Source: a virus
IMG/VR virus record: IMGVR_UViG_3300009154_000259
Location: 1 to 25,024 of that record
Length of the DNA stretch: 25,024 nucleotides
Reading direction: 5' to 3' (one strand)
How positions within the stretch are numbered: the first letter of the stretch is position 1; the number at the start of each line of letters is the position of its first letter. The notes under the pieces are model-generated. The model searched no databases and had not been told where the DNA came from. It was given only the letters and a program-made list of their open reading frames with translations. This document shows, piece by piece, positions 1 to 25,024 of the stretch. A program made the translations under genes and the position numbers.

Positions 1-1
1 A

Positions 2-58
2 CTAGATAAAGCGGCCGAGAGAGCAGAGCTTACTCGCGTACTGGAGGCTAATAAGTGA
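2..58 (+). CDS. 3' end of an upstream gene (partial)
   Basis: The window opens inside a reading frame that ends with TGA at 56-58. Only 18 residues are visible (LDKAAERAELTRVLEANK), charged and helical-looking, so no family can be assigned. Its stop overlaps the GTG start of the next gene (GTGA), and the GGAGG ribosome binding site of that gene lies inside this frame, which suggests translational coupling and supports this being a real gene end. Confidence 0.6.
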   Translation, partial: LDKAAERAELTRVLEANK

Positions 59-1248
59 CTTTTAAGCATGCGACTATCGTCCCCCTGATCGGCGGCGAGA
101 CCATTGGTCAAGAACTAGCGTTTGGTACTCGACCTGAGTACCTCATGTCGTACGAGGCGTTCTGGTCCAACGACCAGCATATCGTCAATCACTATCAAGA
201 CGTTCCCTACTACGTACTAGATAAGAACCAGAAGCCTGACGTCAAGGTAGACGTGGTAGGCTCTGTATGCCCATGCGCTGGCCTGTCGATGCTGTCTCAG
301 GGTTATGGCGATCACAATCAGAATAACAAGTGGATGATCGAGACAACAAAGTACGTTCTCGAGGAAGTACAGCCTAAGGTACTCTGGGGTGAGAACGCTC
401 CCGGATTTGCCGGCAAGATCGGTGAGAACGTCCGCAAGCAGCTTCGTAAGATCGGTCAGGACAACGGCTATACCATGACTGTCTATCGCACGAGGACGAA
501 GCTCCACGGTGGTTCTCAAGTTCGCGAGCGCTCATTCTACTTCTTCTGGAAGAGCGATAAGACACCAGTCTTAGGCTACTTCAATCGCCCGTACACAAAG
601 ATCGAGGACGTAATCCTCGGCGCGCTCGGTAACAGTCAGCGCGATCCAATCAACAAGAAGACACCTAGTCAAGACCCGTACTACCGTTTTATCCTAGAGA
701 ACATCCACGGCGGTATCTCGCACAGAGAGTTCTTTGATATCATGGAGCCATCAAACGCCCGCGGCAATGACGTGTCTGGTTATATCGAGAAGCTCGGGTA
801 TAACTACGCGCAAGTCGGTGAGTGGATGGCCGCTCAGGGGCTAGAGCGCGAGGTGGCAAAGTGTCAGTACAAGTACGACAAGCTAAATGCCGGTGGATCT
901 ATCATGCGTCGTGGTACCATAGTGCCTAAGGACTACATCGGCGCGTTCGTCGGTCACTACCCAACCTGCCTGACGCATCCCCATGAAGACCGCTATATAA
1001 ACTACAGGGAGGCGATGACCATCATGGGTCTGCCTGATAACTTCGAGCTTCTCGACGCCCACAAGAACTACAACCACATCTGTCAGAACGTTCCGGTAGT
1101 CACCGCGAGAGATATGGCGAGTGAGATCAAGAAGTGGCTTGAGGGTAGCTTAGAAGAGCTAGATACAGACTATGTCTATCAGAGTAATCTATCGCAAGAG
1201 TATGAAGTTAAAGCTAAGAGTGGAGGAGACATTACAGCATGGATGTAA
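55..1248 (+). CDS. DNA (cytosine-5) methyltransferase
   Basis: A 397-residue protein with the C5-methyltransferase motif series. Motif I (AdoMet binding) is the IVPLIGGETIGQEL stretch near residue 9. The catalytic loop is VCPCAGLS near residue 71, where Cys-73 of the PC dipeptide would attack C6 of cytosine. A GENAPGF stretch (about 112-118) stands where the canonical ENV motif lies, and QVRERSF (about 155-161) is the QxRxR motif VIII. A C-terminal segment with TMGLPDNFELL resembles motifs IX-X. The start is GTG at 55, overlapping the previous stop and preceded by GGAGG. The ENV variant (ENA) is unusual. It may methylate cytosine for protection against host nucleases or may prime further modification, given the glycosyltransferase two genes downstream. 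Target site unknown. Confidence 0.85.
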   Translation: MTFKHATIVPLIGGETIGQELAFGTRPEYLMSYEAFWSNDQHIVNHYQDVPYYVLDKNQKPDVKVDVVGSVCPCAGLSMLSQGYGDHNQNNKWMIETTKYVLEEVQPKVLWGENAPGFAGKIGENVRKQLRKIGQDNGYTMTVYRTRTKLHGGSQVRERSFYFFWKSDKTPVLGYFNRPYTKIEDVILGALGNSQRDPINKKTPSQDPYYRFILENIHGGISHREFFDIMEPSNARGNDVSGYIEKLGYNYAQVGEWMAAQGLEREVAKCQYKYDKLNAGGSIMRRGTIVPKDYIGAFVGHYPTCLTHPHEDRYINYREAMTIMGLPDNFELLDAHKNYNHICQNVPVVTARDMASEIKKWLEGSLEELDTDYVYQSNLSQEYEVKAKSGGDITAWM

Positions 1249-1664
1249 TAGGCAAATATACAGTTGGGGCGCGTGGTTCTGATAAGAAACCTATGTACTC
1301 GACAGGGCCAAAGGATGGATACGTCGAGACAGACATCAACATGAGTTTTAATATAACCAAAGTAGACGTCAAGAAAGAAATTCCATATAAGTACAACGAA
1401 GGGGTTTACTTAAATGAGCTTACGGTGTATATTAATAATACATACGGAGAGCACTACTCAAAGAATAAGTTTCAAGCCACTGAGTTTATCATGGACTCAG
1501 GACACGGCACAGGTTTCTGCGTAGGGAATGTACTAAAGTACGCCCAGCGATACGGCAGGAAGGGTTCTCCAGAAGACTGGAGAAAAGACATGATGAAGGT
1601 CATTCACTACGCAATGATGCAACTATATGTTCATGATCAAGAACACAACAAGGAGTCTAAATAA
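1239..1664 (+). CDS. DUF3310 family protein
   Basis: A 141-residue protein. The C-terminal half (about 80-135) has the DUF3310 pattern: an acidic helix (ATEFIMDSG), then GNVLKYAQRYGRKGSPEDWRKD and a helix with MKVIHYAMMQL. DUF3310 proteins are common in phages, often annotated as nucleotide-kinase-like, with no settled biochemical role. The N-terminal 75 residues match nothing I recognise. It overlaps the methyltransferase stop by ten bases and abuts the glycosyltransferase, so the three are probably co-expressed. GGAGG precedes the ATG at 1239. Confidence 0.7.
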   Translation: MDVIGKYTVGARGSDKKPMYSTGPKDGYVETDINMSFNITKVDVKKEIPYKYNEGVYLNELTVYINNTYGEHYSKNKFQATEFIMDSGHGTGFCVGNVLKYAQRYGRKGSPEDWRKDMMKVIHYAMMQLYVHDQEHNKESK

Positions 1665-2518
1665 TGGAAATTAACGTACCGATTGAGGAGCTTCGCAAGC
1701 ACAAGATCATGATCGCCACACCGATGTATGGCGGCATGTGCGCGGGCATGTTTACTCGCTCTATCGCTGACTTGTCAGCACTCTGCACTCACTATGGCAT
1801 CCCGCTGCAGTTCTACTTCTTGTTTAACGAGTCGCTTATTACTCGCGCACGTAACTACTGCTGTGACGAGTTCATGCGCTCTGACGCAACTCACCTGATG
1901 TTTATCGACTCAGATATTGGATTCAACCCACAGGATGTTATCGCCCTCCTCGCCTTGTCTATCAAGGAAGGCAATGAGTACGACGTCATCGGCGGTCCAT
2001 ATCCTAAGAAGTGCATCAGCTGGGAGAAGATCAAACTCGCGGTCGACAAGGGTATCGCCGATAAAGATCCAAACGTTCTTGAGAACTTCGTGGGTGACTA
2101 CGTGTTCAATCCAAAGGGCGGTGCGGGAAGCATCTCCATCGCGGAGCCAGTCGAGGTACTTGAGATTGGCACGGGCTTCATGATGATTAAGAAAGCTACG
2201 ATGCAGAAGTTCGCTGACAGCTTCAAGCAGTATCTCTACAAGCCAGATCACGTTCGCACAGAGCACTTCGATGGTACTCGTCAGATCATGCAGTACTTCC
2301 AAGCTGAGATCGATCCAGTATCTAATCGCTATCTCTCTGAGGACTACTGGTTCTGTCAGAAGATTCAAGAGCTAAACCTCAAGACTTGGTTCTGCCCTTG
2401 GATGAAGATGCAGCACGTAGGTACCTATATCTTTGGCGGCTCACTTGCCGACCTAGCGTCTATCGGTGCTGCTGCTACGGCAGATCCAGGCGCACTCGGC
2501 GGTAAGAATAAGAAGTAA
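1664..2518 (+). CDS. GT-A fold glycosyltransferase (family 2-like)
   Basis: A 284-residue protein. The opening IMIATPMYGGMCAGMFTRSI strand-helix and the LITRARN segment (about 58-64) are typical of phage family 2-like glycosyltransferases. FIDSDIGF (about 80-87) carries the DxD-type metal and nucleotide-sugar binding motif. LSEDYWFC (about 226-233) corresponds to the catalytic ED region, and the later MQHVGTYIFGG carries the usual histidine. It starts one base into the preceding stop codon. Being next to a C5-methyltransferase, it could glycosylate modified DNA bases, but a role on surface glycans or virion proteins fits the sequence equally well. Sugar donor and acceptor cannot be read from the sequence. 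Confidence 0.75.
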   Translation: MEINVPIEELRKHKIMIATPMYGGMCAGMFTRSIADLSALCTHYGIPLQFYFLFNESLITRARNYCCDEFMRSDATHLMFIDSDIGFNPQDVIALLALSIKEGNEYDVIGGPYPKKCISWEKIKLAVDKGIADKDPNVLENFVGDYVFNPKGGAGSISIAEPVEVLEIGTGFMMIKKATMQKFADSFKQYLYKPDHVRTEHFDGTRQIMQYFQAEIDPVSNRYLSEDYWFCQKIQELNLKTWFCPWMKMQHVGTYIFGGSLADLASIGAAATADPGALGGKNKK

Positions 2519-2535
2519 ATTGAAGGAAGTATATT

Positions 2536-3198
2536 ATGCAGACCATTAAGCTAGAACAAAAGACCATCGCGGTGTTGAAGAACTTCTCTACTATCAACCC
2601 GTCTATCTTGGTAAAGCCAGGTAGCGTCTTAACTACAATCTCGCCTAACAAGACGATCATGGCAAAGGCTACAATCGGACAGCAGTTCGAGAGTCAGTTT
2701 GCTATCTATGATCTATCGCGATTCTTGAGCACTCTATCCCTGTTCAATGATCCGACTCTTGAGATCAACGAGAAGCACGTCACGATCTTAAGCTCTGGAA
2801 AGAAGATGCAGTATCGGTTTGCTGATACCTCTACGGTCATCTCGCCTCCCGATAAAGAGATCAAGCTGCCTACCACCGACGTATCTTTTAAGCTTACTAA
2901 TGACGCACTCAATGACGTCATGAAGGGCCTTGGAGTTCTACGACTGCCTGAGATCGCAGTCGTGGGCGACGGACAGGACATCAACCTACAGGCGATGGAC
3001 TCAAAGAACACATCGTCTGATGTCTACTCCATCGCGGTTGGCTCGACAGACAAGACCTTCAAGATGATCTTTAAGTCTGAGAACATCAAGCTAATCGCTG
3101 GAGACTACGACGTGGATATCTCTTCTAAGGGTATCTCACACTTCAGAGGTGATGTGGCTGACTACTTCGTGGCGGTTGAAGCATCTTCTAGCTTCTAA
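2536..3198 (+). CDS. 45: Sliding clamp, DNA polymerase processivity factor (T4 gp45-like)
   Basis: 220 residues, close to T4 gp45 (228). It begins MQTIKLEQKTIAVLKNFSTI, a typical start for phage clamps, continues through the two-domain beta-rich clamp fold (LNDPTLEINEKHVTIL region near 75, IKLIAGDYDVDISSKGISHF near 185) and ends in SSSF. In T4 this protein trimerises into a ring that tethers the polymerase, and also activates late transcription with gp33 and gp55. Position supports the call: it immediately precedes gp44, gp62 and RegA homologues. A GGAAG ribosome binding site sits before the ATG. An 80-base gap with a promoter-like sequence and an inverted repeat separates it from gp44. Confidence 0.92.
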   Translation: MQTIKLEQKTIAVLKNFSTINPSILVKPGSVLTTISPNKTIMAKATIGQQFESQFAIYDLSRFLSTLSLFNDPTLEINEKHVTILSSGKKMQYRFADTSTVISPPDKEIKLPTTDVSFKLTNDALNDVMKGLGVLRLPEIAVVGDGQDINLQAMDSKNTSSDVYSIAVGSTDKTFKMIFKSENIKLIAGDYDVDISSKGISHFRGDVADYFVAVEASSSF

Positions 3199-3204
3199 TT
3201 TTGA

Positions 3205-3231
3205 TTGACAATAAGTGCAAGTCGGTATAGT
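3205..3231 (+). promoter_or_regulatory. Putative sigma70-type promoter upstream of gene 44
   Basis: TTGACA at 3205-3210 and TATAGT at 3226-3231, with a short 15-base spacer, in the gap between clamp and clamp-loader genes. The -35 is perfect, but spacing is shorter than the 16-17 of the other early promoters in this window and the ATTTAATC block is absent, so it belongs to a different class. It overlaps the left arm of an inverted repeat. Confidence 0.5.
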
Positions 3232-3258
3232 ATATAAATACGCAACTGACTTGCACTT
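3213..3258. repeat. Inverted repeat flanking the gene 44 promoter region
   Basis: AAGTGCAAGTC at 3213-3223 is perfectly complementary to GACTTGCACTT at 3248-3258, and pairing extends imperfectly outward (AAT/ATT with one extra base). The 24-base interval contains TATAGT and TATAAATA. In read-through RNA from the clamp gene it would form an 11-bp hairpin between genes 45 and 44. As DNA it could be an operator. No T-run follows, so it is not a classical terminator. Confidence 0.7.
3233..3240 (+). promoter_or_regulatory. T4-type late promoter-like octamer
   Basis: An exact TATAAATA, the T4 late (gp55-dependent) promoter consensus, 38 bases before the gene 44 ATG. It overlaps the putative early promoter, so the clamp-loader genes could be transcribed both early and late. 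One octamer alone is weak evidence. Confidence 0.45.
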
Positions 3259-3278
3259 TATTATATTATGGGGTTATT

Positions 3279-4217
3279 ATGAATCAAGACTTTTTATGGG
3301 TCGAGAAGTATCGTCCAAAGACTATCGCTGATACTATCTTACCTGCTGAGCTAAAGGCTGTCTTTCAGCAGTTTATAGACCAGCAGAATATACCTAACTT
3401 GATCCTATCCGGATCCGCCGGTGTGGGTAAGACAACCGTAGCACGTGCCATGCTCGAGGAGTTGGGATGCGACTACATCGTGATCAATGGGTCTATGAAT
3501 GGAAACATCGATACGCTTAGAAACGATATCCTTAACTTCGCTTCCTCAGTATCTCTGGCTGGAGGACGTAAGTACGTCATCTTGGACGAAGCTGACTACC
3601 TCAATGCCAACTCGACGCAGCCGGCTCTACGAAATTTCATCGAGGAGTTTAGTAGGAACTGCGGCTTCATACTTACTTGTAACTACAAGAACAGGATCAT
3701 CGAGCCGCTCCACTCGAGGTGCTCGGTCATCGACTTCAAAATATCCGGACGAGATACTTCTAAGCTTGCAGCGCAATTCTTCAAGCGAGTCACCAACATA
3801 CTACATAATGAGGGTGTACCTAACGACCCAGCCGTGGTTGCCGAAGTCATTAAGAAGCACTTCCCAGACTGGCGCCGAGTCCTAAACGAGCTGCAGAGAT
3901 ACTCAGCGACCGGTCAGATTGATACGGGTATACTGACTAACATGGCTGAGATATCCATGAAGTCACTAATTGATATGATGAAGAACAAGCAGTTCACCGA
4001 CGTAAGAAAGTGGGTCGGCGAGAACTCAGACGCAGACCAGAACTCTATCTTCCGCAAGCTGTATGATACCGCATCCGACTACCTCGGCGCCCAGTCGGTG
4101 CCTATGCTCATTCTCATTCTATCGAAGTACCAGTATCAAGCTGCTTTCTCTGCAGACCATGAGATCAACCTAATGGCATGCTTGACTGAGATCATGATGG
4201 AGCTTGACTTCTCATGA
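3279..4217 (+). CDS. 44: Clamp loader large subunit (T4 gp44-like AAA+ ATPase)
   Basis: 312 residues against 319 in T4 gp44. It opens LWVEKYRPKTIADTIL, the clamp-loader signature. Walker A is GSAGVGKT (about 45-52), Walker B is YVILDEADYL (about 99-108), and the arginine-finger SRC (HSRCSVIDF, about 145-153) is intact. In T4 four gp44 subunits and one gp62 load the gp45 ring with ATP hydrolysis. A GGGG ribosome binding site precedes the ATG. Its stop overlaps the start of the gp62 homologue (ATGA), giving translational coupling. Confidence 0.95.
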   Translation: MNQDFLWVEKYRPKTIADTILPAELKAVFQQFIDQQNIPNLILSGSAGVGKTTVARAMLEELGCDYIVINGSMNGNIDTLRNDILNFASSVSLAGGRKYVILDEADYLNANSTQPALRNFIEEFSRNCGFILTCNYKNRIIEPLHSRCSVIDFKISGRDTSKLAAQFFKRVTNILHNEGVPNDPAVVAEVIKKHFPDWRRVLNELQRYSATGQIDTGILTNMAEISMKSLIDMMKNKQFTDVRKWVGENSDADQNSIFRKLYDTASDYLGAQSVPMLILILSKYQYQAAFSADHEINLMACLTEIMMELDFS

Positions 4218-4591
4218 ACCCATTTGACGTAATCAAGGCAATCACTCTCACCAAGGAGAACCTGATCACGGACGATGCAAGTGAGAAGTCATACAACGGC
4301 TTCATGGTCAACCGAGGTCTGTCTTATTTTCCAGACACAATTATGTACGCTCAAGAGATGAATCTAAATCATCATCTGGATAATAAACTTCAATTCTCCT
4401 ATCTAATAAATACCATAAGAAAGGGAAAGCGATTTTCTAAGTGGAATAAACCCATTAAAGACGCCGACTTCTCTGCAGTACAGGAGTACTACGGATATAA
4501 TCATAAGAAGACAGAGTTGGCAATGACCATACTGTCGGCTGAGCAGATAGATGCTATAAAACAAAAACAAGAAAAAGGTGGCATTAAATGA
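4214..4591 (+). CDS. 62: Clamp loader small subunit (T4 gp62-like)
   Basis: A 125-residue protein, shorter than T4 gp62 (187), beginning NPFDVIKAITLTKENLI and containing YNGFMVNRGLSYFPDTI, an opening seen in gp62 homologues. Assignment rests on this segment and on position between gp44 and RegA, overlapping both by four bases. The C-terminus ends in a lysine/glutamine-rich tail. It would be the single small subunit of the clamp-loader pentamer. The short length suggests that a C-terminal portion of the T4 protein is absent. Confidence 0.85.
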   Translation: MNPFDVIKAITLTKENLITDDASEKSYNGFMVNRGLSYFPDTIMYAQEMNLNHHLDNKLQFSYLINTIRKGKRFSKWNKPIKDADFSAVQEYYGYNHKKTELAMTILSAEQIDAIKQKQEKGGIK

Positions 4592-4986
4592 ATGTGGTAG
4601 ATACACTAGTGGAAGTGAAGATAGGCCAAGAAGAAGACTTTCTCAAGATCAAAGAGACTCTCACCAGGATCGGCGTTGCATCTCGTAAAGAGAAGAAGCT
4701 GTATCAGTCTTGTCATATTCTGCACAAGCAGGGCAGGTACTACATCGTTCACTTCAAGGAGCTGTTTGCTCTAGACGGCAAGCCATCAAACTTCTCTGAG
4801 GAAGACATGGGCCGCCGCAATGCTATCGTGACTCTTCTGGAAGAGTGGGAGCTCGTTAAGATAGTAGAACCAGAGAACATCAGAGAGCCGAAGGCACCCA
4901 TGAATCAGATAAAGATCCTTCCTCATAAAGAGAAGGGCGAGTGGGAGCTCGTGGCTAAGTACAACATAGGACGCAAAAAAGTATAG
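4588..4986 (+). CDS. regA: RegA translational repressor
   Basis: 132 residues (T4 RegA has 122). The signature FLKIKETLTRIGVAS and LYQSCHILHKQGRYYIVHFK (about residues 18-62) and the EEDMGRRNAIVTLLEEW helix (about 71-87) are strongly conserved. RegA binds AU-rich initiation regions of early mRNAs, including its own and those of 44 and 45 in T4, and blocks ribosome binding. The ATG overlaps the gp62 stop (ATGA). The nearby starts of 44, regA and the next gene are AU-rich, consistent with being targets. Confidence 0.95.
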   Translation: MNVVDTLVEVKIGQEEDFLKIKETLTRIGVASRKEKKLYQSCHILHKQGRYYIVHFKELFALDGKPSNFSEEDMGRRNAIVTLLEEWELVKIVEPENIREPKAPMNQIKILPHKEKGEWELVAKYNIGRKKV

Positions 4987-5003
4987 TGATTAGGAATTAT
5001 ATT

Positions 5004-5369
5004 ATGTTTAAGATTATGGCTTTTAAGTCTAAGAAGAATAGATCATCAGAATACCAGAAGTTAGAGTCCGTAAAGAATATACTGTTTCCTCCTCCAACTA
5101 AAAAAACAGACGAGGCCGGAAATAAGTATCACATAGACTACTCGCTCGATTGGAATCTAGAGTCGGCTCTGACCGACCTAGAGATGGGACACAACGACAA
5201 GGTAGTACAGAATACCATCAAGACTGCCATTACGCAGCTGACCAAGATTCGGGAGATACTAAAGCCCGAAGATAAAGTCGATAGTGATATACAATACTTC
5301 ATGATCGACAACCTACGCGTCCTCGAGGACGAAGAGCCAATTATAGAAGCGGCCGAAGAGCCTCTATAA
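5004..5369 (+). CDS. Hypothetical protein downstream of regA
   Basis: 121 residues, not recognised. I chose ATG at 5004 because TAGGA lies seven bases upstream; a GTG at 4986 overlapping the regA stop would add six residues but lacks a ribosome binding site. The N-terminus is basic (FKIMAFKSKKNRSSEYQ), the centre helical, and the C-terminus very acidic (EDEEPIIEAAEEPL). In T4 the DNA polymerase gene follows regA directly; here this small gene occupies that place and the polymerase is not in the window. Confidence 0.7.
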   Translation: MFKIMAFKSKKNRSSEYQKLESVKNILFPPPTKKTDEAGNKYHIDYSLDWNLESALTDLEMGHNDKVVQNTIKTAITQLTKIREILKPEDKVDSDIQYFMIDNLRVLEDEEPIIEAAEEPL

Positions 5370-5382
5370 TATTTCCCATCAT

Positions 5383-5390
5383 CATAAATA
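5383..5390 (+). promoter_or_regulatory. Late promoter-like octamer before the transglycosylase
   Basis: CATAAATA differs from the T4 late consensus TATAAATA by one base and lies about 75 bases before the transglycosylase start, leaving room for the two hairpins of its leader. A lysis or virion role fits late expression. Confidence 0.45.
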
Positions 5391-5394
5391 GTCA

Positions 5395-5444
5395 TTCGCG
5401 CTGTATCCTTTGGCGCGAAGTAAGATATTGAAAGAATCAATATC
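5395..5444 (+). promoter_or_regulatory. Two tandem hairpins in the transglycosylase leader
   Basis: TTCGCGC (5395-5401) pairs with GCGCGAA (5413-5419). GATATTG (5424-5430) pairs with CAATATC (5438-5444). Both stems are perfect 7-mers. The second ends about ten bases before the AAGGAG ribosome binding site, so it may stabilise the mRNA or modulate translation. Neither is followed by a T-run. Confidence 0.55.
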
Positions 5445-5463
5445 CCAACCCTAAGGAGTAGAA

Positions 5464-5886
5464 ATGAGAGTAATGGCAATAGCAACCGCTGCATTGCTAT
5501 CGATGACCATAGCGGTATCGGCACAAGAGTCGGTTCAAGATATGGTCACGAGAAAAGCGGTTAGTCATGGCGTGCCTGAGAAATTCGCGCACGCGGTGAT
5601 AAAGATCGAGTCCAACTATAATCCAAGAGTTATTGGTAAAAGAGGTGAATACGGACTCGGACAAATCCTATGCACAACGGCAAAGGGTGAGGGCTTTAAT
5701 GGAAAGTGCAGAGAGCTATCAGATCCTGAGACTAATCTTGAGTACACGATGCTCTACCTCAGTGAGGCTCTAAAGATAGCAGATGGAGACGTCTGCAATG
5801 CTTCTACAGTATATAGCGCTGGATCAATTCGCAGTACAAGAAGATCAGCCTACTGTAGACTGGTGCTAAAGAACATGAACAACTAA
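5464..5886 (+). CDS. Exported lytic transglycosylase (SLT/GH23-like)
   Basis: A 140-residue protein with a signal peptide (MRVMAIATAALLSMTIAVSA, cleavage before QES). The mature part is a compact SLT domain: catalytic glutamate in VIKIESNYNP (about 46-55), GEYGLGQI (about 61-68) and a C-terminal YSAG motif (about 118-121). It cleaves the glycan strand of peptidoglycan between MurNAc and GlcNAc, leaving anhydro-MurNAc. Three cysteines could form a periplasmic disulfide. Secretion suggests action from the periplasm in lysis or in virion entry. AAGGAG precedes the ATG, and a strong terminator follows immediately. Confidence 0.85.
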   Translation: MRVMAIATAALLSMTIAVSAQESVQDMVTRKAVSHGVPEKFAHAVIKIESNYNPRVIGKRGEYGLGQILCTTAKGEGFNGKCRELSDPETNLEYTMLYLSEALKIADGDVCNASTVYSAGSIRSTRRSAYCRLVLKNMNN

Positions 5887-5894
5887 GAGAATAG

Positions 5895-5921
5895 AATAGG
5901 CCCTTCGGGGCCTATTTTTTT
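5895..5921 (+). terminator. Rho-independent terminator
   Basis: AATAGGCCC (5895-5903), a UUCG-type tetraloop TTCG, then GGGCCTATT (5908-5916) running into seven Ts (5915-5921). A perfect 9-bp stem with a stabilising tetraloop, placed 9 bases after the transglycosylase stop. It is the clearest intrinsic terminator in the window. Confidence 0.95.
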
Positions 5922-5928
5922 ATAAATA
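5921..5928 (+). promoter_or_regulatory. T4-type late promoter
   Basis: Exact TATAAATA directly after the terminator T-run and about 75 bases before the ATG at 6004. A terminator followed at once by a late promoter is a natural transcription-unit boundary. Confidence 0.6.
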
Positions 5929-6003
5929 ATACTAATAGAACCATGGCTCTTGTATGTCTCTCGTGATTTTTGTAATTATTTCATAAAATCTCAGGGGATA
6001 AAA

Positions 6004-6498
6004 ATGATAGATCCAAAGTCAGCCGCTAAGATCGGCGGCGCGTATGGTAAGGGAATAACTGACGCGGTGTTTGGTATCGTCGATGTAGTTAGGAATGCAC
6101 CCGCCCAGAAAGAAGCTAATAATAGAAAAGTATTAGCTCAGAATAGAATCACCGAGATAAATAACCAGATTATTCGCAATAACAATACTCTGCGCGAGCA
6201 GGCCATGCGAGAGATCGCGGCCGAGCAAGAGCAGGAGATGATCTCTAGGATGTCTCCAGCTCAGAGACAAGAGTTCTACAGGGCTAGAGCTGAGGCTGCC
6301 AAAGAGATCCACAGACTCAAGGTAGAAGCTCAGAGGAGAAAAGAAGAATTCTGGGAGTTGTTCTGGGCTGTGTTCTCTATCTTCGTAGTCCTACCAATAC
6401 TAATATGGATTGGTCTACTGGTATGGGGGGCAGTAGATTTTATGGCATGTCACGGTATGAGAAGTATCATCCCTCTAATGACAGCATTATGTAGGTAA
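6004..6498 (+). CDS. Coiled-coil membrane protein
   Basis: 164 residues from ATG 6004, preceded by AGGGGA at good spacing; an in-frame TTG extension lacks a ribosome binding site. An N-terminal glycine-rich amphipathic part (KIGGAYGKGITDAVFGIVDVV) is followed by a long charged coiled coil (about 30-112, rich in Q, E, R), then a hydrophobic segment (WAVFSIFVVLPILIWIGLLV, about 119-138) and a short tail with two cysteines. Likely an inner-membrane anchored protein. Function unknown. It is followed by two further membrane genes with almost no spacing. Confidence 0.7.
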   Translation: MIDPKSAAKIGGAYGKGITDAVFGIVDVVRNAPAQKEANNRKVLAQNRITEINNQIIRNNNTLREQAMREIAAEQEQEMISRMSPAQRQEFYRARAEAAKEIHRLKVEAQRRKEEFWELFWAVFSIFVVLPILIWIGLLVWGAVDFMACHGMRSIIPLMTALCR

Positions 6499-6507
6499 GG
6501 AAACAAC

Positions 6508-7104
6508 ATGTCTACAGTATCAGATAAGACAGCTCAGATGAGCGAGACACTGGCAGCCAGTGCCAGTAAGAGTGCGTTGGTAGAGAAGATCGTATTTGCA
6601 GCAGTTCCTATTCTCTTCTCGTGCGTGGTATACCTATTCACGGCATTGAGTTCATCTAATCATGCGATAACAGTTCTAGAGAGCAAGATCGCAGTGGTCG
6701 TTAACAATGACAACAAGGCAATTCCACCGCAGGGTACTACTATCGATATGGCCCAAATTCGCGAGAATCTTAACTCTAAGATAGATAAGAATGCAAGTGA
6801 ATTGGGAGAAAAAATTGATAAAGTGGAAAAAGATGCAGCCCTCGCAAGAGCTAATATGACGCTTGAAAGAGAGAAACAGCTTGCAGCTCTAGAAAAGCAG
6901 CGAATGGAAATGATGGCTGATGCTGCTCAAGCTCGCTCAGCCATTAGATCTGATGGTGCTGCACTAGCTAATAAGTTAACAAATGATCTTTCCGATCACG
7001 TAGATGCCATTGAGAGAAATGCAGCATTGGCCAGAGCAGAACTAGACAAGAGGATTGCTCTCATTGAAAAAGATCTTCAGTGGTTAAAAGCAGGAAAGAA
7101 GTAA
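6508..7104 (+). CDS. Membrane-anchored coiled-coil protein
   Basis: 198 residues. A short cytoplasmic segment, one membrane helix (IVFAAVPILFSCVVYLFTAL, about 28-47), then about 130 residues of predicted coiled coil with recurring ALAR-type heptads (KDAALARANM near 110 and RNAALARAEL near 170, an internal duplication). Topology would put the coiled coil in the periplasm. Such architecture occurs in spanins and superinfection-exclusion proteins, but no diagnostic motif is present and I do not assign a role. AAGGAA precedes the ATG. Confidence 0.7.
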   Translation: MSTVSDKTAQMSETLAASASKSALVEKIVFAAVPILFSCVVYLFTALSSSNHAITVLESKIAVVVNNDNKAIPPQGTTIDMAQIRENLNSKIDKNASELGEKIDKVEKDAALARANMTLEREKQLAALEKQRMEMMADAAQARSAIRSDGAALANKLTNDLSDHVDAIERNAALARAELDKRIALIEKDLQWLKAGKK

Positions 7105-7105
7105 G

Positions 7106-7639
7106 ATGGTGCTAAAAGACAAGACAGGTAAGGTACTGTCTCGCTCAGAAGGCGAGGCAGTCATGAAGAGCCGAGGTGCGATAACCATATCGATATACGC
7201 CGCGCTCCTCGCCATCTGCACTCTCATTGGCGGAAGCATCAGCGGTAAGGTATTGTCAAACAACATACTGGCTTCTGATACGTGGGCGTACTATCAAGCT
7301 AAGTCTATCAAGCAGACTATCTTTGAACTTGAGCTAACTACCACGACCGATAAGACACTAAGAGATACATACAGCGGTTATATAAAGAGACTTGAAGAAG
7401 GAAGACAAGAGCAATACGATAAGGCAAGAAAACTAGAAGCTGAAAGAGATGAGGCTAAGAAGAAGAGCCCGTACTTCAACTTTGCAGCTGCGTTCTTACA
7501 GATCGCGATAGTATTGAGCTCTACTGCTATCCTCGCGGTAAGCATGGAGCTTCTATTCGTGTCTATAATGTTTGGAGTGCTCGGCTCTTTATTTCTTACC
7601 AACGGGATATGGTACTTCTTTACCATTCCCTGGCTTTGA
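7106..7639 (+). CDS. DUF4337-like membrane protein
   Basis: 177 residues. An N-terminal membrane helix (ISIYAALLAICTLIGGSI, about 30-47), then SDTWAYYQAKSIKQTIFEL (about 58-76), the characteristic core of DUF4337, a charged coiled coil, and two C-terminal membrane helices (about 135-175). The function of DUF4337 is not known. It begins two bases after the previous stop. Its 3' end overlaps the convergent minus-strand gene by about 50 bases, and no terminator is visible between them. Confidence 0.7.
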   Translation: MVLKDKTGKVLSRSEGEAVMKSRGAITISIYAALLAICTLIGGSISGKVLSNNILASDTWAYYQAKSIKQTIFELELTTTTDKTLRDTYSGYIKRLEEGRQEQYDKARKLEAERDEAKKKSPYFNFAAAFLQIAIVLSSTAILAVSMELLFVSIMFGVLGSLFLTNGIWYFFTIPWL

Positions 7640-8113
7640 CTGGATCTTCTCTTTCTTAGCGAGAGTGAAGTAGAGCCTGTTGTCTCTCTCGTCTCTATAG
7701 GGCTTGAGATCTAGATCTTTAGGGACTCTCTTGAGCTGCTCGTGTGCATCCAACTTAACGTAAGTATCGATGTGCTTGCTGTAGTCTCTCCAGTTTAATC
7801 CGGCTTTCTCTACTGCGTGCATCTCGACGTACGTTGCTATGTGGTGCGCCTGCTGATAGGACAGACCAAATACGTTCATGAGTGACTTCTCTGTTCTCTC
7901 GTGTACCAAGAGAAATGGTATGATGCTCTTGCCGTTGAAAATCTCTTTCATGTGGCGATCAAAGTATATTGTCTTTCCATCACTCGAGTATCCACCGACG
8001 TATGGTATGTCATAAGTCTTGTCTATCTTAGTTGGTCGATCGTAGGCTTTCTTAAACCTAGGATCATTGAGCATCTGGTGCTCTCTGAACGAATGCATCT
8101 TGACGTACTTCAT
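7589..8113 (-). CDS. Putative zinc-metallopeptidase-like protein
   Basis: 174 residues. The centre reads LLVHERTEKSL (about 75-85), then AHHIATYVEMHAVEK (about 96-110): an HExxE-type helix followed by a second His/Glu-rich helix, resembling the metal-binding helix pair of gluzincin-like proteases but without canonical HExxH. Similar short proteins occur in other phages without known function. The extreme C-terminus is lysine/proline-rich. Its ATG overlaps the upstream stop (ATGA), so it is coupled to the transferase-like gene. Confidence 0.6.
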   Translation of the reverse strand: MKYVKMHSFREHQMLNDPRFKKAYDRPTKIDKTYDIPYVGGYSSDGKTIYFDRHMKEIFNGKSIIPFLLVHERTEKSLMNVFGLSYQQAHHIATYVEMHAVEKAGLNWRDYSKHIDTYVKLDAHEQLKRVPKDLDLKPYRDERDNRLYFTLAKKEKIQSKPGNGKEVPYPVGKK

Positions 8114-8796
8114 CTATCTTCCTCATTATAGAGTTTATTCAGATCACATAGGTCTGTAACGCTATCGTCTGATCTACACTGCTCGAGGTATTTATCTTTA
8201 TCAGTCGACCAGTTATCACCAGTCCACCACTCAAATCCTGGAAATCCGGCTTTGTAGGCAGAGTTCTCACCGTACCCCGGACCTATGTAGAGATATTCAT
8301 GACCAGAGTCCCTAGCGTACTGCACCTCGTAGTCCACTATCTTTTTTCCTAAAGAAAGCTTTGGCTCAGCGTAGTCCCATATAGTAAACTGACTCTCTAT
8401 TCCATAGTCGTACTCTATGAACTTAGTGGCAGCAACGGGAATATCATTCTTATAGATAACCATGGCAGAAGATCTATCTGCGTCGCTGAGCAGATCATAG
8501 ACTATAGGGTACTTCTTATGGGATATGAATTTATCATAGACGTCTGTTAGACCATCTATCTTGCGTATGTCGTGCTCGTGGGCTACTCTATGACTCGGAA
8601 TTAGCTTTGGCGTCTTGTTGTACAGAGCGAGATTAATTCTAACTAGACGTGAGTGGTACCACTTTCCATTGTAGATCGACCATCCACAAGCGAGTGCATC
8701 GCTCTCACACGAGTCTTCTAGATCTAGAGCGAGCTTTACGAGCTGCAGATCATACTTATCTTGACTGCCGTAGAAGTTATTGATCTTTATCTTCAT
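8110..8796 (-). CDS. GNAT-fold aminoacyl-tRNA-protein transferase-like protein (Bpt/Ate1-like)
   Basis: 228 residues. The segment from about 118 to 187 (VAATKFIEYDYGIESQFT, SLGKKIVDYEV, then HEYLYIGPGYGENSAYKAGF with E-W-W and W following) resembles the C-terminal domain of bacterial leucyl/phenylalanyl- and arginyl-type N-end-rule transferases (Bpt and Ate1: SLG, then YLYLGYWI, then YKA.F.P.E). Those enzymes move an amino acid from a charged tRNA to a protein N-terminus. The N-terminal cysteine-containing domain of Bpt is not evident. It could instead be a plain GNAT acyltransferase. It overlaps the RimI-like gene by twenty bases and lies in a tRNA-rich region. Confidence 0.55.
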   Translation of the reverse strand: MKIKINNFYGSQDKYDLQLVKLALDLEDSCESDALACGWSIYNGKWYHSRLVRINLALYNKTPKLIPSHRVAHEHDIRKIDGLTDVYDKFISHKKYPIVYDLLSDADRSSAMVIYKNDIPVAATKFIEYDYGIESQFTIWDYAEPKLSLGKKIVDYEVQYARDSGHEYLYIGPGYGENSAYKAGFPGFEWWTGDNWSTDKDKYLEQCRSDDSVTDLCDLNKLYNEEDR

Positions 8797-9193
8797 CTCT
8801 TTTCTGCATATAGAATGCAGATCCCCCGTCCTCGTAAAAGCTTGGAATGGTATCCATTACTTTAAATCCATAAGCTTTGTATAGAGCTATAGCCGCCTCA
8901 TTATCAGTAGCGACATGCAGGATGTGGGCCGGGCTCTTAATATCTAAGAATGATTCAAATAAGAGCTTAGAGTATCCCTTTCGTCTGTAGTATTTATGTA
9001 TTGCGATGCTATAGAGATAGGGATGATCGTGGTATTCTACACAGAAGTATCCAACTACTTTATCTAACTCAAGAACGTATATGCTTTCTAGTCTGTCATT
9101 AAATTCTTCTTCAGATAAAAGATCAGACCGGAAGCTGTCCCGCTCTATCTCTAAGAGCATTGGAACATCTTCCGGTCTGGCTTGTCGTATCAT
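8777..9193 (-). CDS. RimI-like GNAT N-acetyltransferase
   Basis: 138 residues with a full GNAT domain: IRQARPEDVPMLLEIE (beta1-alpha1), VVGYFCVEYHDHPYLYSIAI (beta2-4), the acetyl-CoA loop YYRRKGYSKLL (the R/Q-x-x-G-x-G/A region, about 75-85) and DNEAAIALYKAYGFKVMDTI (about 99-118), typical of RimI. The start at 9193 fits the domain boundary; a frame extension to 9250 would read through a tRNA. The ATG shares its A with the 3' terminal base of the encoded CCA of tRNA-Ser and has no clear ribosome binding site. The substrate is probably a protein N-terminus or small molecule, unknown. Confidence 0.8.
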   Translation of the reverse strand: MIRQARPEDVPMLLEIERDSFRSDLLSEEEFNDRLESIYVLELDKVVGYFCVEYHDHPYLYSIAIHKYYRRKGYSKLLFESFLDIKSPAHILHVATDNEAAIALYKAYGFKVMDTIPSFYEDGGSAFYMQKRDEDKDQ

Positions 9194-9280
9194 GGCGGAG
9201 CGTATAGGAATCGAACCTATTCTACCAGTTAAGGTAGTACGGTTTAGCAAACCGCTGCATTACCATCCTGCCCACGCTCC
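9193..9280 (-). tRNA. tRNA-Ser (anticodon GCT)
   Basis: Class II tRNA with acceptor GGAGCGT/ACGCTCC, discriminator G, encoded CCA, anticodon loop TTGCTAA and a long variable arm as expected for serine. Reads AGC/AGU. Its final A is the first base of the acetyltransferase ATG. Confidence 0.95.
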
Positions 9281-9287
9281 AATATAA

Positions 9288-9941
9288 TCAGAAGTTCATA
9301 TTCATGCCGAGCATGACCTGATCGCCGGTAGCATTGAAGCTCGTCGTCGTATCAAAGTTACGAGCGACGCTGGCGCTCAGCGAGTACTTGGAGTTGATGT
9401 TGTAGGTAACGCCAGTTCCAAGCTGATGGCTCTGATAACCATCGCGACCGCTGTTGAATGCAGATGTATATGTATACTGCAGGGCGTTGATGGTGAACTT
9501 ATCGTTCAGCTTATAGTCTGCATTGCCATAGAGTGCAAAGTATGGAAAGTTAGACGTGCCAAACCGCTCGCCTACGCCAACTTTACCAGACAGTGTAACT
9601 TTAGAAAAAGCAGGAAGCGCGTAGCCAGCCTGTGCTTCTAAGTTCTGGTTTAAAGCAGAGCCTGGAACTTGTGTAGTCTGAGCCATGCCGCCTACGGTAA
9701 ATCCATTGCCTAGACTATGCGCGTACGTGAGCTGATACATTTCATCGGTCTTTGAGCTGAACTTACCTGGAGCAAAATCTTGTCCATAGGCAATCGTCAA
9801 GCTGTCTGCGCTCGCTTGAGTGGCGTCTGCAGTTACAGTTTGAACCGGCGGCGTCGGTGCCTTCTTCTTATTAGGAAGATCGGTTGCATAAGCTGAAGTC
9901 GCAGCAGCCATAGCTGCTACTGTAATTACGATCTTATTCAT
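9288..9941 (-). CDS. Outer-membrane beta-barrel (porin-like) protein
   Basis: 217 residues from ATG 9941 (GGAGA upstream). A signal peptide MNKIVITVAAMAAATSAYA ends in a good AYA cleavage site, followed by TDLPNKKKAPTPPV, a linker seen at the start of rhizobial outer-membrane barrels. The rest alternates in beta-strand pattern, and the C-terminus MLGMNMNF ends in phenylalanine, the signature recognised by the BAM complex. Length suits an 8- to 10-stranded barrel. A phage-encoded barrel may alter the host surface, for example to exclude competing phages, or may be acquired cargo. It sits between two tRNA genes. Confidence 0.8.
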   Translation of the reverse strand: MNKIVITVAAMAAATSAYATDLPNKKKAPTPPVQTVTADATQASADSLTIAYGQDFAPGKFSSKTDEMYQLTYAHSLGNGFTVGGMAQTTQVPGSALNQNLEAQAGYALPAFSKVTLSGKVGVGERFGTSNFPYFALYGNADYKLNDKFTINALQYTYTSAFNSGRDGYQSHQLGTGVTYNINSKYSLSASVARNFDTTTSFNATGDQVMLGMNMNF

Positions 9942-9980
9942 ATAGTCTTTCTCCGTGTTGTGGTCATCATGACCGAAATT

Positions 9981-10057
9981 TGGTGCGCATGGAGGGACTT
10001 GAACCCCCAACATTTGGTTTCTAAGACCAACGCCTCTACCAATTGGACTACACGCGC
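9981..10057 (-). tRNA. tRNA with anticodon TAG (nominally Leu) in a class I body
   Basis: Acceptor GCGCGTG/CATGCGC with one G-U pair, discriminator A and encoded CCA. Anticodon stem TTGGT/ACCAA with loop CTTAGAA gives anticodon UAG (reads CUA/CUG, leucine). The variable region is only about five bases (ATGTT), whereas bacterial leucine tRNAs have a long variable arm. T-arm is regular. The D-stem has only three good pairs. Aminoacylation identity is therefore uncertain. Confidence 0.85.
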
Positions 10058-10075
10058 ACTTTATGGTAGAGTATT

Positions 10076-10104
10076 AATATACCATATAGATCAATAGCTG
10101 TCAA
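10076..10104 (-). promoter_or_regulatory. sigma70-type promoter for the UAG tRNA / beta-barrel unit
   Basis: TTGACA (10104-10099) and TATATT (10081-10076) with a 17-base spacer, ending about 18 bases before the tRNA 5' end. It lacks the conserved ATTTAATC block of the early cassette but has perfect -35 and good -10 boxes. Confidence 0.8.
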
Positions 10105-10122
10105 CTAGATAATTTATAATAA

Positions 10123-10171
10123 CTGACTTGAGAGCTCTAGTCTACTAGAAACCCCTCTCTATAAAAGTCAG
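10123..10171 (-). other. Long hairpin between structured RNA and promoter
   Basis: CTGACTT (10123-10129) pairs with AAGTCAG (10165-10171). Inside, GAGAG/CTCTC and CTAGT/ACTAG extend the stem. On the minus strand it follows the structured segment 10208-10359 and precedes the tRNA promoter, so it may end that transcript, although the following tract is only moderately U-rich. Confidence 0.5.
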
Positions 10172-10207
10172 GTAAATCTATATATCTTAATCCTCTTGTA
10201 TCAATTA

Positions 10208-10359
10208 AGTTCGGTAGGAACGAGTATGCATCCTCTTTTCAGTGCACGGGTTCCCATGGTTATGAGGCTTATACCTCCCCGACCACGCCAAGTAAGAGAG
10301 CCACACACCTATCGGGTGGAGAGCTTACTTGGCCGCGAATCTACACTGCCTACCGAATT
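10208..10359 (-). ncRNA. Candidate structured RNA after tRNA-Gly(TCC)
   Basis: No supported gene lies here, but the ends pair: TTCGGTAGG (10210-10218) with CCTACCGAA (10349-10357), extendable to 11 bp. Enclosed are a perfect 10-bp stem GCCAAGTAAG (10287-10296) with CTTACTTGGC (10324-10333), a 5-bp tetraloop hairpin (10264-10277) and a small hairpin (10245-10258). In the two small hairpins the odd pair is G-U on the minus strand but C-A on the plus strand, favouring the tRNA strand. It begins two bases after the tRNA CCA. I do not recognise the family. Confidence 0.5.
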
Positions 10360-10360
10360 C

Positions 10361-10435
10361 TGGAGCGGGCGAAGGGGATCGAACCCTCGACAATCAGTTT
10401 GGAAAACTGAGGCTCTACCACTGAGCTACACCCGC
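10361..10435 (-). tRNA. tRNA-Gly (anticodon TCC)
   Basis: Acceptor GCGGGTG pairs with CGCCCGC, discriminator T, encoded CCA. Anticodon stem TCAGT/ACTGA with loop TTTCCAA, reading GGA. Regular D- and T-arms. Confidence 0.95.
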
Positions 10436-10437
10436 AA

Positions 10438-10554
10438 TTACTTTATTAGACTGATAATATCAGTACCAAGAAGCCACTTGCACAAGAGTACAAACCACAG
10501 TATCTTGATGATGAAATCAAAGACTCTATCTAGTCTCTTGAATATCTTGTACAT
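10438..10554 (-). CDS. Small membrane protein (38 aa)
   Basis: A short frame, MYKIFKRLDRV then FDFIIKILWFVLLCKWLLG, i.e. a basic amphipathic start and one membrane helix. It starts four bases after the stop of the exported protein upstream and ends two bases before tRNA-Gly, filling the gap neatly. The ribosome binding site is weak. Translation is plausible but unproven. Confidence 0.5.
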   Translation of the reverse strand: MYKIFKRLDRVFDFIIKILWFVLLCKWLLGTDIISLIK

Positions 10555-10557
10555 GTA

Positions 10558-10872
10558 TTAACTCGGAACTTCTTTTTTCTTGGGTTCTGATTCTTTAAAT
10601 CTATTTTGATCTGCGGGAGCAAAAGAACTTCCTGCTGATACACCGCATGAACTTATATTATTTGTAGTTATTACTGTATATGATCCAGTAGTAGGATTAA
10701 CATACATTATCATCTGACGACCCTGTGAGTCTTTGAACTCTATAAATGGCTTCTCGCCGTACTGCTGAGTAAGAAATTCATGTACTTTCTGAGCGGTATC
10801 ACACGGGTTCTGGCTCTGCTGTTGTGCTACAGCGGCGGTGGTCATAAGCAGCAGTGGTATTAAGTATCTCAT
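10558..10872 (-). CDS. Small exported protein
   Basis: 104 residues with a signal peptide (MRYLIPLLLMTTAAVAQ, cleavage near AVA-QQ). The mature part has two cysteines (in NPCDTAQ and SSCGVSAG, about 24 and 76), which could form a disulfide in the periplasm, and a lysine/glutamate-rich tail. AGGAGG lies at ideal distance before the ATG. No family recognised. It sits between tRNA-Gly(GCC) and the small membrane protein, and probably shares their transcript. Confidence 0.75.
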   Translation of the reverse strand: MRYLIPLLLMTTAAVAQQQSQNPCDTAQKVHEFLTQQYGEKPFIEFKDSQGRQMIMYVNPTTGSYTVITTNNISSCGVSAGSSFAPADQNRFKESEPKKKEVPS

Positions 10873-10889
10873 ATGCTCCTCCTAAAAAA

Positions 10890-10964
10890 TGGAGCGGACG
10901 AAGGGGGTCGAACCCTCGACATCGACCTTGGCAAGGTCGCGCTCTACCACTGAGCTACATCCGC
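10890..10964 (-). tRNA. tRNA-Gly (anticodon GCC)
   Basis: Acceptor GCGGATG/CGTCCGC, discriminator T, encoded CCA. Anticodon stem CGACC/GGTCG with loop TTGCCAA, reading GGC/GGU. It resembles the Gly(TCC) tRNA over acceptor, D- and T-arms, suggesting duplication of one gene. Confidence 0.95.
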
Positions 10965-10977
10965 ATATCTCTATATA

Positions 10978-11448
10978 TCACGCCGCTAGGATCTCTTTGA
11001 GTCTGTCCGCAGCATAGGACGCAGCAAAAGCATTTGGCTTGACCAAAGGAACGATATTGCACATACCACGAATATATCCGGTAGCCTCATTAATAACACA
11101 GGAAGAACCATAATGCTCATCTGGGTTAATATCAAGATGCACTTCCACATGTCTGTCCTCCAGTACTTCCGCGAGCTTCATGTAGAGCTCTGCTATCTTA
11201 TAGACCTCATTCATAAGACGCATCCGAGGCTTGTCTTTCTGCTGGTCGAAGTCACGCTCGCGCTGGACCTCACCGAATATCTTGCAGCCGCGATTACCGC
11301 TGTAGTGCACCACTATGGCCAGAGTGTAGTCTGCATACCACAGACCCTTTATATTAAATCTTTCTGAGTCACCACCGATATAGATCTTAGTCTCTGGCGT
11401 CTGAGCCGCTATGAACTCTCTTACCTCTTCTATATCGATCTTCTTCAT
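10978..11448 (-). CDS. YkuK-like ribonuclease H-fold protein (DUF458)
   Basis: 156 residues. The family pattern is visible: KIYIGGDSERF (about 21-31) with the first acidic position, an LAIVVHYSGNRG strand pair, RMRLMNEVYKIAELYMKL (about 75-92), VEVHLDINPDEHYGSS (about 101-116) and GYIRGMCNIVPLVKPNAFAASYAADRL near the end. DUF458/YkuK proteins have a predicted RNase H-like fold; no function is established. It lies between tRNA-Gly and the amidotransferase-like gene. AGGAA precedes the ATG. Confidence 0.8.
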   Translation of the reverse strand: MKKIDIEEVREFIAAQTPETKIYIGGDSERFNIKGLWYADYTLAIVVHYSGNRGCKIFGEVQRERDFDQQKDKPRMRLMNEVYKIAELYMKLAEVLEDRHVEVHLDINPDEHYGSSCVINEATGYIRGMCNIVPLVKPNAFAASYAADRLKEILAA

Positions 11449-11465
11449 GGTGTATTCCTAGTTTA

Positions 11466-12110
11466 TTAAAGCAGTTTCTCGACGAACTCTCTTAGTAACT
11501 TATAGTGAACACCCTCGTGATATGAGTCAGGCATATACGACCAAGTGTCGTACCAGTAGTCTTGTGCCTCGGGATGAGTACCTATCAAGCCGACGTTGCC
11601 CTGAATAATAGCCATTGGGTGCTTGTGGACGTCTGCGTATCTGCCTACCACTTCTATACCAGTCATATTACCAGTAAAAGTGCAGCCATCGTAGAAGTAC
11701 ATGACCTCTTCTTCTTTATTCCACTCGCAGTTGACTACAGTACCATAGCTTCTCTTTACTAGAGCATCTGGCTGTCTGATGTACTGCACTGCGTCTATGC
11801 CACTGATAATATCAAAATAGTGAGAACCAGCCCAGTAAGCACCCATGCATATTCCAAGATACTTTCCTCCAGATCTTACGTATTCATTTACAGCAGCTGC
11901 TTTTTTCCAGTGAAATACGTCGCTGAACCTATCGGCATCTCCAATACCTCCTGGAAAAACTATAAGGTCGAACTGACTGAGAAACTCTGGAGTTATGTCT
12001 GTCTCGTCGAAGTAAGTACACGAGTGTGAGCTGCCTATAGCCGACGATATACCTACTGCGCTATCTTCCGAGCAGTACGGGTGATGCACGTATATACCAA
12101 TTATTGCCAT
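11466..12110 (-). CDS. Class I glutamine amidotransferase-like protein (BPL_N type)
   Basis: 214 residues. IGIYVHHPYCSEDS opens the flavodoxin-like fold. LIVFPGGIGDADRF (about 50-63) is the oxyanion strand, and GGKYLGICMGAYWAG (about 81-95) holds the nucleophile Cys. GTHPEAQDYWY (about 177-187) supplies the His and a Glu. This resembles the N-terminal domain of biotin-protein ligase (BPL_N), found in bacteria and phages as a stand-alone protein of unknown substrate. A GGAG ribosome binding site lies five bases before the ATG. Confidence 0.75.
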   Translation of the reverse strand: MAIIGIYVHHPYCSEDSAVGISSAIGSSHSCTYFDETDITPEFLSQFDLIVFPGGIGDADRFSDVFHWKKAAAVNEYVRSGGKYLGICMGAYWAGSHYFDIISGIDAVQYIRQPDALVKRSYGTVVNCEWNKEEEVMYFYDGCTFTGNMTGIEVVGRYADVHKHPMAIIQGNVGLIGTHPEAQDYWYDTWSYMPDSYHEGVHYKLLREFVEKLL

Positions 12111-12144
12111 AGAGACTCCAGTTGCATACTATCTATATATGAGT

Positions 12145-12219
12145 TGGCACCGGTCCTCAGAATCGAACTGAGTTCTCAAGGTTTTGGAGACCTGCGGATT
12201 ACCACTTTCCCTGACCGAT
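12145..12219 (-). tRNA. tRNA-Trp (anticodon CCA)
   Basis: Acceptor ATCGGTC/GACCGGT, discriminator G (typical for bacterial tRNA-Trp), encoded CCA. Anticodon loop CTCCAAA. The outermost anticodon-stem pair is a C-T mismatch. Confidence 0.92.
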
Positions 12220-12243
12220 AAATCTTTTGTTACAGTTATTAGT

Positions 12244-12321
12244 TGGAGAGGCAGATGGGACTCGAACCCACATTTTAAGGTTTTGCAGACCCCGCAGTAT
12301 CCAATTCCTGCACACTGCCTC
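12244..12321 (-). tRNA. tRNA-Cys (anticodon GCA)
   Basis: Acceptor GAGGCAG/CTGCCTC, discriminator T (U73, the main cysteine identity element), encoded CCA. Anticodon loop CTGCAAA. Confidence 0.94.
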
Positions 12322-12326
12322 ATTAA

Positions 12327-12402
12327 TGGTGCTGCCAGCAAGAGTCGAACTCGCGACCTGATGATTACTAATCAACTGCTCTACCAACTGAGCTATGGCA
12401 GC
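12327..12402 (-). tRNA. tRNA-Thr (anticodon AGT)
   Basis: Acceptor GCTGCCA/TGGCAGC, discriminator A, encoded CCA. Standard numbering gives anticodon loop TTAGTAA, anticodon AGT. The anticodon stem GTTGA/TCATC has one T-T mismatch. A34 is rare in bacterial tRNAs other than Arg(ACG). Confidence 0.88.
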
Positions 12403-12407
12403 ATATA

Positions 12408-12482
12408 TGGTGCCCAAGGAGAGGATTGAACTCCCGACCTACGCATTACAAGTGCGTTGCACTACCGCTGTGCTACTTGGGC
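12408..12482 (-). tRNA. tRNA-Thr (anticodon TGT)
   Basis: Acceptor GCCCAAG/CTTGGGC, discriminator A, encoded CCA. Anticodon stem ACGCA/TGCGT with loop CTTGTAA, reading ACA. All arms are well paired. Confidence 0.95.
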
Positions 12483-12517
12483 TGTTGTCTTAGATTTGAG
12501 TCAAAGTAGTGATCATC

Positions 12518-12525
12518 TATAAATA
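12518..12525 (+). promoter_or_regulatory. T4-type late promoter
   Basis: Exact TATAAATA 35 bases before the ATG of the AT-rich plus-strand gene, and just outside the 5' end of the Thr tRNA on the other strand. Spacing and orientation fit a late promoter for that gene. Confidence 0.7.
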
Positions 12526-12559
12526 TATAAAAATTCATGTAATTAAAAAGGATAAAAAA

Positions 12560-13006
12560 ATGAAAACATTTTTACAATTCATAAATGAAGATTTAGATAT
12601 TAATTCTAAATTAAGTGGAGATACTCATAGCATTATTGATGGATTAAATAGAAGTAAAAATGCTATTATGAATAATAATAACCAAATTCATGCTAAAATA
12701 ATTGATCAAAATAACTTAAAACCTTTATCAAAAAAAGAAGCAGATGATCATGATAAAATAGCTACAGCTGCTAGAAAAAAAGGTGATTATTTTACAGGAA
12801 GCACTTTTGGTGATGGCAAACAAAGATATAGTGTTCAACACGCAATAGATCACTCTAAAACAGTTCCGACACAAAAAATTTCTACAAATGGATTTGTTTC
12901 ACAACAAGTAAAAGATTATTGGCAAGGTGATATCAATAGAGCTAAAAATGCAGTGCCTTCTGCAGATAAGCCAATACTTATTATGAAACATCAAACCAAC
13001 GATTAA
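12560..13006 (+). CDS. AT-rich late gene, unknown function
   Basis: 148 residues from ATG 12560 (AAGGA upstream), not recognised beyond its opening MKTFLQFINED, a leader common in proteins of T4-like phages. The remainder is hydrophilic and rich in N, D and K, with no membrane segment. Base composition is strikingly AT-rich with A/T-ending codons, unlike both neighbours, and it is the only plus-strand gene in the 7.6-21.9 kb minus-strand block. With its own late promoter it looks like a separately acquired gene inserted among the tRNAs. Confidence 0.75.
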   Translation: MKTFLQFINEDLDINSKLSGDTHSIIDGLNRSKNAIMNNNNQIHAKIIDQNNLKPLSKKEADDHDKIATAARKKGDYFTGSTFGDGKQRYSVQHAIDHSKTVPTQKISTNGFVSQQVKDYWQGDINRAKNAVPSADKPILIMKHQTND

Positions 13007-13012
13007 CTGGTG

Positions 13013-13112
13013 ATAGTTTTTCTTGTGTCAGGAAAACTACCAAACCCCGCATACGCAGCCCATCCCACTTTTCGCGTATGGCGGAGGCAGCTATCTGTGG
13101 GTCTGCCTTTAA
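13013..13112 (-). ncRNA. Candidate structured RNA with kissing hairpins after tRNA-Asn
   Basis: Three hairpins fill the gap between the AT-rich gene and tRNA-Asn: TAGTTTT/AAAACTA (13014-13020, 13033-13039); CCGCATACGC with GCGTATG-G-CGG (13047-13056, 13074-13084, one bulge); and GGCAG/CTGCC (13086-13090, 13103-13107). The loops of the last two contain CCCAC (13064-13068) and GTGGG (13097-13101), which are complementary. The strand is unproven; the tRNA strand is preferred from context. The first hairpin could alternatively be a 3' element of the plus-strand gene. Confidence 0.45.
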
Positions 13113-13116
13113 TGGT

Positions 13117-13193
13117 TGGCTCCTGGAGTAGGAATCGAACCTACCTGATGAACAGATTAACAGTCTGCTGTCCCACCTTGTGACCGTCCAGGA
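13117..13193 (-). tRNA. tRNA-Asn (anticodon GTT)
   Basis: Acceptor TCCTGGA/TCCAGGA, discriminator G (typical of tRNA-Asn), encoded CCA. Anticodon loop CTGTTAA. It is flanked on both sides by structured non-coding segments. Confidence 0.95.
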
Positions 13194-13292
13194 ATAATTA
13201 TTTGTAAAGTTTAAGAAGAAGGAACTGGTTTGGATTTATCATTATATCCAAGCCATTTTTTAATATAGTCAGCGGCTTTTCCGCCATCACAA
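13194..13292 (-). other. Spacer with a possible decayed or tiny coding segment
   Basis: Between the structured RNA and tRNA-Asn the minus strand has two competing short frames. One has no start codon and ends at TAA near 13212; it reads naturally as a protein C-terminus (NCDGGKAADYIKKWLGYNDK). The other starts at an ATG near 13285 and gives 29 residues (MAEKPLTILKNGL onward) with a poor ribosome binding site. The first may be a remnant of a gene cut off by insertion of the structured element. Neither is called as a gene. Confidence 0.3.
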
Positions 13293-13444
13293 TTGTCTCT
13301 TCAAGGATACACCAGCTGTCTAGCCTACACCTCACCAGCGACATTCGAAATAGCTGTATTCTTTGGTGGACCTACCTCTGTGTTTATTATTGTGCACACA
13401 CTTCGGGCTCTGATGTATCCATGAAGAGACAACCGAAGTTGTCT
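13293..13444 (-). ncRNA. Candidate structured RNA at the head of the tRNA transcript
   Basis: The segments 13293-13315 and 13410-13432 pair over 23 positions with one mismatch and one wobble. The wobble is U-G on the minus strand but A-C on the plus, so the minus strand is probably functional. Inside are AGCC/GGCT and CACCA/TGGTG stems. Directly 5' in the transcript lies GACAAC-TTCG-GTTGTC (13443-13428), whose 3' half is also needed for the long stem, so two folds compete. On the plus strand the same hairpin is followed by a T-rich tract. No known RNA family recognised. Confidence 0.6.
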
Positions 13445-13489
13445 TTTCTCTTTAGCAATGCCAAACAGCGTTATTCAGATTATATTAAG

Positions 13490-13518
13490 ATAGTATCATG
13501 AGTTAGATTAAATGTCAA
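13490..13518 (-). promoter_or_regulatory. Early-type promoter for the structured RNA / tRNA-Asn transcript
   Basis: TTGACA (13518-13513), then the ATTTAATC block, spacer 17, TACTAT (13495-13490). Identical in design to the 17-22 kb cassette promoters but without the downstream AUG/AAAGGA part, as expected for a non-coding transcript. The -35 box overlaps the TGA stop of the preceding gene. Confidence 0.9.
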
Positions 13519-13691
13519 CCCAAGAAATCGACTATCTTGCCGTCTTTATCTACAGCTCGTACCTGAAAGGTAGGGTACCTGTCCTTGAGCTCGTGCATGC
13601 GCGCCCTGATTATCTGAGACTCATTGATTGTCGTGTCGTAGACTCTCCACACACCCATTGGGTCTCGAGTCTGAATGTCGATGAACTCCAT
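13515..13691 (-). CDS. Small hypothetical protein (58 aa)
   Basis: Begins MEFIDIQTRDPMGVWRVYD and ends DKDGKIVDFLG; a strand-helix-strand pattern with no recognised family. It is the last of a three-gene run on this strand, starting one base after the previous stop with GGAG upstream. Its TGA stop is part of the TTGACA box of the next promoter, an arrangement repeated elsewhere in the window. Confidence 0.65.
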   Translation of the reverse strand: MEFIDIQTRDPMGVWRVYDTTINESQIIRARMHELKDRYPTFQVRAVDKDGKIVDFLG

Positions 13692-13692
13692 C

Positions 13693-13905
13693 TCAGCTCT
13701 CCAGACTCAAGACTCCGGTGACGTAGTTCTCAGCGATGTTCTCATGGTAGAGCTCACTCTTACCAGAAGAGTAACGCTTATCTACCAGCTTACCATCGCG
13801 ATACATGCGTACCTCGTAAGCTTTCTCGATCTTAATTACCTCGATGACTTGAGCTTCTAGGCTACCGTCTTCTGATGCGTAGGTACTCGCTACTTTCTCG
13901 TACAT
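13693..13905 (-). CDS. Small hypothetical protein (70 aa)
   Basis: 70 residues from ATG 13905, preceded by GAGAGGA. The sequence MYEKVASTYASEDGSLEAQV is followed by a beta-rich centre (EVRMYRDGKLVDKRY) and an acidic tail. A longer in-frame extension exists but would overlap the upstream gene heavily and lacks a ribosome binding site. Second of three tightly packed genes; function unknown. Confidence 0.7.
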   Translation of the reverse strand: MYEKVASTYASEDGSLEAQVIEVIKIEKAYEVRMYRDGKLVDKRYSSGKSELYHENIAENYVTGVLSLES

Positions 13906-13906
13906 A

Positions 13907-14314
13907 TTATCCTCTCCGTGAACCTGAACCAAGGTTGGTCTTGTCTGACTCGGGACTGAAGTACATAGTTGGTCCCTTGTTGTAGGCGACTGTAGTGCGC
14001 TGAGCTTTCTCAAGGATTTCTCTTTGAACCTCTGGCTTCTCCCTGCGGAGATTCTCCATGATACCATTCTTATATCCATTTCCTATGCCATTAGAGAGCT
14101 CATAGAGCGACTCGACGCTGAGGTCGGGTAGTGCCTCGACGTACCTACCCTTGAACGCTCTCTGCAGGTCTCTCTGATTAGGATGCAGGCCTCTGGCCTT
14201 GAGCCACTGCTCGTGCTTGGCCGTAGCGTCGGCGAGCTTCTTGCTCTTTGATGCCTTACTCTTCTGGCCTGAACGCGTCGTGGTAAAGTAAACTGGTGCT
14301 AGGTGCATGCTCAT
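13907..14314 (-). CDS. Basic hypothetical protein (135 aa)
   Basis: Start ATG 14314 has GGAG eight bases upstream. A basic N-terminus (TTTRSGQKSKASKSKKLADA) leads into a helical domain with HEQWLKARGLHPNQRDLQRA (about residues 36-55), then a C-terminal tail ending GSGSRRG. The positive charge and helical core suggest nucleic-acid binding, but no named domain is recognised. First gene of a three-gene unit with its own promoter. Confidence 0.65.
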   Translation of the reverse strand: MSMHLAPVYFTTTRSGQKSKASKSKKLADATAKHEQWLKARGLHPNQRDLQRAFKGRYVEALPDLSVESLYELSNGIGNGYKNGIMENLRREKPEVQREILEKAQRTTVAYNKGPTMYFSPESDKTNLGSGSRRG

Positions 14315-14337
14315 TGCCAAATCTCCATTATGTATAT

Positions 14338-14366
14338 AATATACCACAGTCTGGAATTAATGTCAA
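14338..14366 (-). promoter_or_regulatory. sigma70-type promoter for the 14314-13515 operon
   Basis: TTGACA (14366-14361), ATTAATTC block, spacer 17, TATATT (14343-14338). It starts eight bases after the CCA of tRNA-Val, separated by a run of five Ts. Confidence 0.88.
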
Positions 14367-14374
14367 CTGAAAAA

Positions 14375-14449
14375 TGGTAGCCGGTGACGGTCTCGAACCG
14401 CCGACAGCCTCGGTGTAAGCGAGGTGCTCTACCGCTGAGCTAACCGGCC
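14375..14449 (-). tRNA. tRNA-Val (anticodon TAC)
   Basis: Acceptor GGCCGGT pairs with ACCGGCT through a terminal G-U, discriminator A, encoded CCA. Anticodon stem CCTCG/CGAGG with loop CTTACAC. Its 5' base directly abuts the stop codon of the preceding gene. Confidence 0.93.
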
Positions 14450-14653
14450 TTAACTTGGTATGTAGAACTTTGTGATGATCATATCATCGATATTGTCCAC
14501 AAAGACGATGATGACCTCTGGGTCCGGATCATTGACTTCCATATCTCTAGCGCATACGTCTGCTCTAAATCCAGAAGCAGAAGCCTTCGAGCTAATTTCT
14601 TCTAGAACTATATATGTTAAGACTTTACCTACGTAAGAACTAAGATCTTCCAT
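14450..14653 (-). CDS. Tandem paralogue 3, possible I78-like small protein
   Basis: 67 residues beginning MEDLSSYVGKVLTYI and ending DDMIITKFYIPS. It aligns with the two genes upstream over the xDLxxYVGK start, a central loop with PDPE, the VIIVFVDN strand and the final DxIIxxF strand, so the three arose by tandem duplication. This copy is the most divergent and has lost the PWP loop but gained a cysteine (VCARD). Overall shape (VGK helix, loop, V.VNN strand) resembles I78/potato-inhibitor-I folds, a weak inference. Confidence 0.65.
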   Translation of the reverse strand: MEDLSSYVGKVLTYIVLEEISSKASASGFRADVCARDMEVNDPDPEVIIVFVDNIDDMIITKFYIPS

Positions 14654-14656
14654 CTA

Positions 14657-14863
14657 CTATTCCTCTACAAAGTGCTTGAATCTAACGATGATCTGATCGA
14701 TATCGTTATTTATGATGACGATGAGAGACTCAGGGTCTGCGCCAGCACCGCCGATGCCGTCAGGCCATGGGAAGGCCGTGAGCCCATTGGCTTCAGCGTA
14801 TGACTTGATCTCCTCGTTAACTTCCGAGTAGCGCCTGCCCACGTACTTTTCTAGATCTCTCAT
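14657..14863 (-). CDS. Tandem paralogue 2, possible I78-like small protein
   Basis: 68 residues from ATG 14863; alignment to the sister genes (MRDLEKYVGR against MEELNQFVGK) and a GGGA ribosome binding site choose this over ATG 14878, which overlaps the previous stop. It has the loop FPWPDGIGG (about 32-40) and the strand SLIVIINNDIDQIIVRF (about 46-62). The exposed proline-glycine loop between helix and strand is where small serine-protease inhibitors of the I78/potato I type carry the reactive site. Function not established. Confidence 0.68.
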   Translation of the reverse strand: MRDLEKYVGRRYSEVNEEIKSYAEANGLTAFPWPDGIGGAGADPESLIVIINNDIDQIIVRFKHFVEE

Positions 14864-14874
14864 ATTGCTTCCCA

Positions 14875-15078
14875 TCATGGTTCGTACGCGATAAACTGAT
14901 CTATGATATTCTCTTCCGTGTTGTTGACAACCACGAGAAGAGTCTTAGGTTCTCCGGCTACAATGCCAACGCCCTTAGGCCAAGGCTGGACTGTGAGTCC
15001 ACTCTTGCTTGCGATATCTGTTATCTGTTCGTTAACAGACGATAGTTCCTTACCGACGAACTGATTTAGTTCTTCCAC
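14875..15078 (-). CDS. Tandem paralogue 1, possible I78-like small protein
   Basis: 67 residues, MEELNQFVGKELSSVNEQIT start, loop QPWPKGVGI (about 31-39), strand TLLVVVNNTEENIIDQFIAY. First of three tandem copies. It shares the WPxG loop with copy 2, so those two are closest. A GAGAG ribosome binding site precedes the ATG, and its gene begins shortly after tRNA-Arg on the same strand. Confidence 0.68.
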   Translation of the reverse strand: MEELNQFVGKELSSVNEQITDIASKSGLTVQPWPKGVGIVAGEPKTLLVVVNNTEENIIDQFIAYEP

Positions 15079-15094
15079 TGCTCTCTCCTCTTAT

Positions 15095-15171
15095 TGGCGA
15101 TCACGACAGGACTCTAACCTGTGACCCTCGGTTTAGGAAACCGATGCTCTATACAGCTGAGCTACGTGACC
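15095..15171 (-). tRNA. tRNA-Arg (anticodon CCT)
   Basis: Acceptor GGTCACG/CGTGATC with one G-U, discriminator G, encoded CCA. Anticodon stem TCGGT/ACCGA with loop TTCCTAA, reading AGG. Two bases separate it from tRNA-Ser(TGA). Confidence 0.94.
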
Positions 15172-15173
15172 AA

Positions 15174-15263
15174 TGGCGGAAGGGGTGAGATTCGAACTCA
15201 CGGTAAGCTTTCACCTACGCTAGTTTTCAAGACTAGAGCCTTAAACCACTCGGCCACCCTTCC
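15174..15263 (-). tRNA. tRNA-Ser (anticodon TGA)
   Basis: Class II tRNA: acceptor GGAAGGG/CCCTTCC, discriminator G, encoded CCA, long variable arm, anticodon stem CTAGT/ACTAG with loop CTTGAAA, reading UCA. It begins one base after the stop of the phosphoesterase gene. Confidence 0.96.
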
Positions 15264-15264
15264 A

Positions 15265-16008
15265 TTATCTCTTGTAGTCTATTATCTCCCACGTACCGTC
15301 CAAGTGCTCGACCAGAGCCGTGCAGCTCTCGACCCAGTCACCGCAGTTCATGTAGTCAATCTCACCAATCTTACGAATGTTTGGATGATGAATATGACCA
15401 CATATGACCCCATCAGCAGCTTTAGTCTTCGCATATGAAGATAGATTCTCCTCGTATCCACTTATGAAGTTTACTGCTTTCTTAACCTTGTACTTGAGGT
15501 ACGCGCTGAGAGACCAGTATGGAAGACCAAGCATGCCTCTTATCTTAGACAACCAGATGTTGAACACGATCGTCATGTCGTAGCCCCAGCTGCCGAGATG
15601 ACTCAGCCACTTGGCGTTCGTGATGACCGAGTCGAACTCGTCGCCGTGCATGACTATATATCTCTTACCTGTGACCGACACGTAGATGTCGCTCTTGAGC
15701 AGCGAGACATTACCGAACTGATTATCGCAGAACGACCTTAGGAACTCATCGTGATTACCCGGAATGAAGGTAACGTGTGTGTTCTTACGGGCTCTCCTGA
15801 GTATCTTCTGCACCACGTCGTTGTGATCCTGCGGCCAGAAGAAGGACCTAGACATAGCCCAGCCGTCGATGATGTCGCCGACCAAGTACAGCTCTTCGCA
15901 CTCGAACGTCCTCATGAACTCGAGGAGTAAGTCAGGACGACTCATGCGAGTACCGAGGTGAACGTCGGATATGAACACCGCCTTGTACTTGATCAACTGT
16001 ATCTCCAC
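15265..16008 (-). CDS. LpxH-like metallophosphoesterase
   Basis: 247 residues with all calcineurin-like motifs in order: FISDVHLGTR (about 11-20), LVGDIIDGW (about 39-47), FIPGNHDEFL (about 77-86), VMHGDEFD (about 111-118) and CGHIHHPNI (about 202-210), then NCGDWVES (about 220-227), the tail pattern of UDP-2,3-diacylglucosamine pyrophosphatase relatives. LpxH makes lipid X in lipid A synthesis. A phage copy could modify lipid A flux or hydrolyse another nucleotide diphosphate. Fully intact, length normal for the family. No obvious ribosome binding site directly before ATG; it follows the small exported gene by eight bases. Confidence 0.8.
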   Translation of the reverse strand: MEIQLIKYKAVFISDVHLGTRMSRPDLLLEFMRTFECEELYLVGDIIDGWAMSRSFFWPQDHNDVVQKILRRARKNTHVTFIPGNHDEFLRSFCDNQFGNVSLLKSDIYVSVTGKRYIVMHGDEFDSVITNAKWLSHLGSWGYDMTIVFNIWLSKIRGMLGLPYWSLSAYLKYKVKKAVNFISGYEENLSSYAKTKAADGVICGHIHHPNIRKIGEIDYMNCGDWVESCTALVEHLDGTWEIIDYKR

Positions 16009-16016
16009 GTCAGCTC

Positions 16017-16289
16017 TTAGTCCACGTCCCGACAGACTACCTGCTGGCCGACGTAGTTGCCGTACCTATCGTAGACGTCTATGCGCTGACACACGCGCTG
16101 TGGATACTGGGGATAGTAGTACCTACGATCGTACCTGTTGTCATACCTGTGATCATGACCCATCTCATTCAAGATGGCACCAGCAAAGATACCACCTACG
16201 AGTGGACCTATCCACTCACCGCCGGCATGAGCTACCTGCGGTAGGACCAGTCCTGAGACCAGAGTTGTAACCAATAAAAACTTCTTCAT
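16017..16289 (-). CDS. Small exported glycine/tyrosine-rich protein
   Basis: 90 residues with a signal peptide (MKKFLLVTTLVSGLVLPQVAHA). The mature part has a short glycine-rich hydrophobic stretch (IGPLVGGIFAGAIL, about 27-40) like a glycine zipper, followed by an HDHRYDNRYDRRYYYPQYPQ region rich in Tyr/Arg/Asp and two cysteines near the end. AGAGGTGA precedes the ATG, and a late-promoter-like GATAAATA lies upstream (16331-16324). Probably periplasmic or outer-membrane associated; function unknown. Confidence 0.7.
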   Translation of the reverse strand: MKKFLLVTTLVSGLVLPQVAHAGGEWIGPLVGGIFAGAILNEMGHDHRYDNRYDRRYYYPQYPQRVCQRIDVYDRYGNYVGQQVVCRDVD

Positions 16290-16326
16290 CTTATCACCTC
16301 TTATAAGAGAGCCAACTGTCCCTTAT

Positions 16327-17190
16327 TTATCCATTCTTACAACAAGTGACCTTGGCGACCTTGCGGAAGTTAGCCGCACCCATCTTGCGGACGTCGGCGA
16401 CCTTGATCACCATGCGGAGCGAGAGCTCGCGGAGGGTGTTCTGCTCGGTCTCGATGAACGACATGACGTCGGCTTTCTCGAGTGGAGTGAGACCAGACAG
16501 GAGACCTGCCTCGACGACCTGACGGATGCGAACCATGTAGTCGCGCTTGGTCTTCATGGCCAGATCGATGTAGTGCGACCGAGAGACCAGAGCCTGAAGG
16601 TGAGGAGCCAGCTTGTGACCGCGATCGATGAGGGCGTCGAAGTCGAGGTTGGTGATGAACACCACGGTGCCCTTGAAGTCGAACGACCGAGGCATGCGCT
16701 CACCGGTATCGTCGTCGATAAGGGAACCCTCAGCACGCCAGCCGACTCGACGGACGCCGGTGGTGTCGCACACGGCCTTGAGGAGGTTCAGGGATACATC
16801 GTCAAAGAACACCGAGTCGGCGTCGTCGAGTACCAAGACCTGACCTGGAGACGAGTGCTGGAACAGGAGCTTGTACAGGCCGGTGGCACGGACGAAACCC
16901 TTGACGAACGTGTGGTTGTCACCGGTCGGGTCGAGCCTGAGGAGTGTCTCCTCGACGGTGTGGGACTTGCCGAGACCAGCTGGACCGGACACGATCATGG
17001 ACCGGCATGAGCCCATGGCACAGGCCTCGGTGAAGGTCGACAGCACGTCGAACCGGTCGGCAATACGCGACCAGATCTGCATGTCGGTCTCGGTCTGAGT
17101 AGCCGGCTTGAGCTGGACTACGTCGAAGGCCTTGGCTGGGGAAGAAGAGCGAGCGGCACGGAAGCCGGCTTTTGGAACACCACGTGGCAT
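16327..17190 (-). CDS. AAA+ ATPase
   Basis: 287 residues from ATG 17190. A basic N-terminal tail (GVPKAGFRAARSSSPAK), then Walker A GPAGLGKSH (about 62-70), Walker B QVLVLDDADSVFF (about 108-120), a sensor-1 type FITNLDFD (about 165-172) and a helical C-terminal lid. It acts as an ATP-driven remodelling protein with unknown client. The first gene next to the early-promoter arrays, it is expressed from its own cassette; a second in-frame ATG 24 bases upstream lies at the predicted transcription start. It is distinct from the clamp-loader ATPase at 3.3 kb. Confidence 0.8.
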   Translation of the reverse strand: MPRGVPKAGFRAARSSSPAKAFDVVQLKPATQTETDMQIWSRIADRFDVLSTFTEACAMGSCRSMIVSGPAGLGKSHTVEETLLRLDPTGDNHTFVKGFVRATGLYKLLFQHSSPGQVLVLDDADSVFFDDVSLNLLKAVCDTTGVRRVGWRAEGSLIDDDTGERMPRSFDFKGTVVFITNLDFDALIDRGHKLAPHLQALVSRSHYIDLAMKTKRDYMVRIRQVVEAGLLSGLTPLEKADVMSFIETEQNTLRELSLRMVIKVADVRKMGAANFRKVAKVTCCKNG

Positions 17191-17220
17191 TGAATTTTCC
17201 TTTGTTTTGATCATATAGTT

Positions 17221-17248
17221 ATTATATCATAAGAAGATTAAATGTCAA
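17221..17248 (-). promoter_or_regulatory. Early cassette promoter (AAA+ gene)
   Basis: TTGACA (17248-17243), ATTTAATC block, spacer 16, TATAAT (17226-17221). AACTAT then ATGATC follow, putting the leader AUG at predicted +1, 24 bases and in frame before the gene start. Confidence 0.92.
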
Positions 17249-17254
17249 CAGGTA

Positions 17255-17440
17255 TTACGCGGCGACCTCCATCAGCTCAGCTTCCATGGCAGAGTCGAGC
17301 TCGTTCGCGAGCTCGCGGTACTCGCTGGCGATCTTTCGGATCTCGTACTGAAGATCCTCGACGTCGTAGAAGTACTTACGCGAGCGACGAATGAGCGACT
17401 CGAGACGCTCGGCGATATCTACTGACTCATTGACTGTCAT
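17255..17440 (-). CDS. Small coiled-coil protein (61 aa)
   Basis: Starts at ATG 17440. Sequence is helical with leucine/isoleucine heptads (VDIAERLESLIRRSRKYFYD, EYRELANELDSAMEAEL), ends MEVAA. No family recognised. Single-gene unit behind an early cassette; the leader AUG lies 24 bases upstream in frame (leader MIKTKGYT). Confidence 0.7.
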   Translation of the reverse strand: MTVNESVDIAERLESLIRRSRKYFYDVEDLQYEIRKIASEYRELANELDSAMEAELMEVAA

Positions 17441-17470
17441 GGTGTATCCCTTAGTTTTGATCATATTAAG

Positions 17471-17498
17471 ATTATATCACAAGTGGATTAAATGTCAA
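17471..17498 (-). promoter_or_regulatory. Early cassette promoter (61-aa gene)
   Basis: TTGACA (17498-17493), ATTTAATCC block, spacer 16, TATAAT (17476-17471), then CTTAAT-ATG. Upstream sits GCTGGCCTA and a copy of the 17-bp near-palindrome. Confidence 0.92.
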
Positions 17499-17507
17499 TA
17501 GGCCAGC

Positions 17508-17524
17508 GGCATGGCAGGTATGAT
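17508..17524. repeat. 17-bp promoter-upstream element, copy a
   Basis: GGCATGGCAGGTATGAT: the near-palindrome GGCAT-N7-ATGCC with its last two bases changed. Nine bases (GCTGGCCTA on the minus strand) separate it from the -35 box. Confidence 0.7.
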
Positions 17525-17676
17525 CAAGAAGCATGGCTCTTTTCCATTGCGATGGTGGTACCACCGTCCGGATGTCGATGCTGGTACACCACTCGGTACC
17601 CCAGAACGGAGTACCGGCGGATCATCTTGTTCAGGTGGTTCCACGACTTACCGGTGAAGGAGACTCTGTTGGACAT
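17524..17676 (-). CDS. Small basic protein (50 aa)
   Basis: MSNRVSFTGKSWNHLNKMIR, then YSVLGYRVVYQHRHPDGG and a short tail. Predicted helix followed by a beta hairpin; no family recognised. It starts one base after the upstream stop. Its TGA falls in the repeated region ahead of the next promoter, which overlaps the start of a 20-codon frame. Confidence 0.6.
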   Translation of the reverse strand: MSNRVSFTGKSWNHLNKMIRRYSVLGYRVVYQHRHPDGGTTIAMEKSHAS

Positions 17677-17677
17677 G

Positions 17678-17893
17678 TCAGATGCCCTCGAAGTACCGGA
17701 CGTCGGCCTCGGTCGTGTAGGGATCGTCAGCTTGGAGACGAGCCGAGAGAGCCTCCGTGAGGCCGTCGATCTTGGCGAGGAATGCGTCGGCCAGCCCGTA
17801 CGACTCGGCGTCCATGGCCACCCCGTAGTTGAGCTCCATGTGGTCGAGGGCTTTGCGGAGCTGGTCCACCGTGAGGTCTGAGTATCTGCTCAT
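17678..17893 (-). CDS. Small acidic helical protein (71 aa)
   Basis: Starts at ATG 17893 (AAAGGA upstream). MSRYSDLTVDQLRKALDHME, then a helical run with GLADAFLAKIDGLTEALSAR and a C-terminus ending VRYFEGI. Not recognised. First of a two-gene unit. Its leader is the most divergent of the set: ATGATGATGAAAGGACAACAG before the start, still in frame but with a different length. Confidence 0.68.
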   Translation of the reverse strand: MSRYSDLTVDQLRKALDHMELNYGVAMDAESYGLADAFLAKIDGLTEALSARLQADDPYTTEADVRYFEGI

Positions 17894-17920
17894 CTGTTGT
17901 CCTTTCATCATCATAATAAG

Positions 17921-17949
17921 ATAGTACCACAGTTCGGATTAAATGTCAA
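17921..17949 (-). promoter_or_regulatory. Early cassette promoter (71-aa gene)
   Basis: TTGACA (17949-17944), ATTTAATCC block, spacer 17, TACTAT (17926-17921), CTTATT then ATG. The -35 box overlaps the TGA of the preceding gene. Confidence 0.92.
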
Positions 17950-18362
17950 CCGAATAGTTCCTCGAGAGCGTACTGACCGAGGTCGGTGTACTCCTTGGCT
18001 CCCCTGCGCTTGAACGACCAGTGAGTACCGTCGAACACGTAGAGGTAGTCGACGTCCCCGTAGTTACCCTCGGCATAGTGGAGGGAGTGGAAGTCTCGAG
18101 AGCCGACGTCGGTCTCACCTCGGTCGCGACCGTAGGCCAGACACCAAGTCTTGTCGGTCGGCAGGTTGAAGTCCTGCTTCTGACCTATCTCGAGACCTAG
18201 GGACGAGAGGTCGCCGAGCTCCATCAGGGACTCGACCTTCTCGAGTGTATTCCAGTGGCGGAGGAGCGTCATGCCTACACCCTCGACGTACCCGTCGAAG
18301 TGGCAGTAGATCGCGGTGATCTTATCTTCCCTCTTGAGGGCGATCATGGAGCGTGTTGACAT
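17946..18362 (-). CDS. Phage hypothetical protein of the STRS-start family
   Basis: 138 residues beginning MSTRSMIALKREDKITAIYC and continuing HFDGYVEGVGMTLLRHW (about 21-37). This start and the xCHxDGYxxGVG segment recur in many phage and prophage proteins of unknown function. The rest holds a beta-rich part with LAYGRDRGETDVGSRDF and YLYVFDGTHWSFKRR. Second gene of its operon, one base after the previous stop. Its stop GGT-TGA merges into the next promoter. Confidence 0.75.
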   Translation of the reverse strand: MSTRSMIALKREDKITAIYCHFDGYVEGVGMTLLRHWNTLEKVESLMELGDLSSLGLEIGQKQDFNLPTDKTWCLAYGRDRGETDVGSRDFHSLHYAEGNYGDVDYLYVFDGTHWSFKRRGAKEYTDLGQYALEELFG

Positions 18363-18363
18363 A

Positions 18364-18639
18364 TCAGGCCGCCTTCAGCATGCTGAGTGGAACCATGTAG
18401 GTGTTGTTGACCGGAGAAGTGACCTGGACCGTGGCCTTCTTGACTCGGATGTTCATGATCTTACCGAGGTAGTCGACACCGCGGTTGGTGAACCTGACGT
18501 CCTGACCTGGCTTGAGGGAGTACTTGGCGACCTTGGCCAGCTTCTCGCGGCGGAACTTGATCGCCTCGAGGAGGTTGTTGATCTGGTCGTGGTCGGCGTC
18601 GAGGGTAACGAACGCGAGGACGGTCTTGAAGTCTGTCAT
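18364..18639 (-). CDS. Small protein with helix and SH3-like C-terminal half
   Basis: 91 residues. The N-terminal half is a helix (DHDQINNLLEAIKFRREKLA). The C-terminal half, KPGQDVRFTNRGVDYLGKIM through VKKATVQVT to MVPLSMLKAA, has the beta-turn pattern of a small SH3/KOW-like barrel. Function unknown; nucleic-acid or protein binding is plausible. First gene of a unit with the STRS-start gene; leader MMKTKENQ in frame upstream. Confidence 0.7.
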   Translation of the reverse strand: MTDFKTVLAFVTLDADHDQINNLLEAIKFRREKLAKVAKYSLKPGQDVRFTNRGVDYLGKIMNIRVKKATVQVTSPVNNTYMVPLSMLKAA

Positions 18640-18669
18640 CTGATTTTCCTTTGTTTTCATCATAATAAG

Positions 18670-18698
18670 ATAGTACCACAGTTTGGATTAAATGTCAA
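18670..18698 (-). promoter_or_regulatory. Early cassette promoter (91-aa gene)
   Basis: TTGACA (18698-18693), ATTTAATCC block, spacer 17, TACTAT (18675-18670), CTTATT then ATGATGAAAACAAAGGA. Confidence 0.92.
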
Positions 18699-18703
18699 TA
18701 GGC

Positions 18704-18904
18704 CTAGCTCTCGACCTGAGTCGGCGACCTGAAGAGCACCGACTCGTGGATGCGGAAGTCGACACCGGTGTAGTTGTGCTTGACCTGCAGGCGCCCGTAC
18801 TCGTGAGCCCCAGCCCATGAGTCGAACACCATCGGATAGCCGACCATTGGGCCCGGAGTACCGTCGTTCTTGACGCGGTGGAAGGTGAGGACGAAGTAGC
18901 TCAT
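18704..18904 (-). CDS. Small hypothetical protein (66 aa)
   Basis: MSYFVLTFHRVKNDGTPGPM start, then a compact alpha/beta pattern with WAGAHEYGRLQVKHN, ending RSPTQVES. Overlaps the previous stop by four bases (ATGA), so its translation is coupled. Unrecognised. Confidence 0.65.
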   Translation of the reverse strand: MSYFVLTFHRVKNDGTPGPMVGYPMVFDSWAGAHEYGRLQVKHNYTGVDFRIHESVLFRSPTQVES

Positions 18905-19107
18905 GCGTCGTACTCAGCGGACATCTCGAAGGCCTCGCGGATGACGTCGGACATGCCACCCTCCTGAACCCCACCCTCTCGGATGAGCCACGCGATGAGA
19001 TCGAGCAGCAGCTCCTCTCCGGCGACCTCGGACAGCTCGTCGAACAGCTTCGACTCTGACTCGTTGAACTCGAGAGGGATGGTGACCTCGATGACTCTGT
19101 TCTTCAT
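18901..19107 (-). CDS. Small acidic helical protein (68 aa)
   Basis: MKNRVIEVTIPLEFNESESK then LFDELSEVAGEELLLDLIAW and a helical acidic C-terminus. Opens with a beta strand followed by helices, as in some small DNA-binding or inhibitor proteins, but no family is recognised. The leader (MIETRSIP) lies in frame 24 bases upstream; the ribosome binding site is AAGGAGC. Confidence 0.68.
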   Translation of the reverse strand: MKNRVIEVTIPLEFNESESKLFDELSEVAGEELLLDLIAWLIREGGVQEGGMSDVIREAFEMSAEYDA

Positions 19108-19138
19108 TGGTATGCTCCTTGTTTCAATCATTAATAAG

Positions 19139-19166
19139 ATTATATCACAAGAGGATTAAATGTCAA
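19139..19166 (-). promoter_or_regulatory. Early cassette promoter (68-aa gene)
   Basis: TTGACA (19166-19161), ATTTAATCC block, spacer 16, TATAAT (19144-19139), then CTTATTA-ATG (one base longer than usual). GCTGGCCTA and an inverted copy of the 17-bp element lie upstream. Confidence 0.9.
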
Positions 19167-19175
19167 TAGGCCAGC

Positions 19176-19192
19176 GACATACCTGCCATGCC
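19176..19192. repeat. 17-bp promoter-upstream element, copy b (inverted core)
   Basis: GACATACCTGCCATGCC, which is the reverse complement of the core found in copies a, c and d, yet flanked by the same GCTGGCCTA and TTGACA on the minus strand. Only the core is flipped. Confidence 0.7.
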
Positions 19193-19198
19193 AGAAGA

Positions 19199-19378
19199 TC
19201 ATACCTCCTCCGAGAACGTGAACACCCACTGGCCGACCGGGCTAGGCCTACCCATGTCCCTAGGTAAGGTGAGTGGCTTTACTCCATACTTACGGATGAG
19301 CATGGCCAGATACACGTGACCCTGACCCTCGGTGAAGGTATCCCTCGATCGAACTACTGTCTTCTTTACTACCTTCAT
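19199..19378 (-). CDS. Small basic protein (59 aa) downstream of the RHH gene
   Basis: MKVVKKTVVRSRDTFTEGQG, then HVYLAMLIRKYGVKPLTLPR and VGQWVFTFSEEV. Overlaps the RHH-protein stop by four bases (ATGA), forming a two-gene operon reminiscent of toxin-antitoxin pairing, but no toxin fold is recognised. Its own stop overlaps a further 20-codon frame (GTATGA). Confidence 0.65.
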   Translation of the reverse strand: MKVVKKTVVRSRDTFTEGQGHVYLAMLIRKYGVKPLTLPRDMGRPSPVGQWVFTFSEEV

Positions 19379-19719
19379 AGCTTTCTACTCCTACCTATCC
19401 AAGCACCTAGGTCAGCACCGACCTCTTGCGAGGCTCTACCAGTATTAAGACCAGTACTAAGACCAGTATCTCGACCAGTATTAAGACCAGTATTAAGACC
19501 AGTCTTACTCTTATCCCTAATATACTGACCAATAGCCTCACGTATACAAGCAGAGGGATCCTTATTCTCTGAGTAGGCTATTCCACTCAGCGTCTCGTAC
19601 ACCATCTCGTTCAGTCTAAACGACACAATCCTACTCTCCATACCACGCTCCGTAGTATAGATCGCAGTGCTCTCATCGTACTTACGGTTCTTCCGCGTTC
19701 TAGTCTCTTTTTTTCTCAT
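19375..19719 (-). CDS. Ribbon-helix-helix DNA-binding protein with C-terminal repeats
   Basis: 114 residues. A basic N-terminus (RKKETRTRKNRKYDES) is followed by an RHH domain: strand RIVSFRLNE (about 30-38), helices MVYETLSGIAYSENKD and PSACIREAIGQYIRD (about 39-69). The C-terminus carries about six four-residue repeats (TGLN/TGRD/TGLS, about 74-96), encoded by a 12-bp DNA minisatellite. RHH proteins are usually autoregulating repressors that bind tandem operators; two TGTATTACA palindromes lie just upstream. The promoter is not of the cassette type. Confidence 0.75.
   Translation of the reverse strand: MRKKETRTRKNRKYDESTAIYTTERGMESRIVSFRLNEMVYETLSGIAYSENKDPSACIREAIGQYIRDKSKTGLNTGLNTGRDTGLSTGLNTGRASQEVGADLGAWIGRSRKL
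19438..19504. repeat. 12-bp minisatellite inside the RHH gene
   Basis: About five and a half units of ACCAGTATTAAG with few changes (one unit is ACCAGTATCTCG), coding for Thr-Gly-Leu-Asn type repeats. Being in multiples of 12, unit gain or loss would keep the frame. Confidence 0.9.
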
Positions 19720-19768
19720 GGCTCCACACAGCTCGGCTCTACCTAATACTGAACCTATTTAGTAGAAC

Positions 19769-19790
19769 TGTAATACAGTTTTGTAATACA
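19769..19790. promoter_or_regulatory. Tandem palindromic operator candidate
   Basis: TGTAATACA at 19769-19777 and 19782-19790, 13 bp apart; each is a TGTA-N-TACA palindrome. Position about 50-70 bases upstream of the RHH gene and the tandem arrangement suit cooperative binding of RHH dimers. Confidence 0.6.
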
Positions 19791-19791
19791 A

Positions 19792-19826
19792 GTCGGCGTC
19801 ACCGGTGTTGCCACCAGCTCGCCGAC
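19792..19826 (-). other. Perfect-stem hairpin upstream of the RHH operator
   Basis: GTCGGCG (19792-19798) pairs with CGCCGAC (19820-19826), and inside CTGGTG/CACCGG closes a GCAA tetraloop on the minus strand. There is no T-run, so it may be a processing or stability element rather than an intrinsic terminator. Confidence 0.55.
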
Positions 19827-19873
19827 CTATAGCTCTACCTGCGTTCTTTCTACTAGGGAGAAAGCATGATCTG

Positions 19874-19921
19874 GAGATCGACCTAGAGAACGACCTAGAG
19901 ATCGACCTAGAGATCGACCTA
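19874..19921. repeat. Four tandem 12-bp repeats (GAGATCGACCTA)
   Basis: Units at 19874-19885, 19886-19897 (GAGAACGACCTA), 19898-19909 and 19910-19921, immediately after the stop of the 106-aa gene. Non-coding on the minus strand. Confidence 0.9.
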
Positions 19922-19925
19922 GCTC

Positions 19926-20246
19926 TCAGCTGTACGTGCGAACCTCCGCGAAGTAGACGTCGAACCGAGAGCCGTGCTCCGGACGAATAGTTTGAGCCGA
20001 GTAGCGCCAGAGGTGACCACCGCGACGATACATCGAGGCGAACTCTGAGTTCTTACCGAGGCGAGCTCGAACCAGAACGCGATACCGTGTCTTGCAGCGA
20101 ACCGGCTTACCAGTCTGAGCTTCACTGACGATCTCGGTGGCTTTCTGCTCGAGGCCCATGAGCTTGGCCTTGACCTTGAGCTCGGAGATACGGGAGTCGG
20201 TGACGTCGGTCGTGGTGAACCGGTAGGCGGAGGTGCGTTGAGTCAT
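19926..20246 (-). CDS. Basic hypothetical protein (106 aa)
   Basis: MTQRTSAYRFTTTDVTDSRI start, a helical KVKAKLMGLEQKATEIVSEA stretch, then a basic beta-rich half (KTRYRVLVRARLGKNSEF, FDVYFAEVRTYS). High Arg/Lys content. Unrecognised. Single-gene unit; the leader equivalent starts with TTG rather than ATG (MNETKEIP), 24 bases upstream in frame. Confidence 0.68.
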   Translation of the reverse strand: MTQRTSAYRFTTTDVTDSRISELKVKAKLMGLEQKATEIVSEAQTGKPVRCKTRYRVLVRARLGKNSEFASMYRRGGHLWRYSAQTIRPEHGSRFDVYFAEVRTYS

Positions 20247-20277
20247 GGGTATTTCCTTTGTTTCATTCAATATAGCT

Positions 20278-20305
20278 ATTATACACGGATTGGATTAAAT
20301 GTCAA
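20278..20305 (-). promoter_or_regulatory. Early cassette promoter (106-aa gene)
   Basis: TTGACA (20305-20300), ATTTAATCC block, spacer 16, TATAAT (20283-20278), then AGCTATA-TTG. The only cassette with TTG in place of ATG at the leader start. Confidence 0.9.
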
Positions 20306-20324
20306 CCAAAAAGACAACCTAGAT

Positions 20325-20352
20325 CACGACCAATATCGCAACCTAGGTCGTG
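20325..20352 (-). terminator. Possible weak terminator
   Basis: CACGACC (20325-20331) pairs with GGTCGTG (20346-20352). On the minus strand a TTGTCTTTTT tract follows about nine bases later, just before the next -35 box. The stem is built from a degenerate 16-bp direct repeat (20316-20331, 20340-20355) carrying CCTAG(A/G)TC. Confidence 0.4.
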
Positions 20353-20364
20353 GCCAGTACCCTA

Positions 20365-20676
20365 TCAGGCGACCAGTTCTTCATGGCCTTCCAAGAATTC
20401 CTCGATGTGACGAGCGACTCGACTGTCCTCGATGGAGTAGAAGGTGAACTCTCCGAGGGAGAATACACAGTCTTTACTGACGTACTCGAAGCCGCCGTAG
20501 TACTCGAGGCCTCGCTTACCGTGAGAACCCTTGGTAGCTATGCAGTCTTCACCGATCCAGATGTGGCCGCAGCGGGGATCGAGGCCGGCCCAAGCGGCGG
20601 TCACGTAGTCCATCTGTTCGACGTGGTCGATGGCAAGGTCGTTGGCCTTGTCGATGAGGGAGGAGATGTCGGTCAT
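20365..20676 (-). CDS. Hypothetical protein (103 aa)
   Basis: MTDISSLIDKANDLAIDHVE helical start, then DPRCGHIWIGEDCIATKGSH and LEYYGGFEYVSKDCVFSLGE (three cysteines near 37, 45 and 72), and a helical acidic tail. The aromatic, beta-rich centre suggests a small binding domain; no family recognised. Leader MIKTKETP in frame 24 bases upstream. Confidence 0.7.
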   Translation of the reverse strand: MTDISSLIDKANDLAIDHVEQMDYVTAAWAGLDPRCGHIWIGEDCIATKGSHGKRGLEYYGGFEYVSKDCVFSLGEFTFYSIEDSRVARHIEEFLEGHEELVA

Positions 20677-20706
20677 TGGGGTTTCCTTTGTTTTGATCAT
20701 ATTAAG

Positions 20707-20735
20707 ATAGTATCATGAGTTGGATTAAATGTCAA
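20707..20735 (-). promoter_or_regulatory. Early cassette promoter (103-aa gene)
   Basis: TTGACA (20735-20730), ATTTAATCC block, spacer 17, TACTAT (20712-20707), CTTAAT then ATGATCAAAACAAAGGA. Confidence 0.92.
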
Positions 20736-20738
20736 CCG

Positions 20739-20771
20739 CTATTTGGCATGGCAGGTATGCCGAGAAGTCAT
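20739..20771 (-). CDS. Possible 10-codon mini-ORF
   Basis: MTSRHTCHAK, preceded by GGGGAGGAGCC, a strong ribosome binding site. It spans promoter-upstream element copy c. It is related to the 20-codon frames before three other cassettes but ends earlier. Translation is unproven. Confidence 0.3.
   Translation of the reverse strand: MTSRHTCHAK
20745..20761. repeat. 17-bp promoter-upstream element, copy c
   Basis: GGCATGGCAGGTATGCC, the most regular copy: arms GGCAT and ATGCC around GGCAGGT. It is nine bases from the -35 box, with a different linker (AAATAGCGG) from copies a, b and d. Confidence 0.75.
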
Positions 20772-20808
20772 GGCTCCTCCCCGAGAGAAAGAAGCGCGCA
20801 TCAGAACC

Positions 20809-20837
20809 ATTCTATCATAAAAAAGAATTAATGTCAA
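20809..20837 (-). promoter_or_regulatory. Early-type promoter without a downstream gene (proximal)
   Basis: TTGACA (20837-20832), ATTAATTC block, spacer 17, TAGAAT (20814-20809). Only a 10-codon frame lies between it and the next promoter. Confidence 0.85.
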
Positions 20838-20869
20838 CTACAAAAAGAGCGCATGGTGCCCGTTCCCAT
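20834..20869 (-). CDS. Possible 11-codon mini-ORF
   Basis: MGTGTMRSFCS with AAGGAAGGGCGAGG before the ATG. Its TGA is part of the next TTGACA box. It lies between two tandem promoters about 95 bases apart. Translation is unproven; listed because it is the only coding potential of this unit. Confidence 0.25.
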   Translation of the reverse strand: MGTGTMRSFCS

Positions 20870-20898
20870 CCTCGCCCTTCCTTCTTTGGATTAAGATT

Positions 20899-20927
20899 AT
20901 ACTACCATAGAAGAGAATTAATGTCAA
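20899..20927 (-). promoter_or_regulatory. Early-type promoter without a downstream gene (distal)
   Basis: TTGACA (20927-20922), ATTAATTC block, spacer 17, TAGTAT (20904-20899). It shares the GGCCTA linker upstream with the cassettes. Followed by an 11-codon frame only. Confidence 0.85.
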
Positions 20928-20929
20928 TA

Positions 20930-20966
20930 GGCCAGCAGGGGAAAAGGAACTAAACCCCCGCTGGCC
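20930..20966 (-). other. Long GC-rich hairpin before the distal promoter
   Basis: GGCCAGC (20930-20936) pairs with GCTGGCC (20960-20966), and GGGG pairs with CCCC inside. Its arm supplies the GCTGGCCTA linker next to -35. It may end the transcript of the 74-aa gene, although no T-run follows. Confidence 0.5.
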
Positions 20967-20980
20967 TCGGCGCGGCCTAG

Positions 20981-21205
20981 TCAGTCCCCACTGACGGTGG
21001 CCGATCTCTTCAGATCTCCCATGATGGCCTGAGCCTGCATGAGGAGCTTCAGCAGCTGCTTCTGGGCCTCACGCTGGCCTCTGTAGGCTCCGGAGGCGTA
21101 GTCGTGCTGGTTGATCCAGTCGGGGAGAGGGGTGGCGACGTCGAGCTGGACGGCCTCCACCATGTTGTTGAACCACCGGATGTCCTCTGCTAGTATGTCT
21201 CTCAT
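20981..21205 (-). CDS. Small helical protein (74 aa)
   Basis: MRDILAEDIRWFNNMVEAVQ, a segment with DWINQHDYASGAYRGQREAQ, and a helix KQLLKLLMQAQAIMGDLKRS. The GxYRGQxEAxxxLLxLL region resembles short helical phage proteins of unknown function. It overlaps the stop of the membrane mini-protein upstream (ATGA) and is the last of a three-gene operon. Confidence 0.7.
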   Translation of the reverse strand: MRDILAEDIRWFNNMVEAVQLDVATPLPDWINQHDYASGAYRGQREAQKQLLKLLMQAQAIMGDLKRSATVSGD

Positions 21206-21312
21206 TGGTTGACGTCCTGAAAGTACTCGGTGATCGCTACCACGGCGAAGAAGGCCAGGAGCGGGAGGATGAAGATCTCGTAGGCGTAGAAGACGGTGAG
21301 GATGGAATGCAT
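21202..21312 (-). CDS. Small membrane protein (36 aa)
   Basis: MHSILTVFYAYEIFILPLLA then FFAVVAITEYFQDVNQ: one membrane helix covering most of the protein. It starts one base after the upstream stop and overlaps the downstream start by four bases, so it is embedded in an operon and very likely translated despite its size. Confidence 0.7.
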   Translation of the reverse strand: MHSILTVFYAYEIFILPLLAFFAVVAITEYFQDVNQ

Positions 21313-21313
21313 G

Positions 21314-21523
21314 TCACTGTCCCTTCGTCAGGAGGTCGCGGAGGAGGTAGAAGGTGGTGAGCATCTCGTCGAGCACGTTGATCTCAGTGATCTGTGCCTC
21401 GGTGGGACGGGTGAACGTGTCGAGCATGGCCAGACGCGCCTTCATGACGCCGATGCGGTAGGAGACGAGGAGGGTGGGGTCGGCGTAGATCTTGTCCATT
21501 GCGGACATTGCGGTCTGAGTCAT
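21314..21523 (-). CDS. Small helical protein (69 aa)
   Basis: MTQTAMSAMDKIYADPTLLV then a helical stretch (IGVMKARLAMLDTFTRPTEA) and TEINVLDEMLTTFYLLRDLL. All-helical pattern; not recognised. First gene of a three-gene unit; leader MIETKETP in frame 24 bases upstream. Confidence 0.7.
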   Translation of the reverse strand: MTQTAMSAMDKIYADPTLLVSYRIGVMKARLAMLDTFTRPTEAQITEINVLDEMLTTFYLLRDLLTKGQ

Positions 21524-21553
21524 GGGGGTTTCCTTTGTTTCGATCATATTAAG

Positions 21554-21582
21554 ATAGTACCACAGGTTGGATTAAATGTCAA
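21554..21582 (-). promoter_or_regulatory. Early cassette promoter (69-aa gene)
   Basis: TTGACA (21582-21577), ATTTAATCC block, spacer 17, TACTAT (21559-21554), CTTAAT then ATGATCGAAACAAAGGA. The -35 box overlaps the TGA of the preceding gene. Confidence 0.92.
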
Positions 21583-21791
21583 CCTGTCATATCCTCGGCG
21601 TTGGCGATAGCCTCCTCGACGATCTCATCGACCGGGATATCACAGCCGAGCTGCTCCTGGATGTACGACTGGAGGGTGCCGGCGATGAGCTCCTCGATGA
21701 GAGCGCGATCGGCGGATGAGCCTGCGATGGCTGCTAGAACTTCAGCGGAGAGGGGGAAGTCGATATCGACCGTGAGAGAGATGGTATTCAT
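21579..21791 (-). CDS. Small acidic protein (70 aa)
   Basis: MNTISLTVDIDFPLSAEVLA, then helices AAIAGSSADRALIEELIAGT and VDEIVEEAIANAEDMTG. Opens with a strand, then three helices, strongly acidic. Not recognised. Single-gene unit at the boundary of the two divergent arrays; leader MIETKEIP in frame. Confidence 0.7.
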   Translation of the reverse strand: MNTISLTVDIDFPLSAEVLAAIAGSSADRALIEELIAGTLQSYIQEQLGCDIPVDEIVEEAIANAEDMTG

Positions 21792-21821
21792 GGGGATTTC
21801 CTTTGTTTCGATCATATTAAG

Positions 21822-21849
21822 ATTATATCATAAGTGGATTAAATGTCAA
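21822..21849 (-). promoter_or_regulatory. Early cassette promoter (70-aa gene)
   Basis: TTGACA (21849-21844), ATTTAATCC block, spacer 16, TATAAT (21827-21822), CTTAAT then ATG. Back-to-back with the plus-strand promoter at 21896. Confidence 0.92.
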
Positions 21850-21858
21850 TAGGCCAGC

Positions 21859-21875
21859 GGCATGGCAGGCGTGCC
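21859..21875. repeat. 17-bp promoter-upstream element, copy d
   Basis: GGCATGGCAGGCGTGCC: the near-palindrome with compensating changes in the right arm, lying between the two divergent promoters. Confidence 0.7.
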
Positions 21876-21895
21876 AAAAAAGCATGGCTCCGGGG

Positions 21896-21923
21896 TTGAC
21901 AAATATGCTGGTTTGTGTATAAT
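21896..21923 (+). promoter_or_regulatory. Early cassette promoter, plus-strand array
   Basis: TTGACA (21896-21901), spacer 16, TATAAT (21918-21923), AGCTAT then ATGATCAAAACAAAGGA. It lacks the ATTTAATCC block but keeps the leader. Confidence 0.92.
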
Positions 21924-21953
21924 AGCTATATGATCAAAACAAAGGAACACCAC

Positions 21954-22190
21954 ATGATTAAGACGTCCATCCTCATGGAATCCATCGAGTGCGTAGGGTA
22001 CGCCCACTTCACCGCGCTGGCCTCCGACCTCAATTGGAACGCCGACTTCCAGCCCGACTTCGTCGACGTCGAGGGGCTCGGCAACGGGAACTCCCTCCAG
22101 CTGGTCGCCGTTACTAACTTCGGCATGGTGAAGTCCCTCAAGTACAGCCAGCCCGGAGCCTTCCTCTACCTCACGGTGATCGGTGCCTGA
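21954..22190 (+). CDS. Hypothetical protein (78 aa)
   Basis: Starts at ATG 21954 after AAAGGA. MIKTSILMESIECVGYAHFT, a helical LASDLNWNADFQPDFVDVEG stretch and a beta-rich end (NSLQLVAVTNFGMVKSL, AFLYLTVIGA). Not recognised. First gene of the plus-strand array; leader MIKTKEHH in frame 24 bases upstream. Confidence 0.7.
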   Translation: MIKTSILMESIECVGYAHFTALASDLNWNADFQPDFVDVEGLGNGNSLQLVAVTNFGMVKSLKYSQPGAFLYLTVIGA

Positions 22191-22203
22191 GGCATGCCAG
22201 TCC

Positions 22204-22220
22204 GGCATGGGAGGTATGCC
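22204..22220. repeat. 17-bp promoter-upstream element, copy e
   Basis: GGCATGGGAGGTATGCC, directly abutting TTGACA with no linker, on the plus strand. A second GGCATGCC palindrome precedes it (22192-22199). Confidence 0.72.
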
Positions 22221-22249
22221 TTGACATTTAATCCAGGGCGTGTTATACT
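22221..22249 (+). promoter_or_regulatory. Early cassette promoter (155-aa gene and following operon)
   Basis: TTGACA (22221-22226), ATTTAATCC block, spacer 17, TATACT (22244-22249), AGTTAT then ATGATGAAAACAGGA. No further promoter of this type is visible to the end of the window, so it may drive the eleven genes beyond as well. Confidence 0.92.
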
Positions 22250-22279
22250 AGTTATATGATGAAAACAGGAGAAAATCAC

Positions 22280-22747
22280 ATGAACGTCACAGTCAACTAC
22301 GAGGACTTCGCGTCCCGCGTCGCCCAGAACGGCTTCACCCCGTCCCAGTACTCCAAGTCGGTGTACTTCGCCAAGACCCCCAACGCGGGCACGGTGGCCC
22401 TGAACCTGAACAACTTCACGTTCACGGTCGGCGTCGGCACTAAGCACCTCGAGGTCATCACGGCCGCGGTCGAGGCGGCCGGCTGGACGGTGGTCAAGCG
22501 CGTCAAGGGCTGGTCGATCGTGGCCATCGACCCCTCGGCTCAGTGCCAGGACGCCGTCCTCGGTCAGTTCATGGACGTCGTCCTCGGGGTGATTGCGGCG
22601 GTACCCGCCAAGGCCGAGAAGATCAAGACGGTCAAGATGTCGACCATCGTAAAGAAGGTCGGTAAGTCGTTCGCCATGACTCAGGCCATCAAGGCTCGCA
22701 ACCTCGAGACGATGAAGGCCGTCGCTCAGGCGCTGAGGGCTGCCTGA
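22280..22747 (+). CDS. Hypothetical protein (155 aa)
   Basis: MNVTVNYEDFASRVAQNGFT start. The N-terminal half is alpha/beta (SVYFAKTPNAGTVALNLNNF, EVITAAVEAAGWTVVKRVKG); the C-terminal half is basic and helical (EKIKTVKMSTIVKKVGKSFA, then ALRAA). Strongly GC-ending codons. No family recognised. The basic tail might bind nucleic acid. Leader MMKTGENH in frame 24 bases upstream. Its stop overlaps the next start (TGATG). Confidence 0.72.
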   Translation: MNVTVNYEDFASRVAQNGFTPSQYSKSVYFAKTPNAGTVALNLNNFTFTVGVGTKHLEVITAAVEAAGWTVVKRVKGWSIVAIDPSAQCQDAVLGQFMDVVLGVIAAVPAKAEKIKTVKMSTIVKKVGKSFAMTQAIKARNLETMKAVAQALRAA

Positions 22748-22899
22748 TGCACGACACTCTGGCATGCCTCGTGATGGACTACTGCGAGGCTAAGAACATC
22801 GACCTCTGGCCTTACGTCGAGGGGTTGAAGAGCGGCGGGCCTCTGGACGAGGCGCTTCTGGCCACGCTGATCAGGTACCACAGGGAGTGGATGCGATGA
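22747..22899 (+). CDS. Small acidic protein (50 aa)
   Basis: MHDTLACLVMDYCEAKNIDL then WPYVEGLKSGGPLDEALLAT and IRYHREWMR. Helical. Overlaps both neighbours by one to four bases. Unrecognised. Confidence 0.65.
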   Translation: MHDTLACLVMDYCEAKNIDLWPYVEGLKSGGPLDEALLATLIRYHREWMR

Positions 22900-23063
22900 T
22901 GAAGATAGCGTACACGCTGATGGTCGTCTTCGGCGTCCACGGCCCGATCGTCAAGCACGACTACGGCACCCAGGCGCAGTGCGAGCGCGCTCTGGCGCAG
23001 GTGAACTCGATGATAAAGAGCAGCCCCGATGTACAGGCCGCGTGCCTGCCTCCTGGAGAGTGA
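22896..23063 (+). CDS. Small protein with hydrophobic N-terminus (55 aa)
   Basis: MMKIAYTLMVVFGVHGPIVK is a short hydrophobic start, followed by a conserved-looking YGTQAQCERALAQVNSMI helix and AACLPPGE, with two cysteines that could pair. Similar short proteins with a C...C pattern and a CLP ending occur in other phages. Starts inside the previous gene end (ATGATGA). Confidence 0.65.
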   Translation: MMKIAYTLMVVFGVHGPIVKHDYGTQAQCERALAQVNSMIKSSPDVQAACLPPGE

Positions 23064-23066
23064 GTG

Positions 23067-23333
23067 ATGGATATCGTTGAACGTCTACAGGAATTGATCG
23101 GCGTCTATATTGGCGATGCTGATATTGACGAAGATTTGTTAGATGCAAAAACAGAGATTGAGCGACTGCGCCGTGACGTAGATCGCATGGCATGCCTCGC
23201 CATAGACAACGCCAAAGATACGTTACGGCTGCAGGAAGCGCTGCATCGTATCAGCCTTGGATCACAAGATTCTGGCACGACTAAAGAACCACTGGGTAGA
23301 GAAGCGCGCGCCGCGCTGAAAGACGGAGAGTGA
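23067..23333 (+). CDS. Small coiled-coil protein (88 aa)
   Basis: MDIVERLQELIGVYIGDADI then LLDAKTEIERLRRDVDRMAC and a helical remainder. The DAxxEIERLR segment is common in phage early proteins of the Ea22 type. Base usage in its first two thirds is less GC-rich than the neighbours (GAT, GAA, TTA codons), suggesting a separate origin. GGAGAG precedes the ATG at 23067. Confidence 0.68.
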   Translation: MDIVERLQELIGVYIGDADIDEDLLDAKTEIERLRRDVDRMACLAIDNAKDTLRLQEALHRISLGSQDSGTTKEPLGREARAALKDGE

Positions 23334-23334
23334 T

Positions 23335-23730
23335 ATGACTAATAGAGTAACCCTACCCGCCGGACGGTACCTCATCGGCGATCTCTGCTATCAGGGCGAG
23401 ATCTGGGAAGAGATCTGCGGCCGCGACCACGGCGTCACTGAGGACGGCCGCCACTTCGCGTGCATGTTCACCAAGTGGGGCGACGGTGAGTACCCCGATC
23501 AGGACGGCCGCGGCTTCATGGTCGACAGCGGCACCATCGGCGTCATCCAGTACGACGGGCCGTCGACTTCGGACAGCATGGGCCGGAGCTACGTATTTCC
23601 AGAGCCCTTCGAGGTCTACTCGGAGGACGGGCTGCTGGTGTTCGGTGAGGTGCGCATCCAGACGGGCCCCCTAGAAGAGGGTCGCGACTGGGGCATGGAG
23701 TGGTACGACACTAGCATGGAGCTGGAGTGA
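23335..23730 (+). CDS. Hypothetical protein with PAGRYLIGDLCY motif (131 aa)
   Basis: MTNRVTLPAGRYLIGDLCYQ opens a motif shared by a widespread phage protein family of unknown function (PAGxYxIGDxCY). A beta-rich acidic body follows, with FMVDSGTIGVIQYDG (about 61-75) and VYSEDGLLVFGEVRI (about 94-108). Likely a small all-beta enzyme or binding fold. Starts one base after the previous stop, with GGAGAG upstream. Confidence 0.72.
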   Translation: MTNRVTLPAGRYLIGDLCYQGEIWEEICGRDHGVTEDGRHFACMFTKWGDGEYPDQDGRGFMVDSGTIGVIQYDGPSTSDSMGRSYVFPEPFEVYSEDGLLVFGEVRIQTGPLEEGRDWGMEWYDTSMELE

Positions 23731-23903
23731 TGGTAGAAGAGTGGTTCTTTAAGAACGAGGTCAAGATAGGATTGAGCATCGCCCTCCTTAACTTCGTTGG
23801 CGCTGCGCTCGGGTTCGTCGCGGGCAACTACGTCAACGCCGTCATAGGGTTGATCCTAGGGGTGGTCATAACGTGGTCGGCCCTCAACGTAGGGGTGAAG
23901 TGA
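23730..23903 (+). CDS. Small two-helix membrane protein (57 aa)
   Basis: MVEEWFFKNEVKIGLSIALL then two hydrophobic helices (about 13-33 and 36-53) rich in glycine. Overlaps the previous stop and the next start by one base each (TGATG). Function unknown; holin-like size and topology, but no supporting motif. Confidence 0.68.
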   Translation: MVEEWFFKNEVKIGLSIALLNFVGAALGFVAGNYVNAVIGLILGVVITWSALNVGVK

Positions 23904-24010
23904 TGCTAGAGATCGGACCCAACCTACTCGTCGCCATTCAGGCCATATGTTCAGTGCTGGGTGGCGCTGCGTTTATGTTTTTCATGTATGTACTAGTGAG
24001 GGATAGCTAA
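23903..24010 (+). CDS. Small single-helix membrane protein (35 aa)
   Basis: MLEIGPNLLVAIQAICSVLG then GAAFMFFMYVLVRDS, one membrane helix. One-base overlaps on both sides (TGATG and TAATG) show it belongs to the operon and is probably translated. Confidence 0.68.
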   Translation: MLEIGPNLLVAIQAICSVLGGAAFMFFMYVLVRDS

Positions 24011-24336
24011 TGACTAAGATCGTATACAACGGCAGCTACGGCGGCTTTGGGCTGTCAGACAAGGCAGTCGCTCGCTACTGGGAGCTCAAGGGGCTGCCAG
24101 TGCACGACGCCTTTACTCGGTATGTGCACGACGCCTTTACTCGGTATGATCTGGAGGAAGATCGTGCAGACCCCATCTTGGTGCAGGTAGTCGAGGAGCT
24201 GGGTGAGGAGGCAGACACTGTTTTCTCTAATTTGCAGATACGCGAGCTCCCAGAGGGGACTCTATACCGCATCGACGAGTACGACGGCAGGGAGACCGTC
24301 ATGACGCAGGACGAGTACACATGGAGGGTGGCGTGA
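24010..24336 (+). CDS. Phage hypothetical protein with internal 8-residue duplication (108 aa)
   Basis: MTKIVYNGSYGGFGLSDKAV, the start of a common phage protein family (IVYN.xYGGFxLS.xA), and LVQVVEELGEEADTVFSNLQ with IRELPEGTLYRIDEYDG near the end. The insert VHDAFTRY is present twice in tandem (about residues 31-46) because of an exact 24-bp DNA duplication at 24100-24147. Function unknown. The frame is preserved. Confidence 0.75.
   Translation: MTKIVYNGSYGGFGLSDKAVARYWELKGLPVHDAFTRYVHDAFTRYDLEEDRADPILVQVVEELGEEADTVFSNLQIRELPEGTLYRIDEYDGRETVMTQDEYTWRVA
24100..24147. repeat. Exact 24-bp tandem duplication
   Basis: The 24 bases at 24100-24123 (GTGCACGACGCC start, CGGTAT end) are repeated without change at 24124-24147, adding eight codons in frame. 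No divergence, hence recent. Confidence 0.95.
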
Positions 24337-24533
24337 TGGGTGCAAGAGAGGACATACACGAGCTGCGTGCCGTCATAGCTACGCACGACGTGGTCTATGG
24401 AGACAGGATCAAGGAGCTCGAGTCCGCAATCCGTGAGATCCTTTCCCAGATCGATCGGGGTGGATCAGGTGGTAAGGTATTTGCTCGGGATTATTGTATC
24501 GAGCGTGCAAGAGCTGTATTAGGAGATAAGTGA
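24336..24533 (+). CDS. Small helical protein (65 aa)
   Basis: MGAREDIHELRAVIATHDVV, then IKELESAIREILSQIDRGGS and CIERARAVLGDK. ATG 24336 overlaps the previous stop and has GGAGG upstream; an in-frame ATG at 24321 lies inside the previous gene. Coiled-coil character. Unrecognised. Confidence 0.7.
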   Translation: MGAREDIHELRAVIATHDVVYGDRIKELESAIREILSQIDRGGSGGKVFARDYCIERARAVLGDK

Positions 24534-24775
24534 TGAGCGGCGGACACTTCAACTACGACCAGAACAGGATCCTATACATAATCGAGGACATCGAGCGTCT
24601 CTTTGAGGGAGATGTAAGGTATAGCCCTGAGACCATGGTGGAGTTCGGTGAGGCCATACGCGCGCTGAAGATCGCGTATGTGTATGCCCAGCGTATCGAC
24701 TGGCTGGTGTCTGGTGACGACGGTGAGGACACGTTCCACGAGCGCCTCAAAGAAAATCTATATAGGATCAAGTGA
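24533..24775 (+). CDS. Phage protein of the MSGGHF family (80 aa)
   Basis: MSGGHFNYDQNRILYIIEDI is the hallmark start of a widespread family of small phage and bacterial proteins (MSGGHFDYxQxRI). The remainder is helical and acidic, with PETMVEFGEAIRALKIAYVY. Function unknown. GGAG lies upstream and the start overlaps the previous stop. Confidence 0.75.
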   Translation: MSGGHFNYDQNRILYIIEDIERLFEGDVRYSPETMVEFGEAIRALKIAYVYAQRIDWLVSGDDGEDTFHERLKENLYRIK

Positions 24776-25024
24776 TGAACGATATCTTTATAAGACTCGC
24801 GCTAGATGCGGGGTTGTTGAACTACGTAGACCACGAGACGCCTAGACACTACTTCATTAATGGCCATGCCGAACAAGAAGATGTTGAGAAGTTCGCCGAG
24901 TTGATTGTGCGGGAATGTGCTAGATGTGTCACTCAACCTACTATCCAAGCAGCAGGACAGACTGATATCGCTATCCAAGCATTACAAGATGTTTTGGCGA
25001 ATGATATGAAGGCATACTTTGGAG
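24775..25024 (+). CDS. Hypothetical protein (partial, runs off the window)
   Basis: MNDIFIRLALDAGLLNYVDH, then EKFAELIVRECARCVTQPTI, a sequence type frequent in small phage proteins (ExxxKFAELIVRECA). The reading frame is open for 83 codons to the end of the window. One-base overlap with the previous stop. Function unknown. Confidence 0.7.
   Translation, partial: MNDIFIRLALDAGLLNYVDHETPRHYFINGHAEQEDVEKFAELIVRECARCVTQPTIQAAGQTDIAIQALQDVLANDMKAYFG

Follow-up and report, generated by a model that had tools for sequence, protein, structure and literature searches.

Putative dual translation starts, paired in frame, in promoter cassettes of uncultured phages

Promoter cassettes in the viral window

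The window, i.e. the whole stretch of 25,024 nt of viral DNA that was analysed, carries homologues of gp45, gp44, gp62 and regA, and 11 promoters are found among its small genes, an arrangement that agrees with the early promoters of T4-like phages that carry PeSL cassettes (see below). Altogether 14 promoters occur in the window as compared to 3.7 ± 1.8 in shuffled sequences, which is far above chance. A preliminary description had listed 11 gene starts with a shared order of TTGACA, spacer, -10 box, 6-7 bases, start codon and second ATG, and all 11 were recovered in place. In the following list AUG1 and AUG2 are the first and second start, SD is the Shine-Dalgarno sequence, distances are from AUG1 to AUG2, and G047 and G048 are relatives of the window.

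17188..17248, minus: cassette 1; TTGACA 17248-17243, TATAAT, AUG1 17214, SD AAAGGA, AUG2 17190; 24 nt, MIKTKENS
16327-17190, minus: gene of cassette 1, AAA ATPase, phrog_1250
17438..17498, minus: cassette 2; AUG1 17464, AUG2 17440; 24 nt, MIKTKGYT
17891..17949, minus: cassette 3; AUG1 17914, AUG2 17893; 21 nt, MMMKGQQ; identical leader in G047
18637..18698, minus: cassette 4; AUG1 18663, AUG2 18639; 24 nt, MMKTKENQ; orthologues in G047 and G048 24 nt, in frame
19105..19166, minus: cassette 5; AUG1 19131 (7 nt after -10), AUG2 19107; 24 nt, MIETRSIP
20244..20305, minus: cassette 6, the exception; AUU at +1, UUG 20270 at +2, AUG2 20246; AUC at +1 in orthologues
20674..20735, minus: cassette 7; AUG1 20700, AUG2 20676; 24 nt, MIKTKETP
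21521..21582, minus: cassette 8; AUG1 21547, AUG2 21523; 24 nt, MIETKETP; orthologues in G047 and G048 21 nt, in frame
21789..21849, minus: cassette 9; AUG1 21815, AUG2 21791; 24 nt, MIETKEIP
21896..21956, plus: cassette 10; AUG1 21930, AUG2 21954; 24 nt, MIKTKEHH
22221..22282, plus: cassette 11; AUG1 22256, AUG2 22280; 24 nt, MMKTGENH; gene 22280-22747
20739..20837, minus: promoter of the same family with mini-ORF; AUG at +2 (20801), 30 nt in frame to SD-led mini-ORF 20771-20739
20899..20927, minus: promoter of the same family, control without AUG at +1 (AAUCCAAAG...)
13490..13518, minus: promoter of the same family, control without AUG (AUAAUCUGA), upstream of a tRNA-Asn gene

Nine of the 11 cassettes (1 to 9) are on the minus strand and two (10 and 11) on the plus strand. 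As described before, TTTAATC opens the spacer in 10 of the 11 promoters, the exception being the promoter at 21896, and ten cassettes, when the TTG of the 20246 gene is counted, have their two starts in frame at a distance of 24 nt; in the 17893 gene the distance is 21 nt. Of the first triplets 10/11 are ATG and the remaining one is TTG, all 11 leaders are in frame and free of stops, and an SD (AAGGA/AGGAG) is present at normal spacing ahead of AUG2. The gap between the -10 box and the first ATG is 6 or 7 bases, which places the A of this ATG at the usual sigma-70 +1; the earlier assignment of the first AUG to the sigma-70 start is consistent with the -10 spacing in 10/11 cassettes, where the 5' end is a predicted one.

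Two details of the preliminary description had to be revised. The TTG named as first start of the 20246 gene is present, but it is located at +2 behind an AUU at +1, and AUC occupies +1 in the orthologues of two relatives, so this cassette is not to be counted as one with a 5' AUG. Among the promoters thought to lack the AUG, those at 13518 and 20927 indeed do so, whereas the one at 20837 has an ATG at +2 in frame with a mini-ORF encoding MTSRHTCHAK-stop; its homologue in G047 (24195) has an 18-nt leader that is likewise in frame.

The window cassettes are diverged copies of each other (62-87% identity over 42-103 nt). Because they are paralogous, their common phase does not represent 11 independent observations, and independent evidence has to be sought in other phages.

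Frame-dependent selection on the first AUG

The comparative set comprised 550 phage gene families, with the window family and ATG-selected sites left out. Among promoters with AT at +1/+2, G at +3 (giving AUG) was found with 37 of 71 (52%) in-frame, stop-free leaders, compared with 17 of 150 (11%) leaders that are out of frame or contain a stop (odds ratio 8.5, p=2e-10). With about 20% expected, AUG is enriched in frame and only mildly depleted out of frame, the mildness of the depletion speaking against the dual-mode start proposed below. In an unbiased subset of 283 families the effect reaches significance at the predicted +1 but fails to do so at offsets 4, 5, 7 and 8; the p=0.016 at offset 9 reflects AUGAUG doublets. 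In-frame leaders that begin with AUG are open in a ratio of 37:1, versus 34:29 for those with AUA, AUC or AUU (p=9e-7). Sequence comparison thereby shows that the G of the first AUG is under selection that depends on the reading frame.

At the start position, A is found in 56% of these promoters. AUG as such had at first seemed to be enriched at +1, but ATA, ATC and ATT are enriched there too. The A and T of AUG1 appear to reflect for the most part where transcription prefers to begin, which counts against the dual-mode start proposed below, and the translational signal lies in the G alone. The earlier statement that the AUG is more than a piece of the promoter is unsupported as it was worded, A and T at +1/+2 being a general start-site preference and one of the three promoters cited as lacking an AUG having one. 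That the first AUG acts as a start of translation is supported by the comparison, G being favoured in frame and disfavoured out of frame and the in-frame AUG leaders being almost always open.

The same data bear on ribosome standby, in which the 5' AUG would capture ribosomes and pass them to the SD start with little or no product from AUG1; frame would then matter only since occasional initiation at AUG1 would otherwise interfere. In E. coli ptrB, downstream expression fell below 8% when the 5' AUG was replaced by AUC, even though there was scarcely any translation of the uORF itself, and a start-stop mutant regained 40% (PMC4965119). In line with standby, AUG1 leaves SD strength unchanged in the phages, early stops are scarce in out-of-frame AUG cassettes (3/53 vs 30/119, p=0.003), and overlaps of stop and start as ATGA are more frequent there (16/53 vs 17/119, p=0.02). 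A capture site should, however, be nearly blind to frame, whereas AUG1 is enriched only in frame and in-frame leaders are kept open; moreover, the near-stop signal is weak after exclusion of early stops (p=0.05), and we consider standby rather unlikely. This near-stop signal, out-of-frame uORFs ending at AUG2, had seemed stronger at first (p=0.0025) and weakened to p=0.05 under better controls.

Leaders and second starts

A phase-blind scan gave leaders of 18, 21, 24, 27, 30 and 33 nt, with 45 of 67 in phase, or 33 of 48 when counted by gene family (p=6e-7). Long ORFs beginning with ATG at offset 6 number 77, as compared to 2-34 ORFs, mostly fewer than 16, at each of the other offsets. Phages often have purely leaderless genes that begin with ATG at +1 (82/120 in a random sample, 51/77 of the offset-6 ORFs), and the cassette genes could be simply leaderless from AUG1 with an accidental second SD-ATG. 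Such an accident is hard to reconcile with the frequency of a second in-frame SD-ATG, which is 24/77 (31%) in ATG-at-+1 genes vs 13/571 (2.3%) in ordinary SD-led genes (p=2e-15), or with homologues lacking AUG1, which begin at AUG2 (MPRGV...); we regard it as highly improbable. The second start with its SD, as claimed earlier, is kept in relatives without AUG1, which supports its being a real start. The SD is of equal strength whether or not AUG1 is present, and the 5' end is for the most part free of pairing. The idea that AUG1 compensates for weak SDs was rejected, SD strength being the same either way.

The preserved frame and openness, together with the alike peptides in the window (MIKTKE/MIETKE), would also be expected if the long N-terminal form had its own function, as in the true isoform pair of lambda S (S107/S105). 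Across phages the leaders vary widely (MMKERD, MMNKEM, MMKGNG, MMIKKENE, MMRNNQGDC...), have little in common beyond what the in-frame SD dictates, and are found in front of unrelated genes. The lack of conservation beyond SD-imposed residues argues against a functional leader peptide, and a true isoform pair is extremely unlikely in our view.

Relatives and distribution

Among relatives of the window itself, AUG is associated with in-frame leaders and AUA/AUC with out-of-frame leaders (21/4/4/13, p=1.2e-4, with kinship ignored). Out-of-frame leaders had been named as a refutation; four AUG cassettes of this kind are present in two relatives and count against a dual-mode start as proposed below, while AUG mostly accompanies in-frame leaders. 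The 24-base phase itself is retained in the orthologues of cassette 4 and is replaced by 21 nt, still in frame, in those of cassette 8.

Orthologous genes in relatives bear different cassette types. This and the divergence of the window copies would fit a purely transcriptional and mobile element, in which the AUG is the preferred start-site sequence of a copied promoter/SD cassette and the 24-nt phase is inherited; the strong preference for AT at +1/+2 points the same way, as does a resemblance to promoter early stem-loop shuffling in T4-like phages, as far as this is outlined in PMC4503421. Neither a frame-dependent G at +3 over 550 gene families nor leader lengths that vary by threes is predicted by this explanation, which is already disfavoured and which we rate as very unlikely.

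The closest record, G001, is a contig of 104 kb whose clamp loader is identical; the promoter pattern has no match in this contig, which by estimate stops just short of the cassette region. By clamp loader the nearest cultured relative is Stenotrophomonas phage DLP6, and no close DNA relatives were found among named phages. The cassette is absent from the 15 named phages tested (DLP6 and 14 others, including T4, RB49, KVP40, phiM12, phiM9, Syn9, S-PM2, P-SSM2, Melnitz-3 and PA5oct), which counts against the dual-mode start. A looser random viral sample, selected by ATG at +1 alone, has 17 members with an SD start; among these there is no excess of in-frame leaders, which likewise counts against it and indicates that the pattern is concentrated in particular phages. 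For cellular genomes, a scan of 84,980 genomes gave 22 distinct matches to the strict pattern, of which only 2 are open and in frame, again with no in-frame excess. The leader also matches T5-like phages by blastn, but this match falls within a coding sequence and has no bearing on the cassette.

Comparison with known systems

Like leaderless phage mRNAs such as lambda cI, the cassettes place an AUG 7 nt behind the -10 box, where the 5' end is predicted. The cI mRNA is not known to have a second SD-led start, whereas an SD and a second ATG follow in every window cassette, so that AUG1 is not the sole start as in a leaderless mRNA. The lambda S dual-start motif consists of two in-frame starts two codons apart, which give two N-terminal forms with mutually opposing functions. 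Two in-frame starts and two N-terminal forms would be shared with the phage cassettes; unlike in lambda S, these precede many unrelated genes, the starts are 6-11 codons apart and one of them is 5'-terminal.

In E. coli, 5'-terminal AUGs (5'-uAUG) on SD-led mRNAs bind 70S ribosomes and are translated, as reported by Beck, Fleming and Janssen (2016, PMC4965119), who demonstrated leaderless-type initiation by lacZ fusion and 70S toeprint. Such an AUG is present in 115 of 3456 transcripts, and only out-of-frame uORFs were chosen for that study (PMC4965119). The phage cassettes would be like these mRNAs in having an AUG at or within 3 nt of the 5' end (here predicted, in 10/11 cassettes), are like them in the SD-led start that follows, and differ from them in that the AUG is in frame, is part of a repeated promoter cassette and is under frame-dependent selection.

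PeSL promoter/stem-loop cassettes of T4-like phages (Arbiol 2010 and Comeau 2014, as cited in PMC4503421) resemble the present ones, to the extent that they are outlined there, as repeated early promoters before small variable genes. Unlike in the PeSL cassettes so outlined, stem-loops in the window are not above chance in a simple scan: GGCATGGCAGG repeats are found close to three promoters, and terminator-like sites number 3 vs 3.5 expected.

Proposed dual-mode start

We propose that the cassette is probably a dual-mode translation start, leaderless at AUG1 and SD-led at AUG2, that yields one protein with or without an N-terminal extension. With transcription by sigma-70 polymerase beginning at the A that lies 7 nt behind the -10 box, the mRNA would have AUG or AUGAUG at its predicted 5' end. 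This 5' AUG could load a ribosome by the leaderless route, while the SD 10-15 nt downstream would load 30S subunits at AUG2. Because AUG1 and AUG2 are in frame, both routes would produce the same protein, differing only by 6-9 N-terminal residues, and initiation at the 5' end would never be wasted. Both starts may be used in infected cells, with redundant or faster loading of early mRNAs as the presumed benefit. More tentatively, certain large-phage lineages might possess a dedicated fail-safe start, in which 70S leaderless and 30S SD-led initiation give the same early protein even if one route is blocked, e.g. by host defence, starvation or initiation-factor takeover.

Implications

5'-terminal AUGs on SD-led mRNAs are already known from E. 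coli; what is new is their recurrence in phages in an in-frame form, and paired in-frame starts as a recurring phage feature appear not to have been described before. Judged from sequence, an extra in-frame AUG at the predicted mRNA start seems to recur in many uncultured phages, and the pattern suggests that one early gene may be started by two ribosome-loading routes. A practical effect would concern the annotation of gene starts in phages. If the proposal is true, the in-frame phase could be counted as a sequence signature in any genome. It would also offer a direct handle on the old question of whether leaderless (70S) initiation is of importance in vivo in SD-using bacteria, since a change of AUG1 to AUC spares the promoter, the SD and the protein. 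Phage mRNAs would then have evolved to take ribosomes by two mechanistically different routes for one gene.

Promoter cassettes in the window

The window, a 25 kb record of an uncultured virus, encodes homologues of T4 gp45, gp44, gp62 and RegA and is therefore T4-like; its cassette region is occupied by small genes. A base-by-base check confirmed the cassette of the preliminary description, a sigma-70 promoter followed by two in-frame starts, at 11 genes. Ten of these have an ATG 6-7 nt past the −10 box (AUG1, at the +1 position as estimated from the −10 spacing), then a Shine-Dalgarno sequence (SD) and a second ATG (AUG2). AUG1 and AUG2 are 24 nt apart in nine of the ATG cassettes and 21 nt apart in one, in frame every time; the eleventh, described as starting with TTG, carries AUU at +1 with UUG in frame at +2. 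Other elements of the window are:

9-15 kb, tRNA cluster
14366-14327 (− strand), promoter of the same family ahead of the MSMHLAPV gene, with AUA at +1
17508-17540, 20745-20777 and 21859-21891, repeats GGCATGGCAGGTATGCC...CATGGCTCC upstream of promoters, partly hairpin-forming
19434-19515 and 19863-19922, two 12-nt repeat arrays, one TAAGACCAGTAT-type and one GACCTAGAGATC-type, in a stretch without cassettes
20899-20927 (− strand), family promoter of a short transcript (AAUCCAAAGAAGGA...) that lacks a substantial ORF

The GGCATGGCAGGTATGCC...CATGGCTCC repeats may be PeSL-type terminators or RNA elements. The short transcript is conserved in the related virus record G047 (24073) and is possibly a small RNA; Rfam gave no match to it. 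Homologues of the MSMHLAPV promoter occur in G047 (31136) and in a second related record, G048 (20917); a tiny upstream ORF (uORF) from an ATG at +4 overlaps the gene as ATGA in the window and ends 2 nt before the start in the relatives.

Sequence comparison showed that the cassettes of the window resemble each other, so that their shared phase could be inherited. For this reason relatives and unrelated phages were examined.

Cassettes in close relatives

G047 (43.6 kb) and G048 (150.6 kb) have many cassette-region genes in common with the window, with a cassette type that varies gene by gene. Leaders (+1 to AUG2) of 21 or 24 nt mostly have AUG at +1, and those of 22 or 23 nt mostly AUA or AUC. 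Among distinct leaders of the three records, 21 with AUG are in frame and 4 out of frame, as compared to 4 and 13 without AUG (Fisher p=1.2e-4, uncorrected for kinship). The AAA gene has AUG with 24 nt in the window versus AUA with 23 nt in both relatives, and its homologues in phages lacking AUG1 start at AUG2 (MPRGV/MPRGI). An exception, AUG with 23 nt at G047 27186, appears to combine two cassette types.

Evidence for two starts

Long ORFs opened by ATG number 77 at offset 6 (six bases past the −10 box, the predicted +1) versus 2-34, mostly below 16, at other offsets, which indicates that these phages have many leaderless genes. In 24 of the 77 another in-frame SD-ATG follows within 50 nt, against 13/571 ordinary SD-led genes (p=2e-15). 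SD strength is equal with and without AUG1, and the mRNA 5′ end is predicted to be mostly unpaired. AUG1 and AUG2 thus both look like real starts. Uncultured viral contigs very commonly carry purely leaderless genes, with ATG exactly 6 nt past TATNAT (e.g. loci L324, L370, L425 and L427); a long ORF without an SD start behind it was found for 82 of 120 sampled ATG matches at offset 6 versus 26/119 at a control offset.

Frame-dependent G at +3

An unbiased sample of 283 gene families was drawn from 3.9 Mb of viral loci, chosen irrespective of the feature and leaving out the window's own family; the loci are fragments of uncultured viruses, and clustering into families lessens kinship without removing it. 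In-frame, stop-free ATG at offset 6 occurs in 24 families versus 1.9 expected from other offsets, an over-count because the promoters already prefer A and T at +1 and +2: A occupies +1 in 56% of 429 promoters, with ATA (66), ATC (38), ATG (38) and ATT (18) among the triplets. The proper comparison is the frequency of G as third base given AT. With all promoters picked by an ATG pattern removed (550 families), G is present in 37/71 in-frame open leaders versus 17/150 others (odds ratio 8.5, p=2e-10). Within the unbiased 283 families, offset 6 shows this effect and offsets 4, 5, 7 and 8 do not; a signal at 9 reflects AUGAUG doublets. In-frame leaders are open or closed in a ratio of 37:1 for AUG versus 34:29 for AUA/AUC/AUU (p=9e-7). 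In-frame leaders favour G at +3 and out-of-frame leaders disfavour it, both directions being visible.

A phase-blind scan of viral loci (promoter, ATGATG and AGGA) gave, among the matches listed, 45 in-phase leaders at 67 distinct SD-start sites, with lengths of 18, 21, 24, 27, 30, 33 and 51 nt, or 33/48 counting each gene family once (p=6e-7). The genes behind the matches listed include CobS-like proteins, AAA ATPases and many unknowns; one protein was read as VWA-type. A similar scan of 84,980 cellular genomes yielded 22 distinct matches, only 2 both open and in frame, and the cassette is absent from the 15 named phages tested.

Out-of-frame AUG cassettes hint weakly at a coupling class: an early uORF stop occurs in 3/53 versus 30/119, and an ATGA overlap at the uORF end in 16/53 versus 17/119. 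Given no early stop, the tendency of the uORF to end near AUG2 is marginal (p=0.05).

Possible function of the paired starts

A precedent is provided by E. coli mRNAs with a 5′-terminal AUG plus an SD start, in which the 5′ AUG binds 70S ribosomes and is translated (Beck et al. 2016, PMC4965119). For ptrB, downstream expression requires the 5′ AUG (PMC4965119), and this dependence keeps alive the alternative that AUG1 serves as a ribosome standby site instead of in dual loading. The simplest account of the cassette, and the most likely one as judged by sequence statistics, is dual loading: one protein would be started by two routes, the leaderless one at AUG1 and the SD-led one at AUG2. The E. 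coli cases were selected as out-of-frame (PMC4965119). Judged from the open-licence literature, what is new here is the in-frame form, recurrent by selection in phages, although an earlier description elsewhere is possible.
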